Assembly (NCBI GenBank): GCA_016788065.1
Contig: JAEUTI010000090.1
Location: 1 to 59,798 of the forward strand
DNA: 59,798 nucleotides
Source of the DNA: Bacteroidia bacterium
Lineage (GTDB): Bacteria; Bacteroidota; Bacteroidia; AKYH767-A; OLB10
Reading direction: 5' to 3'
A program made the translations under genes and the position numbers. Positions 1 to 59,798 of this stretch are shown here, piece by piece. Positions within the stretch are counted from its first letter, which is position 1; every line of letters begins with the position of its first letter. The notes under the pieces were generated by a model. It did not search any database and was not told the DNA's origin. It saw only the letters and a list, made by a program, of their open reading frames with translations.

Positions 1-1
1 G

Positions 2-2737
2 GAGGTAGTGTCGTCATCTGCCATTTGTCAGGATTCTGCGGATATTGTCTGGACTGGCACGGTTAATAGCAATCAGTTAGTAACTACTTTTTCCGATACA
101 ACAATTTACATTGCCGACTCTCTGGTGGTGAGCGATACACTACGATTTTTACAGTGTGAATTGATCATGGCTGCAGGTAGTTCGATTAATGTGGTGGGTG
201 CTTCCGGAATGCTCATTCTCGAGGAAACGCAAGTGTATGGCTGCGATACGATGTGGCAGGGAATAAATGTCAGTCAACAGAGTCAGTTGCGGATTTCTGA
301 AAGTTCACTTGTTGCCGATGCCAACATTGCAGTTACTGCCCGTCATAAGTCGAATATTTCCATCATACATTCCAACCTTTTGGACAATGCCCGTAATGTA
401 TTTATTCCGGTGACTTCCGGCGTGGCCACAAATAATGTGTCACTGACAATGTTTGGAGACAGTATTGGTGTTTCAAAAAATCAATTCCTGCCCCGGTATA
501 ACGGTCAGACCGCATTCGGATCCATCCCAATGTCAGGTGTGGAAACCAACCGCTGGGCAGGAACCATTGGAGCGACAGGCCTTGAAAAGAATGTATTTTT
601 TAACATGATGAGAGGTATAGTAGGTAAAGTCAGTTTGATTACCTGCGAAAACAATGATTTTATTGACATGGTTAAAGATATCACCGCGCCATCGAACTTA
701 TCTGATCATGGAAAGGGAATTACTATGGCTTCTGACACACTCCAAACCGCTTCCATGTTACATGTAAAAGCTAATAATTATTTTTACAATAACCTTTACG
801 GAATTTACACAGTCAGATGCAACACCACCGTTAGAGGTGTGCTGATGGATACAGTTCGATATGGCGTGCATGTGAGAAATTGCTATCTTTCAACAGTTGC
901 TGACATTTCTTCCAATACCATCAATGCATATTTTAGGGGAATTGACTTGTTGAATAATGCAGGTTCTGGTGGAATTTCGGTTCAAGAGAATTTCATAAAT
1001 ATCAATTCAACCTTGAGTGCATCTGCTGCAATATATTTATCTGAAAACACTTCAGGAAATGCGAGATATACCATTGATGGTAATATTATTGACTATAAAT
1101 CCAGCTATGGGATTACATCCCAAAATGCCAAATATGTAGTAATCACTGGAAATGTTTTGACCCAACCGTCCTTTACGCAATCAACAAGCAACTATGGAAT
1201 CATGCTCAATAATGCTGACAGTTCGGTGGTAAGTTGTAATTCGGTTACTTCGGCAAATAACCCTACGTATACATATTCTACGGGAATTGACATATCACTG
1301 AGTGATAAGACTACCATTACATGTAACACTACCAGTGGCCATCATAAAGGTGTCTTTTTTGGCGGAGGGAATGCCGAAACGGATTTCAGAGGCAATACGA
1401 TAGGAATCCATTATGTTGGATTGTATTTAAATTCTGCAGCGGTTATCAGTCAACAACCTCCCGTTACCAACCCGATGCCGGAATATCATGGCAATGTTTG
1501 GCTTGATTCTGCTAATTATTTGAGTGGTTATGGTGCGGTTAATTTAAATGACAGTAACATCACCAACCTCCAAGCATCACTTTTCACAACCAATCAATCT
1601 GTAAATTCTCACAATCCTATAATTCCGCTAGATGATACTTTTGGGCCATTTTATGTGGATGATGCGCCGTGGTTTTCGAAACAAATAAGCGGCAATTCAT
1701 TTGAATGTTCCACCTATCTGGTTTGTGGAGAAAACTCGCTTACTGGTGGAGAACACCTACGAATGCAAATAGTCAACGATGAAATAATTACCAGTGACTT
1801 TATACCGGAATCAAAATATATTGCCAAGCAACAATTGTATGAAACCTTTGCCAATGATCAAGTTTTGGCTCAAAGTAGACCGGAGTATATTGATTTTGTA
1901 GATGATCAAAGCGCAACCTCCATTGGATATTTATTCCAAACAGATAAACTTATCAATGAAGCTGTTTCGGTTGGAAGCTTTGGTACACAGTTTAATGAAT
2001 TACATGAAAGCTTAATGCTTGCTACTGACAGTATTAATATTCTTGACAGCCTAATAGCAAACAATATGCAGGCTGGTTTCATTGAAGCTCGCATTTTACT
2101 GATTGAACAAGTTTCAGAAATTCAAAGTCAACTGGAATTGGAAATTGCTTCAAAAGAGCAATTCAAAAACCACAAGATAACAGCTGCGATTTCAGCAAAC
2201 TTATCAGTTGTTCCCATTCAAATTCCTGATGAAATTGAAAAAAATGTAAATGATGCTTATCTAGCTTTTGAAACAGGAGGCATTGCACAATTAGAATCCA
2301 GATATTCTCAATTGCTCCTCATTGCTAACCAGTGTAAATACAAAGGCGGTCCAGCGGTTATCAGAGCCAGAAACTTGCTTCAGCTATTAGGTGAAACCTT
2401 CTTTTTTGACGACAATTTGATATGTGCGGCAGAAGGTATTTATCGAAATTCAGCGCCTGCATCAACTTCAATTCAAACAAAAAATAAAATATCTGTTCAA
2501 CCGAATCCGGCAAAAAACAGTTTCGAAGTACTTATTGATTTTCAAAGTGAAGAAAATGTTTCAATGACTATAATAGATATTCTTGGTAATGTAGTTTACT
2601 GGCAAGAAACTACTTTAACTGCCACTGCAAATCCAATAACTATTTCTAGTGAACAAATGCTATCAGGTGTTTACACAGTAACTGTTAAATCCGGAAATAT
2701 AAACTATACTCCTGCCAAAATTGTAATTATCAAATGA
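2..2737 (+). CDS. Secreted beta-helix protein with T9SS sorting domain (5' end outside window)
   Basis: The reading frame is open to the window edge, so the start and any signal peptide lie upstream; the first GTG inside the window, at 8, is probably not the true start. The visible part is about 910 residues. Residues 1-550 are rich in Asn, Ser, Thr and Gly, with repeated short hydrophobic strands of the type seen in right-handed parallel beta-helices (for example DNARNVF and SSNTINAYFRGI). A more helical segment follows around residues 640-790. The last 80 residues look like a type A T9SS sorting domain: VQPNPAKNSFEV, then DILGNVV, then LSGVYTVTV and a basic, hydrophobic end. I infer an exported cell-surface or secreted protein; the ligand or substrate is unknown. 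The stop overlaps the next gene's start by 4 bases (ATGA), which suggests coupled translation. Confidence 0.85.
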   Translation, partial: EVVSSSAICQDSADIVWTGTVNSNQLVTTFSDTTIYIADSLVVSDTLRFLQCELIMAAGSSINVVGASGMLILEETQVYGCDTMWQGINVSQQSQLRISESSLVADANIAVTARHKSNISIIHSNLLDNARNVFIPVTSGVATNNVSLTMFGDSIGVSKNQFLPRYNGQTAFGSIPMSGVETNRWAGTIGATGLEKNVFFNMMRGIVGKVSLITCENNDFIDMVKDITAPSNLSDHGKGITMASDTLQTASMLHVKANNYFYNNLYGIYTVRCNTTVRGVLMDTVRYGVHVRNCYLSTVADISSNTINAYFRGIDLLNNAGSGGISVQENFININSTLSASAAIYLSENTSGNARYTIDGNIIDYKSSYGITSQNAKYVVITGNVLTQPSFTQSTSNYGIMLNNADSSVVSCNSVTSANNPTYTYSTGIDISLSDKTTITCNTTSGHHKGVFFGGGNAETDFRGNTIGIHYVGLYLNSAAVISQQPPVTNPMPEYHGNVWLDSANYLSGYGAVNLNDSNITNLQASLFTTNQSVNSHNPIIPLDDTFGPFYVDDAPWFSKQISGNSFECSTYLVCGENSLTGGEHLRMQIVNDEIITSDFIPESKYIAKQQLYETFANDQVLAQSRPEYIDFVDDQSATSIGYLFQTDKLINEAVSVGSFGTQFNELHESLMLATDSINILDSLIANNMQAGFIEARILLIEQVSEIQSQLELEIASKEQFKNHKITAAISANLSVVPIQIPDEIEKNVNDAYLAFETGGIAQLESRYSQLLLIANQCKYKGGPAVIRARNLLQLLGETFFFDDNLICAAEGIYRNSAPASTSIQTKNKISVQPNPAKNSFEVLIDFQSEENVSMTIIDILGNVVYWQETTLTATANPITISSEQMLSGVYTVTVKSGNINYTPAKIVIIK

Positions 2738-4245
2738 GAAGCATAAAATTAGTTTTAGTATTTTTTGTATTCGCTATTAATGCAACTGGGCAGGGTTATA
2801 ATCACCAATGGTTATTAGGAAATTATTATTTCTTGCAAGATCCCAAAGGCAGAATGTTCATTGACAACAATTCCATAACACTCCAGACTGAATTCAGAAA
2901 AATGCCATTTCTAGGCACGCAAGCCAACATAAGCGATGCAAATGGAAATCTGCTTATGGCAAGCAACGGCATTTGGATTGCTAATGCCACTGGGGATACC
3001 ATGTTGAATGGGGGTGGGTTGAATCCGAGTCCTTTTACCTCAAATTGGATGTTTGGTTTACCTCTAGGATTCGGAAATGTTATGTTACCTTTCCCGGGAG
3101 ATAGCAACTCAATTGTATTATTTCATAAAACACTATGGGCAACGCTTTCTCCAACTAAAGTTGGAATATATTATTCTAAAATAAATTTAGCTTTGGATGG
3201 TGGTTTAGGTGGCTTAGTGGTAAAAAATGACACAATCCTTGTAGATACTTTAAGCTTTGGAATTGGTGCTTGTCGTCAAGGGAATGGTAGAGATTGGTGG
3301 GTAGTAGCTATGAGAGATAGAAATCCTGAAATCTATAGTTTCTTATTATCCCCCAATGGAATTGACACCATGTTCGTACAACCAACTGGTTTCCTTTCTA
3401 ACAGGTATGGAAATGTATCTCCATTAGTTTTTTCACAAGATGGAAAAAAACTTATTTGCTGCGCCCCTAGAGACCAAGGTTCAGGAGGATCTGTAGCGAA
3501 TGGATCAGTATTGATTTTTGATTTTGATAGGTGTACCGGGCTAATTAGTAATATGAATTCAATTGAAGTATCTCCTACTTCATATTTGTGGGGCTTAGCA
3601 ATTTCACCTTCCGGAAATTACGCCTACGCCTGTAACAGTAATTACATATTTCAAATAAATATGAATAACATGTCAGTAAGCACAGTTGCGCAATTTGATG
3701 GTTTCATTTCACCACCAGGTGATCCGTGTTGCGCAACCACTTTTTGGAGCATGTACTTAGCCGCCAACGGTAAAATTTATGTAACAAGTGGAAGCAGTGT
3801 GCAGCATTTAACAGTTATAAATTACCCCGATAGCGCAGGGCTTGCATGTGATGTACAACAACATTCTATTGATTTGATCGATTACCTTCACCTCCGTTCT
3901 GTACCGAACCACCCCAATTACTACTTAGGGTGTGATACCACTTTGGGATGTCCATGTCTCACTACCGGAATTGAGGAGCTTGTAGGACATGAATTCCGAT
4001 TTAAGGTGGCACCTAATCCTACAAACGGCAATTTCAAAATCACCTACCTCCTCCCCCAAAACCAACCCGGTCAACTAGAAGTATTTGACATTAACGGTCG
4101 AAGAATATATGAAATGAACCTGCCACATTGGAGTACTATGCAGGAGGTTATTTTGCCGAAAAGTATCTCCAGAGGAGTTTATAATTGTGTGATTAAGAGT
4201 GGTGGGGATAGAGGAAGCTCGAAGGTGGTGGTGTATAGGGAATAA
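2734..4245 (+). CDS. Secreted T9SS cargo protein, propeller-like
   Basis: This 503-residue protein starts with a signal peptide (LVLVFFVFAINATGQG). Its middle resembles a beta-propeller, with recurring phrases such as NGRDWWVVA, FDFDRCTG, LAISPSGNYAYA and a late LRSVPNHPNYYL. The C-terminus, from about residue 425, is a T9SS type A sorting domain (VAPNPTNGNFKI, VFDINGRRIYE, SRGVYNCVIKSG). I infer export across the inner membrane by Sec and across the outer membrane by T9SS. It shares its architecture and the NGRDWW, FDRCTG and GLACD phrases with the protein on the minus strand at 53992-55509, so the two are paralogues. It overlaps the upstream gene by 4 bases. The specific function is not known to me. 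Confidence 0.88.
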   Translation: MRSIKLVLVFFVFAINATGQGYNHQWLLGNYYFLQDPKGRMFIDNNSITLQTEFRKMPFLGTQANISDANGNLLMASNGIWIANATGDTMLNGGGLNPSPFTSNWMFGLPLGFGNVMLPFPGDSNSIVLFHKTLWATLSPTKVGIYYSKINLALDGGLGGLVVKNDTILVDTLSFGIGACRQGNGRDWWVVAMRDRNPEIYSFLLSPNGIDTMFVQPTGFLSNRYGNVSPLVFSQDGKKLICCAPRDQGSGGSVANGSVLIFDFDRCTGLISNMNSIEVSPTSYLWGLAISPSGNYAYACNSNYIFQINMNNMSVSTVAQFDGFISPPGDPCCATTFWSMYLAANGKIYVTSGSSVQHLTVINYPDSAGLACDVQQHSIDLIDYLHLRSVPNHPNYYLGCDTTLGCPCLTTGIEELVGHEFRFKVAPNPTNGNFKITYLLPQNQPGQLEVFDINGRRIYEMNLPHWSTMQEVILPKSISRGVYNCVIKSGGDRGSSKVVVYRE

Positions 4246-4576
4246 CTCTGCTTTACTTGGGGTTTTGGTGACAGCTTAAATTGCTTTTGGTCAGTTGAAA
4301 ATTCGTTGAAATTTAAAATGTTCAATGCAAAATTCTAATGTAAAATGTTCGATGTACAACGCAGAATGCAGAATTGAATGATAGCATGGTTGTGAATGCG
4401 GAATTATGTAAAGTAAGAAGATAGGTGATTTATAGTTAGTATTTCTTGAGAAAGCGGATCGCAGACTTTCACTAGATCTGCAACTTACTATATACCAATG
4501 TATTAAAACGTTAATTGGTGCATTTTCTGGTTCTAAGGCTTTTTAATAACTTTGCCCGCTTCAAACCTAAAAAAAT
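4246..4576. other. Intergenic spacer with degenerate repeats and a promoter
   Basis: No convincing gene is present in these 331 bases. Around 4314-4380 there are imperfect repeats of words like aaatgttc, aatgcaaaattc and cagaatgcagaatt, which look like decayed low-complexity sequence. The last 30 bases hold the promoter of the following gene. Confidence 0.6.
4547..4554 (+). promoter_or_regulatory. Bacteroidota-type -7 element (TAACTTTG)
   Basis: TAACTTTG matches the TAnnTTTG -7 consensus of the main sigma factor in Bacteroidota and lies 22 bases before the ATG at 4577. A TTTTC stretch about 20 bases upstream could serve as a weak -33 element. Confidence 0.5.
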
Positions 4577-5293
4577 ATGGCTTACGAATTTCATGATGCG
4601 ACTGTAGTTGATATTATTGATGAAACCGATATGGTAAAGCGTTTTTACATTAAAATGCCTGATCATATGCAATTTACTTTTAAAGCGGGACAGTTTATCA
4701 TGCTCGATTTACCAATTGATTCGAAATATACCAATCGCAGTTACTCCATTGCTTCAGCACCTTCTACCGACAATATTTTTGAGCTATGCATCGTGTTAAA
4801 GCCTGATGGATTAGGCACTCCCTATAAATGGGAAAATTTCAGAGTAGGCACACAAGTTAAAGTATCCAGAGTACTCGGTAAATTTCAGCTTCAGGAGCCA
4901 ATCGATACCGACATTTGCTTTATTGGTACCGGAACAGGGATTGCTCCATTAAGATCTCAGCTAATGGATATTTATAACCGCAAACTGGAACACAAAAATA
5001 TTTACATGGTTTTCGGAAATCGCTGGGAGAAAGATATTTTATATCGCAAAGAGCTGGAGGAAATGGAAGCAAAAATGCCCGGCTTTAAGTTTATTCCGGT
5101 GCTTTCGAGAGAAAATCCGGGTTGGACAGGTCGCAAAGGATATGTGCATGCTGTTTATGAAGAACTTTTTGCAGATAAACGACCTGCGAAATTCTATATC
5201 TGCGGCTGGGCCGACATGCTGAAAGAAGCCCGTCAACGCCTGGAAGCGATGGGATATGATAAGAAATCGATCAAATTTGAATCGTACGATTGA
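4577..5293 (+). CDS. Ferredoxin-NADP reductase-like FAD/NAD(P)-binding oxidoreductase
   Basis: The 238-residue protein has the two-domain layout of the ferredoxin-NADP(+) reductase superfamily. The FAD-binding barrel carries RSYSIAS (residues 54-60). The nucleotide-binding domain opens with GTGTGIAP (117-124) and ends with the YICGWADML motif that closes the NAD(P) site. No iron-sulfur domain is fused. Such enzymes move electrons between NAD(P)H and a one-electron carrier such as ferredoxin or flavodoxin. The gene lies 208 bases upstream of a complex I operon that lacks the NADH-oxidising subunits, on the same strand, though nuoA has its own promoter-like element. A role in supplying electrons to that complex is inference. 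It could instead be a flavin reductase or a reductase for an unrelated electron-transfer partner. Confidence 0.85.
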   Translation: MAYEFHDATVVDIIDETDMVKRFYIKMPDHMQFTFKAGQFIMLDLPIDSKYTNRSYSIASAPSTDNIFELCIVLKPDGLGTPYKWENFRVGTQVKVSRVLGKFQLQEPIDTDICFIGTGTGIAPLRSQLMDIYNRKLEHKNIYMVFGNRWEKDILYRKELEEMEAKMPGFKFIPVLSRENPGWTGRKGYVHAVYEELFADKRPAKFYICGWADMLKEARQRLEAMGYDKKSIKFESYD

Positions 5294-5408
5294 TTCCGGG
5301 CTGCATTCAGGTCTGAAAAATCACACTTTTTAACAATTTTTAACAATTGGTTTGCGACTGGTTTTTCAACAGGTCTGATTCTTAACTGCTTACAATTTTG
5401 CTCCAAAT

Positions 5409-5443
5409 AACTTTAAAGATGTTTTCAACATCCTGCTAAAGTT
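5409..5443 (+). repeat. Nested inverted repeat upstream of nuoA
   Basis: An outer pair, aacttta (5409-5415) and taaagtt (5437-5443), encloses a perfect inner hairpin, gatgtt/aacatc (5418-5432) with a 3-base loop. It has no T-run, so it is not a classical terminator. It ends about 10 bases before the -33 position of the nuoA promoter, which would suit an operator. Confidence 0.4.
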
Positions 5444-5453
5444 CCCCACCCTG

Positions 5454-5485
5454 TTTAGAAACCACAGATGTACTTATTATATTTG
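5454..5485 (+). promoter_or_regulatory. Promoter of the nuo operon (TATATTTG -7 element)
   Basis: TATATTTG at 5478-5485 is an exact match to the TAnnTTTG consensus. GTTTA at 5453-5457, about 20 bases upstream, is a plausible -33 element. The nuoA ATG lies at 5502. Confidence 0.6.
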
Positions 5486-5501
5486 CCTAAATCAAAAACG
5501 A

Positions 5502-5852
5502 ATGGGTTCCGGTTCACTGATTGCCTTAATGATTGCTGCTGTTGCCTTTTCAGGGATAGCAATTCTCATTTCGAAAATTTTACTGAAAACCACTCATAAC
5601 ATCCACAAAGGAGAACCTTATGAGTGTGGAATTCCAACCATTGGTCCCAGTTGGATTCAGTTTAGCATTGGTTATTACCTCTTTGCACTTATATTTTTGA
5701 TTTTCGATGTCGAACTAATCTTCATCTTTCCATGGGCAGTTGTGGTAAAACAACTGGGATGGGTGGCATTTGTTGAGATATTAATTTTCCTCTTCATATT
5801 ATTTATGGGCTTTTTATATGCTCACAAGAAAAAAGCACTGAAATGGATGTAA
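5502..5852 (+). CDS. nuoA: NADH-quinone oxidoreductase subunit A (NuoA)
   Basis: NuoA is a small membrane subunit of respiratory complex I, near the junction of the membrane and peripheral arms. The 116-residue protein has three predicted membrane helices (about 5-27, 62-82 and 86-106). Between the first two lies the family's conserved loop, YECGIP, with the conserved cysteine, and then [12 protein letters not shown] with the acidic pair inside helix 2. The length is normal. It is the first gene of an eleven-gene nuo operon and its end overlaps nuoB by 10 bases. Confidence 0.95.
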
Positions 5853-6397
5853 CGAACGAAAATAAAATTCCTGATCCTTTTCCGGGCACTATTCATCAAA
5901 CCCCCGGAGGCGGAATTCTGGTCAGCAAAATGGATCAGGTTATAAACTGGGCTCGCAGCAATTCCTTGTGGCCATTGGTTTTTGGTACCAGCTGCTGCGC
6001 CATTGAAATGATGAGTACCGCAAGTGCTAAATATGATTGGTCGCGTTTTGGTTTTGAGGTTGCCCGTGCAACGCCACGACAAGCAGATGTGATTATTATT
6101 GCCGGAACTATCGTGAATAAAATGGCTCCTGTTTTAAAGCGTCTCTACGATCAGATGGCCGAACCTAAATATGTAGTGGCCATGGGTGCCTGTGCTACCA
6201 GTGGAGGGCCGTTCTTTTACAATACCTATAGCGTTGTTAAAGGTGCCGATCATATTATTCCGGTTGATGTATACATCGCCGGTTGTCCGCCCCGCCCCGA
6301 AGCACTTATTCATGCCTTGATAACACTTCAGGAGAAAATTAAAAGCGGCATGACCCGTGAACAAATGAAAATGGAAAAGCCTGAACAAAGTTTTTAA
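5843..6397 (+). CDS. nuoB: NADH-quinone oxidoreductase subunit B (NuoB)
   Basis: NuoB carries iron-sulfur cluster N2, the last [4Fe-4S] centre before quinone. The 184-residue protein has all four ligands: the tandem cysteines C51 and C52 in [11 protein letters not shown]117 in GACATSGG and C148 in GCPPRPE. The peripheral protein is expected on the cytoplasmic side, packed against NuoD. The chosen ATG lies inside the end of nuoA (a 10-base overlap), and the stop directly abuts the ATG of nuoC, so translation is probably coupled. Length and motifs are typical for the family, and nothing is missing. Confidence 0.96.
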
Positions 6398-6853
6398 ATG
6401 ACACGAGAAGAATTACAGGCTGCACTTACTGAATTGCAAAGTTCACTCACCTTTGAAGAAGGCGGTGAATGGCTGAATATAAATGCTCCGGCAGAAAATT
6501 TTCACGAGCTCGCACTCAAATTGCGCCATACCTCCGGTCTTGATTTCGATTACCTGTTTTGCCAGACTTGCGTTGATTGGAAAACACATCTTACTATGGT
6601 GTATCACTTGACTTCGATGACACACCGGCATAATATTGTGGTGAAGATAAAACTCGACCGGAATAACCCCGAAGTAACGACCGTTTGCGATATCTGGCGC
6701 ACTGCCGAATTTCATGAACGTGAAGTATATGAATTGTTTGGAGTAAATTTTCTGAATCATCCCGATTTAAGAAAACTAATTTTACCCGATGACTGGATTG
6801 GATATCCACTCCGTAAAGATTATGATGACCCTGTTAATATGATCAAGCTGTAA
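6398..6853 (+). CDS. nuoC: NADH-quinone oxidoreductase subunit C (NuoC)
   Basis: This 151-residue protein is the 30-kDa-type subunit of the complex I connecting module. The family signature is clear near the end: EFHEREVYELFGV, followed by HPDLRKLILPDDW and GYPLRKDY. It is a separate protein and not the fused NuoCD seen in enterobacteria. The start abuts the nuoB stop with no spacer, and only 2 bases separate it from nuoD. NuoC has no cofactor of its own and helps hold NuoB, NuoD and NuoI together. Confidence 0.95.
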   Translation: MTREELQAALTELQSSLTFEEGGEWLNINAPAENFHELALKLRHTSGLDFDYLFCQTCVDWKTHLTMVYHLTSMTHRHNIVVKIKLDRNNPEVTTVCDIWRTAEFHEREVYELFGVNFLNHPDLRKLILPDDWIGYPLRKDYDDPVNMIKL

Positions 6854-6855
6854 TT

Positions 6856-7971
6856 ATGTTTGAAGAAGTAGCATCTACTGAACAAGGCGATCTCGTAATT
6901 AATATCGGGCCTCAGCATCCTGCCACACACGGAGTGTTGCATCTTGTTATTACTTTGAATGGTGAAACCGTTAAAAAGGTAGAACCACATCTGGGTTATA
7001 TCCATCGCTCCATAGAAAAAATGTGCGAGAGCCTGAGCTATCGTCAGTTTATCTATGTTACCAGCCGCATGGACTACCTTTCCTCGCATATCAATAATCA
7101 TGGATGTGCGATGTTAGTTGAGAAGGCATTACAAATTGAAATTCCATCCAGAGCACAATACATTCGTGTGATCATGGATGAGCTTACCCGATTGGCATCA
7201 CATCAACTTTGGTGGGGTGCAATGGCAATGGATATAGGTGCACTCACACCATTTTTTCTTGCCTTCCGCGAAAGGGAAATGATAACCGATATCATGGAAG
7301 AAACCTGTGGTGCCCGTTTAACCATGAACTACATGGTTCCCGGTGGTATCATGTACGATATTCATCCCGACTTCTGTAAAAAAGTAAAAGAGTTCATAAA
7401 ACATTTTCGTTCAAAAATTGATGAGTACGATGAGTTACTCACCGGAAATATCATTTTTCAAAACAGGATGAAAGGAATTGGAATACTCTCTAAAGAAGAT
7501 GCTATTTCATACGGTTGTTCCGGGCCTACCGCCAGAGCAAGCGGCGTTTCCTGCGATGTTAGGAAAATTTATCCATACGAAATTTATGATCAGTTAAAAT
7601 TCGATGAAGTTCTGGCAACTGAAGGCGATAGCTTTGCCCGTTATCAGGTTCGTTTGGTTGAAATGCACCAATCGATGAATATTATCGAACAATTAATTGA
7701 TAATATTCCCGAAGGAGAAATTCAGGCAAAAACAAAAGCGGTTTTGAAATTACCCAAAGGAGAATTTTACACCCGCATTGAAACTGCACGTGGTGAATTT
7801 GGAATTTATGTGGTGAGCGAAGGTGGTACAACACCATACCGTATTAAATTCCGTTCACCGGGATTTTCAAATTTATCGGCACTCGATCATATAGTTAGAG
7901 GACATAAAATCGGAGATATGGTTGCCATCATGGGAACACTTGATCTCGTAATACCAGATATTGACAGATAA
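6856..7971 (+). CDS. nuoD: NADH-quinone oxidoreductase subunit D (NuoD)
   Basis: NuoD is the 49-kDa-type subunit that forms the quinone-binding pocket with NuoB. The 371-residue sequence contains GPQHPATHGVLHL near the N-terminus, whose histidine lines the quinone site, and then GYIHRSIEK, TSRMDYLS and the C-terminal IMGTLDLVIPDIDR. It descends from the large subunit of NiFe hydrogenases but lacks the nickel-binding cysteines, as expected. Length matches unfused NuoD proteins. It sits 2 bases after nuoC and 3 bases before nuoH. The missing E, F and G genes would normally lie between nuoD and nuoH, and no trace of them remains. Confidence 0.96.
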   Translation: MFEEVASTEQGDLVINIGPQHPATHGVLHLVITLNGETVKKVEPHLGYIHRSIEKMCESLSYRQFIYVTSRMDYLSSHINNHGCAMLVEKALQIEIPSRAQYIRVIMDELTRLASHQLWWGAMAMDIGALTPFFLAFREREMITDIMEETCGARLTMNYMVPGGIMYDIHPDFCKKVKEFIKHFRSKIDEYDELLTGNIIFQNRMKGIGILSKEDAISYGCSGPTARASGVSCDVRKIYPYEIYDQLKFDEVLATEGDSFARYQVRLVEMHQSMNIIEQLIDNIPEGEIQAKTKAVLKLPKGEFYTRIETARGEFGIYVVSEGGTTPYRIKFRSPGFSNLSALDHIVRGHKIGDMVAIMGTLDLVIPDIDR

Positions 7972-7974
7972 TTT

Positions 7975-9051
7975 ATGTTCAGCTTATCACATATCACCGA
8001 TCTTGTTAATGCCTGGTTATACCAGCAGTTCCCTCCTACTCTTGCCTTATTGTTACAATTTGTGATTGTTGGAATTCTGGTGATCACACTTTTTTCTATT
8101 TTAGGATTAGTTCTTATTATGATGGAACGAAGAGTTGCAGCCTGGATGCAATTACGTTTAGGTCCGAATCGTGTGGGACCGCGCGGAATGTTCCAGACTG
8201 TTGCTGATACCGTAAAGCTTATCATGAAAGAAGGGATGACTCCCAATGGCGCCGATAAACTCATGTTTAATCTGGCACCCTACATCGTAATGATGGTCTC
8301 CATGGTTATTATGGCACCTTTGATGTTTGCCGACGGATTTCAGATCTGGGACATCAACATCGGTGTATTTTTTATTACAGCAATTTCATCCGTATCCGTT
8401 ATAGGTATCTTAATGGCGGGATGGGCTTCCAATAATAAGTATTCCTTATTAGGTGCCATGAGAAGTGGTGCTCAGATAGTAAGCTATGAACTTTCTGCGG
8501 GATTATCTATTATAACTATCGTAATTCTGACCGGCAGTTTACAGGTATCAGAAATTATTGCAGCACAGCAAACAGGTTGGTGGATTTTTAAAGGACATAT
8601 TCCTGTATTGATTTCATTTGTGATATTTATAATTGCTGTAACTGCAGAAACCAATCGCGCACCATTCGATTTAGCTGAAGCAGAATCGGAATTGACAGCA
8701 GGTTTTCACACAGAATATTCAGGAATGAAATTCGCCTTGTTCTTTCTGGCAGAATACGTAAATATTTTTGTGGTCTGCGCAATTGGTGCGACACTCTTCT
8801 TAGGTGGCTGGATGCCGTTTCACATTGGAAGTTGGGAATCATTCAATCATATTATGGATTATATCCCTTCATCGGTATGGTTCTTTGGAAAAACATTCTT
8901 CCTGATATTCGTAATCATGTGGTTCCGCTGGACCTTCCCGCGTCTGCGAATCGATCAGTTGCTTAATCTGGAATGGAAATATTTATTACCGATCAGTATG
9001 TTTAATCTGATCCTTGTAACTTTAATGGCAATAATGGGCTGGCACTTCTGA
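7975..9051 (+). CDS. nuoH: NADH-quinone oxidoreductase subunit H (NuoH)
   Basis: NuoH is the membrane subunit beside the quinone tunnel and links the redox arm to the proton-pumping arm. The 358-residue protein is strongly hydrophobic, with about eight predicted helices. It has the family signatures MERRVAAWMQLRLGPNRVGP (about residues 45-64) and AETNRAPFDLAEAESEL (about 223-239), followed by GFHTEYSG and FFLAEY; the acidic residues in the second block are the conserved ones. The N-terminus is slightly longer than some homologues but carries a normal first helix. Spacing is 3 bases from nuoD and 2 bases to nuoI. Confidence 0.96.
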   Translation: MFSLSHITDLVNAWLYQQFPPTLALLLQFVIVGILVITLFSILGLVLIMMERRVAAWMQLRLGPNRVGPRGMFQTVADTVKLIMKEGMTPNGADKLMFNLAPYIVMMVSMVIMAPLMFADGFQIWDINIGVFFITAISSVSVIGILMAGWASNNKYSLLGAMRSGAQIVSYELSAGLSIITIVILTGSLQVSEIIAAQQTGWWIFKGHIPVLISFVIFIIAVTAETNRAPFDLAEAESELTAGFHTEYSGMKFALFFLAEYVNIFVVCAIGATLFLGGWMPFHIGSWESFNHIMDYIPSSVWFFGKTFFLIFVIMWFRWTFPRLRIDQLLNLEWKYLLPISMFNLILVTLMAIMGWHF

Positions 9052-9053
9052 AA

Positions 9054-9533
9054 ATGTTTTTAAAAGAATATATAAAAGATGTATGGGGAGCCATAAGTTC
9101 ACTTCTGAAAGGAATGAAACTTACCGGCTACTATTTCATGCATCATAATAAGGAAGCAATTACCGAGCAATATCCGGACAACCGCAAGACATTAAAAATG
9201 GCGGATCGTTTCCGGGGTGAAGTGGTTATGCCTCACGATGAAAATAATGAGCATGCCTGCACCGGTTGCACTGCTTGTGAACTTGCCTGTCCTAATGGTA
9301 CCATCAAAATTATTACCAAGATGGAGCCAACACCGGAAGGCAAAAAGAAAAAAGCTATCGACACATTCGTTTACCGACTCGAACTTTGCACCATGTGCAA
9401 TTTGTGCGTTGAAGCTTGTCCAACCGGAGCCATCAAAATGGACCAGACTTTCGAGCATAGTGTTTTCGACAGGCGGTTACTAACTAAGAAATTGAACAAA
9501 CCCGATTCTAAAGTCAGGGAGGGCGTTGAATGA
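9054..9533 (+). CDS. nuoI: NADH-quinone oxidoreductase subunit I (NuoI)
   Basis: NuoI is the 8Fe ferredoxin-like subunit that carries clusters N6a and N6b and passes electrons to NuoB. The 159-residue protein has both CxxCxxCxxxCP motifs complete: C69, C72, C75, C79 and C112, C115, C118, C122. An N-terminal amphipathic region anchors it to the membrane arm. In complexes that lack NuoEFG, as here, NuoI is the outermost iron-sulfur subunit and the likely docking place for an external electron donor. Its stop overlaps the nuoJ start by 4 bases. Confidence 0.95.
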   Translation: MFLKEYIKDVWGAISSLLKGMKLTGYYFMHHNKEAITEQYPDNRKTLKMADRFRGEVVMPHDENNEHACTGCTACELACPNGTIKIITKMEPTPEGKKKKAIDTFVYRLELCTMCNLCVEACPTGAIKMDQTFEHSVFDRRLLTKKLNKPDSKVREGVE

Positions 9534-10054
9534 TGAGTTTGGGTGCTATATTCTTCTATATCATTTCAGCCTTTATTTTGCTGATGGGAATACTTGCCGT
9601 TACTACGCGTAAAATATTCCGTTCAGCAATTTACTTATTGGGTTCACTGATTGGTATTGCCGGGTTGTACTTCTGGCTTGAAGTAGAATTTATTGCAGCC
9701 GTTCAAATTGTTGTTTATGTTGGAGGAATTGTAGTTCTAATTATTTTCTCCATATTCCTCACGCAACAATCCGGAAAAGAAATGCCTCGCACCAATTTAT
9801 CGCGAAATATTTTCTCATTGCTTGCAGTAATAGCGGGATTCCTTCTAAGTTGTTCACTCATCCACCAATATGGCTTTGAAGCTGGTTCACAACCATTCGA
9901 CAACGCCGTAAGCCGCATTGGATTATACATGCTGAATACCGGCAAAGATGGTTTCGCGCTTCCTTTCGAAGCAGTCAGTATTCTATTGCTGGCAGCATTA
10001 ATAGGTTGCATTGTAATTGCTATGAAATCGGTTCCAACAAAATCAACAAAATGA
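9530..10054 (+). CDS. nuoJ: NADH-quinone oxidoreductase subunit J (NuoJ)
   Basis: NuoJ is a small membrane subunit of the proton-pumping arm. The 174-residue protein has five predicted helices, with the family's EVEFIAAVQIVVYVGGIVVL block at about residues 45-64. This is the third helix, whose pi-bulge region is thought to help couple redox chemistry to pumping. It overlaps nuoI and nuoK by 4 bases each (ATGA), a strong sign of coupled translation. Length is normal. Confidence 0.94.
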   Translation: MMSLGAIFFYIISAFILLMGILAVTTRKIFRSAIYLLGSLIGIAGLYFWLEVEFIAAVQIVVYVGGIVVLIIFSIFLTQQSGKEMPRTNLSRNIFSLLAVIAGFLLSCSLIHQYGFEAGSQPFDNAVSRIGLYMLNTGKDGFALPFEAVSILLLAALIGCIVIAMKSVPTKSTK

Positions 10055-10365
10055 CAGAGATTCCTATTTCACATATGCTCTTTGTTAGTACAGCCCTTTT
10101 CTTTATTGGGATGTACGGATTCTTCACCAGAAGGAACATGATTACAATGCTGATGGCAATTGAATTGATGTTGAATAGTGTCAATATTAATTTTGTCATC
10201 TTCAATAAATATCTCTATCCTGAAAAAATGGATGGTATATTCTTTACCATCTTCGTAATTACCATTGCTGCAGCAGAAGCAGCAGTAGCCATTGCCATCA
10301 TCATCAATCTGTACAGGTCGCATCAGTCAATTGATGTGGAAGAAGCTGATAACCTGAAAAACTAA
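10051..10365 (+). CDS. nuoK: NADH-quinone oxidoreductase subunit K (NuoK)
   Basis: NuoK is a three-helix subunit of the proton-pumping arm. I place the start at the ATG at 10051, which overlaps the nuoJ stop and gives the usual length of 104 residues; the frame extends upstream to 10006 but that stretch lies within nuoJ. The two conserved membrane glutamates are present, one in MLMAIELMLNSVNINF and one in AAAEAAVAIAII. The product would sit between NuoJ and NuoN. Downstream, 13 bases separate it from nuoL. Confidence 0.94.
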   Translation: MTEIPISHMLFVSTALFFIGMYGFFTRRNMITMLMAIELMLNSVNINFVIFNKYLYPEKMDGIFFTIFVITIAAAEAAVAIAIIINLYRSHQSIDVEEADNLKN

Positions 10366-10378
10366 TGCAGCCGAAATT

Positions 10379-12304
10379 ATGAATTACGCTAACTACATAT
10401 ATCTGATTCCATTATTGCCATTGCTCAGTTTTCTGTTGCTGGGTTTCTTTGGCAGGAAGTATGTAGGAGCAGCATCCGGTTGGGTTGGGGTACTATCATT
10501 AGGCACATCAGCGCTATTGTCAGTTTATACCGCCTTCCGCTATTTTTTTGTGGATGGTTTGATGGATGGCAAATATCAAACGATAATTCCGGTTAAAATA
10601 GAGTGGCTGCGATTTAGTGAAACATTATCCATTGACATGGGAATTTTGCTGGATCCTGTTTCCGTTATGATGCTGGTTGTCGTGACCTTCGTTTCATTAA
10701 TGGTACACTTATTCAGCATCGGATATATGAAAGGCGAAGAGCGATATGCAACCTACTTCTCCTACCTGTCACTCTTTACTTTCTCGATGCTGGGATTAGT
10801 GCTTTCTACCAATATCTTCCAGATTTATATGTTCTGGGAACTGGTTGGGGTTTCATCGTATCTGCTAATAGGCTATTATTTCACCAAGCCCTCTGCAGTT
10901 AAAGCATCCAAAAAAGCATTTATTGTAACACGTTTCGCCGACTTAGGATTTTTAATCGGCATTCTGATCCTTGGTTTCAGTGGTGGCAGTTTCGATTTCG
11001 CAACTCTCATTGCTACACTCACCAACACCCAATCGCCGGAGTTAACTACCATGATCTCTTCTTCCTTCTTAGGAATCACATTGCTGAGCTGGGCATTGAC
11101 ATTGGTATTTATAGGCGGTGCCGGAAAATCCGCAATGTTCCCATTACACATCTGGTTACCTGATGCTATGGAAGGTCCAACTCCGGTTTCGGCATTGATT
11201 CATGCTGCTACCATGGTTGTTGCCGGAGTATATCTGGTGGCACGTATGTTCCCGGTTTTCGCACTCGATCCTGCTGTGATGCAACTAATCACCATCACCG
11301 GAATTACATCAGCAGTGCTGGCAGCAATTATTGCCTGTACGCAAACCGATATTAAAAGAGTGTTAGCCTACTCTACCATGTCGCAAATTGGTTACATGAT
11401 GTTTGCGATGGGAATTTCAGGTTATGCATTTAATGATACCGGATATACCGGCTCGCTGTTCCACTTGTTTACTCATGCATTTTTCAAATCGTTATTATTC
11501 CTCGGAGCAGGTGCAGTGATACATTATGTTCACAGTAATGAAATGAAAGATATGGGTGGCTTGCGTAAAACCATGCCTATTACCCATATTACTTTTTTAT
11601 TGGCTTGTCTGGCCATTGCCGGAATACCGCCTTTGGCAGGATTTTTCAGTAAGGAAGAAATTTTACTTGCTGCCTGGGAAAGTAATAAAACAGTTTACTT
11701 TATGGCATTAGGCACTTCAGCACTGACTGCCTTTTATATGTTCCGTTTATATTTTTCAATTTTCTGGAGCAAAGAAGCAGCTCACCACGATAATCATCAC
11801 GGTGAAGGAACCTTTACCATGAAACTGCCTTTATTGCTTTTAGCAGGATGCACGATTGGCGCAGGATTAATTCCGTTCTCCAACTTTGTTACATCGAATA
11901 ACATTCCTGAAAAAATGGAATTGCATCTTTTATTTTCGATTGCACCGGTACTATTGGCTGTATTGGCAATTGGAATTGCAGCCATCCTTTATAAAAATGA
12001 AAACGATAAGCCCGATAAAATTGCTTCTTCAATGAATGCATTGTACCGGACAGCACTGAATAAATTTTATATCGATGAAATATATTTATTCATCACCAAA
12101 AAAATAATATTCAACCTGATTGCAAAGCCGGCAGCATGGATTGACAGAAATATTGTTGATGGCCTCATGAATTTACTTGGAAATGCCACAATTATTGTTT
12201 CTGATGAAGCTAAGTCGGTTCAGTCAGGGAAAGTTCAATGGTATGCACTTGCCTTCCTTGGCGGGATATTGATTCTCACAGTAGCATTTATATATCTGTA
12301 CTGA
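10379..12304 (+). CDS. nuoL: NADH-quinone oxidoreductase subunit L (NuoL)
   Basis: NuoL is the distal antiporter-like proton-pumping subunit. At 641 residues it has the usual length, including the C-terminal extension that forms the long lateral helix along the membrane arm. Visible signatures include FWELVGVSSYLLIGYYF with the conserved glutamate, GKSAMFPLHIWLPDAMEGP with the conserved lysine, PVSALIHAATMV, and the later FLGAGAVIH and PLAGFFSKEE. It sits between nuoK (13 bases) and nuoM (17 bases) and nothing appears missing. Confidence 0.96.
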   Translation: MNYANYIYLIPLLPLLSFLLLGFFGRKYVGAASGWVGVLSLGTSALLSVYTAFRYFFVDGLMDGKYQTIIPVKIEWLRFSETLSIDMGILLDPVSVMMLVVVTFVSLMVHLFSIGYMKGEERYATYFSYLSLFTFSMLGLVLSTNIFQIYMFWELVGVSSYLLIGYYFTKPSAVKASKKAFIVTRFADLGFLIGILILGFSGGSFDFATLIATLTNTQSPELTTMISSSFLGITLLSWALTLVFIGGAGKSAMFPLHIWLPDAMEGPTPVSALIHAATMVVAGVYLVARMFPVFALDPAVMQLITITGITSAVLAAIIACTQTDIKRVLAYSTMSQIGYMMFAMGISGYAFNDTGYTGSLFHLFTHAFFKSLLFLGAGAVIHYVHSNEMKDMGGLRKTMPITHITFLLACLAIAGIPPLAGFFSKEEILLAAWESNKTVYFMALGTSALTAFYMFRLYFSIFWSKEAAHHDNHHGEGTFTMKLPLLLLAGCTIGAGLIPFSNFVTSNNIPEKMELHLLFSIAPVLLAVLAIGIAAILYKNENDKPDKIASSMNALYRTALNKFYIDEIYLFITKKIIFNLIAKPAAWIDRNIVDGLMNLLGNATIIVSDEAKSVQSGKVQWYALAFLGGILILTVAFIYLY

Positions 12305-12321
12305 CATTTGAAATACAACAC

Positions 12322-13833
12322 ATGAATCTGAATCTGCTGATATTAATACCTTTTTTAACCGCAATGGCAATATTATTTTGCCGTTCACTTCCTGCTGTGC
12401 GATCCATTGCACTGGCAGGTTCAGCAATTCAGTTAGTGCTCTCTTTGGTGCTATTCTATTTATTCAGTCAGGAAAGAATGATTAATGAAAGTCTGATGCT
12501 GTTTGAGCAGAATATAGTCTGGTTTAAAACGCTGAACATAAATTATCATATTGGTGTAGATGGCATTTCAGTTTCTATGATTCTACTCACCGCATTTGTT
12601 GTCCTTGCCGGTGTTCTGGTTTCGTGGAAAATGCCTAAAGCTACCGGTGGTGATGGTGAAATGGGTCGTGAGTTCTTTTTCTTACTGATGTTTCTCAGCT
12701 TGGGTGCTTACGGCTTCTTTATATCACTTGATTTATTTACGCTCTTCTTTTTCCTTGAAGTAGCTGTTATCCCTAAATTCCTTTTGATTGGTATTTGGGG
12801 CAGCGGTAAAAAAGAATACGCAGCCATGAAACTGGCTCTGATGTTAATGGGTGGATCTGCTCTGGTATTTGTTGGCCTGGCCGGACTCTATCTGAATACA
12901 TATACAGCAACAGGATTGCATACATTTGATATTTTGGAAATCGCAAACATGTCGATTAACCTCGATATGCAATTGCTCTTTTTCCCTTTTGCATTTGTAG
13001 GCTTTGGAATATTCACTGCCATTTTCCCCTTCCACACATGGGTACCCGACGGCCACTCATCGGCACCAACAGCAGCATCGATGTTCCTGGCAGGAATTTC
13101 CATGAAGCTTGGCGGTTATGGATGTTTACGTGCTGCCGTGTTACTGATGCCGGAAGCTGCGCATTATTATTCCGGATGGATTGTAGCTTTATCTGCCATA
13201 GCGATTATTTATGGGGCATTTGCCACCATGATGCAAACAGATTTAAAGTATATCAACGCTTATTCATCTGTAAGTCATTGCGGATTTGTACTGCTGGGTA
13301 TCGGAATGCTTACTCATACAGCCATTATGGGTGCAGTAATGCAAATGGTTTCTCACGGCTTAATGACAGCACTCTTCTTCGCCGCCATTGGTATGATTTA
13401 CGAAAGAACACATACACGGGAAGTCAAGAAGCTCGGAGGATTACTTAAAATTATGCCTTTCATCTCCACGGTATTTGTCATTGCCGGATTATGCTCTCTG
13501 GGACTACCCGGATTCAGCGGATTCGTAGCTGAAATGACTGTATTTGTGGGAGCGTGGGAACAGGTGGATGCCATGTACCGGCTTGCAACCATTCTTGCCT
13601 GTGCATCTATTGTAGTTACCGCAGTTTACATATTGCGAGCAGTGGGCAAAGCGATTATGGGCCCCATTGCCGATCAGCATCATCTGGAATTGACTGATGC
13701 AAGATGGAATGAAAAAATGGCTGCCGGCATACTTATAATAGGTATCGTAGCAATTGGTATCGCACCTTTCTGGTTAACAGAATTGGTAACACCAGGTACG
13801 ACTGCCATTATGAACCAGTTAAATGGATTCTGA
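12322..13833 (+). CDS. nuoM: NADH-quinone oxidoreductase subunit M (NuoM)
   Basis: NuoM is the second antiporter-like proton-pumping subunit. The frame is open from 12238, but that stretch overlaps nuoL; the ATG at 12322, 17 bases after the nuoL stop, gives a 503-residue protein that begins directly with a membrane helix (MNLNLLILIPFLTAMAILF). Key blocks are FFFLEVAVIPKFLLIGIWG with the conserved glutamate, FPFHTWVPDGHSSAPTAASM, and FAAIGMIYERTHTRE, followed by the PGFSGFVAEM loop. It is of normal length. The spacer to nuoN is 37 bases, the longest within the operon. Confidence 0.95.
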   Translation: MNLNLLILIPFLTAMAILFCRSLPAVRSIALAGSAIQLVLSLVLFYLFSQERMINESLMLFEQNIVWFKTLNINYHIGVDGISVSMILLTAFVVLAGVLVSWKMPKATGGDGEMGREFFFLLMFLSLGAYGFFISLDLFTLFFFLEVAVIPKFLLIGIWGSGKKEYAAMKLALMLMGGSALVFVGLAGLYLNTYTATGLHTFDILEIANMSINLDMQLLFFPFAFVGFGIFTAIFPFHTWVPDGHSSAPTAASMFLAGISMKLGGYGCLRAAVLLMPEAAHYYSGWIVALSAIAIIYGAFATMMQTDLKYINAYSSVSHCGFVLLGIGMLTHTAIMGAVMQMVSHGLMTALFFAAIGMIYERTHTREVKKLGGLLKIMPFISTVFVIAGLCSLGLPGFSGFVAEMTVFVGAWEQVDAMYRLATILACASIVVTAVYILRAVGKAIMGPIADQHHLELTDARWNEKMAAGILIIGIVAIGIAPFWLTELVTPGTTAIMNQLNGF

Positions 13834-13870
13834 CAGAAATAATATAAAAGCAGCAAAGCATTAAAACAGA

Positions 13871-15313
13871 ATGACTGACCAATTGATTGATTTTTTTCTG
13901 CTAATGAAAAGTGAACTGCTTTTGCTTGCGGTTATTTTCATTATGCTGTTTATGAATATCACAGCCAAAGAAAATGCTGATGGCACTCCGGTAGATAACA
14001 ATCATTCAATTCTTGTAACAGCAAATATTTTGTTGTTGCTAAATTTCCTGGCCGGTTTCTTCATGAACACTTCAGGTAACCTGTTTGGTGATTCTTTCAC
14101 ATCAACCGAACTGACTGCCTTTCAGAAAAACATTTTGAATCTAGGCACCCTGTTAGTTTCCCTTCAGAGTTATACCTGGCTAAAAACGCACAAGCATGTC
14201 ATGGAGTTTTACATGCTTTTGTTAGCCACCTTGCTGGGAATGTTCCTGATGATTTCCTCCCAGCACATGCTTTTGTTTTACCTCGGTCTTGAACTGTCAA
14301 CAATTCCTCTTGCTGCCTTGGTAAACTTTGATCTGGAAAAGAAAAAATCTGCTGAAGCAGCCATGAAAATGATCATGATGTCGGCATTTTCTTCGGCATT
14401 ATTATTATTTGGCATTTCACTTTTTTATGGAACCATGGGAACACTTCACTTCCAGGAAATACCCGCAGCATTAAACGGCAGTGACTTACAGCTGTATTGC
14501 CTTATTCTGCTGATTGCAGCATTTGGCTTCAAAATTTCAGCGGTTCCATTTCATTTCTGGACAGCAGATGTCTATGAAGGTGCTCCGGTTCCGGTTACAT
14601 CTTACCTATCGGTTATATCAAAAGGCTCTATACTGTTTGTGATGACAACAGTATTGTATAACGTATTCGCCGGAATGGGTGTTGAATGGTATTTAATTAT
14701 TTGCGTGTTGGCCGTTGCTACCATGATCACCGGTAATATTTTCGCTGTTCGCCAACAAAATCTGAAACGTCTGCTGGCATTTTCATCTATTGCACAGGTA
14801 GGTTTTATTTTGGTTGGGATGTCGGGACAAAATACAGAAGGAGCCGTTTCCGTAACTTATTTTATCATCATTTACATCTTCTCCAATCTAGCCGCCTTAG
14901 GTGTTATTTCGGTGGTTAGTGCTTTAACAGGAAAAGAAAAAATATCTGATTATAAAGGGTTTTATAAAACCAATCCAATGCTCAGCTGGATTCTGGCCAT
15001 TGCACTTTTTTCATTGGCTGGAATTCCTCCTACATCCGGTTTCTTTGGTAAATTCTTCCTGTTACTTGCAGGTGCCGGAAATGGCAATTACACACTCGTT
15101 ATAATAGCGGCTTTAAATATGATAGTTTCCCTTTATTATTATCTGAAAATCGTAAAAGCCGTATTTATGGATGCTAATGAGGAACCGATTCCAACTATAA
15201 ATTTAGCCTTCTTTCCTAAAGCTGGATTGCTGATTTGTTTAATTGGAATTATTGTGACAGGACTTGCCAGCGGATCATACAATTACATTCAGGAATTATT
15301 TGCATCATTATAA
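13871..15313 (+). CDS. nuoN: NADH-quinone oxidoreductase subunit N (NuoN)
   Basis: NuoN is the third antiporter-like proton-pumping subunit, next to NuoK. The 480-residue membrane protein has the conserved glutamate region YLGLELSTIPLAALV, the lysine-bearing GFKISAVPFHFWTADVYEG, and the later LKRLLAFSSIAQVGFILVG and GIPPTSGFFGKFFLL. It is the last recognised complex I gene. Only one base separates its stop from the ATG of the next, unrecognised gene, so the two are very likely co-transcribed. Confidence 0.95.
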   Translation: MTDQLIDFFLLMKSELLLLAVIFIMLFMNITAKENADGTPVDNNHSILVTANILLLLNFLAGFFMNTSGNLFGDSFTSTELTAFQKNILNLGTLLVSLQSYTWLKTHKHVMEFYMLLLATLLGMFLMISSQHMLLFYLGLELSTIPLAALVNFDLEKKKSAEAAMKMIMMSAFSSALLLFGISLFYGTMGTLHFQEIPAALNGSDLQLYCLILLIAAFGFKISAVPFHFWTADVYEGAPVPVTSYLSVISKGSILFVMTTVLYNVFAGMGVEWYLIICVLAVATMITGNIFAVRQQNLKRLLAFSSIAQVGFILVGMSGQNTEGAVSVTYFIIIYIFSNLAALGVISVVSALTGKEKISDYKGFYKTNPMLSWILAIALFSLAGIPPTSGFFGKFFLLLAGAGNGNYTLVIIAALNMIVSLYYYLKIVKAVFMDANEEPIPTINLAFFPKAGLLICLIGIIVTGLASGSYNYIQELFASL

Positions 15314-15314
15314 A

Positions 15315-15695
15315 ATGGCTATCAACAAGAATCATTTATTTGAAGAACTGAATGGGATCAAATGTGCCATTGTAGAAGCCGGTACATCCATGGAAAGAGT
15401 TGAGTTCCTTAAGCCTCTTTTAGAAGGAAATGGATACACGGTAGTCATAGCTGAAAGTGCACCTCCAAAAGTTGCGCCTCCGGTTGTTAAGGAAGGTGAA
15501 GAGCCGCCGCCGCCACCACCACCGGCACCTGTGAAATATACTATTGGTGTGACAGATGTAACATTCAATCCTACCAATGCTATTTTTGGCCGCCTTTTAC
15601 GAACACGGTCGGGACATGTGGTAACTTTAGCTTATTGGTACCAGCGAGATTCGCAATCAAAGGATGAAGTGCCTTATTTCAATCAACCGAGATAA
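15315..15695 (+). CDS. Unrecognised proline-rich protein at the end of the nuo operon
   Basis: I do not recognise this 126-residue protein. The ATG at 15315 comes one base after the nuoN stop; the frame is open further upstream, but only inside nuoN. The N-terminal 50 residues look like a compact alpha/beta segment (GIKCAIVEAGTSMERVEFL, then NGYTVVIAES). A flexible proline-rich linker (residues about 57-77, with a run of seven prolines) leads to a second small segment (YTIGVTDVTFNPTNAIFGRL, then GHVVTLAYWYQ). There is no signal peptide or membrane helix, so it should be cytoplasmic. The polyproline run would need translation factor EF-P. Its position suggests an accessory, assembly or stress factor for complex I, but that is inference from context alone. 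Confidence 0.75.
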   Translation: MAINKNHLFEELNGIKCAIVEAGTSMERVEFLKPLLEGNGYTVVIAESAPPKVAPPVVKEGEEPPPPPPPAPVKYTIGVTDVTFNPTNAIFGRLLRTRSGHVVTLAYWYQRDSQSKDEVPYFNQPR

Positions 15696-15702
15696 AATTT
15701 CA

Positions 15703-16779
15703 CTACGGTTTTAAAATTGGCAACATTGATTTTGCCATTTCGATTCCAACCTTTTTTGCACCTGAAGGTGTAGTGTGTACATAGTCGTAAAAATCAGAAT
15801 CTGCCCATATTGTTTTCGGAGTGAATTCAATAAAAGGATAATGGCCTTCCTCACAAACCTGTTTAATCATTTCATTCATAATAGAGAGCATGTAGAAATA
15901 ATCAACACCATTTAATTTTACATCACCATAATTTTCTGTTTCAGTAGTCCCTTCAATTGTTCCATTGTCAAGTATCCGGTATTTACGACATGGTTGTGAA
16001 ATAAAAACCGGAACAGCCCCCATTTTTTGTGCAAGCAAAGCTAATTTTTCAATTCTTGCCTTGTAACCGGTTAACCTTTCGCCTAAAATACTCCGGTATC
16101 GGGATGAATCTAGGAGGGGTTTAGTTGTATAAGTAAGTTTACTGAAATCTATTTTAGAATGACTTACCCTCACCACCCGACTGTTAAGTGCTCCTTTAAT
16201 TTTGCGAACGGTGTTGTAAATAACGCTCTTGTTTTTTATTTCAGATTTGAACCCGGTATTTTCAATGTCTGTTATCTCGGCCCACTTTTCCGCATCAATA
16301 TAAAAATCATTGATACCAATGTAAAACATCACATACTTCGGTTTCAATTCTGGGATGAGCGGAAACCAGATTTCGAAATTTTTCAAATGACCAAAAGTCG
16401 ATTGCCCATCTATTCCTGCATTAGCAATGGTGAGTTGCAAGCCTGACTTTGATAGTTCTGCATGCATTGCATCCTGCCAGGTTAAACCATCACTCAAATA
16501 TCGCTGATCTGTTGTACTACCTCCTACAGTCAAAATCTCTGCAAACCCGGGTTCCGACTTCCCCGACATCCTTAAACCATATTTATCTCGGGTATAAGTG
16601 ACATTCCCACCCTCAGGATAAATTTTACTTACATCGAAATGATATGTTTTGGAATAAACGATATTATAATTTTCAAGAACATTTCTTTCAATTAACCAGC
16701 CTCCAAAAAATAGTTCCACTACAGTGAGCAGTACTGTCAGGATTAACACATTAATGCCAACAACTTTAGCGATCTTCAT
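15703..16779 (-). CDS. Membrane-anchored SGNH/GDSL-type hydrolase
   Basis: The 358-residue protein has one N-terminal membrane helix (IAKVVGINVLILTVLLTVVELFF), which is either an uncleaved anchor or a signal. The rest shows the SGNH hydrolase blocks in order: block I in TVGGSTTDQRY with the nucleophile serine, a glycine in NAGIDGQST, block III in FYIGINDFY with the asparagine, and block V in DYVHTTPSGAKKVG with the catalytic aspartate and histidine. Such enzymes hydrolyse or transfer ester groups, often acyl groups on polysaccharides or lipids, on the outer side of the membrane. The substrate cannot be read from the sequence. It is convergent with the nuo operon, with 7 bases between the two stops, and no clear terminator is visible there. 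Confidence 0.85.
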   Translation of the reverse strand: MKIAKVVGINVLILTVLLTVVELFFGGWLIERNVLENYNIVYSKTYHFDVSKIYPEGGNVTYTRDKYGLRMSGKSEPGFAEILTVGGSTTDQRYLSDGLTWQDAMHAELSKSGLQLTIANAGIDGQSTFGHLKNFEIWFPLIPELKPKYVMFYIGINDFYIDAEKWAEITDIENTGFKSEIKNKSVIYNTVRKIKGALNSRVVRVSHSKIDFSKLTYTTKPLLDSSRYRSILGERLTGYKARIEKLALLAQKMGAVPVFISQPCRKYRILDNGTIEGTTETENYGDVKLNGVDYFYMLSIMNEMIKQVCEEGHYPFIEFTPKTIWADSDFYDYVHTTPSGAKKVGIEMAKSMLPILKP

Positions 16780-16824
16780 AAATCCGGGTTGTTAAAAGCT
16801 TGAAATTAATATCAAAATTCCTTT

Positions 16825-16832
16825 CAAATATA
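16825..16832 (-). promoter_or_regulatory. -7 element for the SGNH hydrolase gene (TATATTTG)
   Basis: On the minus strand, TATATTTG exactly matches the TAnnTTTG consensus. It lies about 45 bases upstream of the hydrolase ATG at 16779. Confidence 0.45.
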
Positions 16833-17024
16833 AATGATTAATTTGAAATACCTTTCTCAAAGCAAATATCCGTTGGAAGCAATATCTAATTGCAAATGAA
16901 TGGTTTATAATTCGAATAATTAAAAACCAAAGGTAAATTACAACTTATTGAAAATGAGCTACAAAAGTGCTTCACAGGTACCCACATCTCTAATTGAAAA
17001 TGCCTAATTTTACATCCTACTTTT

Positions 17025-19877
17025 ATGGCAAAGACAATAAACGAGGGACAACTGGAAGAAATTGAGGTTTTTGGTGCCAGGGTGCACAACCTGAGAAATA
17101 TAGATTTGACTTTCCCAAGAGAAAAGCTGGTTGTAATAACCGGATTAAGTGGAAGCGGAAAATCATCATTGGCATTCGATACCATTTATGCAGAAGGTCA
17201 GCGCAGGTACATGGAAACGTTTTCCGCCTACGCCCGAAATTTTCTGGGTAATATGGAACGTCCCGATGTTGACAAAATCACGGGGTTGAGTCCTGTAATT
17301 TCTATAGAACAAAAGACAACTAATACCAATCCCCGCTCTACAGTCGGAACGATTACTGAAATTTATGATTTCATGCGATTGTTGTTTGCGCGTGCCGGAG
17401 AGGCATTTTCTTATGTTACCGGAGAAAAAATGATTCGCCTATCGGATGACCAGATTATTCAACTGATACTCGAGAAATTCGAAAAGAGAAAAATTATTTT
17501 GCTTGCTCCGGTAGTAAAAGGACGAAAAGGACATTATCGCGAATTGTTTGAAACCATCCAGCAAATGGGTTTTCTGAAAGTTCGCGTTGATGAAAATATT
17601 GTAGACATTAAAAAAGGTTTACAGGCTGATCGTTACAAAACACATGATATTGAAATTGTAGTTGACAGAATTGCAGTTACGGATGATCAGAAAATTCGCA
17701 TTACAGAATCGGTACGTACTGCTTTGAAACATGGCAAAGGATCACTAATGGTTCTGAGTGAAGATGATGGCGTGGTGAGACACTTCTCTCAGCATCTGAT
17801 GTGTCCCACTTCCGGAATTTCATATGATGAACCTGCGCCAAATACATTTTCTTTCAATTCACCATATGGGGCATGTAGCAAATGCAATGGCCTTGGTACT
17901 ATTGCAGAAATTGATCTTGATTCAGTTATTCCGGATAAAAAACAAACCATCAAAGGTGGGGGAATTGCTCCCCTTGGTCCACAAAAAGACACCTGGATTT
18001 TTTCTCAGTTGCAAGCCATCGGTCGCCGTTATGGCTTTACATTGAACACGCAGATTGGTGAAATTCCTGATGAAGCGATAAACGTAATTTTATATGGTTC
18101 TGATGAAGTGTTTCAGGTGAATCGCGATTTCAATAAAGGCGAATCCGGCAATTACTCGCTGGCTTTCGAAGGAATTGTAAATTTTATTGCGGGCCAGTTA
18201 ACTGAAAACTCTTCGCCGGCATTAAAAAAGTGGGCACAAAATTTCATGCAGGCTGTTACCTGTCCCGTTTGTAAAGGTACCCGTCTCAAAAAAGAATCGC
18301 TCTATTTTAAAATAGATCAGAAAAATATTTCGCAACTGGCGAACATGGACATTATGCAATTGCATGATTGGTTCGATGGTCTGGAAAAAAGAATGACTGC
18401 CCGTCAGAAAAAAATTGGGGCTGAAGTACTGAAAGAAATCAGAAAGAGAATTCAGTTTTTATTAGATGTAGGTCTCGATTATCTCACCATGGATCGGACT
18501 TCCCGGAGCTTATCGGGTGGTGAATCACAACGAATCCGGCTTGCCACGCAAATTGGATCTCAGCTAGTGGGAGTACTATATATTTTAGATGAACCCAGCA
18601 TTGGTTTGCATCAACGCGATAATGTCAGATTGATAAAATCATTACAGGATTTGCGTGATGTTGGAAATTCGGTAATCGTGGTAGAACACGATCGGGAAAC
18701 CATCATGTCGGCAGATTATGTAATTGATCTCGGACCGGGAGCCGGTGTGCATGGTGGACAAGTTGTAGCTGCCGGAACCCCGAAGCAAATTCTGAAATCG
18801 GATTCACTGACCGCAAAATATCTGAATGGTAAAATAACCATCAAGCGGCCCGCATTAAGAGCCGGAAATGGTAAGAGTCTGGTGCTTTCCGGTGCCACAG
18901 GAAATAATCTCAAAAATGTAACCGTTGAATTTCCTTTAGGAAAATTTATTTGTGTAACCGGTGTGAGTGGAAGCGGAAAGTCATCACTTGTGAATGAAAC
19001 CCTCTACCCTGTCCTAAGCAATCATTTCTACCGCTCATCCTTAAAGCCACTTCCGTATAAAACCATAAAAGGATTACAGCACATCGATAAAGTAATTGAA
19101 ATTGATCAATCACCGATTGGACGAACGCCAAGAAGTAATCCGGCTACTTATACCGGTGTATTCAGTGATATCCGAAATTTGTTTGCACAACTCCCCGAAT
19201 CCAAAATCAGAGGGTATCCTCCGGGATGGTTTTCTTTTAACGTTAAAGGTGGCAGATGTGAAACATGTCAGGGTGCAGGAATGCGCGTTATTGAGATGAA
19301 CTTTCTGCCTGATGTATATGTGCATTGCGAAAGTTGCAATGGCAAACGATACAACCGGGAAATTCTGGAAGTACGCTACAGAGGAAAATCTATCAATGAT
19401 GTATTGGATATGTCGATTGAAGATGCAGTTACCTTCTTCGCCAATATGCCATCCATAGCTCATAAAATAAGAACTATTCAGGATGTTGGGCTTGGCTATA
19501 TTACATTGGGACAACAATCGACTACCCTTTCAGGAGGAGAAGCGCAACGAATTAAATTAGCCACAGAACTTGCCAAGAAAGATACGGGTAACACCTTCTA
19601 TATTCTGGATGAACCAACCACAGGATTGCACTTTGAAGATGTGAGAATCCTTTTGGAAGTATTGGCAAAACTTACTGACAAAGGAAATACGGTAGTTGTA
19701 ATCGAACACAATATGGATGTCATCAGATGTGCCGATTACATTATCGATATTGGACCCGAAGGTGGATCGCGTGGTGGCGAAGTAATTACCAGTGGTACAC
19801 CGGAAGAAATCCTTAAAGTTAAGAAAAGTATTACCGGGCAATATTTAAAACGTGAATTAGAACTGTTGCCGGCATAA
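17025..19877 (+). CDS. uvrA: Excinuclease ABC subunit A (UvrA)
   Basis: UvrA is the damage-recognition ATPase of nucleotide excision repair; it loads UvrB at bulky lesions. The 950-residue protein has two ABC ATPase halves. The first has GLSGSGKS (residues 40-47) and SLSGGESQRIRLATQ with YILDEPSIGLH. The second has GVSGSGKSSLVNETL and TLSGGEAQRIKLATE with YILDEPTTGLH. The C-terminal zinc module is intact (CETC at about 744 and CESC at about 767). The N-terminal zinc module lacks one ligand: it reads C260-P-T-S263 and then C284-S-K-C287, where the classical form has CxxC in both places. A TAATTTTA element around 17005 may be the promoter. The next gene begins about 45 bases downstream. Confidence 0.97.
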   Translation: MAKTINEGQLEEIEVFGARVHNLRNIDLTFPREKLVVITGLSGSGKSSLAFDTIYAEGQRRYMETFSAYARNFLGNMERPDVDKITGLSPVISIEQKTTNTNPRSTVGTITEIYDFMRLLFARAGEAFSYVTGEKMIRLSDDQIIQLILEKFEKRKIILLAPVVKGRKGHYRELFETIQQMGFLKVRVDENIVDIKKGLQADRYKTHDIEIVVDRIAVTDDQKIRITESVRTALKHGKGSLMVLSEDDGVVRHFSQHLMCPTSGISYDEPAPNTFSFNSPYGACSKCNGLGTIAEIDLDSVIPDKKQTIKGGGIAPLGPQKDTWIFSQLQAIGRRYGFTLNTQIGEIPDEAINVILYGSDEVFQVNRDFNKGESGNYSLAFEGIVNFIAGQLTENSSPALKKWAQNFMQAVTCPVCKGTRLKKESLYFKIDQKNISQLANMDIMQLHDWFDGLEKRMTARQKKIGAEVLKEIRKRIQFLLDVGLDYLTMDRTSRSLSGGESQRIRLATQIGSQLVGVLYILDEPSIGLHQRDNVRLIKSLQDLRDVGNSVIVVEHDRETIMSADYVIDLGPGAGVHGGQVVAAGTPKQILKSDSLTAKYLNGKITIKRPALRAGNGKSLVLSGATGNNLKNVTVEFPLGKFICVTGVSGSGKSSLVNETLYPVLSNHFYRSSLKPLPYKTIKGLQHIDKVIEIDQSPIGRTPRSNPATYTGVFSDIRNLFAQLPESKIRGYPPGWFSFNVKGGRCETCQGAGMRVIEMNFLPDVYVHCESCNGKRYNREILEVRYRGKSINDVLDMSIEDAVTFFANMPSIAHKIRTIQDVGLGYITLGQQSTTLSGGEAQRIKLATELAKKDTGNTFYILDEPTTGLHFEDVRILLEVLAKLTDKGNTVVVIEHNMDVIRCADYIIDIGPEGGSRGGEVITSGTPEEILKVKKSITGQYLKRELELLPA

Positions 19878-19921
19878 CTTTATTTCAATTGTTCCGTTTA
19901 AGTGATTTAAAACATCACCAA

Positions 19922-20653
19922 ATGGAATTTTTTAAACATTCCGATATGAATTCAGAAGAAGAAAAAATACGCAGGGCTTTTACAGATAAAGACTGGCAGG
20001 AAGTACGATCAGATGATACCTGGTCGATTTTTAAAATTATGGCCGAATTTGTTGAAGGTTTTGAAAAACTTTCTAAAATCGGACCGTGCGTTTCGGTATT
20101 TGGATCAGCACGCACGTTACCCGGTACCCGTTACTATGACCTTGCCGAAGAAATTGCCTATAAAATTGCTAAAGATGGTTATGGAATCATCTCCGGTGGT
20201 GGGCCCGGTATTATGGAAGCTGCTAACAAAGGAGCTCAACGCGCCAATGGAAAATCAGTTGGTGTTAACATTAAACTTCCTTTTGAGCAGGCTCCAAATC
20301 CGTATATCGATCATGATAAAGTAATTACATTCGATTACTTCTTCGTAAGAAAAACTGTATTCATTAAGTACTCACAAGGGTTCGTAGTATTACCGGGTGG
20401 ATTTGGTACACTCGACGAACTCTTTGAAGCGTTAACACTTATACAGACAAAAAAAATTGCCAAGTTTCCTATCATCCTTGCCGGGAAAGAATACTGGCAG
20501 GGAATTTATGACTGGATTTGCAACACGATGCTGGAACAGGGAAACGTTAGCCCGGAAGATTTAAATCTTTTTAAAATTGCTGATTCTGCTGATGAAGTAG
20601 TTAAACACATCAATGATTTTTATTCCAGATATTTACTGAAACCGAATTTTTAA
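19922..20653 (+). CDS. LOG-family protein (TIGR00730-type, nucleoside monophosphate phosphoribohydrolase-like)
   Basis: The frame is open from a TTG at 19889, but the ATG at 19922 (MEFFKHSDM) is a likelier start and gives about 243 residues; a further ATG at 19946 is also possible. The core is the Rossmann-type LOG fold with VFGSARTLPGTRYYD, SGGGPGIMEAANKGA and the hallmark PGGFGTLDE motif, where catalytic and substrate-binding residues lie. Members of the family remove the base from nucleoside 5'-monophosphates (as in cytokinin activation in plants), and bacterial members are often called lysine decarboxylase-like in error. Here the role is probably nucleotide salvage or clean-up; the exact substrate is unknown. 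It follows uvrA closely on the same strand. Confidence 0.85.
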   Translation: MEFFKHSDMNSEEEKIRRAFTDKDWQEVRSDDTWSIFKIMAEFVEGFEKLSKIGPCVSVFGSARTLPGTRYYDLAEEIAYKIAKDGYGIISGGGPGIMEAANKGAQRANGKSVGVNIKLPFEQAPNPYIDHDKVITFDYFFVRKTVFIKYSQGFVVLPGGFGTLDELFEALTLIQTKKIAKFPIILAGKEYWQGIYDWICNTMLEQGNVSPEDLNLFKIADSADEVVKHINDFYSRYLLKPNF

Positions 20654-20969
20654 GAAAAAATATTATTTTTGTATTCATAATTGCATTTTCAGCATTCTCA
20701 TTTTTCAAGAGCTTTTAACATTTTAACCAATGAAACAACTTTTCTTTCTGCCATTAATGGCTGTTCATTTCCATTTTCATGAACCGGCATATTATTGTTT
20801 CCGGCATTCATCCTACAAATTTTTATCAATAATTGACCAATCGGCAGCTGTCGGATTCCCGATGCTTTTGCTGTAACATTTGCACTACATCCAAGTATAA
20901 ACCCCATTGAAAGCAGGGAAGCGCACGGAGCTATATCTGCTATATTATTGATTTTCAAATAAATATCAC
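20654..20969. other. Intergenic region without a convincing gene
   Basis: Two overlapping short frames exist: a minus-strand one at 20698-20958, which would need a TTG start, and a plus-strand one at 20730-20876 with 48 codons. Neither has a recognisable domain, so I call neither. A weak A/T hairpin, aaaaat/attttt near 20656-20672, could end transcription of the upstream gene. Confidence 0.5.
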
Positions 20970-21398
20970 ATGGAGGATAAACTCGTTAATATCCTTTTAG
21001 TTGAAGATGACAGTGTGGATGTAATGAATGTTCAAAGGGCATTTAAAAAGAACAACATTCAAAATCCGCTATATCTGGCTAAGAATGGTTTAGAAGGACT
21101 GGCCATGTTGCGTGGAACAGATGGGCAAGAAATGATCAGGCCAAGGCCACAGATTATTCTGCTTGACCTGAACATGCCACAGATGAATGGCCTTGAATTT
21201 TTGAAAGAATTGAGAAGTGATCCGGAGCTTAAGTCGATAAGTGTATTTGTGATGACAACATCCAAAGACGACAGAGACCGGTTTGAAGCTTATAACCTGA
21301 ATGTAGCAGGATACATTATTAAACCTGTATCATTTGAAAAGTTTGTAGAAGCTGTCTCTATACTCGACAGTTACTGGAAACTATGTGAACAACCATAA
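20970..21398 (+). CDS. Single-domain response regulator
   Basis: The 142-residue protein is a stand-alone receiver domain. It shows the acidic pocket VEDDSVD (residues 11-17), the phosphoacceptor Asp66 in ILLDLNMPQMNG, the conserved threonine region VMTTS and the lysine in IIKPVSF. No output domain follows. It resembles the small receivers of the Rcp1 type that pair with phytochrome or hybrid kinases and pass phosphate on, or bind a partner protein. It is encoded 37 bases upstream of a hybrid histidine kinase on the same strand and is probably part of that phosphorelay. The start follows the phrase atggaggata; the ATG at 20970 is the only sensible choice. Confidence 0.93.
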   Translation: MEDKLVNILLVEDDSVDVMNVQRAFKKNNIQNPLYLAKNGLEGLAMLRGTDGQEMIRPRPQIILLDLNMPQMNGLEFLKELRSDPELKSISVFVMTTSKDDRDRFEAYNLNVAGYIIKPVSFEKFVEAVSILDSYWKLCEQP

Positions 21399-21435
21399 CC
21401 GCAAAAAGAATTACACCATTAGCACCCATTTTTAA

Positions 21436-23787
21436 ATGATCGACAACAAACTCTCCATCCTGATAATCGACGACGACGAAGTAGATCGCATCGCTTTGAA
21501 GCGTTCCATAAAATCGTCCGGTTTTAATGCTGATATTATTTCTGTTTGTAATAAAGCAGAAGGACTTGAAGCTTTATCACAGAAAACATTCGATTGTATA
21601 TTCCTCGATTATAATCTCCCCGATTCTAACGGTCTCGATTTTCTTAAAAATCACCGCAGTGAACTGAATGGAGCACCGGTAATTATTGTCACCTCTCATG
21701 GTGATGAAAAACTTGCTGTGGAAGCTATGCGAATGGGTGCCTGCGATTATATTCCTAAAAATCTGGTTACACCGGAAGGAATTTCACAAAGCATCAGATA
21801 TGCACTTCGCATCAATGCAGCTCAACAAAATACCAGCAAAGCAGAGCGTGCTTTACAGGAATCGGAACGCAAACTGGAAACGGTAATTGCGAAATCACCG
21901 ATCATTCTTTTTGCGATCAATAAAGACGGACAATTCACGATGTTTAAAGGTCGTGGTGTGGAATTGCTGAATGTAAATCCGGAAGATATCATAGGAAAAA
22001 ATTTCATCGAAACACACCGCATACTTCCTATTGATATAAAAAGTCTGCGGAATGTAATTGGAGGCAAGGAACTATCCACTACCATGGAAGTTAACAACCG
22101 CTTCCTCGATATTACCTGCATCCCGCAAAGGGACGAATTCTTTGAGCCTTCAGGTATGATTGGTATCGCAACCGATATCACCGATTTGAAGAATAGTGAG
22201 ATCGAGTTAAAAAACAATCTGTCAATTGCTCAGGAAACTCAAAAAGTAAAAGAACAGTTCCTCGCCAATATGAGCCATGAGATCAGAACACCAATTCACG
22301 GTATTATGAGTCTCACGAATTTGCTTATAAAAACTAACATCGATAACGACCAGATGACTTATCTGAATGCGATTAAGAAATCGGCAGATAATCTTTTGGT
22401 TATTATAAACGACATTCTGGATCTTTCGAAAATCGAAGCTCAGAAGATGACATTTGAAAGCACCATTTTCAGTGCTTCTGAACTTGTATCCACAACCTTT
22501 GAACTCTTCCGCGCAAAAGCGAATGAAAAAGGTATTGAAATTACCAAAAATATTGACGACTGCATTCCGGAATATGTCAAAGGTGACCCTACCCGACTCA
22601 GTCAGATTATCAATAACCTGGTGAACAATGCCATCAAATTCACACATAAAGGTGGTGTTGAAATTGGGGTCAAGCTGGTCGATACCAATGAAAACTGCAG
22701 TATGATTGCATTCAGCATCAAAGACTCTGGAATTGGTATATCTCAAAATAAATTATCTACCATATTCGATATGTTTACGCAAGCCGGCGACGATATTACC
22801 CGTAAATACGGTGGTACCGGTTTGGGACTCAGCATTGCGAAAAAACTGGTCGATTTGCAAGGCGGTATTATCAAAGTTGATAGTGTTATTGATGAAGGCA
22901 CAACCTTCACCTTCAGCATGCCATTCGATCATCCGGATCCTGTTGAACTCGAAGCACATCACTCACAGTCGGAAGAACCTGAAAGCAGAATCGACAGTGA
23001 ATTAAGAATATTGATTGTTGAAGATAACGACATCAACAGACTTGTGATTAACAAAATCATGAAAGACTGGGGTGTGAAGCTCGATAATGCAATTAACGGT
23101 TTAGATGCTATCGAAAAAATGAAATCGAAAGATTATGATATCATTTTGCTCGATATTGAAATGCCGGAAATGAACGGATATCAGTGTATCCGTGAAATAA
23201 GAACAGCACTACCTGAACCAAAGTGTCATGTTTCGGTGATGGCAATGACTGCACATGCCAATAAAAAGGAACGTGATAAGTGCATCGGTTTGGGTATGGA
23301 TGATTATATTTCAAAACCATTCGATCCGCTTGACCTGAAACAAAAAATTGTTGCTTTAAGCAAAAAATCGTTAGGTGGAACCTGTGAGGTGGAGTCTGTG
23401 GTTGAAGAAAAAGCACCTGCCGCTGCACCAACACAAAAACTCACCAATCTCGATTACCTGAGAGAGCTTTCCGATAATAACGAATCGTTTTTCAAAGATT
23501 TCATTAGTCTGTTCCTGAATAACACCCCCGAGACTATGGCTGAACTTGAAAAGCAATTATCCGGTAAAAACTGGGAAGGTGTTCGTCAGGCCGCACATAA
23601 AATGAAGCCTTCACTGAATTATTTGGGTTTAAAAGAGGCTCAGGGACTGGCAGCTTCAGTTGAAGAGTATGCTTTAAAGAAAGAGAATCTTGAAAAAATC
23701 GAAGGTATGGTATTGCGATTGAAAGAAATTTGCAATGCCGCCTATTCGGAACTTGAACAGGAATTAAAATCACTACCAATAGCTTAA
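21436..23787 (+). CDS. Hybrid histidine kinase (REC-PAS-HisKA-HATPase-REC-HPt)
   Basis: The 783-residue protein carries a whole phosphorelay. Domains in order: an N-terminal receiver (acceptor Asp58 in FLDYNLPDSNG), a PAS sensor domain (about 145-255), HisKA with His281 in ANMSHEIRTP, the ATPase domain with NNLVNNAIKFT, DSGIGI and GGTGLGLSIAKKL (about 390-495), a second receiver (Asp573 in LLDIEMPEMNG), and a C-terminal HPt domain with His721 in AAHKMKPS. There is no membrane segment, so it is a cytoplasmic sensor. The N-terminal receiver suggests that another kinase, or a phosphorylated partner, controls it. It lies between a single-domain receiver (37 bases upstream) and a sigma54-activator-like regulator (19 bases downstream), which are its likely partners. 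Confidence 0.94.
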   Translation: MIDNKLSILIIDDDEVDRIALKRSIKSSGFNADIISVCNKAEGLEALSQKTFDCIFLDYNLPDSNGLDFLKNHRSELNGAPVIIVTSHGDEKLAVEAMRMGACDYIPKNLVTPEGISQSIRYALRINAAQQNTSKAERALQESERKLETVIAKSPIILFAINKDGQFTMFKGRGVELLNVNPEDIIGKNFIETHRILPIDIKSLRNVIGGKELSTTMEVNNRFLDITCIPQRDEFFEPSGMIGIATDITDLKNSEIELKNNLSIAQETQKVKEQFLANMSHEIRTPIHGIMSLTNLLIKTNIDNDQMTYLNAIKKSADNLLVIINDILDLSKIEAQKMTFESTIFSASELVSTTFELFRAKANEKGIEITKNIDDCIPEYVKGDPTRLSQIINNLVNNAIKFTHKGGVEIGVKLVDTNENCSMIAFSIKDSGIGISQNKLSTIFDMFTQAGDDITRKYGGTGLGLSIAKKLVDLQGGIIKVDSVIDEGTTFTFSMPFDHPDPVELEAHHSQSEEPESRIDSELRILIVEDNDINRLVINKIMKDWGVKLDNAINGLDAIEKMKSKDYDIILLDIEMPEMNGYQCIREIRTALPEPKCHVSVMAMTAHANKKERDKCIGLGMDDYISKPFDPLDLKQKIVALSKKSLGGTCEVESVVEEKAPAAAPTQKLTNLDYLRELSDNNESFFKDFISLFLNNTPETMAELEKQLSGKNWEGVRQAAHKMKPSLNYLGLKEAQGLAASVEEYALKKENLEKIEGMVLRLKEICNAAYSELEQELKSLPIA

Positions 23788-23806
23788 ACAGAAAAACAAA
23801 TATACC

Positions 23807-24973
23807 ATGGCAAAAATATTCATAATTGAAGATGACGTAATGGTGGCTACGCTCATGAAGCAGGCACTAGGAAAATACGATCATGAACTTACCCACTTTA
23901 CCAATGCAGAAGATTGTTTGCAAAACCTGCATCTGAACCCTGATATTGTAACAGTTGATTACAATCTTCCGGGAATGAATGGTATTGATTTGATGGGAAG
24001 AATTAAATCATACAACTCTTCAATTATGGTGGTTCTGGTATCTGGCCAGGAAACACTCGAAGTTGTTGTTGCTGCTTACAAAGGCGGTGCTTCTGAATAT
24101 ATCATCAAAAACGACAGTCTCTTTGTAAATCTGGAAAACTCTATCCGGAATTTATCAATGAATGTAGTTTTAAAGAGAGAAGTTGAATTCTTGAAGGATC
24201 AGATCATTGATCGTCATAAATATTCCAATATCCTTGGAAACAGCACTCCCGTCGTCAGAGTATTGAAACTAATCCAGAAAGTTGAGAAAAGCAATATTAT
24301 GGTTTTGGTAACCGGACAAAGTGGAACCGGAAAAGAATTGGTTGCAAAAGCTTTGCACTACAATTCACCCCGAAACCGTAAGCCGTTTGTAACTGTGAAC
24401 ATGGGCGCTATCCCGGAAGATCTGATTGAATCGGAATTATTCGGACACGAAAAGGGCGCTTTCACCGATGCCCGTGAACGCAGAATTGGGAAGTTTGAAG
24501 AAGCAAATGAAGGAACAATATTCCTGGATGAAATTGGTGAGATGAACTTACATCTCCAAACCAAATTACTTCGTGTTCTACAGGAAAAAGAAATAACACG
24601 CATTGGCTCCAACAAAATTATTAAGCTCGACTTCCGCATGATTGCAGCTACCAACCGTAATCTTGCTAATGAAGTTAAAGAAGGCCGTTTCCGTGAAGAT
24701 TTATTCTACCGTATCCAGGGTTTCCTGATTCACCTTCCACCCTTGAAAGAACGAGGTGATGATGTGATTCTGCTTGCGAAAAGCTTCTTAACAGAATTCT
24801 GCAGAAACAATAAAATGGAACAGGTTCAACTATCGAAAGAAGCTGCTAAATTCATGCTGGAATATGAATGGCCCGGAAATATCCGTGAGCTCAAAGCGGT
24901 GATGGAACGTGCTGCCTTGTTGTGCGAAAACAATACGATCCAGATTGAAGATCTGATGTTTGTGCAAGCATAA
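23807..24973 (+). CDS. Response regulator with AAA+ sigma54-interaction-type domain, no DNA-binding domain
   Basis: The 388-residue protein has a receiver domain (Asp51 in TVDYNLPGMNG) and an NtrC-type AAA+ domain: Walker A GQSGTGKE (170-177), Walker B TIFLDEIGEM, and the lid motif WPGNIRELKAVMERA near the end. It stops at residue 388, directly after the lid. The C-terminal Fis-type helix-turn-helix present in most NtrC-family activators is absent. The loop that contacts sigma54 reads GAFTDA (217-222), where the usual form is GAFTGA. It may act from solution without binding DNA, or have a role other than sigma54 activation. The stop is followed by a strong terminator, so the length is not caused by an obvious frameshift. 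It is the last gene of the signalling cluster. Confidence 0.92.
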   Translation: MAKIFIIEDDVMVATLMKQALGKYDHELTHFTNAEDCLQNLHLNPDIVTVDYNLPGMNGIDLMGRIKSYNSSIMVVLVSGQETLEVVVAAYKGGASEYIIKNDSLFVNLENSIRNLSMNVVLKREVEFLKDQIIDRHKYSNILGNSTPVVRVLKLIQKVEKSNIMVLVTGQSGTGKELVAKALHYNSPRNRKPFVTVNMGAIPEDLIESELFGHEKGAFTDARERRIGKFEEANEGTIFLDEIGEMNLHLQTKLLRVLQEKEITRIGSNKIIKLDFRMIAATNRNLANEVKEGRFREDLFYRIQGFLIHLPPLKERGDDVILLAKSFLTEFCRNNKMEQVQLSKEAAKFMLEYEWPGNIRELKAVMERAALLCENNTIQIEDLMFVQA

Positions 24974-24990
24974 AAATATGGTATTCGCAG

Positions 24991-25026
24991 AAAAGAGGTT
25001 GCTAATTAAATATAGCAACCTCTTTT
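24991..25026 (+). terminator. Strong hairpin terminator after the signalling cluster
   Basis: A perfect 14-bp stem (aaaagaggttgcta at 24991-25004 with tagcaacctctttt at 25013-25026) and an 8-base loop. The descending arm ends in TTTT, so it can work as a factor-independent terminator; its A-rich opposite arm would allow it to act on either strand. Confidence 0.8.
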
Positions 25027-25170
25027 CATTTTATGCCTGCCAATCAAAAATAGCACATTTTGGCTTAAACCTTACATCTGTAAGAATGAAGACAGCTGAA
25101 ACAAACCATCCTTTTGTGATTTAAGTTAAAGAATAAAGATATCAGCATACTCCGGTATCAGCATACCACT

Positions 25171-25470
25171 ATGAACAACCGTAATCCGAAGAAATTAAAA
25201 TCATCGCAAAGGCAGAAATTAACTGTCCGCCGAATTATTATTGCCGGAATTTCATTTGCTGCAATAGCTATTGGCGCCATGATTTACTTTCAGCTGAATG
25301 AATCAGAACCTACGAAAGCAGAAAACGGAACATTTCTTACACATGAAAATCTTCCGGTAGATCTGAATATATCAGCGGTAATGGTTCAGGCACCCGATAC
25401 CTTGCAACGTAACGGAGCCAGGTACAAAATTCCGAAACCACTCTCTCAAACCCCTGCAATACCAAAATAA
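25171..25470 (+). CDS. Small single-span membrane protein of unknown function
   Basis: I do not recognise this 99-residue protein. A basic N-terminus (RNPKKLKSSQRQKLTVRR) precedes one membrane helix (about 23-43: IIIAGISFAAIAIGAMIYFQL). A polar tail of about 55 residues should face the periplasm by the positive-inside rule. The tail contains LPVDLNISAVMVQAPDTLQ and ends in a proline-rich stretch. There is no lipobox. It lies 3 bases before a large T9SS cargo gene, so the two are probably co-transcribed. A structural or assembly role for the surface proteins next door is inference. Confidence 0.75.
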   Translation: MNNRNPKKLKSSQRQKLTVRRIIIAGISFAAIAIGAMIYFQLNESEPTKAENGTFLTHENLPVDLNISAVMVQAPDTLQRNGARYKIPKPLSQTPAIPK

Positions 25471-25473
25471 AAA

Positions 25474-28400
25474 ATGATGCAGGTAAGGTTCTATATTTTT
25501 ATGCTTCGAAAACCGGTTCTTACGGGATTGATATTACTGGCTATGATCCTTTCAGGGATGTCGTCGGCAATGGCAGTCAATCGCATTTCAGTGGCATCAG
25601 GAAATTTTACTACAGCTTCAACCTGGAGTCCGGCCGGAATTCCGTCAGCAACCGATCAATTGACCATTCAAAATGGCCATACCATTTTGGTTAATACCAA
25701 CTGTAATGCCGGCATACTTATCATAAACGAAGGCGGTAAACTCCAATATACCAATGGAAAAAAACTCACCCTCAATGGTGGATTTCTGGTTTATGGCACG
25801 GCCGAAATAATTGAAGGCGATCTGGAACAAACACTCCAGGGTGCTACTTTTAAAATTGGTGAAAAAGGAATTGTGACCTGGCAGCCTTTCGATAATACTT
25901 TAAACGGAGCTTCTCTGTTTACACGAAGTCACGAAAATTTTCATCCTACAAGTACATTGGTTATCAATAAATGGTACAACTATACATCTGTTCCATTGGG
26001 AACGGTAATCACCGGCAACTTTGGGAATCTGACATTAAATACTTTATATAACGGATTATTGTACGAGTGGAATCAGGACAATCAGTTTCACTACCATAAA
26101 ATTCTTGGTAAACTATCCATTGAACAGGGATGGGTTGTCCTCGATAAATCAGGAGCTATTTCCAACACGGAAATAGGCTCAATAGAATTGAAAAATGTAA
26201 ATTCCTATCTCGACTTACATTCCGGTGATCACCCGGGAACATTTACAGTGACTACCAATAGCATCACAAATATTGGAGGTACTATGAACGGTTTATACAA
26301 CGGGAATGGAAATATTAACCTGGTAGTAAATGGTGATGTACTTAATTTGGGTTACATAGAGTTGATCTACAACTCCGGAGTACAAAATACATCATTAGGT
26401 GATGCGACTTTAAAAGTGACCGGAAAATTCAAACAAACTACCGGTGACTTCAGGGGTATCTTTAATCTTTCATCCATGAATAGCGGTAAAGCAGACATGG
26501 AATTCGGTGAACTGGAAATCACAGGTGGTATATTCATGAGTCACTATGCTTGTCATACTGCCGGAGAAACTGCAACTATTAATGTACTTGGAGATCTGAT
26601 CATTGATGTGATAAATGCGAATGCCAAATTCCGTTGGAACGGACTCACCACATTGTCGGGAACCAACTGTAATCTGCAATTGCAATTAACTATTCATGGT
26701 GACTTGCTGATCAAAGGCAATCAGCTGGCAGAATTTACATCCAGTGGTAGCACCGGAATGGAGCATGTATTAATAAAAGGCGATGCGATTATTGAAGGAA
26801 CCAATGCTAACTTCAACTATGGAAATCATGCAACACAACTACGGTTCGAAAAATCACTCTATGTAAATGGAGGCACTTTATATTTATCACGAACAAACGG
26901 ACCACTTCAGGTAACCATTTTGCAAAATCTGCAAATGGTAGCCGGAACATTGTCTGTACAGGGAGGAACCGGAAGTGCTAACATCACGGTTAACGGCAGA
27001 TACAATCAGGCCGGTGGTGTAATGATGCTACATAATAACAGCACGGAATCAACTGGTGCTGTTGTTTACATGACCTTATTTGGTGATTTCGTTCAGCAAG
27101 GTGGTAGTCTCGTGTTCGATAACAATAATTCATCTACAGCCTCACATAAAATTTCCCTCAATGGTGATCAGTTCACGCGTAGTGGAAATTCATCTATCTC
27201 AACCACAATATCGGCCATGAACCCGGTATATGGAATTCTTTACTTCGATAATCAAGGTACCACAGGATATTCAGAAGCATCTTCTGCAGCAGTGATACAA
27301 CATGTCAAGCAGGTAATCAGCTCAGGCTGTACGCTTCAAGTGACAGCAGGAAATTTACAAGTTGCTTCTTCATCTTTAAATACAAACGACTATTTAATGG
27401 TTGCATCGAATGCCGTTCTGGACTTAGGCATTCATCAGATTTATACTAACGGACAACAACCATATTCAGGTTTAACAGCCGGTGATGGAGCAAGAATCCG
27501 CATTGCTCATCCGGAAGGTTGGTACAACGGTACAGCAAATGCTGCAGTAAAGGCCACCGGGAATATGGGATATTCTCTTCATGCCAACAGCATTATTGAA
27601 TACTATGGCAATGGCAATCAGGTTGTAACCGGTACAGGAACCGGAACAGCACAAAACAGCGACAATCAATATGGCGTTTTGGAAATAAACAAAACCGGAG
27701 GAAGTGCCAAGCTTCAATCGGGACAAATATTCGTTCGGACAGGTGTCGACCTCACTAATGGGGAACTGGCATTGAATAATTACAACCTCACCATTCTTTC
27801 AGGATCACCACATGCCATTAAGAGTACGAATGGCTATATCAAAAGCGAACTGAATGCATCACCTAATTCAGGTCAGGTAATATGCATGAATATTGAACAG
27901 GGAAATCATACCATTCCGTTTGGAGTTACATCCTCAGCAAAGATACCATTCACCTTTTCACCATCTGTTGGACTTGGAAATAGCTTTGCTATCTCTACAA
28001 GAGCAACTGCACCGGATAACCGGCCACTTCCTGTAGGAATAACGAATATAAATTACAATGGAACCGACGTAGCCCGTGATCGTGTGATCGATCGTTGGTT
28101 TTTTATTACGGCACCGGGTATTACTGCTGATTACACCGTATCCTATCTGGGAGATGAGAATACTACGAGTGCTCATTATGCCAATAAAAATTTCTCGGTT
28201 ATGTCGTGGCAAGCAGGCAAATGGATTGTTACAGGAGGCACAGGCACCGGAGAAACATCCGGCACCGGGAAAGTAACGGTTTCCAACAGCAAAAACTGGG
28301 GAAGCTTGTTGCTAACAGCAAATGAATTACTGACTCCGGCCGATATTCTTTCATTCACTGCTGTTCCGGTTGACAAAATTGTTCAAATTAATTGGGAATC

Positions 28401-28896
28401 AAAACCTGCAACCACAGCAACCAACTACATCATAGAAAGATCTGCAGACGGCTTTACGTTTGCGGCTTTATTCAGCAAGCAGGCCATTCTTCCCGATGGG
28501 AATCCTATTCAATATGATGCTGTAGATGATCAGCCATTACCCGGCACATCCTGGTATCGTTTAAAACAAATAAATACCGATGGCAGCATCAGTTATTCGA
28601 ATATGGAACGTGTTGATTTTGGAATACCAATGTCACCGGGAATTGAAAACTTAACTGCAGGACCCAATCCGTTCAGTTCAAACTTTAACATCAATTTTGA
28701 ATTGGTGATGGAAGGCGAAATAACTATTACGCTTTACAACCCTGCGGGACAAATAATGTACACACAAAAGGTTGCATTTGATGCAGGCAAAAACACCTTT
28801 ACTGTTTATGATCAGCGACAGTTAGCATCAGGAATATATTTACTGACTGTTTATGATGGCAAGACAAGCAAACATTTAAAATTATTTAAAATCTGA
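25474..28896 (+). CDS. Large secreted T9SS cargo protein, beta-helix-like
   Basis: The 1140-residue protein begins with a signal peptide (LTGLILLAMILSGMSSAMA); translation could start at 25474 or at the in-frame ATG at 25501. The N-terminal part, ASGNFTTASTWSPAGIP followed by LTIQNGHTILVNTN, is typical of Bacteroidota surface proteins. Hundreds of residues of short glycine- and asparagine-rich strands follow (NVNGR and GDLLIKG types), suggesting a long beta-helix. Around residues 950-1030 there is a fibronectin-like segment (VQINWESKPATTATNYIIERS, split over the typical strands). The end is a T9SS type A sorting domain (GPNPFSSNFNI, LYNPAGQIMY, LASGIYLLTVYDG). I infer a secreted or surface-bound adhesin or matrix protein. 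Confidence 0.88.
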   Translation: MMQVRFYIFMLRKPVLTGLILLAMILSGMSSAMAVNRISVASGNFTTASTWSPAGIPSATDQLTIQNGHTILVNTNCNAGILIINEGGKLQYTNGKKLTLNGGFLVYGTAEIIEGDLEQTLQGATFKIGEKGIVTWQPFDNTLNGASLFTRSHENFHPTSTLVINKWYNYTSVPLGTVITGNFGNLTLNTLYNGLLYEWNQDNQFHYHKILGKLSIEQGWVVLDKSGAISNTEIGSIELKNVNSYLDLHSGDHPGTFTVTTNSITNIGGTMNGLYNGNGNINLVVNGDVLNLGYIELIYNSGVQNTSLGDATLKVTGKFKQTTGDFRGIFNLSSMNSGKADMEFGELEITGGIFMSHYACHTAGETATINVLGDLIIDVINANAKFRWNGLTTLSGTNCNLQLQLTIHGDLLIKGNQLAEFTSSGSTGMEHVLIKGDAIIEGTNANFNYGNHATQLRFEKSLYVNGGTLYLSRTNGPLQVTILQNLQMVAGTLSVQGGTGSANITVNGRYNQAGGVMMLHNNSTESTGAVVYMTLFGDFVQQGGSLVFDNNNSSTASHKISLNGDQFTRSGNSSISTTISAMNPVYGILYFDNQGTTGYSEASSAAVIQHVKQVISSGCTLQVTAGNLQVASSSLNTNDYLMVASNAVLDLGIHQIYTNGQQPYSGLTAGDGARIRIAHPEGWYNGTANAAVKATGNMGYSLHANSIIEYYGNGNQVVTGTGTGTAQNSDNQYGVLEINKTGGSAKLQSGQIFVRTGVDLTNGELALNNYNLTILSGSPHAIKSTNGYIKSELNASPNSGQVICMNIEQGNHTIPFGVTSSAKIPFTFSPSVGLGNSFAISTRATAPDNRPLPVGITNINYNGTDVARDRVIDRWFFITAPGITADYTVSYLGDENTTSAHYANKNFSVMSWQAGKWIVTGGTGTGETSGTGKVTVSNSKNWGSLLLTANELLTPADILSFTAVPVDKIVQINWESKPATTATNYIIERSADGFTFAALFSKQAILPDGNPIQYDAVDDQPLPGTSWYRLKQINTDGSISYSNMERVDFGIPMSPGIENLTAGPNPFSSNFNINFELVMEGEITITLYNPAGQIMYTQKVAFDAGKNTFTVYDQRQLASGIYLLTVYDGKTSKHLKLFKI

Positions 28897-28911
28897 TAAA
28901 ACCATTACATT

Positions 28912-30045
28912 ATGGGAAGACATGCATTAAGAAGCAGGCAAAAAATGAAAACCATGAGTAAGACAGTGTACCTGGTAGCAGGTGCATCCTTACTGGGTCT
29001 TGCATCCTATTTTACCTTCTTCATCAACACCACTCAGGTAAGCACCTCCAATGCGGGAGTATTTAAAAACATGATGGCAGGATATGATATCAATAATGGT
29101 GATATTATTGCGGCTTACAGCTGGGATGAGGGCGACTTGCTCAAAGCAGAAAGCGGTCCTGATGGAATCAGTATTTCAAAAGATGCTATCTGTGCAGACG
29201 GAGGATCAGAAAACACCAGAGGTATTGGTCCGGGGAAAACGGGAGCACCTTTGAATTTCGAAATACCATCTGTAAAAGAATTGAATCTGGGTGGAATTGA
29301 TTTGAGCATCGATTACCGAAAATCAGAAAATGAATGTAATCTTTTCACCAGAGGTAGTGAATTTAATATGGGAATCAAACAAGGCAAACTGGCAATTCAC
29401 TACAAAGTGAAAGGTAAAAACAAAAAAGCTGAAACTATCAGTGAAGTTACCCGTTATGAGATCCCTGCCGATGATGAATTCAGAAACTATCGTTTCATTT
29501 ATGATCCGGTAGAAGGAAAATCAGAATTGTTCGTAAACAATGTGGCAATATGGAGTCACGAGAGTGAACCGGAAAGCGTACTGATGTGGAATGAGGATGA
29601 GACACTGGTGGTTGGAAAAAACCTGAAAGGCGACGGAACAGAAAAAGTATTTGTGGATAATGTCCTTGTAAAGGCTACACAACAAATAAAAGAGTTACCG
29701 GTTACCTTGCTGAACTTCGAGGCCAAAGCAGAAAATAATTATGTTATGGTATCGTGGTACACTGCATCAGAATCAGAAATCGATTCATTCATTGTAGAAC
29801 GGTCGCCCGATGCAAAAGAATTTTCTGAAGTAGGAAAATTGAAAGCTACTGGAGCTCCTGGTGTACTTACTGCTTATGCCATAGTCGATAAAGCACCAAA
29901 TCAGGGATTGGCATATTACCGCCTGGTACCTTCAAATAAACCATTGAAATCGTTAACGATATCAATGATAGGATATAAATACCGCGGAAATGGCGGCGAT
30001 TTAAAAGTAACAGATGTGGTTTCACCGGAAGAAACCAAGAAATAG
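28912..30045 (+). CDS. Membrane-anchored protein with lectin-like and fibronectin-like regions
   Basis: The 377-residue protein has a basic N-terminus and one hydrophobic segment (about 19-39: VYLVAGASLLGLASYFTFFI), either an anchor or an uncleaved signal. Residues about 65-260 resemble a concanavalin A/LamG-type beta sandwich (GIDLSIDYRKSEN, FRNYRFIYDPVEGKSELFVN, VFVDNVLVKAT). A segment of the form LPVTLLNFEAKAENNYVMVS, then FIVERSPD, then YYRLVP, follows; this form is usual in Bacteroidota surface proteins just before a sorting domain. No sorting domain follows: the protein ends in a lysine-rich tail. It is 15 bases after the large cargo gene and ends before a terminator, so the three genes from 25171 form one unit. 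Confidence 0.8.
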   Translation: MGRHALRSRQKMKTMSKTVYLVAGASLLGLASYFTFFINTTQVSTSNAGVFKNMMAGYDINNGDIIAAYSWDEGDLLKAESGPDGISISKDAICADGGSENTRGIGPGKTGAPLNFEIPSVKELNLGGIDLSIDYRKSENECNLFTRGSEFNMGIKQGKLAIHYKVKGKNKKAETISEVTRYEIPADDEFRNYRFIYDPVEGKSELFVNNVAIWSHESEPESVLMWNEDETLVVGKNLKGDGTEKVFVDNVLVKATQQIKELPVTLLNFEAKAENNYVMVSWYTASESEIDSFIVERSPDAKEFSEVGKLKATGAPGVLTAYAIVDKAPNQGLAYYRLVPSNKPLKSLTISMIGYKYRGNGGDLKVTDVVSPEETKK

Positions 30046-30097
30046 AAATAAACGACGACTACGATAGCCCGGGGCTGAAAAGTCAATCACATCTGAA

Positions 30098-30127
30098 ACC
30101 GACCCTTAAAAAAGGTCGGTTTTTTTA
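30098..30127 (+). terminator. Factor-independent terminator
   Basis: The stem accgacc/ggtcggt, with flanking cttaaaaaa as loop, is followed by six T residues from 30121. It closes the three-gene surface-protein unit. Confidence 0.8.
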
Positions 30128-30203
30128 TTGGTTAATTTTTCTGGTTAGGTATGATTTTTCCCGGCTGCTTTTTGTAGCTTTACCAAAATAATGATTTTGG
30201 CAT

Positions 30204-33200
30204 ATGTCGAAAAATGAACTGGTAATTTACAGATCCTCAGCAGGCTCGGGCAAGACCTACACGCTGGTAATGGAGTACCTGAAGCTGGTGCTGAAGCGCC
30301 CTTCACTTTACCGTTCTGTACTGGCAATTACTTTTACCAACAAGGCCACCGAAGAAATGAAAACCAGAATTGTTGATGCTCTGGTGAAAATTGCCCGAAA
30401 TTCGGACCCCAAATTCATTGAGGAAGTACAGATTGCAACCGGAATTCCAATTCAGGAGTTACCGGAAAAAAGTCGCAAGGTTTTGAATAATATACTGCAC
30501 GACTATTCCGGATTTGCCATTTCTACCATTGACAGTTTTTTCAGTGGTCTTATCCGTTCACTGGCGCGCGAACTGCACCTCCCCCTTCGCTTCGATCTGG
30601 AACTGAATATTGATAAAGTCATTGATGAAATAACCACACTACTCCTCGATGATGTTGGTTCCGATGAATGGCTCGGAAAATGGCTACGTGAATTTATAAT
30701 GCACCAGTTGGATGAAGAAAAAGGCTGGAGAATAGAAAGTCACATAAAACGCATTGCAAGAGTTTTGTTTGATGAAAAGTACCGAAGTATTTTTCAAAAT
30801 CAATCACCTGCTATTACTTCCGGCTTTATTACTTCTTTAAAGGAAATTAAGAGCAAATTTGAAAATCAGATCCATCAGGAAACGACCCGTTTTTTACAAG
30901 TTCTGGAAGCAAATAATTTAACGGTTGAAGAATTCTCTTATGGGAAATCAGGTGCTGCAGGCTTTTTTCTGAAACTGCACAATTATCCCGAACCAAAAGA
31001 TTACCAACCGGGAGCGCGATTTTTAAAGGCACTGGCAGAACCATCATCGTGGGCAACCAAAAAATCGCCACGGGCCAAAGAAATCACTCAACTTGCAGAA
31101 AGCGATTTGAATCCGATCGGGGAAAATATCCAGACTATCATAAGCGAACAATTTACCATGTATAAAAGTGCTCACTGTGTGCTAATAAATGCATACATGT
31201 CGGGTATTTTGGGTGCGCTCGATCAGCGACTTCGGAATTTCAGAGATGAACACGATCTGGTATTGATCAGTGACACGAATCAAATGCTGAATAAAGTAAT
31301 CAGCAATGAAGATGCTCCGTTTATTTATGAGAAAACCGGAAACAGATTCACCCATTTTATGTTGGATGAATTTCAGGATACATCAGACTTTCAGTGGAGA
31401 AATTTAATGCCTTTAATCACGAATGCATTAGGTTCGGGGAACTATGCCATGCTGGTAGGCGATGCCAAACAATCTATTTATCGCTGGCGGGGTGGTAATA
31501 TGCAGCTGTTGCTGGATGGTGTTCAAAAAAATCTGAAATCATTCGAAGAAATCACGCGCATCGAAAATCTGGAATCAAATTTCCGAAGCAACGAAGTAAT
31601 CGTTAATTTTAACAATCAGTTTTTTCAGAATGCACCAAGTCGTCTCCCATTCCCTGATCCGGTTAAAGTTACACAGGCATACAACGAAAAGGATGTAGCT
31701 CAAAAATGGAAAAAAGGTGTTCCCGGTGATGGATTTATCTCTATCAATTTTTTTAAAGACACTTCCGAAAAAGTGGATACTGAAACGGGTGAAATGACAT
31801 CCGCCGACAAATGGAAAATCCAGGCATGTGAAGGTACCGTAACAACGATTCATAAGTTGTTTGAAACAGGATTTGAACCCGGCGATATCGCGATTCTGGT
31901 CAGGCAGAATTCTGATGCAAAGGAAATAACGCAATTCCTCATTGAAAATGGCATCGATCGGATTATTTCACCCGAATCGATGCAACTGAATCACTCAGCC
32001 AAAATTCAGTTCCTGATAAATATTTTCAAGTTTATTAACGATCGCACCAATGCAATTGCTCTTACATATGCAGTTTATTATCTGAGAGTGCTTGCAGCAA
32101 AGTCCGAAATTACATCACTGCATGAACTGTTTGCAGCTTCTTCCAGCGAAAAAATTGCCTTTCTGCCTCAGGCATTCCGCAACCGACTCATGGAATTTCG
32201 AAAACTGCCCTTGTATGAATTATCAGAAGAAATTACAGATATTTTCGGTCTCAACACATCACCTGATGCTTACCTGCAACGGTTTTTAGATGTCATCCTC
32301 GATTATATTCGTTCCAACCCTCCCGACATTGCCAATTTTCTGGAATGGTGGGAAGAGAATGAAAATAAAGACAGTTGTTCGGTGATTATTCCTTCCGGTG
32401 AAAATGCAATTCGGGTAATGAGTATTCACAAGTCGAAAGGCTTGCAGTTTCCAATTGTAATTATGCCATTCGCCGATTGGGACCTTAAACCAAGTAAAGA
32501 TCTCATGATGTGGGTAAGTTCCGATGTGCCTCCGTTTAATGAGGCTCCCGCACATCCCGTAAGGTTTTCAGGTTTGCTCGAAAATTCTGTCTTCGATGCA
32601 GATTATCAGAATGAATTAAATGCAAACTACATCGATAACCTCAACCTGTTGTATGTAGCATTTACCAGAGCAGAAAAACAATTGTATGTATTTTCTAAAA
32701 AACCGGGAGATAAAATTAACTCCACAAACAGAACAGGAATTTTCCTAATGGAAGTATTGGGCACTTTCGGTACATTAAATAACTGGAATCATGAAGATAC
32801 GAAATCCGTTTTTACTGTGGGAGCGTTTCAGCCAAAACTTTCTGTTGCAACATCCGCACGAGATACCTCAACACCTATTAAGCAATGGATTTCAATTCCA
32901 TGGAAAAGCAGAATTAAAATGGGTATCAGCAAAAAGAAAATTTCAATTTATGATCCCGAATCTCCTGATACAGCGTATGGAATTTTATTCCATGACCTGC
33001 TTTCTAAACTAACTCACGAGAAAAATATAAGATTAAAAGTAACTGATTTCATTCAGGATTCTGTCACCGATCCAGATATTGCCGCACGAATATTGCGAGA
33101 ATCTGAATATTTTATTGAAATGGGAATGGGTAATAACTGGTTCGATGAAAGTTATGAAATCGTGAACGAAGCCGAGCTGCTGCTTGAAGATGGTTCTATA

Positions 33201-33395
33201 CTGCGCCCCGACCGTTTAATGATTAAAGATAAGCAAGTAATCATTATCGATTATAAAACCGGTAATGAAGAACGTCATCACACTGATCAAGTGAAACAAT
33301 ATGCAGCTGTATTATCCAAAATGGGATACAACGACATCAAAATATTTTTAATTTATACTTCGCTGCAAAAATTGAAAGAGGTTAAGGCTGCTTAA
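30204..33395 (+). CDS. UvrD/RecB-type helicase-nuclease (AddA-like)
   Basis: This 1063-residue protein belongs to superfamily 1A helicases of the RecB/AddA group, which process double-strand breaks for recombination. Visible motifs are Walker A SAGSGKT (12-18), ITFTNKATEEMK, the Walker B LDEFQDTSDFQW, GDAKQSIYRWRGG, NFRSNEVIVNFN, MSIHKSKGLQFP and LLYVAFTRAEKQLYV. The C-terminal 100 residues form a RecB-type nuclease: an acidic residue in EAELLLEDG, then RPDRLMI and IDYKTGNE, with QVKQYAAVL. All nuclease residues are present. The usual partner, AddB, is not next to it here. A TAGCTTTA stretch at 30176-30183 may be the promoter. The end overlaps the convergent gene by 4 bases. Confidence 0.92.
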   Translation: MSKNELVIYRSSAGSGKTYTLVMEYLKLVLKRPSLYRSVLAITFTNKATEEMKTRIVDALVKIARNSDPKFIEEVQIATGIPIQELPEKSRKVLNNILHDYSGFAISTIDSFFSGLIRSLARELHLPLRFDLELNIDKVIDEITTLLLDDVGSDEWLGKWLREFIMHQLDEEKGWRIESHIKRIARVLFDEKYRSIFQNQSPAITSGFITSLKEIKSKFENQIHQETTRFLQVLEANNLTVEEFSYGKSGAAGFFLKLHNYPEPKDYQPGARFLKALAEPSSWATKKSPRAKEITQLAESDLNPIGENIQTIISEQFTMYKSAHCVLINAYMSGILGALDQRLRNFRDEHDLVLISDTNQMLNKVISNEDAPFIYEKTGNRFTHFMLDEFQDTSDFQWRNLMPLITNALGSGNYAMLVGDAKQSIYRWRGGNMQLLLDGVQKNLKSFEEITRIENLESNFRSNEVIVNFNNQFFQNAPSRLPFPDPVKVTQAYNEKDVAQKWKKGVPGDGFISINFFKDTSEKVDTETGEMTSADKWKIQACEGTVTTIHKLFETGFEPGDIAILVRQNSDAKEITQFLIENGIDRIISPESMQLNHSAKIQFLINIFKFINDRTNAIALTYAVYYLRVLAAKSEITSLHELFAASSSEKIAFLPQAFRNRLMEFRKLPLYELSEEITDIFGLNTSPDAYLQRFLDVILDYIRSNPPDIANFLEWWEENENKDSCSVIIPSGENAIRVMSIHKSKGLQFPIVIMPFADWDLKPSKDLMMWVSSDVPPFNEAPAHPVRFSGLLENSVFDADYQNELNANYIDNLNLLYVAFTRAEKQLYVFSKKPGDKINSTNRTGIFLMEVLGTFGTLNNWNHEDTKSVFTVGAFQPKLSVATSARDTSTPIKQWISIPWKSRIKMGISKKKISIYDPESPDTAYGILFHDLLSKLTHEKNIRLKVTDFIQDSVTDPDIAARILRESEYFIEMGMGNNWFDESYEIVNEAELLLEDGSILRPDRLMIKDKQVIIIDYKTGNEERHHTDQVKQYAAVLSKMGYNDIKIFLIYTSLQKLKEVKAA

Positions 33396-33784
33396 AAATT
33401 TAAACTGCTGATTTTAACTTTTGGAGCAGTGTTGTTTTTGATGAGATGGTGAAAGTGGATGGAGTTGTCGTAAATCATCCAGATAATCCTTTTTACACCT
33501 AAAGCATCTTTCGAAATCATGAATGTGAAATCACAAATGCTGTGGTAATTATTGCATTCTAATTCTACCTGCGGAAAAAACAACGGTTCGGTCCGGCTAC
33601 TGTTATCTCTTAGAAACGAAATAATCCCGGCAAGGAAAGGAAATTTGCGGTTAAGGGTGGTTGCACTGAGTTTTGTAGTTGAAAAGAGCGAATCACAGCT
33701 GCCTAATATTTTCCCGCTTTCATCGAAAGTGAGGCATTGGCATTTTACATGATCATCATTTAATTCGTAGTCGTTATTTCTCAT
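33392..33784 (-). CDS. Small protein resembling a lone PAS-type sensor domain
   Basis: The 130-residue protein has no signal or membrane segment. The order CLTFDESGKILGSCDSLF, then FPFLAGIISFLR, then YHSICDFTFMI and RIIWMIYDN, is close to the layout of N-terminal PAS-type domains in Bacteroidota sensor kinases. Here nothing follows it. It could be a stand-alone sensor or adaptor that binds a kinase elsewhere, or a remnant of a longer gene. No kinase-like sequence follows: the opposite-strand AddA-like gene begins its stop within this gene's last codons (4-base overlap). Its start faces pruA with a 208-base spacer. The assignment to the PAS fold is tentative. Confidence 0.7.
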   Translation of the reverse strand: MRNNDYELNDDHVKCQCLTFDESGKILGSCDSLFSTTKLSATTLNRKFPFLAGIISFLRDNSSRTEPLFFPQVELECNNYHSICDFTFMISKDALGVKRIIWMIYDNSIHFHHLIKNNTAPKVKISSLNF

Positions 33785-33906
33785 GGGCAGTTGTTAAATA
33801 ACTATAAATGTTGATATCACAGTTTCAATGGGCATTCCTGAACTCAGAAATTTCAGCAACTGTTTCGGAATCATTTTACTAAAGTCAATACAAAAAGTTT
33901 CAAATA

Positions 33907-33927
33907 CCTTACAAAACCGATGTAAGG
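33907..33927. promoter_or_regulatory. Inverted repeat upstream of pruA, possible operator
   Basis: ccttaca (33907-33913) and tgtaagg (33921-33927) form a perfect 7-bp inverted repeat with centres 14 bases apart. It lies just upstream of the expected -33 position of the pruA promoter, which fits a binding site for a dimeric regulator. Confidence 0.4.
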
Positions 33928-33963
33928 GTGACTAAAAGCACTTACCCAACGGTATATTTTTTC

Positions 33964-33971
33964 TAACTTTG
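33964..33971 (+). promoter_or_regulatory. -7 element of pruA (TAACTTTG)
   Basis: TAACTTTG matches TAnnTTTG exactly and is followed by a short leader to the ATG at 33993. Confidence 0.6.
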
Positions 33972-33992
33972 CGGCTGTAAATACTACAAACT

Positions 33993-35624
33993 ATGTCGAA
34001 CGGAAATTTTAAAGTACCACAGGCTGTAAATGAGCCTGTTTTGAATTATGGCCCCGGATCACCAGAACGCAAAGCCCTGCAGGCAGCACTTGCAGAAGCA
34101 CGGTCGAAAGAAAAGGATGTGCCTATGTATATTGACGGTAAAGAGGTGCGTACCGATAGGAAAAAGCGATTGAGTCCGCCCCACGACCATCAACATACCT
34201 TAGGTCATTACCATGAAGGTGACGCCACTCATGTTAAAGCAGCTATTGAAGCAGCCTTAAAAGCAAAAGATGCCTGGGCAAATCTGTCCTGGGAACACCG
34301 TGCATCTATATTTTTGAAAGCAGCCGACCTGCTGGCCGGTCCATATCGCCCAATTATTAATGCTGCCACCATGCTTGGACAATCGAAAAATGCCTATCAG
34401 GCAGAAATCGATGCAGCATGCGAAATGATTGATTTTCTGCGCTTTAACGTCCAATACATGCAGGAAATTTATCAACAACAACCTCTTTCTTCTAAAGGAG
34501 TTTGGAATCGTGTGGAACAACGTCCATTAGAAGGATTTGTATTCGCTTTAACCCCGTTTAACTTTACCGCTATAGCGGGAAATCTTCCGTCTTCAGCTGC
34601 CATGATGGGTAACACCATTGTTTGGAAGCCTTCAAATACCGCTATTTATGCAGCGTCGGTATTGATGGAAGTTTTCATGAAAGCAGGTTTGCCTGCCGGT
34701 GTAATTAACCTGGTTTATGTGTCGGGTCCCGTTGCCGGGGATGTTATTTTCCGCCACCCCGATTTTGCCGGAATTCACTTTACCGGATCAACAGACGTAT
34801 TCAGAAATGTATGGAGTGAAATCGGAAAAAATATCGCTAATTATAAATCATACCCTCGCATTGTAGGTGAAACCGGTGGGAAAGATTTTATTATGGCTCA
34901 CCCTTCTGCTGATGTCGATGTCTTGGTAACAGCATTGAGTCGTGGTGCATTCGAATTTCAGGGTCAAAAATGCAGCGCTGCTTCCAGGGCTTATATTCCG
35001 GCCAGCCTTTGGCAGGATGTGAAAAAAGGACTGATTCGTGATCTTGCCTCATTCAAAATGGGTCCAACAGAAGATTTCGGAAATTTTATCAATGCCGTTA
35101 TCGATGAGAAAGCATTCGACAAAATCACAAACTACATTGCCAACGCTGAAAAAAGTGCTGATGTTGAAATTATAGCTGGTGGTAAATCTGATAAGTCGAA
35201 AGGTTACTTTATTGAACCTACCGTTTTACTGGCTAAGAAACCAGATTATATCACTTTGTGTGAAGAGATTTTCGGTCCGGTTTTAACTATTTATGTTTAT
35301 GAAGACGCTGACTTCGATAAAACGCTGGATATTGTAGATAAAACCGGTATTTATGCACTAACCGGTTCCATCATTGCACAAGATCGTTATGTGATCGACC
35401 ATGCTATGAAAAAACTGGTGAATGCTGCCGGTAACTTCTATATCAATGATAAATGTACAGGAGCTGTTGTAGGCCAACAACCATTCGGTGGAGCACGCGG
35501 TTCCGGAACTAATGATAAAGCCGGTTCTATGATCAACCTGTTGCGTTGGGTTTCCCCAAGAACAATTAAGGAAACTTTTGTTCCTCCAACGGACTACAGA
35601 TACCCTTTCCTCGATAAAGAATAA
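33993..35624 (+). CDS. pruA: L-glutamate gamma-semialdehyde dehydrogenase (1-pyrroline-5-carboxylate dehydrogenase)
   Basis: The enzyme oxidises glutamate semialdehyde, made from proline or arginine, to glutamate with NAD(+). The 543-residue protein is an aldehyde dehydrogenase of the P5CDH type. It has the NAD-binding region TPFNFTAIAGNLPSSAAMMG, the catalytic glutamate block VGETGGKDFIM, the catalytic cysteine in FQGQKCSAASRAYIP, and CEEIFGPVLTIYVY, with the late QPFGGARGSGTNDKAG. The 543-residue length is usual for the single-domain form; no proline dehydrogenase domain is fused and no putA/prodh gene lies next to it. It is a monocistronic unit with its own promoter, a nearby inverted repeat and a strong terminator. 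Confidence 0.95.
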   Translation: MSNGNFKVPQAVNEPVLNYGPGSPERKALQAALAEARSKEKDVPMYIDGKEVRTDRKKRLSPPHDHQHTLGHYHEGDATHVKAAIEAALKAKDAWANLSWEHRASIFLKAADLLAGPYRPIINAATMLGQSKNAYQAEIDAACEMIDFLRFNVQYMQEIYQQQPLSSKGVWNRVEQRPLEGFVFALTPFNFTAIAGNLPSSAAMMGNTIVWKPSNTAIYAASVLMEVFMKAGLPAGVINLVYVSGPVAGDVIFRHPDFAGIHFTGSTDVFRNVWSEIGKNIANYKSYPRIVGETGGKDFIMAHPSADVDVLVTALSRGAFEFQGQKCSAASRAYIPASLWQDVKKGLIRDLASFKMGPTEDFGNFINAVIDEKAFDKITNYIANAEKSADVEIIAGGKSDKSKGYFIEPTVLLAKKPDYITLCEEIFGPVLTIYVYEDADFDKTLDIVDKTGIYALTGSIIAQDRYVIDHAMKKLVNAAGNFYINDKCTGAVVGQQPFGGARGSGTNDKAGSMINLLRWVSPRTIKETFVPPTDYRYPFLDKE

Positions 35625-35642
35625 GCGGGATATAACTTTCTG

Positions 35643-35678
35643 AAAACGGCTTCGGTTTAAAATCGAAGCCGTTTTTTT
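35643..35678 (+). terminator. Factor-independent terminator after pruA
   Basis: The stem aaaacggcttcg/cgaagccgtttt (12 bp) with a loop of about 9 bases is followed by further T residues up to 35678. Confidence 0.85.
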
Positions 35679-35814
35679 AATTTAAGCCAGGTTCGTATTT
35701 AGTTAATTAATTTAATATCAATTACATACACAAAACACTTCTTAACATGCCAGTGTAAATAAATACCGTACGAAAACTTCCCTGAAAGTCGTTGTTAGTA
35801 CATAAATTTACCCC

Positions 35815-36141
35815 ATGAAACGTTTTGCAAAAATCTGGCCCTGGCTAAAAAATAAGTATGTAATTACTTTAATCGCTTTTGTGGTATGGATGATTTTTTT
35901 CGACCGGAATGATTTAATTTCTCAGTACAGCTACAAGCAGGAGCTGAAGGAACTGCAGGAAGAGCGGAAATATTATGAAGCTGAAATTGAAAAAAGCACA
36001 GCTAAATTAAAAGAGCTTACCTCCGACCCTGCTACCCGTGAAAAATTTGCCCGGGAACAGTACAAGATGAAGAAAGCGGATGAAGAAATTTTTGTGATTA
36101 TCCGTGAAGAAAGTAAAGAAGAGTCGGATAAGAATTCATAA
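35815..36141 (+). CDS. Septum formation initiator family protein (DivIC/FtsB-like)
   Basis: The 108-residue protein has the layout of the DivIC/FtsB family: a short basic cytoplasmic start, one membrane helix (about 15-29: YVITLIAFVVWMIFF), then a coiled coil (about 40-75: KQELKELQEERKYYEAEIE onwards) and the family's EKFAREQYKMKKADEEIFVI near the end. In other bacteria such proteins bind FtsL and FtsQ (DivIB) and help switch on septal peptidoglycan synthesis. An acidic tail, EESKEESDKNS, closes it. The gene is convergent with the mutase gene, with 29 bases between the stops. A TAAATTTA stretch around 35803 may be the promoter. Confidence 0.85.
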   Translation: MKRFAKIWPWLKNKYVITLIAFVVWMIFFDRNDLISQYSYKQELKELQEERKYYEAEIEKSTAKLKELTSDPATREKFAREQYKMKKADEEIFVIIREESKEESDKNS

Positions 36142-36170
36142 GACTGTATTCTTTTTTCCAGCCAATCTGA

Positions 36171-37739
36171 TTACCCTTCGTATTCTCCAAACACTTTGCG
36201 CATCGTATCACATACTTCGCCAAGCGTTGCATAATTTTCTACGGCATGCAATATATGTGGCATTAGGTTGGAGCCATCACGTGCAGCTTGCTCGAGTGAA
36301 TTAATGGCAGCTTTTACCGTTTCGTTATTGCGACTTGTTCTCAGTGCTTTTAATTTTTCCATTTGAACTACACGAATGGCATCATCAATTGAAAACACTT
36401 TGGTGAAAGGTGGCTCGGGAACTACATATTTATTTTGTCCGACAATAATTTTGCTTCCCGATTGAATATCCTTTTGATATAAATAAGCGGAATGAGCAAT
36501 TTCCTGTTGAATAAATCCTGCTTCAATGGCATTAACAGCACCTCCCATTTCATCAATACGATTGATGTATTCCCATGCTTTTGCTTCAATTTCATCGGTG
36601 AGTGATTCAATAAAATAAGATCCACCTAACGGATCTACTGTTTGAGTAACACCACTCTCATGAGCAATAACCTGTTGGGTTCGCAATGCAATGGTTGCCG
36701 CTTCTTCTGTAGGGAGCGACAATGCTTCATCATATCCATTTGTGTGCAACGATTGCGTACCACCTAACACAGCAGCTAATGCCTGAATGGTAACACGCAT
36801 AATATTGTTCATTGGTTGCTGTGCTGTAAGTGTAGAACCTCCTGTTTGTGTATGGAAGCGTAACATCATTGCACGTGGGTCTGTTGCACCGAGATCGGTA
36901 GTTATTTTTGCCCACATACGGCGAGCCGCACGGAATTTAGCTACTTCTTCAAACAAATTATTATGCGCATTGAAGAAGAAAGAAATTCGTTTTGCAAAAA
37001 CATTTATGTCGAGTTTTTTATCAATCGCTGCCTGCAAATATGCTTTGCCATCTGCAAGTGTAAAAGCAAGCTCCTGCACCGCTGTAGCTCCTGCTTCCCG
37101 TATATGATATCCTGAAACTGAAATGGTATTCCATTTCGGAACTTCTTTCGAGCAATACTCAAAAATATCAGTGATGATACGCATGGATGGTTTCGGAGGA
37201 TAAATGTAAGTCCCTCTTGCAGCGTATTCTTTAAGGATGTCGTTTTGTATAGTACCGGTAAGATTTTTTAAAGATGCACCCTGCCTTTTTGCAAGCGCAA
37301 TATACATTGCAAGCAATACAGAAGCAGAAGCATTAATGGTCATGGAAGTGGAAATTTTTTCCAGTTCAATGCCACCAAAAAGTACTTCCATATCTTGTAA
37401 CGAATCGATAGCCACTCCGGCCTTCCCTACTTCACCATCTGAAAGATCGTGATCAGAATCATATCCAATTTGTGTAGGCAAATCGAAAGCAACACTCAAG
37501 CCGGTTGTTCCCTGAGAAAGCAAATAACGATAACGCTTATTCGATTCCTCTGCAGTACTGAATCCTGCATACTGACGCATGGTCCAAACCTTGGAACGAT
37601 ACATATCGGATTGGACACCACGAGTAAACGGAAAAACTCCCGGCTCTTCATTCATAGCCGATGCACTTTTATAAACTCTGTCTATTTCAATTCCGGAATC
37701 CGTCTTGAATCCAGTTTCCTCCGTTTTGGTATCTGCCAT
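36171..37739 (-). CDS. Methylmalonyl-CoA mutase family protein, catalytic domain only
   Basis: The 522-residue protein matches the substrate-binding barrel of methylmalonyl-CoA mutase, which converts (R)-methylmalonyl-CoA and succinyl-CoA into one another. Clear blocks are [59 protein letters not shown] and [20 protein letters not shown]. The sequence ends at residue 522, before the place where a B12-binding domain of about 130 residues would follow in the fused enzymes. A separate small B12-binding subunit elsewhere in the genome would be needed; none lies in this window. Related mutases such as isobutyryl-CoA mutase share this layout, so the exact acyl-CoA is not certain. It follows a small membrane protein gene on the same strand by 25 bases. 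Confidence 0.92.
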
Positions 37740-37764
37740 TTCGTATATGCTGTACTGTTAGTCC

Positions 37765-38295
37765 TTAAAAAAGTGAATGTGCTTCGTTTTTTATCTGGTC
37801 AATGGCCTTCTGAATAGGAAACTCCTCATTCTGTAACATGGTTTCGAAAACTTTTTTACTCAACTCATGTCCGGGAGCAGTTGGATTACATTTCTCCAGA
37901 GAAAGGTTTACCAGTTTAATAAGTTCATCGCGACTGGTTCTGACAATATTCCAGGCATTATTGGTGACATAAACCTGCTGGGTAACATTATGCTCGTATT
38001 CAGTCCTGATTGCCAACAACACTTCTTTATGAAATTCCATTACGGTCATTCCCGGTTCGTACACCCGGATCATCAGATTATTGGGAGAAATTCGTTCCAG
38101 AAACAGCACAATTCTTTCGTATGCCTGTAATCTCAGTGGTAACAAATGGTTGTCGGTAACCCGTTTCAATTCGGCAAATTTCATCCGTTGATCGGTATCT
38201 AAAAACTTCTTTATCAGGAAGAAAGCAGTAAGAAAAACCAATAATGAAGGCGCCAGATAAACCAGAAAATCAATAAGTCCTTGAGGTAATTGCAT
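37765..38295 (-). CDS. Conserved-looking membrane-anchored protein of unknown function
   Basis: I do not recognise a named family for this 176-residue protein. It has one N-terminal membrane helix (about 8-28: LIDFLVYLAPSLLVFLTAFFL), followed by a basic stretch and a long, mostly helical cytoplasmic domain (KRVTDNHLLPLRLQAYERIV, then LERISPNNLMIRVYEPGMT, then EYEHNVTQQVYVTNNAWNIV). The well-ordered amphipathic pattern suggests a folded, selected protein. It is encoded 25 bases upstream of the mutase gene on the same strand, so the two are probably co-transcribed, although a functional link is not obvious. Confidence 0.8.
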   Translation of the reverse strand: MQLPQGLIDFLVYLAPSLLVFLTAFFLIKKFLDTDQRMKFAELKRVTDNHLLPLRLQAYERIVLFLERISPNNLMIRVYEPGMTVMEFHKEVLLAIRTEYEHNVTQQVYVTNNAWNIVRTSRDELIKLVNLSLEKCNPTAPGHELSKKVFETMLQNEEFPIQKAIDQIKNEAHSLF

Positions 38296-38371
38296 AGTTA
38301 TATTCTATTAATGGCTCAAATATCGGAAATGTGGGGGAAATCCGCTAAAGGAAGTTATCAGCAATATGATT

Positions 38372-38560
38372 TTACCCTTCATCCTCTGAGGTTTTTCCCT
38401 TTTTTAGCCGTCCACTTTCCCGCAAGGCCTTTTGAAGCAAATATTCAATCTGCCCATTCAGGCTGCGAAATTCATCATCCGCCCATTTTTCCAGGTCCTT
38501 TAAGGTTGCCGGATTAACACGCAATACAAATGCTTTTTTCTCTTCTTTTCCAGCCATCAA
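38372..38560 (-). CDS. Small ribbon-helix-helix (Arc-type) protein
   Basis: The 62-residue protein has the pattern of an Arc/MetJ-type DNA-binding domain: a short beta strand KKAFVLRVN, helix A (PATLKDLEKWADDEF) and helix B (SLNGQIEYLLQKALRES), then a charged tail. Such proteins dimerise and bind operators. Its ATG overlaps the stop of the upstream slipin gene by 4 bases, so they are translated together; I would guess it regulates its own operon or assists the slipin. I see no toxin gene next to it, which argues against a toxin-antitoxin pair. Confidence 0.85.
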   Translation of the reverse strand: MMAGKEEKKAFVLRVNPATLKDLEKWADDEFRSLNGQIEYLLQKALRESGRLKKGKTSEDEG

Positions 38561-39411
38561 TTATGAAGTGTACCCGCATTGATTACAGGATTCACGTTTT
38601 TATCTCCACAAAGCACAACCAATAAATTGCTAACCATCGCAGCTTTTCGTTCTTCATCAAGTTCTATAACTGCATTTGCTTTTAGCTTGTTCAAAGCAAG
38701 TTCAACCATACCAACGGCTCCTTCCACAATTTGTTTTCTGGCTGCAACCACTGCAGTTGCCTGTTGTCGTTGAAGCATGGCTCCTGCAATTTCAGGAGCA
38801 TATGCCAGGTGACTGATACGTGCTTCCATAACCATAATTCCAGCAGGCGAAAGTCGCTCATTCAATTCTTCCTCAAGCATTGCATTTACTTTTAAAGAAC
38901 CACCTCTCAAGGTTATTTCTGCAGTTTCTTCTTCGAAATTATCATAAGGACAAATTCCCGCCAGATGTCTAACAGAAGCCTCACTCTGTATTTGAACATA
39001 TTGTGTGTAATTATCAACTTCAAATGCAGCTTTAAAAGTATCCCTAACCTGCCATACTATTACCGCAGCAATTTCAATAGGATTCCCGATTTTATCATTC
39101 ACCTTCAAAGGTGTTCCATTTAAATTTCTTGCCTTTAAAGAGATTTTTTTTCTGAGAAAAAAAGGATTAACCCAGAAAAATCCATTGTCTTTGATGGTTC
39201 CTTTATATGTACCGAATAAAACCAATACCAGAGATTCATTCGGTCCAATGATTGAGAATCCAATTAAAATTAGAATCCAGAGTAAAACCGATATGCCTCC
39301 GAATATCGGCAAATGGTTCATGAAAAAATAAGCTGCAATTAATGGTACTACAATTGCCACAATGAGGAGCATGTATCCGGACAATGGCTTGAAAGTTATT
39401 TCTGTTTTCAT
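38557..39411 (-). CDS. SPFH/Band 7 family membrane protein (slipin-like)
   Basis: I place the start at the ATG at 39411 (MKTEITFKPLSGY); the frame runs open to 39444 but with a poorer start. The 284-residue protein has two adjacent membrane helices (about 12-33 and 35-55), then an SPFH domain with GPNESLVLVLFGTYKGTIKD, NPFFLRKKISLKAR, VIVWQVRDTFKAAFEV and LAGICPYDNFEEE, and a helical C-terminal region rich in Ala and Glu (MLQRQQATAVVAARKQIVEG). Prokaryotic slipins and flotillins assemble into ring-like scaffolds in the membrane and affect lipid order and proteolysis. No NfeD-like protease partner lies next to it; a small ribbon-helix-helix gene overlaps its end instead. Confidence 0.9.
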   Translation of the reverse strand: MKTEITFKPLSGYMLLIVAIVVPLIAAYFFMNHLPIFGGISVLLWILILIGFSIIGPNESLVLVLFGTYKGTIKDNGFFWVNPFFLRKKISLKARNLNGTPLKVNDKIGNPIEIAAVIVWQVRDTFKAAFEVDNYTQYVQIQSEASVRHLAGICPYDNFEEETAEITLRGGSLKVNAMLEEELNERLSPAGIMVMEARISHLAYAPEIAGAMLQRQQATAVVAARKQIVEGAVGMVELALNKLKANAVIELDEERKAAMVSNLLVVLCGDKNVNPVINAGTLHN

Positions 39412-39577
39412 GTATGATATTATTTTGATATCACAATAATACACTGAAATTTTAATTCAGTCAATACTAAATGAATAATTTTATGTAACTAACTCAAAAT
39501 CAATAAATAAAAATTCATTAAAGACATGTAAAATCAATTGAAACTTTCCAGCCGCAGTCTGCCAGAACCATTTTTGT

Positions 39578-39585
39578 TAGTTTTG
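39578..39585 (+). promoter_or_regulatory. -7 element of the aminotransferase gene (TAGTTTTG)
   Basis: TAGTTTTG matches TAnnTTTG and lies 21 bases before the ATG at 39607. Confidence 0.5.
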
Positions 39586-39606
39586 CGTTTCAATTTCAAA
39601 AACATT

Positions 39607-40800
39607 ATGTCCAGGTTAGCCGATCGAATTACCCATCTTTCTGAAAGTCAAACTATTGCAATGGCGAAGTTAAGCCGCGAACTGCAGGAACAAGGAAGGG
39701 ATATCATCAGCTTAAGTTTGGGCGAACCTGATTTTGTCACTCCGGAAAACATCCGCGAAAGCGCAAAAAAGGCAATTGACGAAGGCTTTACTTTTTACAC
39801 ACCGATAGCAGGTTTTGCAGATTTAAGAAAGGCTATTTCCGACAAATTCAAGAATGAAAATAATCTGGATTATGCACCAGATCAAATAGTTGTATCAACT
39901 GGAGCCAAACAATCGATTGCGAATATTATTTTAAGTCTCGTTAACCCTGGTGAAGAGGTTATTGTACCCGCACCATATTGGGTGAGTTATACGCAAATGA
40001 TCAAACTGGCCGAAGGAGTGCCGGTTTATATTGATTCGAATGTTGAAAGTGATTACAAAATAACTTCGGAGCAACTACGGAAAGCTATTACTCCAAAAAC
40101 CAGAATGTTCATTTTTTCATCTCCATGTAATCCATCTGGAACAGTTTACACGAAATCGGAATTAGAAGGATTGGCGCGGGTTTTGGCTGAATACAAGGAA
40201 CTGTACATTATTTCCGATGAAATATATGAGCACATCAACTTCAGCGGAAAACATGAGAGCATCGCACAATTCGATTTTATAAAAGATCAGGTGATCATCG
40301 TAAATGGTGTTTCAAAGGGTTATGCTATGACAGGATGGCGCATTGGTTATATTGGAGCACCCAAATGGATTGCTCAGGCATGCGACAAAATGCAAGGGCA
40401 GTTTACATCCGGAACCAGCTCCATTTCTCAGAAGGCAGCAACAGCGGCACTACGGTCAGGTACAGAATTTTACGATGCAATGAGAACTACCTACCTCAGA
40501 AGAAGAGATTTGGTAGTGAAGATGCTGAAAGATATTCCGGGATTAAAAGTCAACGTCCCAATGGGTGCATTCTATGTTTTTCCGGATGTAAGTGCATTTT
40601 TTGGCAAAACAGACGGTCATACCACAATTCAAAATGCAACCGATTTGTGCATGTATTTGCTGAATGATTGTGGTGTTTCCATGGTTACCGGAGAAGCTTT
40701 TGGTGATCCCCGGTGCATCCGGTTATCGTATGCAACCTCTGATGAAATCCTGGTAAAGGCACTTACACGTGTAAAAGAGAGCCTCGCAAAACTTCATTGA
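39607..40800 (+). CDS. Class I pyridoxal-phosphate aminotransferase (aspartate aminotransferase-like)
   Basis: The ATG at 39607 gives 397 residues, the usual length for the family; the frame is open from 39538 but that part contains the promoter. It is a fold type I, group I-gamma-like aminotransferase: SLGEPDFVTPENI near the start, STGAKQSIANIILSLVNPGE, the substrate and cofactor asparagine in SSPCNPSGTVY, ISDEIYEHINF, the PLP-binding lysine in NGVSKGYAMTGWRIGY, and the carboxylate-binding arginine in RCIRLSYATSDE. Family members transfer amino groups between aspartate and 2-oxoglutarate; some also accept prephenate. The exact amino donor cannot be fixed from the sequence alone. Confidence 0.93.
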   Translation: MSRLADRITHLSESQTIAMAKLSRELQEQGRDIISLSLGEPDFVTPENIRESAKKAIDEGFTFYTPIAGFADLRKAISDKFKNENNLDYAPDQIVVSTGAKQSIANIILSLVNPGEEVIVPAPYWVSYTQMIKLAEGVPVYIDSNVESDYKITSEQLRKAITPKTRMFIFSSPCNPSGTVYTKSELEGLARVLAEYKELYIISDEIYEHINFSGKHESIAQFDFIKDQVIIVNGVSKGYAMTGWRIGYIGAPKWIAQACDKMQGQFTSGTSSISQKAATAALRSGTEFYDAMRTTYLRRRDLVVKMLKDIPGLKVNVPMGAFYVFPDVSAFFGKTDGHTTIQNATDLCMYLLNDCGVSMVTGEAFGDPRCIRLSYATSDEILVKALTRVKESLAKLH

Positions 40801-40814
40801 TACCGTTTTTCAAT

Positions 40815-40822
40815 TACCTTTG
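40815..40822 (+). promoter_or_regulatory. -7 element (TACCTTTG) before the kinase gene
   Basis: TACCTTTG matches TAnnTTTG and lies 20 bases before the GTG at 40842. It implies a transcription unit separate from the aminotransferase gene. Confidence 0.5.
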
Positions 40823-40841
40823 CGCCTGCAAGGTCAATTAA

Positions 40842-41855
40842 GTGGAAAACAAAACCAATCTTCCTTCAATTTTTGATGCATTTACCAGACTGAAAGTCAT
40901 GGTAATTGGGGATGTAATGACCGACTCCTACCTTTTCGGGAAAGTCGACCGCATATCACCCGAGGCCCCCGTTCCTGTAGTGCATATCACCAACCGCGAC
41001 AATCGTCCGGGCGGAGCAGCCAATGTAGCTATCAATATTAGTGAAATGGGCGCCACGGCAATTCTTTGCTCGGTCACCGGTAATGATGATGGCGGGCAGC
41101 GGTTTTTAGAACAATTAAAAGCTAAAAATTTAGACTCTAAAGGCATCATTCAATCACCTGACAGAGTTACTACGGTTAAAACACGAGTCATCGGAAATAA
41201 TCATCAATTGCTTCGTATTGATGAGGAACAAATATCCCCGCTTGACGGGAAAACAGCGAACCAGTTTATTGATTCATGTATTTCACTGATGGATTCGGAA
41301 AAACCGAACGTAATTATTTTCGAAGATTACGACAAGGGAGTACTCACACCATTGGTGATTGAACAACTTATTGCAGCTGCCTCCTCCCGCTCTATTCCGG
41401 TTACTGTAGATCCTAAAAAAGTAAATTTCAGCAACTATAAAAATGTAAAATTATTCAAGCCAAATTTATTGGAGCTGAAATCTGGCACTAACAATACCAT
41501 AGAAAAAATTTCTAAAGAAGCTTTGGATGCCATCGTTAAACCATTTCTGAAAAAGCAGCAAATTGAAATGATGATGGTTACACTTTCCGAAGCTGGAGTA
41601 TATATTGCTTCTGAAACAGAATCATTCCTCATACCTGCTCATGTCAGGAACGTTTCGGATGTTTCCGGAGCAGGAGACACCGTTATCAGTATTGCGTCGT
41701 TGTGTATTGCGACCGGACTATCCATGCAAACAGTTGCTGCATTATCAAATCTCGCCGGTGGCCTTGTATGTGAAATGATTGGTGTGGTTCCGGTGAATAA
41801 AGAAACACTACTTGCAGAAGCTGTAGCCTCAAAAATTTTCGAACCCCTAAATTAA
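40842..41855 (+). CDS. PfkB-family kinase, D-glycero-beta-D-manno-heptose 7-phosphate kinase-like (RfaE1/HldA type)
   Basis: The 337-residue protein resembles the kinase half of HldE, which phosphorylates heptose 7-phosphate for ADP-heptose synthesis. Visible signatures are VMVIGDVMTDSYLFGKVDRI near the start, ISPEAPVPVVHI, RPGGAANVAINISEMGA, and the C-terminal PfkB signature DVSGAGDTVISIASLCIA with the catalytic aspartate. The nucleotidyltransferase half is absent, as in organisms with separate HldA and HldC proteins. It starts with GTG; no better start is available without losing the first conserved strand. It is 6 bases upstream of trkH. A different sugar kinase role is possible, since PfkB members vary in substrate. 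Confidence 0.85.
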   Translation: MENKTNLPSIFDAFTRLKVMVIGDVMTDSYLFGKVDRISPEAPVPVVHITNRDNRPGGAANVAINISEMGATAILCSVTGNDDGGQRFLEQLKAKNLDSKGIIQSPDRVTTVKTRVIGNNHQLLRIDEEQISPLDGKTANQFIDSCISLMDSEKPNVIIFEDYDKGVLTPLVIEQLIAAASSRSIPVTVDPKKVNFSNYKNVKLFKPNLLELKSGTNNTIEKISKEALDAIVKPFLKKQQIEMMMVTLSEAGVYIASETESFLIPAHVRNVSDVSGAGDTVISIASLCIATGLSMQTVAALSNLAGGLVCEMIGVVPVNKETLLAEAVASKIFEPLN

Positions 41856-41861
41856 CGGCTG

Positions 41862-43673
41862 ATGTCGATAGATAAATTCAGGGAGAAGGTAAATTTAAAA
41901 TTATTCAGAAGCAAAGAAACCGTGATGCTGCTGTTCCGGATCCAAAGTTCTTTGGTGGCGGTAATGGCAATTGCACTTTTAATTTACAGCATCGGTTTCC
42001 CGCAAAATGATGAAAGCCGGAAAGTAGAAATTTTCTTCATGAAATTTCTTTTCGGATTTTATATGCTTAATTATCTGGTTCGTTTTCTGTACACCTTTGA
42101 ACCGGCGAAATTCCTCAAAACTACATGGCTTGAGCTTGGCCTGATATCATTATTGGTTATTGAAGCCATCAGCACATTGTTGTTTAGCGCCCCTTTGGTG
42201 CAAAGCATTTTAAATGCTCTGGGATTTGGTGGGTTTATTGCTGTTTACCACCTGATATTACAATTTATATTGCTCGTGCTTTTGGTAATTGATCTTGCTA
42301 AAGTGAGCACATTCCTCGATCTCATAAATCTGGAGGCCAGCACCATGTTTATTATCAGCTTTGTGATATTAATTGGTGGTGGAACTTTACTTCTCATGCT
42401 TCCTGAAATGACAACCGATCATTTGGGATCAGACTGGATGACAGCATTGTTCACGGCTACAAGTTCCAGTTGTGTGACCGGATTAATTGTCGTTGACACT
42501 GCAACCTACTTTTCTTTCAAAGGCCAGTTGGTAATTCTGGTACTCATACAATTGGGCGGATTAAACATTATCTCCTTCGCCACTTTCTTTGCCTCTTTGT
42601 ACTCGAAAGGCGCCGGTATTAAACACCATTCCATGATGCAGGATTTTTTCAGTTCAGGATCTTTGTTTGATGCCAAAGCGCTACTCCGTCAGATTATTTT
42701 TCTAACCATCTTAATTGAAGGAATTGGAACCGTTGTGCTTTACTCACTTTGGGATTCATCCATTAACTTCACTTCCGACAGTCAAAAATTGTATTATTCA
42801 ATATTCCATTCTATTTCAGCATTCAATAACGCCGGATTTTCGCTCTTCACTAACGGACTTTATGAACCTTTAGTAAGACATTCTTACATTTTACATTTGG
42901 CAATCGGGGGATTGATATTCTTCGGCAGTTTAGGCTTCTCAACAATCAGAGATGTTTTTGGAATTGCTGCTATGAAAGAACGCATGCGCCTGCCATGGAA
43001 AAAACTGCAATTGAGTTCACAGATTTCTTTGTATAGCTCAATCATCCTGATTGCTTTTGGAGGAATCATATTTTATTTAATTGAGAGGGATAATACTCTT
43101 GCCGGACAAAATTATTTTGAAGCAGGAATTAGCAGTGTTTTCCAATCCATCACTTGCCGTACTGCCGGTTTTAATTCAGTTGACATATCATTATTGAGTG
43201 TGCCGACCTTAATCCTCATGATCTTCCTCATGTTTATCGGAGCATCATCAGGTTCAACAGGTGGTGGTATTAAAACATCAACTTTTACACTTATCATGGT
43301 CTCGGCAATTGCCACCTTACGGGGAAAACGTAATCTCGAATTATTCCGACATAATATTGCCTGGGAACTATTGAATAAAGCATTTTCAATTTTTATTTTC
43401 TCTGCTTCTTTTGTATTTACTGCAACATTCTTTCTTTCAATTTTAGAGCCTGAAACCGATATTCTCAGATTACTCTTTGAAGAAGTCTCGGCATTTGGAA
43501 CAGTTGGATTATCAACAGGCATTACTGCTGATATGACAACAGGATCAAAGCTGATTCTGATATTTACGATGTTCGTAGGACGTATTGGTACGCTCACGAT
43601 CGGATTCGCTCTCAGTAAAAAAGTAATGACTGTTGCTTACCGTTACCCGAATGCACATTTTATGGTTGGATAA
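41862..43673 (+). CDS. TrkH/KtrB-family potassium uptake protein
   Basis: This 603-residue membrane protein has the four-fold repeated pore architecture of Trk/Ktr potassium transporters. The pore loops are visible as TATSSSCVTGLIVVDT, SAFNNAGFSLFTNG, ITCRTAGFNSVDIS and SAFGTVGLSTGIT, each with the selectivity glycine. About 150 extra N-terminal residues form additional membrane helices before the first repeat. The regulatory RCK subunit (TrkA or KtrA) is not encoded next to it, so it must be elsewhere. It starts 6 bases after the kinase gene; the pairing with heptose metabolism has no obvious reason. It probably imports K(+), driven by H(+) or Na(+). Confidence 0.93.
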   Translation: MSIDKFREKVNLKLFRSKETVMLLFRIQSSLVAVMAIALLIYSIGFPQNDESRKVEIFFMKFLFGFYMLNYLVRFLYTFEPAKFLKTTWLELGLISLLVIEAISTLLFSAPLVQSILNALGFGGFIAVYHLILQFILLVLLVIDLAKVSTFLDLINLEASTMFIISFVILIGGGTLLLMLPEMTTDHLGSDWMTALFTATSSSCVTGLIVVDTATYFSFKGQLVILVLIQLGGLNIISFATFFASLYSKGAGIKHHSMMQDFFSSGSLFDAKALLRQIIFLTILIEGIGTVVLYSLWDSSINFTSDSQKLYYSIFHSISAFNNAGFSLFTNGLYEPLVRHSYILHLAIGGLIFFGSLGFSTIRDVFGIAAMKERMRLPWKKLQLSSQISLYSSIILIAFGGIIFYLIERDNTLAGQNYFEAGISSVFQSITCRTAGFNSVDISLLSVPTLILMIFLMFIGASSGSTGGGIKTSTFTLIMVSAIATLRGKRNLELFRHNIAWELLNKAFSIFIFSASFVFTATFFLSILEPETDILRLLFEEVSAFGTVGLSTGITADMTTGSKLILIFTMFVGRIGTLTIGFALSKKVMTVAYRYPNAHFMVG

Positions 43674-43719
43674 ACTGTTACAGTATTAAAACTGTTTACT
43701 TACCATAGGCTTAAATAGA

Positions 43720-44466
43720 ATGAAAACAACCATACCAACCACTCCTGTAACACCTTATGGTGGCAAAATAGACACCAAAAAAGGTGAAGTGGCTCTCATG
43801 TTCGACAATATTTCGCCCAAATATGATTTTCTGAATCATTTGCTTTCAATGGGCATCGATAAAGGATGGCGCAAAACGGCAATTGCTTACTTGAAAAATA
43901 ATCCCCCAAAACATTTACTCGATATTGCAACCGGAACAGGTGATTTTGCCATAAGTGCACTTTCCATCAATCCGGGAAAAATTACAGGAGTCGATATTTC
44001 GGAAGGCATGCTTGCTGTGGGCAGAAAAAAAATTCAAGAAAAGGGATTAGAACAAAAGATCACACTTACCTACGGTGACTCTGAAAATTTACCTTTCGCC
44101 GATCATACATTTGATGCTGCTATTGTAGCATTTGGTGTTCGTAATTTTGAGAATCTGGACAAAGGACTATCAGACATCTTCCGCGTGCTGCAACCCGGGT
44201 CACGGTTTGTGGTTCTCGAATTTTCACGGCCTGAATCCTTTCCGGTTAAACAATTCTACTGGTTCTATTTCCGTTTCATCTTGCCCGTTATTGGCAAAAT
44301 GGTTTCGAAAGATGCCCGTGCATATACGTATTTGCCTGAATCTGTGAAGGTTTTCCCCGACGGACAAGCATTTATGGACCGCATGACCAAAGCAGGATTT
44401 AAAAATGTAACTCAAAAAAAACTCACATTTGGAATCGCCTCCGTATATTGCGGTGACAAGCCATAG
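43720..44466 (+). CDS. ubiE: Demethylmenaquinone methyltransferase (UbiE/MenG)
   Basis: The enzyme makes the last methylation in menaquinone synthesis with S-adenosylmethionine. The 248-residue protein has the family's signature MFDNISPKYDFLNHLLSMGIDKGWR (split: NISPKYDFLNHLLS and GIDKGWRK), the SAM-binding LLDIATGTGDFA, GVDISEGMLAVGRKK, GDSENLPFADHTFDA and the motif FGVRNFENLDKGL. Since nothing in the window suggests ubiquinone synthesis, menaquinone is the likely product and the quinone that complex I reduces. It is followed by the 60-bp tandem repeat and then by porT on the same strand. Confidence 0.95.
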   Translation: MKTTIPTTPVTPYGGKIDTKKGEVALMFDNISPKYDFLNHLLSMGIDKGWRKTAIAYLKNNPPKHLLDIATGTGDFAISALSINPGKITGVDISEGMLAVGRKKIQEKGLEQKITLTYGDSENLPFADHTFDAAIVAFGVRNFENLDKGLSDIFRVLQPGSRFVVLEFSRPESFPVKQFYWFYFRFILPVIGKMVSKDARAYTYLPESVKVFPDGQAFMDRMTKAGFKNVTQKKLTFGIASVYCGDKP

Positions 44467-44474
44467 GCGCTAAA

Positions 44475-44616
44475 TTTCCATGGGCTTCAGCCCATGGAAA
44501 AATAAAAAGGCGTTATCCATTCAAATACATAAATAGCAGATGGGTTTCAACCCATTGAAAAATAAAAAGGCGTTATCCATTCAAATACATAAATAGCAGA
44601 TGGGCTTCAACCCATT
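44475..44616. repeat. 60-bp tandem repeat (about 2.3 copies) with a hairpin in each unit
   Basis: Copies begin at 44481, 44541 and 44601, with a period of exactly 60. Each starts with a palindrome: tgggcttcagccca, tgggtttcaaccca and tgggcttcaaccca. The remaining 46 bases of copies 1 and 2 are almost identical (aataaaaaggcgttatccat, then tcaaatacataaatagcaga). The first copy sits in a longer, perfect 11-bp stem (44475-44500) with a TTCA loop. There is no T-run, so it is not a simple terminator. It resembles the REP-like hairpin sequences scattered between genes in many Bacteroidota genomes. Confidence 0.85.
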
Positions 44617-44631
44617 ACAAAACAAATAAAA

Positions 44632-45378
44632 TTGAACCCCATCAAATCAATCACAAATAATCTCTTAATAAAATATGCGAAAGCATCTTTCGTACTATTA
44701 TCTTTATTGTTATCTATTCCCTTATCATCTTATTCGCAAGAACGTAAAGTCGAAAACCTTCCTAAGTACGACAAGCAAAAAATTCACTTCGGATTTTTAT
44801 TAGGAATAAACACCACCGATTTCACCATTCGCAGAATTGGTAATTTCAATTCATTAGATTCTCTATACATTGTGGAGTCAGCTCCTCAAACCGGATTTAA
44901 TCTGGGAATTATCGGCAACCTGCGATTGGGAGAACACTTCGATTTGCGTTTTGTGCCTGATCTGGCATTTTCACAGCGTAACCTCGATTACACCTTTTAT
45001 GAGAATGGCAAACTGGTTGTCACCACCAAAGAAATTGAGTCTTCCTTTCTGGAATTTCCACTGGAATTGAAATTTAAATCGAGAAGAATAAACAATTACA
45101 GAGGTTATGTAATTGCAGGTATCAAATATTCAATTGATATGGTTTCACAGGCTAAAGTTGAAAATGCCGATAAAGATTTCGTGAAACTGAAACGTAAAGA
45201 TTACGGTTATTCGATTGGCTTAGGCTTCGATTTTTATCTCGAGCGATTCAAATTTGCACCAGAAATAAAAATGTATCACGGTCTGAATAACCTATTGGTC
45301 GATGATCCTAAAATTTTCTCTTCTTCACTCTCATCATTGAGATCCAAAATATTCCTGATCTCTTTCACTTTCGAATAA
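44632..45378 (+). CDS. porT: PorT-family outer-membrane protein (T9SS component)
   Basis: The 248-residue protein has a signal peptide (SFVLLSLLLSIPLSSYSQ) and then alternating strands typical of an eight-stranded outer-membrane barrel: KIHFGFLLGINTTDFTIR, FNLGIIGNLRLGEHFDLRFV, SFLEFPLELKFKSRR and DYGYSIGLGFDFYLERF. This agrees with the PorT family, an outer-membrane protein needed for type IX secretion and gliding or gingipain export, and the location just after ubiE supports it. The first usable start is a TTG at 44632, only 15 bases after the tandem repeat; there is no ATG before the signal peptide. This unusual start and the repeat in its leader may lower or regulate expression. Confidence 0.85.
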   Translation: MNPIKSITNNLLIKYAKASFVLLSLLLSIPLSSYSQERKVENLPKYDKQKIHFGFLLGINTTDFTIRRIGNFNSLDSLYIVESAPQTGFNLGIIGNLRLGEHFDLRFVPDLAFSQRNLDYTFYENGKLVVTTKEIESSFLEFPLELKFKSRRINNYRGYVIAGIKYSIDMVSQAKVENADKDFVKLKRKDYGYSIGLGFDFYLERFKFAPEIKMYHGLNNLLVDDPKIFSSSLSSLRSKIFLISFTFE

Positions 45379-45393
45379 AACGAAAACCTTTGC

Positions 45394-46980
45394 ATGATTA
45401 AAAGCATTGAGCTTGTTATTCCACCCGAAGAGGCGGCTGATGAGCAAAAAGTAAAAGCACTGGCTGCCTCACTTTCCGGAATATCACCAACTGAAATCAG
45501 TGCGCTGGTAATTAAGAAAAGATCTATCGATGCCAGAAGCAGGAACATAACAGTGAGACTGGTAATTGATCTTTTCACCAATGAATTACCCGAACCAACT
45601 ATATTCACCCGCCAATTACAAAAAGTAACGAATTGCGAACCGGTAGTGGTAATTGGAAGTGGCCCGGCTGGACTTTTTGCGGCCATCCGACTCATTGAAC
45701 TGGGATTTCGTCCAGTCATTGTTGAACGCGGTAAGAATGTAAAAGAACGTCGCCGTGATCTGGCTGACCTTAATAAAAAACGCATCGTAAATCCCGATTC
45801 CAATTACTGTTTTGGAGAAGGTGGTGCAGGAACATATTCTGATGGCAAGTTGTATACCCGATCTGATAAGCGAGGAAACATCAAAAATGTGCTCGATACT
45901 TTTATTCAGTTTGGCGCTTCACAAGATATAGCAATTGATGCCCATCCGCATATCGGAACGAACAAGTTGCCCGGAATCATTGAGTCGATGCGAAAAGCCA
46001 TTGAAGATGCAGGAGGAACTATACTCTTTTCATCTCGATTTTCAGGCTTTGTGTTAAAGGCAAAACATATATGCGGAGTCCGTTATAAAAACACAGCCGG
46101 TTCCGAATCAGAAACTACAATTCAAACCAAAGCTGTCATTTTAGCTACCGGACATTCTGCCAGGGATGTTTTTGAATATCTCCACCAGGAAAAAATATTA
46201 ATTGAAGCCAAACCGCTTGCGATTGGTGTACGGATTGAGCATCCACAACAGCTTATCGATAAAATTCAATACCATTGCGATTCGCGGAGTATGTACCTTC
46301 CTCCTGCTGCTTATGGAGTCTCTGCACAATCGGATGGTCGGGGTGTATATTCGTTTTGTATGTGTCCGGGAGGAATAATCGCAGTAGCATCAACAGCTCC
46401 CGGTGAACTGGTTGTAAATGGCTGGTCACCTTCCAAAAGAAATAACCCCTTTGCAAATTCAGGAATGGTAGTCAGTGTTGGAGAACCTGATTTTGCCCCT
46501 TTCCAAAAAGATGGTGAACTGCGCGCACTCAGGTTTCAGGCTTCTATTGAACAAAAAGCATTTGCTTCTGGCGGACATGATCTCACTGCACCGGCACAAC
46601 GAATGATGGATTTTATTGCCGGAAAAAATTCGGCCACACTGCCAACATGTTCGTATATTCCCGGATTGAAAAGTGTTTCTCTTGCCGATGTGCTTCCTAA
46701 ACCGATAACTGCTGCTTTGCGGGAGGGACTCACCCAATTTGGCAAGAAAATGCGTGGATATGGCACCAATGAAGCGGTATTAGTGGCAACTGAATCCCGC
46801 ACATCATCACCGGTGCGAATACCAAGAGATAAAGAAACACTTATGCATCCTGAAATTAATGGTTTCTTCCCTTGCGGGGAAGGTGCCGGTTATGCAGGTG
46901 GCATTGTAAGTGCTGCAATTGATGGCGAAAAAGTTGCTGTGGCCTGTGCTACATTCCTTCACCACTCAAAACGAAATTGA
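45394..46980 (+). CDS. FAD-dependent dehydrogenase (COG2509-type)
   Basis: The 528-residue protein has a ferredoxin-like N-terminal region (about 1-80), then a dinucleotide-binding motif VVVIGSGPAGLFAAIRLIE (about 89-107) and PVIVERGKNVKER. Also visible are the family's CFGEGGAGTYSDGKLYTR, DAHPHIGTNKLP, ILATGHSARDVFEYL, FCMCPGGIIAVAST and the C-terminal PCGEGAGYAGGIVSAAIDGE. These features place it with the uncharacterised FAD-dependent dehydrogenases of the COG2509 group. It is probably a cytoplasmic NAD(P)/FAD oxidoreductase; the substrate is not known to me. It lies 15 bases after porT and overlaps the convergent minus-strand gene by 22 bases at the stops. Confidence 0.88.
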   Translation: MIKSIELVIPPEEAADEQKVKALAASLSGISPTEISALVIKKRSIDARSRNITVRLVIDLFTNELPEPTIFTRQLQKVTNCEPVVVIGSGPAGLFAAIRLIELGFRPVIVERGKNVKERRRDLADLNKKRIVNPDSNYCFGEGGAGTYSDGKLYTRSDKRGNIKNVLDTFIQFGASQDIAIDAHPHIGTNKLPGIIESMRKAIEDAGGTILFSSRFSGFVLKAKHICGVRYKNTAGSESETTIQTKAVILATGHSARDVFEYLHQEKILIEAKPLAIGVRIEHPQQLIDKIQYHCDSRSMYLPPAAYGVSAQSDGRGVYSFCMCPGGIIAVASTAPGELVVNGWSPSKRNNPFANSGMVVSVGEPDFAPFQKDGELRALRFQASIEQKAFASGGHDLTAPAQRMMDFIAGKNSATLPTCSYIPGLKSVSLADVLPKPITAALREGLTQFGKKMRGYGTNEAVLVATESRTSSPVRIPRDKETLMHPEINGFFPCGEGAGYAGGIVSAAIDGEKVAVACATFLHHSKRN

Positions 46981-49031
46981 ATTTTCACTTCCTCCTTTTT
47001 ATTTCCTGCTATTTCTTCGTACCCACTTCCAATGACTTCACGATTGCTGTAGGCAGAGATCGAGTATCGCAACCAGCAATCGATTCCTTTTCTGATTTTT
47101 ATTCTGGTGTTGAAGTAAAATCGGGAACCCCGATAATAATATGCAGGAATGGAATATCCGTATAAAACATCATTTTCATAGGAATAAATTCTGCTATCAT
47201 AGCTATCCGTATCAAACATGGCATATCTGAAATTAAACGACAACGGAAAACTCATTGGATGAAACTGAACATCCTGCATCACAGCAAATCCTTGTTCCGA
47301 TTCACCTGCATATTTATAACTTACTACTTCTACCCTGCTTCGAATGGTAAACGAAGAACTGATTTTTGTGGTGAGATGAAATCTTAGCCCCTTTTGAGTT
47401 ACTTCCGTTATTGAATTAATAAGCACGAATTCTTCTGGCAGGTTCAACATTTTCTGCGAATATCGTCCCCGAACATATAACGATGTTTTACGTGATGGTG
47501 AATAGGTAATAGTACCACTAAACTCCTCCCCGCCTGATGGCCCATCCGTTCTGTAACGCAACCAGGGAAAGTAAAAACGATCATAAGAACAAAGTACCGA
47601 AATAGTCTTTACCGGCTTCACCGATATGCCTGCATAAAAACCTTGCTCATTTGTATTGTTTCCGCTTTCTTTAAATGCTCCAGAAGTTAATGATTGAAAA
47701 TTACGCGGATAATTCCTATGCAAAATTGAAATTGCCATAGTAGGATGCAATCCCATAGTAAAGCCATTCAAAAAAGCAATACTGCCGTTGGGCGATGCTG
47801 CTACTTCACCAAAAAAACTAATATTCCGGATTAACCAGGCATAATCGAAGCCTGCATTCATTAACGATTTTCCTCTGAAATCAAATTGATTGTATGGCTT
47901 TACTTCTTTATTAAATTGTTCCGTAAAAATTGTATTCACCATAGTCAGGCCCAATGACAGCTGTCTCTTGCGGTAACCGATATGTCCTCCATAAAACAAT
48001 TCATCGATTGCTTTTCTGTCAGCATATTCACTTTCTGTTCTGTGATAACCCGATTCCTGTAAGGATGTAAAATAACTTTCTGCATCGGAAGTGTCTTCAG
48101 CTTGAGAAATATTTGCATCAACTTTCCGGTAAGAGATAAATGCATCTGTTGTAAAGCTTCGTTTATTTAAGGAGAGTGCAATTCCCCGCTTAAAGAAGGC
48201 TTCGTTGGAAGAAGAATAAGGCTTAATACCGACACCATCCCGTCGTATTTGAACGGGATCAGCCGGTTTCCCACCTGATAATCCGGAGCTAAGTGTTAAT
48301 CCCTGACCATATCCAACCTGATAATCACCAATGGCAATTAGTGCAAACGGACCAACATTTCGGATTGCATAATGGGCTGTATAAAAATCGAAGCCACCCC
48401 TTTTCTGATTTCCTTTAAAAAATTGTTCACCTGCATCCTTATCTGCGGTAAATCCCCAGCTGATTTTCTTCATGAATGAAAAACGGTATCTGGTATAAAT
48501 GGCTAAGGGACTTCCCAAATAAGGCCTGCTACCGTCTTCTATGTACCCGTTCTTTTCCTGCAAAACGAACTGAACTCTTGAAATAAGCTGATGCTTTCCT
48601 TCTCTGATCATCCGACCAAAATCTGCATTAGGATCATCAAAATACTTTCCGGTGCTGAGATATGGTTCCAGCTCTCGGAGTATAGTTTCATCAAACCCTG
48701 GAACGACCTGCAACTCCTGAATGGCGAGAAAATCACCAAACCGCTGCCGATGAAAAATCAACGAACTTATTTGTAAAGGTGTGAACAACTTCGAATCATA
48801 CAATTCATTGGCATCTGATTTGTTTATATTTAAAGGATGCTCTTTAAAATATTCCAGTACTTCCGTTAATTCCGATAAATCGATTTCACTTTCTCCTTCG
48901 CCGGCATTGTTTTCAAGTGCTTGTTCCATGCGAACCGATTGTTCTTCCTGAGCAAAAGCCGAAAGTCCGTTAGTGACCAGAAACAACAGAACCAGAATTT
49001 TGGCAAATGCATAAACTATTCTCAACATCAT
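46959..49031 (-). CDS. Outer-membrane barrel protein with N-terminal helix-hairpin-helix region
   Basis: The 690-residue protein has a signal peptide (VYAFAKILVLLFLVTNGLSAFA). Residues about 48-125 resemble two helix-hairpin-helix units of the ComEA kind (HPLNINKSDANELYDSKLFT, FGDFLAIQELQVVPGFDETI). The rest is a long series of amphipathic strands ending in KKEEVKIQFRFEW, whose final aromatic residue is typical of outer-membrane barrels. The helix-hairpin-helix part would face the periplasm. In competence proteins such motifs bind DNA, but here they may only contact protein. It overlaps the upstream gene at 49028 by 4 bases, and the two form an operon. The role is unknown. Confidence 0.82.
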   Translation of the reverse strand: MMLRIVYAFAKILVLLFLVTNGLSAFAQEEQSVRMEQALENNAGEGESEIDLSELTEVLEYFKEHPLNINKSDANELYDSKLFTPLQISSLIFHRQRFGDFLAIQELQVVPGFDETILRELEPYLSTGKYFDDPNADFGRMIREGKHQLISRVQFVLQEKNGYIEDGSRPYLGSPLAIYTRYRFSFMKKISWGFTADKDAGEQFFKGNQKRGGFDFYTAHYAIRNVGPFALIAIGDYQVGYGQGLTLSSGLSGGKPADPVQIRRDGVGIKPYSSSNEAFFKRGIALSLNKRSFTTDAFISYRKVDANISQAEDTSDAESYFTSLQESGYHRTESEYADRKAIDELFYGGHIGYRKRQLSLGLTMVNTIFTEQFNKEVKPYNQFDFRGKSLMNAGFDYAWLIRNISFFGEVAASPNGSIAFLNGFTMGLHPTMAISILHRNYPRNFQSLTSGAFKESGNNTNEQGFYAGISVKPVKTISVLCSYDRFYFPWLRYRTDGPSGGEEFSGTITYSPSRKTSLYVRGRYSQKMLNLPEEFVLINSITEVTQKGLRFHLTTKISSSFTIRSRVEVVSYKYAGESEQGFAVMQDVQFHPMSFPLSFNFRYAMFDTDSYDSRIYSYENDVLYGYSIPAYYYRGSRFYFNTRIKIRKGIDCWLRYSISAYSNREVIGSGYEEIAGNKKEEVKIQFRFEW

Positions 49032-49852
49032 TTTTTATTCCAGATTAGGGTTAGTTGAGGCGAAAAGCCCATTAGTTCATGGTATGAAGTAACCGTTGCT
49101 ATTTCGAACCGACTACTGTTAAAAGAAAATCCCATAAAAACAGGCTCGGCACCTCCCGAAACACCTGCAGTAAAACCAATTCGTTTCGAGATATGATAAT
49201 TGATTGACGCAGTTACAAGCTCCTTTGTGTTTCCGGTCTTAGTAACCTGAATGTTCCATTCGGCATGCTCACCCGGTATAAAGGAAATGCCTGTTTTATA
49301 GATGGCATATAATCTTTCGTTTAATGCGTCATTAATTTTAGGTTGTGAGGGATTAAAAACCGACATCCCCCAACGCAATTGAGAAGTGAGTTTTATTTGA
49401 ATACCGGCTGTCAAAGTAAACACATTGGCATTACCATAATCTTCATCTATATGTAATGCAAGCATCTCAAAACGCAATCCTGCTGAAACAGATGAACCAA
49501 ATCGACGAGCTACCGAAATTCCTGCCTGCTGGCGTTTAAATGCTGTGTATCCCGTTTGCTGATATCCTAATCCCAGCACCGCAAAATCTTTGGCAGGAAG
49601 CACCATTCCAAATCCTGTAGTGGCCAATTCCCTGAGCAACCACCTGTTCTTATAAAAAACACCGGCACCAAAAGCTTCTGCCCCAGCCAAGCCGGCCGGA
49701 TTATTCAGAGTCGACCAAACACCCTGCTGAAGCACTACTGTTCCGGTTAACGGAAACCACGACTTATTTGATACGGATTGGCTTCTTACCTGAGTACTGA
49801 GAACAATTAATGGCACTATCCAAAAACCGAACCACCTGATTGAAAAATTCAT
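49028..49852 (-). CDS. PorV/PorQ-like outer-membrane barrel protein
   Basis: I take the ATG at 49852 (MNFSIRW); the frame is open to 49888. That gives about 274 residues with a signal peptide (FWIVPLIVLSTQVRSQS). The mature start, LQQGVWSTLNNPAGLAG, is like that of the PorV/PorQ group of FadL-related outer-membrane barrels, where an asparagine-proline motif near the N-terminus is common. Alternating strands follow (GFGMVLPAKDFAVLGLGYQQ, GISVARRFGSSVSAGLRFEM, GFTAGVSGGAEPVFMGFSF). PorV carries T9SS cargo at the surface; whether this one does is open. It is translationally coupled to the large barrel protein downstream. Confidence 0.75.
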   Translation of the reverse strand: MNFSIRWFGFWIVPLIVLSTQVRSQSVSNKSWFPLTGTVVLQQGVWSTLNNPAGLAGAEAFGAGVFYKNRWLLRELATTGFGMVLPAKDFAVLGLGYQQTGYTAFKRQQAGISVARRFGSSVSAGLRFEMLALHIDEDYGNANVFTLTAGIQIKLTSQLRWGMSVFNPSQPKINDALNERLYAIYKTGISFIPGEHAEWNIQVTKTGNTKELVTASINYHISKRIGFTAGVSGGAEPVFMGFSFNSSRFEIATVTSYHELMGFSPQLTLIWNKK

Positions 49853-49885
49853 TTTAAAAACAGTTTGAAAAATCTGATTACACTG

Positions 49886-49893
49886 CAAAATTA
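49886..49893 (-). promoter_or_regulatory. -7 element for the outer-membrane protein pair (TAATTTTG)
   Basis: On the minus strand, TAATTTTG matches TAnnTTTG and lies about 33 bases upstream of the ATG at 49852. Confidence 0.45.
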
Positions 49894-50028
49894 ATCAAAA
49901 TTTAAAAAATGCAACATCCCACATTAAAATAGTCGTTTATACATTTGTGCGAAAAATAGCTGGTACCTTTAAGTAAAGAGACAACCTTTTCTTAACATTG
50001 ACTTAATATCCCTGTAAAAGGCTCGCCG

Positions 50029-50036
50029 TACTTTTG
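50029..50036 (+). promoter_or_regulatory. -7 element (TACTTTTG) of the envelope operon
   Basis: TACTTTTG matches TAnnTTTG and lies 17 bases before the ATG of the small ORF at 50054, which supports transcription of that ORF. Confidence 0.5.
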
Positions 50037-50053
50037 CATTGAAATAAAACTTC

Positions 50054-50182
50054 ATGCATAAAAATATTTTTTCAATTGCAGAAACTTTACTCCATCCCCT
50101 ATGGAGCCTTTTAAATAAATTGCTGTTATTCAATTGGCGTAAAAACAGTGCAGGATTTCATTACCGATACAAATTCAAATGA
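50054..50182 (+). CDS. Small 42-residue protein, translationally coupled to the phosphoesterase gene
   Basis: A 42-codon frame begins with ATG shortly after the promoter-like element. Its TGA stop overlaps the ATG of the phosphoesterase gene (ATGA at 50179-50182), a common sign of translational coupling. The predicted peptide has a hydrophobic middle (AETLLHPLWSLLNKLLLFNW) and a basic end (RKNSAGFHYRYKFK). It could be a small membrane-associated protein or a leader peptide that couples translation. A hairpin lies within it (ctccat at 50090-50095 pairs with atggag at 50101-50106). No family is recognised, and it could be chance; the overlap and the basic, amphipathic character are the main support. 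Confidence 0.5.
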   Translation: MHKNIFSIAETLLHPLWSLLNKLLLFNWRKNSAGFHYRYKFK

Positions 50183-51048
50183 AAGAAGAGACCAAATCCG
50201 GAAAAAGAAAAGTTGAACTGGTAGTAATTTCGGATGTGCATTTAGGCACTTATGGTTGTCACGCAAAAGAGCTGGTACGTTACATGAAGAGTATAAAACC
50301 GAAAACGGTAGTACTCAATGGCGATATCATAGACATCTGGCAATTCAGCAAGGGATTTTGGCCTAAGGCACACATGCAGGTGGTGCGACAAATAATTGCG
50401 TGGGCAACCAAGGGCACAAAAGTATACTACATCACCGGGAATCATGATGAGATGTTGCGCAGGTTTACCGGTTTTGAACTGGGAAATCTGAAAATCGAAA
50501 ATAAATTATTACTCGATCTGGATGGTAAAAAAGCCTGGATTTTCCATGGTGATGTGTTTGATGTTACCATGCAACATGCGAGATGGCTCACCAAACTGGG
50601 CTCTGTTGGTTACGATATGTTGATCCTGATTAATGCAGCATGCAACTGGACATTACAAAAATTAGGAAAACCTAAAATTTCACTCTCACAAAAAGTGAAG
50701 AATAGTGTCAAACAAGCAGTGAGTTTCATTAATAAATTCGAAGACACCTGTGCCGAGATTGCCATTGATAACTCTTACGATTATGTGGTGTGTGGACATA
50801 TTCATCATGCCGAAATAAAAAATATTGAAAAGGAAAATGGCAAAGTGATGTATCTGAATTCAGGAGATTGGGTTGAGAGTTTAACTGCGCTTGAATACCA
50901 TCATGGTGAATGGACACTTTTCAAATATAAAGAACATCAGTTTGCAGAAGAAGTTACAGAAGATGATGATGACTCCATGATATTCGCAGAGAAGTCAACC
51001 ATATTCAATAACCTCTTAAAAGAAATAAATCAATTTACTTCTCCATAA
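50179..51048 (+). CDS. Metallophosphoesterase (LpxH-like, UDP-2,3-diacylglucosamine diphosphatase type)
   Basis: The 289-residue protein has the full calcineurin-like metallophosphoesterase set: VVISDVHLGTYG, VLNGDIIDIW, ITGNHDEML, AWIFHGDVFD and VVCGHIHHAEI, all of which supply ligands for two metal ions. The FxxGD(I/V)xD-like spacing and the size are close to LpxH, which cleaves UDP-diacylglucosamine to lipid X in lipid A synthesis, and to related LpxG/LpxH2-type proteins. A hydrophobic segment around 135-150 (SVGYDMLILINAACNWTL) could touch the membrane. The next gene, a glycosyltransferase, starts 3 bases downstream. Given the context, a role in an envelope glycolipid is plausible; canonical LpxH may be encoded elsewhere. 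Confidence 0.87.
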   Translation: MKEETKSGKRKVELVVISDVHLGTYGCHAKELVRYMKSIKPKTVVLNGDIIDIWQFSKGFWPKAHMQVVRQIIAWATKGTKVYYITGNHDEMLRRFTGFELGNLKIENKLLLDLDGKKAWIFHGDVFDVTMQHARWLTKLGSVGYDMLILINAACNWTLQKLGKPKISLSQKVKNSVKQAVSFINKFEDTCAEIAIDNSYDYVVCGHIHHAEIKNIEKENGKVMYLNSGDWVESLTALEYHHGEWTLFKYKEHQFAEEVTEDDDDSMIFAEKSTIFNNLLKEINQFTSP

Positions 51049-51051
51049 CAA

Positions 51052-52041
51052 ATGAAAATTCTTTACGGGATTCAGGGAACAGGAAACGGGCATCTGACCA
51101 GAGCAATGGAACTGATTCCACATTTACAACAAAAGGGAGATGTTGAAATTCTCATAAGCGGTGAGCAATACGATCTGCCATTAACCATTGAACCAAACTA
51201 TCGCATGAAAGGTTTGTATTTTGTGTTTGGGAAAAATGGGGGCATCGATTTAAAAGCAACTTTTAATAAAATCAATTCTTTCCGCTTTATAAAAGAAATC
51301 AGAAATTTCCCAATTGAAAAATACGATTTAGTTATAAGCGATTTCGAACCCGTTTCAGCATGGGCATGCAACCGGGCAAATAAAAATTGTATCGGTCTAA
51401 GCAATCAGGCTGCTACACTGCATCCTCTTGCGCCCAAACCTAAAACATTCGACCCATTAGGAAAATTAATTCTGGAATACTATGCCCCTACTACCGTTTG
51501 CTATGGTTTTCATTTTAAAAAATTAAGTCCCCAGATATTTACTCCCATCATCCGCAAGGAAGTCAGGGCCTTGAAGCCGGAAAATAACGGACATTTTACC
51601 GTATATTTGCCTTCCTACGATGACACGAAGATTATAAAACATCTGAAAAAATTTGATCATCTGAAATGGCAGGTATTCTCCAAGCATTGTAAAAAAGCGT
51701 ACAAAGTGAAAAACATTCAGGTACATCCTATTCAGGGACAACTTTTTATGAACAGCATCGCTTCCGCATCGGGAATAATCAGCAATGCCGGTTTTGGAGC
51801 TACTTCTGAAGCCCTCTTTCTGGGAAAGAAATTGTTGGTCATTCCAATGAAAAACCAGTATGAGCAACAATGTAATGCTGCAATGTTAAAAAGCATGGGA
51901 GTGGCAACCATGAAGAGTATGAAATCGAAACATCATGCTATTTTAGAAGAATGGGTTGATGCCGGTCAAGTAGTGAAAGTTGATTATAAAGATCAATCGG
52001 CTGCCATTGTGGATACGATTCTAAAAAATCATAAATTCTGA
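51052..52041 (+). CDS. MurG-like glycosyltransferase (GT28-type)
   Basis: The 329-residue protein has the GT-B fold pattern of family 28-type transferases. It opens with LYGIQGTGNGHLTRAMELI, the glycine-rich loop that is expected to hold the acceptor or phosphate, and includes YDLVISDFEPVSAWACNR. Its C-terminal half has the donor-binding block ISNAGFGATSEALFLGKKLL and NQYEQQCNAAML. Such enzymes transfer a sugar from a nucleotide donor to a lipid or saccharide acceptor at the cytoplasmic face. MurG itself is longer and has other motifs, so this is a different member. It lies 3 bases after the phosphoesterase and 13 bases before the GH1 gene, so the three probably act on one pathway. Confidence 0.85.
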   Translation: MKILYGIQGTGNGHLTRAMELIPHLQQKGDVEILISGEQYDLPLTIEPNYRMKGLYFVFGKNGGIDLKATFNKINSFRFIKEIRNFPIEKYDLVISDFEPVSAWACNRANKNCIGLSNQAATLHPLAPKPKTFDPLGKLILEYYAPTTVCYGFHFKKLSPQIFTPIIRKEVRALKPENNGHFTVYLPSYDDTKIIKHLKKFDHLKWQVFSKHCKKAYKVKNIQVHPIQGQLFMNSIASASGIISNAGFGATSEALFLGKKLLVIPMKNQYEQQCNAAMLKSMGVATMKSMKSKHHAILEEWVDAGQVVKVDYKDQSAAIVDTILKNHKF

Positions 52042-52054
52042 TTCACTTTTGCCT

Positions 52055-53386
52055 ATGTCGACTGAAAACCCCGGGTTTAAATGGGGCGTTTCCACCGCTG
52101 CATTACAAACTGAAGGCGCTTTTGATAAAGATGGCAAAGGCCTATCTGTGTGGGATGAATTTGCCAAACGAAAAAGAAAAATCGGTGATAAAAGCAATCC
52201 TTCAGTAGCAACCGATTTTTACAATCGCTATCCCGAAGATATTGCTATTCTCAATCAACTAAAAATTCCGAATTTCCGCTTTTCTGTTAGCTGGCCAAGG
52301 GTTATACCAATGGGCACAGGACAATCCAATGAAAAGGGACTCGATTTTTATGACCGGTTGACTGATCATTTGCTTGAAAATAACATTGTCCCCTGGACAA
52401 CGCTTTACCACTGGGATTTACCTCATGAATTACAAAAACGAGGTGGTTGGTTCAACCGAGATATTTTAAATTGGTTCGGTGAATATGTGCATCTGGTTAC
52501 TAATCGACTCGGTGATCGCATCAAAAACTGGATGGTACTGAATGAACCCATGGCATTTACCGGAGCCGGATATCTGTTGGGTGTACATGCGCCGGGAGAA
52601 AGAGGTATAGGAAGTTTCGTATCAGCTGCTCACCATGCCGCATTGGCCACTGCTGCAGGCGCTTCAATCATTCGTAGCAATGTAGCTAATGCCTATGTAG
52701 GATCTACATTTTCACAATCATGGGTAGAGCCACATTCTTCGGGCATTAAAGATCAACAGGCAGCACAAAGAGTGCATGATATGCTGAACTTGTTTTTCAT
52801 ACTTCCTGCAACCGGACACCCTTACCCGTTGAAGCATTTAAAATTCCTGAATAAAATTGAGAAGTTCATCAAGCCCGGCGACGAATCGAAATTAAATGCC
52901 AACCTCGATTTTGTCGGGGTACAAACTTACACCAGGGAAGTAATAAAATATAGCTGGACCGTGCCATTCATCAAAGCATCTATGGTAAGTGCTATCAAAA
53001 GAAAGCAACCATACACACAAATGGGCTGGGAAGTTTGTCCCGAATCTATTTATCATGTTTTAAAAAATCTGCAATCTGTTCCCGGACTTCCACCCATAAT
53101 CATTACCGAAAATGGGGCAGCTTTCGCAGATGAAATAAATAATGACGGAATAATTAACGACACCGAAAGGATCGCATACCTCGACAATCATATTCAACAA
53201 ATGCAGCGTGCTATGAAAGAAGGCGTTGATGTACGAGGCTATTTCGCATGGTCATTAACCGACAATTTTGAGTGGGCCGAGGGCTATCGTCCGCGCTTCG
53301 GTCTGGTACATATTGATTATGAAAATAATTTAAAAAGAACCATCAAAGAAAGCGCCAAATGGTACGCGGGTAGGATTAAGGATTAA
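52055..53386 (+). CDS. Glycoside hydrolase family 1 (beta-glucosidase-like)
   Basis: The ATG at 52055 (MSTENPGFKWG) gives 443 residues. The protein has both GH1 catalytic glutamates: Glu164 in WMVLNEPMAF (acid/base) and Glu352 in IITENGAAF (nucleophile). It also has the N-terminal FKWGVSTAALQTEGAF, where most members have AAYQxEG, and FSVSWPRVIP, LYHWDLPHELQ and DNFEWAEGYRPRFGLV. There is no signal peptide, so it works in the cytoplasm. It is preceded by an LpxH-like enzyme and a glycosyltransferase; some GH1 proteins act as transglycosidases on lipids, and that possibility should be weighed beside plain hydrolysis. The last codons (RIKD) and the stop lie in a GGATTAA repeat. Confidence 0.92.
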   Translation: MSTENPGFKWGVSTAALQTEGAFDKDGKGLSVWDEFAKRKRKIGDKSNPSVATDFYNRYPEDIAILNQLKIPNFRFSVSWPRVIPMGTGQSNEKGLDFYDRLTDHLLENNIVPWTTLYHWDLPHELQKRGGWFNRDILNWFGEYVHLVTNRLGDRIKNWMVLNEPMAFTGAGYLLGVHAPGERGIGSFVSAAHHAALATAAGASIIRSNVANAYVGSTFSQSWVEPHSSGIKDQQAAQRVHDMLNLFFILPATGHPYPLKHLKFLNKIEKFIKPGDESKLNANLDFVGVQTYTREVIKYSWTVPFIKASMVSAIKRKQPYTQMGWEVCPESIYHVLKNLQSVPGLPPIIITENGAAFADEINNDGIINDTERIAYLDNHIQQMQRAMKEGVDVRGYFAWSLTDNFEWAEGYRPRFGLVHIDYENNLKRTIKESAKWYAGRIKD

Positions 53387-53991
53387 GAATCAAGGATTAA
53401 GAATTAATGAGTTGCTGCTCAGAAGGAAATTTCGTTAGAATGATAGATTATATATGATAAATGATAGATTGAATTAGCCGCAGAAATTAATTCTGTATTA
53501 AAGAAAATGTCATTATTCAATATTCACTTCTAGTTAATCCATATTCACTAAAATTACTTTGAGTACGACAAACTAGCAACTTTACCTGCCACTGATTCCC
53601 CTTCTGCCTCACCCCGCCCCTCTCCAGCATCGGCATCCTCCTCCGTGGAATATTTCGGGCTGGAGAGGGAGAGACGCGGATTAAGGATTAAGGATTAAAG
53701 ATTTTTAGTTTCTAGCCAAATAATATTTCACTTTTCAATTATTGTTAGTGAATCTTAAATGAATCATTTTTAAGATGAAAATAGATTTTCTTGAGCAAAC
53801 ATATTTATAGGTAAAAACATAATTCTTAAAAATTAAAAGTGAAAAACACTGAACTCTAAATAGAAAACCAATGCCGTTACTAATTTTTTGATTTTGTGTT
53901 TATCACTTTTAATTCCACTACAAACATTTTTTAAGAATGATTTCGATTGCTTAGCAGAAACATTTAAATTAAGAATCTCCAAATCACCTAT
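53387..53991. other. Repeat-rich intergenic region
   Basis: No gene is visible in these 605 bases. They hold GGATTAA-type heptamer runs (53372-53410 and 53678-53700) and a GC-rich inverted repeat at 53618-53669. The rest is very AT-rich, with several short near-repeats (for example aaaaattaaaagtgaaaaac). Confidence 0.6.
53618..53669. repeat. GC-rich long inverted repeat
   Basis: An 11-bp perfect stem, ccctctccagc (53618-53628) and gctggagaggg (53659-53669), encloses 30 bases. Its base composition differs sharply from the flanks. It is not followed by a T-run, so it does not look like a terminator. Confidence 0.6.
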
Positions 53992-55509
53992 TCATTCCAC
54001 CAGCATCTTCTTGGTCAGTCGTTCTTTTTCTGTTTGAATCGTAATCAAATACATCCCTTTAGCATAACCTATCATTAACAAATCTCTCGTAAAGTACCCA
54101 TTCTGTATCCTGAGCGGTTCCGAATGAACACCTTTGCCCTGCATATCATACACCATCAACATGCCGGTTTTACCTTTTAGGTTAGAGGCATTAATAAACG
54201 CTTTCTCCCATGCTGTGTGGTAGTAAACATGAAGACTGCCTACTGCCGCTACCCCTGCCAACTCATTTTGCGATACCAACGTATCACACGGACTGCCTGT
54301 AAGTGCGGGTAAGTCGTAATCGGGGTTGTTGGGGAGGCCTTTGTATGCTCGCTTGCCACCCATATAAAAACTAAATGGTTGAAAATCGCAAGCTAATCCT
54401 AAGCTATCTGGAAAATTAATAACTGACAAATTCATGTTAACTACATTGTAAACACTATCGGGGTAAGGATATGGTGTATTAAATCCATTATAATATTGAT
54501 TGCATAAGTAAATTTTATTGTCTGGTCCAAGTTCTAAAGTACCAAGTACACTTGTCAAAGTATCAATAGACCAAATCATAACTTTACTAGCCGTAATATT
54601 GGCAGCATTCAAATCATATTGAAATAAATATGAGGGAGTTGCATTTGTACTTACATACAACTTACTGGCATCGGGAGAAAATTCACAACTCCAGGTTAGA
54701 AGGTAAGGAGCCATACCTGGATCTTCTTCGATGGTAATAGGATTACTTAACAAGCCCGTGCACCTGTCAAAGTTGTATAGCTCTACTACATCCGCCCAAT
54801 TTGTGAAAGCTATTTTGCTTCCATCTTTGGAAAATGCTGTATGCCCACCACCAGTTACATTATCAACGCCAATGGATTGAATTGAATAATTTTGAATACC
54901 ACTTGGTGTTATCAAATATGAATGCCAGTCATTGTTTGCCCCGGGATAATCATTTTTTCTGAAAAGTAACCACCAATCACGCCCATTAGCATGCTTGACA
55001 GCATTGATGCAATCAACAACCGCAAAACTTTGAAGTTGCACATTTTTAAAAGTCACTTCTCCAAATCCTCCATTCAAACGCATATCAATTAAACTATACA
55101 TTAATCCAAAGTCATTTCCAGAAACACCGGCAGAAAACAAGTAATAGGTACTGTCGTTTGCAGGATTAGGAACTATCACCAATTCCTGATACCACGCTTT
55201 TCCAAATATAGAATCTCCATTCTGCATTACAGTATGATTTCGATCATAAACCAAAGTTGAATAAGCCAAAGTTGCAGAGTAAGCCGGCATTGTTGCAGCA
55301 TAAAAGAGCAGGTTTCCACTTTCATCTGCTATGCTTGCACAGCTGCCCCTTCCATCCATCCCACTACTAATTGGTGTTGCAATACCTGATGAAAAATCTA
55401 TGGAAGCACTGTCGCCAAAGCACCAGATGGAGTTACGATTTTGTGCCTCCATCCCGCAAGCGATGATGCTAAAGGCAATAACTAAAAAAAGAGGTTTAAA
55501 TAACTTCAT
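53992..55509 (-). CDS. Secreted T9SS cargo protein, propeller-like (paralogue of the gene at 2734)
   Basis: I choose the ATG at 55509 (MKLFKPLFLV), since the frame continues to 55542 without a better start. The protein has about 505 residues with a signal peptide (LFKPLFLVIAFSIIACGMEAQ). It has a propeller-like middle with NGRDWWLLFR, YNFDRCTGLLSN, CEFSPDASKLYVS and SLGLACDFQ, and the late YKGLPNNPDYDL. The C-terminus (LMVYDMQGKGVHSEPL, YAKGMYLITIQTEKE, then LTKKMLVE) is a T9SS type A sorting domain. Phrases and order match the plus-strand protein at 2734-4245. It is flanked on both sides by long repeat-bearing spacers, so it is a single-gene unit. Ligand and function are unknown. Confidence 0.87.
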   Translation of the reverse strand: MKLFKPLFLVIAFSIIACGMEAQNRNSIWCFGDSASIDFSSGIATPISSGMDGRGSCASIADESGNLLFYAATMPAYSATLAYSTLVYDRNHTVMQNGDSIFGKAWYQELVIVPNPANDSTYYLFSAGVSGNDFGLMYSLIDMRLNGGFGEVTFKNVQLQSFAVVDCINAVKHANGRDWWLLFRKNDYPGANNDWHSYLITPSGIQNYSIQSIGVDNVTGGGHTAFSKDGSKIAFTNWADVVELYNFDRCTGLLSNPITIEEDPGMAPYLLTWSCEFSPDASKLYVSTNATPSYLFQYDLNAANITASKVMIWSIDTLTSVLGTLELGPDNKIYLCNQYYNGFNTPYPYPDSVYNVVNMNLSVINFPDSLGLACDFQPFSFYMGGKRAYKGLPNNPDYDLPALTGSPCDTLVSQNELAGVAAVGSLHVYYHTAWEKAFINASNLKGKTGMLMVYDMQGKGVHSEPLRIQNGYFTRDLLMIGYAKGMYLITIQTEKERLTKKMLVE

Positions 55510-55780
55510 CAGGCTAAAATACGAAAAAGGATGAAAAATCAAGGATTAGTGAAGAAGAATTAAGGATTTTTGTTTCGTGAGAACATTTCACTTGCACCCC
55601 TCGACTCCGCTCGGCCCCATTCGATCCGCCAGCCGGCGGACTCAGGGCGACGTTAAAACTGATCACTTTGTACATTCCTATTGAAAAACGAAATTTCATT
55701 CTGCCTGAATCCACCAACTTATAACTTTCAATTTACAACTTTTAACTAGGTGCAGTCACACTTTTTTACTGAGGAACAAT

Positions 55781-55856
55781 AAATCAGCACACCAGCACAT
55801 AAGCAAATTAGCACATTAAAAAGCAGTCACATTTTTCTACTCAGAAATACCAATCA
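55781..55856. repeat. 76-bp direct repeat, copy 1
   Basis: This stretch begins aaatcagcacaccagcacat and ends caatca. It recurs with the same sequence at 56044-56119, 263 bases downstream. A third, degenerate relative (ttagcacacaagcacattag) lies around 56186-56220. Confidence 0.75.
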
Positions 55857-55942
55857 CCAAACCACCACCTTTCGACAAGCTCAAGGCAAGAATTACCAAA
55901 TCAAGTGCAGCCCCATCTTTTAACTAACATTCCCCAACTTGG

Positions 55943-56006
55943 CACCCCTCGACTGCACTCAGGGCGTCGCTTGTCACCCCTCGACTTCGCTCTGGGCAGC
56001 GCTTGC
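55943..56006. repeat. 32-bp tandem repeat, two copies
   Basis: cacccctcgactgcactcag and onward begins at 55943 and recurs as cacccctcgacttcgctctg at 55975, a period of 32. A related copy interrupted by a tccgcc/ggcgga palindrome (55625-55640) begins at 55595. They are far more GC-rich than their surroundings. Confidence 0.65.
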
Positions 56007-56043
56007 CACTAAATTGCAGTTACATCTTTTAACTCAGGAAAAA

Positions 56044-56119
56044 AAATCAGCACACCAGCACATAAGCAAATTAGCACATTAAAAAGCAGTCACATTTTTC
56101 TACTCAGAAATACCAATCA
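56044..56119. repeat. 76-bp direct repeat, copy 2
   Basis: Second copy of the repeat at 55781-55856; the match breaks at the next base on the right. Confidence 0.75.
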
Positions 56120-56226
56120 TCAAATTATCAAATCACCAAATTACCAAACCAAAAGCAGTCACATTTTTTTACACAGGAACAAAAAATTAGCACACAAGCA
56201 CATTAGCAAATCAGCACATCAAAAAA

Positions 56227-56730
56227 TCATTTCCGTTTCATCTCTTTATCCGAAGCAATCACTTTCTCTTTCAGCCCTTGTTTGAAGTTTTGAATTTTAG
56301 CTAAAAGTTTTTTGTCGGATGTTGCAATAATTTGTGCGGCAAGAATTCCGGCATTTTGTGCTGCATTCAGTGCCACTGTTGCAACAGGAACACCATTTGG
56401 CATCTGTAAAATAGAAAGTACAGAATCCCAACCATCAATAGAATTCGTTGATTTTACCGGCACACCAATTACTGGCAATGGGGTCAGTGATGCCACCATA
56501 CCGGGCAAATGTGCCGCCCCTCCTGCTCCTGCAATTATTACTTTCAATCCTTTTTTGACTGCATTTCCAGCATAGTCAAACATACGTTCAGGTGTGCGGT
56601 GGGCCGAGACGACAGCTATTTCATAAGCAACTCCCAACTCATCTAAAATAGTTGCAGCAGCCTGCATCACTACTAAATCGGAACTGCTTCCCATTATAAT
56701 TCCAACCAACGGAGTACTTTTCTTAGCCAT
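56227..56730 (-). CDS. purE: N5-carboxyaminoimidazole ribonucleotide mutase (PurE)
   Basis: PurE moves the carboxyl group of N5-CAIR to give CAIR in purine synthesis. The 167-residue protein has the class I signatures: GIIMGSSSDLVVMQAAA near the start, VVSAHRTPERMFDYA with the catalytic histidine, AGAGGAAHLPGMVASLTPLPVIGVPV and MPNGVPVATVALNAAQNAG. The lysine-rich C-terminal tail is ordinary. It lies 48 bases after purK on the same strand, so the two steps are co-expressed. The presence of PurK shows the two-step bacterial route is used. Confidence 0.96.
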   Translation of the reverse strand: MAKKSTPLVGIIMGSSSDLVVMQAAATILDELGVAYEIAVVSAHRTPERMFDYAGNAVKKGLKVIIAGAGGAAHLPGMVASLTPLPVIGVPVKSTNSIDGWDSVLSILQMPNGVPVATVALNAAQNAGILAAQIIATSDKKLLAKIQNFKQGLKEKVIASDKEMKRK

Positions 56731-56778
56731 AAAATATATTTTTACCAGTTGATGTTTATAGTTTTGCTTAGTGATTTA

Positions 56779-57924
56779 TTAGACTGATACTACCTGTAAA
56801 GTTTGTTGCACTTTCAGGGCATTTATTTTTGCTTCTTCTAATGTTGGAGCTGTAACTGTTACATGACCCATTTTGCGAAATGGTTTTGTTTGCTGCTTGC
56901 CATACAAATGCACATGTGCTCCGGGAATGGCCATCACTTCATGAAATCCTTTATAATGTGCATCGCCGGTAAATCCTTTTGCTCCTAATACATTCACCAT
57001 TACCGAAGGTTGTGTAATTGCTGTGGCTCCGGGTGGCAATCCTAATATAGCCCGCAAATGCTGTTCGTATTGTGAAGTTACATTGCCTTCTATAGTCTGG
57101 TGCCCGCTATTATGAGGACGTGGTGCTATTTCATTTACTAAAATGGTTCCTTGTTTTGTGAGGAACATCTCAACTGCTAACAAGCCAACCATTTTCAGAC
57201 TTTCAATAACATGAATGGCGATTGCTACGGCTGCATCTGATTGCTCTTTGGTAACTGAAGCAGGAGAAAATAAAAATTCTACCAGATTGGCTTCTCTGTT
57301 AAATTCCAATTCAACAACCGGAAAATGACTTACTACACCATCAGCATTCCTTGAAACAATCACCGATAATTCTTTATCAAAATCAATGAACCTTTCCAAA
57401 ACTGAAGGCTCATCAAACGCATTTGCAAAATCAGCTTTCGTTTTTAATGGCGTAACTCCTTTTCCATCATAACCCGACTTCCTCATTTTTTGCATCACCG
57501 GTAAAAAGTCGGTGAAATTTTCTAAATCTTCACGTCTTTCGATTAACCGAAATTCTGCAGTGGGAATAGTGTTGAGGCGATAAAACTCTTTTTGCAATCC
57601 TTTATCTTGCACCACCCTCAAAACTGAAGGTTGCGGATACACCTTCTTGCCCATCCGCTCCAATTCTTCCAAAGCATCAACATTCACATGCTCAATTTCA
57701 ACCGTAATCACATCCATATCCCGCCCAAAGCGGATTACCTCGTCAAAACTTTTGAAATTCCCATGCACAAAACCCGTGCAAATATCCCGGCAAGGTGCAT
57801 TTGCATCCGGATCCATCACGAAGGTCGAAATGTTAAAATCAACTGCTTTCTGAATCAGCATCCTGCCAAGTTGCCCCCCACCTAAAATTCCCAATCGAAT
57901 TGAACTGCTGCTGAATGTGTGCAT
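56779..57924 (-). CDS. purK: N5-carboxyaminoimidazole ribonucleotide synthase (PurK)
   Basis: PurK is an ATP-grasp enzyme that joins bicarbonate to AIR to give N5-CAIR. The 381-residue protein starts with RLGILGGGQLGRMLIQKAVD, and has VITVEIEHVNVDALEELE, the ATP-grasp core MRKSGYDGKGV and FDKELSVIVSRN, and the late NEIAPRPHNSGHQTIEGN with metal and phosphate ligands. It is the first gene of the purKE unit; a TAGTTTTG element just upstream may be the promoter. It is transcribed away from hpt, with which it shares a 173-base spacer. Confidence 0.95.
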   Translation of the reverse strand: MHTFSSSSIRLGILGGGQLGRMLIQKAVDFNISTFVMDPDANAPCRDICTGFVHGNFKSFDEVIRFGRDMDVITVEIEHVNVDALEELERMGKKVYPQPSVLRVVQDKGLQKEFYRLNTIPTAEFRLIERREDLENFTDFLPVMQKMRKSGYDGKGVTPLKTKADFANAFDEPSVLERFIDFDKELSVIVSRNADGVVSHFPVVELEFNREANLVEFLFSPASVTKEQSDAAVAIAIHVIESLKMVGLLAVEMFLTKQGTILVNEIAPRPHNSGHQTIEGNVTSQYEQHLRAILGLPPGATAITQPSVMVNVLGAKGFTGDAHYKGFHEVMAIPGAHVHLYGKQQTKPFRKMGHVTVTAPTLEEAKINALKVQQTLQVVSV

Positions 57925-57941
57925 ATCTCTGTTTTACCCGA

Positions 57942-57949
57942 CAAAACTA
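57942..57949 (-). promoter_or_regulatory. -7 element of purKE (TAGTTTTG)
   Basis: On the minus strand, TAGTTTTG matches TAnnTTTG and lies 18 bases upstream of the purK ATG at 57924. Confidence 0.5.
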
Positions 57950-58097
57950 ACTATAAGTTATAAAGTATTAAAAAGGATATGTCATTTAATTGACAATCAG
58001 ATCATTAATCGCTCAAAAACAGCCCTCAAGATGATCATAAAGGCGTTTAGAATCACCCATTTTTAGTATCTTGCACCCAATTAGCTGCATCACAACT

Positions 58098-58655
58098 ATG
58101 TCGACTACCACTCAACAACCAGTAGTAACCCTCAAGGATAAGCACTTTATTGTAAGCATTCCATCTGCTGTTATCCAGCAAAGGGTGGCAGAACTGGGCC
58201 AACAAATTAACCGCGATTATGCAGGCAAAAAACCGCTGATTGTTGGCGTTCTTACCGGTGCAGCCATGTTTACAGTCGATTTGTTCAAGCAATTCGAAAT
58301 AGAATGTGAACTTACTTTCATTCGCGTTTCGTCCTATAATGGCGGATTATCATCGTCGGGACATGTGTCAAGTGTAATTGGTTTGAAAGAACAAATTGAA
58401 GGTCGACATGTACTTGTAGTTGAAGATATTGTTGACACCGGCGAAACTGCGGTGCATCTGATGAAAGAGTTGGGAAGTAAGAATCCTGCATCTCTAAAAC
58501 TTGCTACTGCATTGTTTAAACCTGTCGCGCTGAAACATGAAGTTACTCCCGATTATGTGGGATTTGAAGTGGCACCTGATTTTTTAGTCGGCTATGGTCT
58601 CGATTACGACGGCCTTGGTCGCAACCTGAATGATATTTATGTATTGAAACCATAA
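58098..58655 (+). CDS. hpt: Hypoxanthine phosphoribosyltransferase
   Basis: The enzyme makes IMP or GMP from hypoxanthine or guanine and PRPP. The ATG at 58098 (MSTTTQQPVV) gives 185 residues; the frame opens at 58071 with a TTG, which is less likely. It shows the PRPP-binding motif VLVVEDIVDTGETA, the flexible-loop region FIRVSSYNGGL, the aromatic base-binding DYVGFEVAPDFLVGYGLDYDG split over its two blocks, and NRDYAGKKPLIVGVLTGA. It is followed 3 bases later by adk, so purine salvage and nucleotide balance are co-expressed. Confidence 0.94.
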   Translation: MSTTTQQPVVTLKDKHFIVSIPSAVIQQRVAELGQQINRDYAGKKPLIVGVLTGAAMFTVDLFKQFEIECELTFIRVSSYNGGLSSSGHVSSVIGLKEQIEGRHVLVVEDIVDTGETAVHLMKELGSKNPASLKLATALFKPVALKHEVTPDYVGFEVAPDFLVGYGLDYDGLGRNLNDIYVLKP

Positions 58656-58658
58656 CTT

Positions 58659-59234
58659 ATGCTTAATTTAGTTTTATTCGGACCTCCCGGCGCGGGAAAA
58701 GGTACACAGTCTGCCCGACTGATTGAAAAATACCAACTGGTACATTTATCTACCGGAGATATTCTCAGAGGAGAAATTGCCAATGGCACGCCACTTGGAT
58801 TAGAAGCCAAAAAATTAATGGATCAGGGAATTCTTGTTCCTGATGAAGTAGTAATTGGCATGATCAGCAACAAGCTTGATTCAAATCCGGGAGCTAAAGG
58901 ATTTATTTTCGATGGTTTCCCCAGAACAAAAGCACAGGCTGCTGCACTCGATCAATTACTGTCAGAAAAAAATACGTCCATCAATGCCATGCTCGCATTG
59001 AATGTGAATGATGAAGAATTAATTCAACGTTTGTTAAGTCGCGGAAAAGATTCAGGTCGCCCTGATGATGCTAATCCGGATATCATTCGCAAACGTATTG
59101 AAGAATACAATGCAAAGACAGCACCGCTGATCGATTATTATAAAGCACAAGATAAATACACTTCCATTGAAGGTGTAGGTACTGTGGACCAGATTTTCAA
59201 CCTGCTTGTTGATGCTATAAATCACCTTGGTTAA
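58659..59234 (+). CDS. adk: Adenylate kinase
   Basis: Adk interconverts ATP plus AMP with two ADP. The 191-residue protein has the P-loop GPPGAGKGTQ (8-17), HLSTGDILRGEI, the AMP-binding FIFDGFPRTKAQA with the conserved DGFPR, and LLSRGKDSGRPDD with the RPDD of the lid and IIRKRIEEYN. It is a short-lid form without the zinc-binding insert, since only a short loop lies between LLSRG and RPDD. It sits 3 bases after hpt and 15 bases before obgE, which suggests a single transcription unit. Confidence 0.96.
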   Translation: MLNLVLFGPPGAGKGTQSARLIEKYQLVHLSTGDILRGEIANGTPLGLEAKKLMDQGILVPDEVVIGMISNKLDSNPGAKGFIFDGFPRTKAQAAALDQLLSEKNTSINAMLALNVNDEELIQRLLSRGKDSGRPDDANPDIIRKRIEEYNAKTAPLIDYYKAQDKYTSIEGVGTVDQIFNLLVDAINHLG

Positions 59235-59249
59235 ACCTGACCACCTGTA

Positions 59250-59798
59250 ATGGCCGATTCCAATTTTATTGATTACGTTAAAATCTGTTGCCGCTCCGGT
59301 GCCGGAGGTAGTGGTTCTATGCATTTGCATCGCGATAAGTTTACTGCAAAAGGTGGACCCGATGGTGGTAATGGTGGCAGAGGAGGCGATATAATCGTTA
59401 AAGGAAATCAGCAGTTATGGACCTTGTTGCATTTAAAATACCGGAAGCATGTACTTGGTGAAGCAGGCGGCGGCGGCGGAAGTGCCTTGCGAACAGGAGC
59501 CGATGGTAAAGATGTAATTCTGGAAGTACCTCTGGGAACTATTGCGAGAGATTTTGAAACCAATGAAGTGCTGTTTGAAATTGATCACGATGGCCAGACG
59601 GAAGTATTATTAAGCGGTGGTCGTGGTGGAATGGGCAATGCCTTTTTTAAATCTTCTACCCAACAAACTCCCATGTATGCACAGCCCGGTGAACCGGGAA
59701 AGGAAGAATGGAAAATTCTGGAGCTGAAATTAATTGCTGATGTTGGTTTGGTTGGTTTCCCAAATGCAGGAAAATCGACGCTGCTCTCTGCTGTTTCA
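59250..59798 (+). CDS. obgE: GTPase Obg/CgtA, cut by the window end
   Basis: The gene starts at the ATG at 59250 (MADSNFIDYVKI) and runs open to the last base; 183 codons are visible. The N-terminal Obg fold is clear: CCRSGAGGSGSMHLHRDKF, GGPDGGNGGRGGDIIV and GEAGGGGGSALRTGADGKD with its glycine-rich turns, then GRGGMGNAFFKSSTQQTP. The G1 P-loop GFPNAGKST of the GTPase domain appears just before the edge. Obg proteins bind GTP and act in 50S ribosome assembly and stress response. The remaining G domain lies beyond the window. Confidence 0.95.
   Translation, partial: MADSNFIDYVKICCRSGAGGSGSMHLHRDKFTAKGGPDGGNGGRGGDIIVKGNQQLWTLLHLKYRKHVLGEAGGGGGSALRTGADGKDVILEVPLGTIARDFETNEVLFEIDHDGQTEVLLSGGRGGMGNAFFKSSTQQTPMYAQPGEPGKEEWKILELKLIADVGLVGFPNAGKSTLLSAVS

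Follow-up and report, generated by a model that had tools for sequence, protein, structure and literature searches.

A 42-codon open reading frame (ORF) at the start of a probable lipid-remodelling operon is probably a real small gene in the 59,798-nt stretch of Bacteroidia DNA analysed here (the window). It lies directly before a gene for a phosphoesterase that resembles the phospholipase C PlcP, and we regard its place within a Pho-regulated PlcP-type operon as highly likely. That the ORF is translated into a functional small protein is likely, and our whole model, in which a genuine small gene forms the first cistron of a Pho-regulon operon and its product is accessory to PlcP, has about an even chance of being right. 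What has been established by computation is the ORF itself, the promoter elements, a box that other phosphate genes share, the order of the genes, the family to which the enzyme belongs and the protein-level selection acting on same-position small ORFs of relatives.

The small ORF and the genes behind it

The features of the locus were as follows.

49992 to 50009, forward strand: putative Pho box, TTAACAT TGAC TTAATAT, two 7-bp half-sites with an 11-bp period (7-4-7 direct repeat)
50029 to 50036, forward strand: Bacteroidota-type −7 box TACTTTTG (TAnnTTTG), 17 nt before the small-ORF ATG
50054 to 50182, forward strand: small ORF, putative first cistron, 42 codons with an ATG start; product predicted as a single helix with a hydrophobic centre and a basic end
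50179 to 51048, forward strand: PlcP-like metallophosphoesterase of the LpxH fold, 289 aa (Pfam Metallophos)
51052 to 52041, forward strand: glycosyltransferase (Glyco_trans_1_3); the nearest NCBIfam model is MJ1255/VC2487, under its cut-off
52049 to 53386, forward strand: GH1 glycoside hydrolase, 7 nt 3' of the glycosyltransferase gene

Translation of 50054–50182 (+) gave MHKNIFSIAETLLHPLWSLLNKLLLFNWRKNSAGFHYRYKFK, which runs from an ATG through 42 codons with no internal stop, so the unlisted ORF pointed out in an earlier note on this DNA is present as described. The other sequence features which that note had claimed were also found: the TGA of the small ORF and the phosphoesterase ATG at 50179 share the letters ATGA, and the peptide has a hydrophobic centre and a strongly basic end, with a net charge of +6 (K/R minus D/E). 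The phosphoesterase frame contains a stop codon 39 nt 5' of its own ATG. This stop and the difference in frame show that the small ORF is separate, and they rule it out as an N-terminal extension of the phosphoesterase. AlphaFold, run on the single sequence, predicted one helix over residues 3–40 (mean pLDDT 84.9), and the helical amphipathicity of the peptide was not above that of shuffled sequences (268/2000). No Pfam or NCBIfam match was obtained for the peptide, nor any NCBIfam match for two related peptides. When the leader was shuffled 5000 times with dinucleotides preserved, an ATG-started ORF of at least 38 codons appeared near its start 119 times (2.4%); the length by itself is therefore only mildly unusual and is weak proof of a gene. 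This frequency counts in favour of a chance ORF in a conserved leader, with no functional product in the window's genus, a reading we consider improbable in view of the comparative results given below.

The frame, whose loss in close relatives the earlier note had named as evidence against a gene, was intact in one other genome of the same genus (G001; its sequence is the same as that of record L003). Only 1 of the 129 nt differed there, the change was synonymous and the peptide was identical, at 93.3% identity between the two genomes across 6.5 kb. One change in 129 nt has a probability of 0.0013 at the background rate of the 6.5 kb, but of 0.126 at the low rate of the phosphoesterase gene itself. 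With a single synonymous change, purifying selection on the window ORF itself cannot be demonstrated, and the untranslated stretch 50029–50053, with 0 of 25 differences in L003, is as unchanged as the small ORF, which again is compatible with a chance ORF in a conserved leader. Clear matches to the window peptide were found in 2 of 24 genomes of the family, and strict sequence homologues were confined to the genus. Five weak matches in other family genomes (E 0.01–0.08) were taken as chance; two lay inside long frames and three contained stops (for L108, the first 100 bases were read).

The phosphoesterase showed 39.6% identity (E 6e-58) to a PlcP-like protein of S. meliloti (CP090106.1, LZK74_26085, annotated as UDP-2,3-diacylglucosamine diphosphatase), compared with 22.7% to a second LpxH-like protein encoded in the same genome as the window. 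We take LZK74_26085 to be the characterised PlcP. The scores of the window enzyme were below both curated NCBIfam cut-offs for LpxH (46.7 vs 190.35 bits and 54.8 vs 134 bits), and its 25 best PDB matches were all LpxH entries. Judged from sequence, the enzyme is best called PlcP-like, and phospholipase C activity is predicted. The genome's second LpxH-like protein (L220, C3) reached 70.7 of 190.35 bits, also below the cut-off, and may be the one that actually serves in lipid A synthesis. CP090106.1 (L229) is labelled S. meliloti pSymB and has a length of 3.7 Mb, which we take to be more like a chromosome than pSymB. A related LpxH-like gene of Mitsuaria sp. 7 was found directly before ppk1 (L230:2438-5504), which again points towards phosphate metabolism under a lipid A annotation.

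In several bacteria, PlcP breaks phospholipid down to diacylglycerol, which is then glycosylated by glycosyltransferases (PMC8528852). According to PMC4796936, plcP often adjoins glycosyltransferases, and phosphorus starvation induced it in all isolates that were tested, among them the flavobacterium Dokdonia MED134. Across the loci that we collected from relatives, a same-strand glycosyltransferase match was present 3' of plcP in 172 of 208 with at least 700 nt downstream, and it was no more than 1200 nt from the start of the plcP match in 157. The loci with longer flanks had a same-strand glycosyltransferase match in 81 of 83 cases and a GH1 match, likewise on the same strand, in 22 of 83. 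The GH1 gene is probably part of the same operon in the window, and the order of small ORF, plcP-like gene, glycosyltransferase and GH1 fits PlcP-type lipid remodelling. Such an operon would probably enable the bacterium to reclaim phosphate from the lipids of its own membrane.

Promoter and probable Pho box

The promoter-like element that the earlier note had seen shortly 5' of the ORF corresponds to the TAnnTTTG −7 box, while the Pho-type box and the PlcP-type lipid-remodelling operon had been missed by it. With the −7 box 17 nt 5' of the ATG, the transcript would start approximately 10 nt before the small ORF. In Bacteroidota promoters a TTG −33 element is expected at canonical spacing; none was evident at that spacing here, and the nearest TTG checked ended 28 nt before the −7 box. 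A generic sigma-70 scan was uninformative (3 sites vs 1.9 expected). The putative Pho box differed at 1 of its 18 nt in L003.

A search pattern for box plus −7 element was built from the window site (TTAAYA-N5-TTAAYA-N15..30-TANNTTTG). It had three matches in the 4.26-Mb genome, the window included by construction, and 0 in the reversed control. One of the two other matches was before a response regulator and histidine kinase pair (phoBR-like), followed by a SixA-like protein and polyphosphate kinase, and the other was before a pstB-phoU pair. In addition, pstS (over its NCBIfam cut-off), which is followed by pstC- and pstA-like genes, was preceded by an array of repeats of this half-site, without the same −7 box. 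Except for pstS, the names of the phosphate genes were read by eye from translations. The candidate Pho boxes elsewhere in the genome were located as follows.

L226, 1401 to 1445: before the phoBR-like genes with ppk
L227, 4224, reverse strand: before pstB-phoU
L228, 1705 to 1750: before pstS

A looser half-site pattern, run over 18.5 kb of the genome, also had two minus-strand matches in L226, at 3948 and 4380, neither of which is followed by an obvious phosphate gene; the half-sites alone are therefore not specific. The matches at phosphate-type genes indicated that 49992–50009 is very probably a Pho box, and the small ORF would then very probably open a phosphate-starvation operon as its first cistron.

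The box was also scored before plcP in other genomes, after loci with less than 330 nt upstream and loci identical in the last 150 nt had been dropped. A score of at least 13 was reached in 27 of 194 de-duplicated plcP loci vs 0.3 expected in shuffles, and a score of at least 12 in 78 vs 9.2, counts which are not independent since the loci are related and the consensus was taken from the window. Loci of the Sphingobacteriaceae type, described below, made up 19 of the 27. The window site supplies a candidate Bacteroidota Pho-box sequence, and the candidate boxes listed above offer a starting point for a Bacteroidota PhoB motif.

Small ORFs ahead of plcP in other Bacteroidota

Of 395 genomes sampled across the class, 171 had a plcP match at E<=1e-60, and 117 of the 171 were examined by locus; an earlier set of relatives had been the best 80 of 392. 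The upstream regions of 211 loci were listed. The plcP orthologues were repeatedly preceded by an ORF of 30–50 codons, in which a hydrophobic stretch often leads into an SPFK or SPYE motif. Many plcP loci had no such ORF, including some with another gene directly upstream. In another genus of the window's family, the ORFs at the same position gave a pN/pS of 0.17 (five genomes, 10 pairs); in the g6a group of the same family the value was 0.36 for one pair, in which synonymous change was saturated (pS 0.95). Three further groups gave 0.22 (six pairs), 0.18 (one pair) and 0.24 (one pair). Indels were avoided by using the first 32 codons in the SPFK group and 26 codons of the N-terminal part in group '37'; the Mucilaginibacter copies, being of unequal length, contributed no value here. 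The comparison of synonymous and nonsynonymous change that the earlier note had proposed gave 0.17–0.36 for the same-position ORFs of other genera and just one synonymous change for the window ORF.

The Sphingobacteriaceae-type ORF, of 30–39 codons, was present in 64 of 205 loci, mostly from Sphingobacteriaceae, as 59 distinct sequences, with a pN/pS of 0.20 over 597 pairs of equal-length copies within set difference ranges. Its members (in L012, L018, L123, L154, L168 and others, at about −190 to −65 of plcP) have a hydrophobic stretch and then an acidic SPYE/SPFE tail, and the one example searched had no NCBIfam match. The distance from the first base of the Pho-like box to that of the ORF was 49–64 nt in 50 of 51 measured cases; in the window it is 62 nt. 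A second leader ORF in Sphingobacteriaceae ('B') was not supported as a gene (pN 0.194 vs pS 0.188, 36 pairs), and its nearly equal values make it a negative control for the selection test. On these sequence comparisons, the small ORFs at this position in relatives are under purifying selection at the protein level.

An earlier training set had been chosen by eye. To remove that bias, a profile was started from 4 sequences of one clade; loci with less than 200 nt upstream and loci identical in the last 150 nt were left out. At convergence it contained 17 upstream ORFs with E<0.01 and 0 of 441 control ORFs. The 17 were the 4 seeds, 12 recruits directly before plcP and an apparently spurious one in the wrong place (L028, at −321). 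The members of this family have in common a hydrophobic stretch and, directly after it, SPFK-like residues. Comparison of the SPFK and SPYE types by hhalign gave a probability of 8.2% and an E of 0.004.

Homology of the window peptide to these small ORFs was not supported by profile, shuffles or hhalign. It was not recruited by the SPFK profile (E=5.3), and its score was equalled or beaten by 356 of 1998 shuffles, with training sets, picked from the set chosen by eye, that each lacked the nearest-relative group and the window peptide. It failed to align with the SPFK family in hhalign (probability 0.6%), the SPFK motif is absent from the peptide, and its best pairwise matches to other small ORFs were marginal (21 and 30 of 1000 shuffles, in 15 comparisons). 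The window ORF has the position of the SPFK class, as a first cistron between promoter and plcP, together with 30–50 codons and a hydrophobic helix; its placing in the class would be by position, size, promoter and helix prediction only.

This lack of sequence homology is also what a chance ORF in the window's genus would give. When a strong box was well upstream, a first-cistron ORF was found in 55 of 65 loci vs 6.3 expected, and another genus of the family has coding ORFs at this position, which both argue against chance. Outside the Sphingobacteriaceae type a first-cistron ORF at the tested distance was present in only 5 of 15 strong-box loci vs 1.3 expected, and two of these five are the window and its close relative, which leaves the chance reading some room.

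Proposed role of the small protein

Of the other explanations, a leader alone ranks first, followed by an independent Pho-regulated small protein and then by a chance ORF. As a leader, the ORF would be translated only to set the translation of plcP by coupling or re-initiation, with no function of the peptide itself. The ATGA overlap makes coupling likely and thereby keeps a leader role in play, and the predicted 5' leader is so short that ribosomes would meet the small-ORF ATG first. The same arrangement was seen elsewhere, with the stop of the small ORF overlapping the plcP start in L060, L147, L138 and L052 and lying 3–13 nt before plcP in L128, L133, L084 and L087; in addition, the peptide turns over fast between genera. 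However, purifying selection acts on the peptides of relatives and one motif recurs from genus to genus; the window leader has no unusual RNA fold (z=+0.5) and, as judged by eye, no regulatory codon run. We consider a leader without a working peptide unlikely, and the earlier note's second suggestion, a leader controlling translation, less likely than its first. A known RNA element was rejected, with no Rfam family above threshold in the window and the ordinary fold of the leader. A terminator-like hairpin at 50090–50106 was set aside as an attenuator (6 pairs; 1 found vs 0.4 expected).

The second alternative is a separate Pho-induced small membrane protein which shares the promoter and acts elsewhere, e.g., in phospholipid synthesis or phosphate transport. 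The Pho-type promoter would serve such a protein equally, and the small proteins differ in charge and type between lineages. On the other hand, adjacency to plcP recurs in distant loci, although candidates other than the window peptide were sought only upstream of plcP, and this recurrence suggests a role tied to PlcP. An independent role seems less likely still than a leader.

The best fit is the earlier note's first suggestion, a small membrane protein that works with the downstream enzymes: the pN/pS of 0.17–0.36 in relatives and the predicted helix agree with it. The membrane location, the physical partnership, the translational coupling and the Pho induction are our inferences. We give roughly balanced chances to the view that the small-ORF product assists PlcP. 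Under low phosphate, PhoB would bind the box at 49992–50009 and transcription would start about 10 nt before the small-ORF ATG. Ribosomes would first translate the small ORF, stop within the start codon of PlcP and initiate again, and both products would be made together. The 42-aa helix would lie in the inner membrane or on its surface and help the cytosolic PlcP-like phospholipase C, perhaps also the glycosyltransferase, for example by docking the enzymes on phospholipid or by passing on diacylglycerol.

A broader proposal, possible but doubtful in our judgement, is that the first cistron of Bacteroidota PlcP operons encodes a small membrane subunit of their own, which evolves fast and exists in two sequence types or more (SPFK, and the single-helix SPYE type of Sphingobacteriaceae). 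It would target or activate a phospholipase C whose attack on the cell's own membrane has to be limited to phosphate starvation; the window gene would be a divergent member. The passages cited here give no account of what keeps a cytosolic phospholipase C away from the membrane of its cell, or of what recruits it at low phosphate. If the model is true, a membrane protein encoded with PlcP would be a direct candidate for controlling its membrane access. Among the matches listed in a literature search of titles and abstract openings, no description of such a small gene was found. Neither Pfam nor NCBIfam was found to have a model for the class of small genes ahead of plcP, which may be a missing component of the lipid-remodelling system.

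Several known systems can be compared with this arrangement. Leader peptides for attenuation or coupling are encoded by a short ORF at the start of the transcript that overlaps the next start codon. The window has a short ORF at the predicted transcript start with the same overlap, but it differs by the protein-level selection in relatives and by the absence of an unusual RNA fold in the window. KdpF and CydX are small membrane subunits encoded with their enzyme. Like them, the window peptide is very short, and it is predicted to have a hydrophobic helix and to share an operon with an enzyme that acts at the membrane, but its putative partner is a predicted cytosolic enzyme. The window phosphoesterase shares the fold of LpxH (UDP-2,3-diacylglucosamine diphosphatase) but scores far below both cut-offs. 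The PlcP-Agt lipid-remodelling operons, for example those of Phaeobacter MED193, Pelagibacter HTCC7211 and Pseudomonas aeruginosa, differ from the window in several respects: the half-sites in the window are TTAACAT-like, its glycosyltransferase is of the Glyco_trans_1_3 family whereas Agt is assigned to the GT4 group in PMC9239053, and the window has a small first cistron before plcP and a GH1 gene after the glycosyltransferase. They are alike in the 7-4-7 direct-repeat layout of the Pho box, putative in the window, for which PMC8528852 gives the proteobacterial consensus CTGTCATNNNNCTGTCAT, and in the LpxH-like phosphoesterase beside a glycosyltransferase (PMC4796936).
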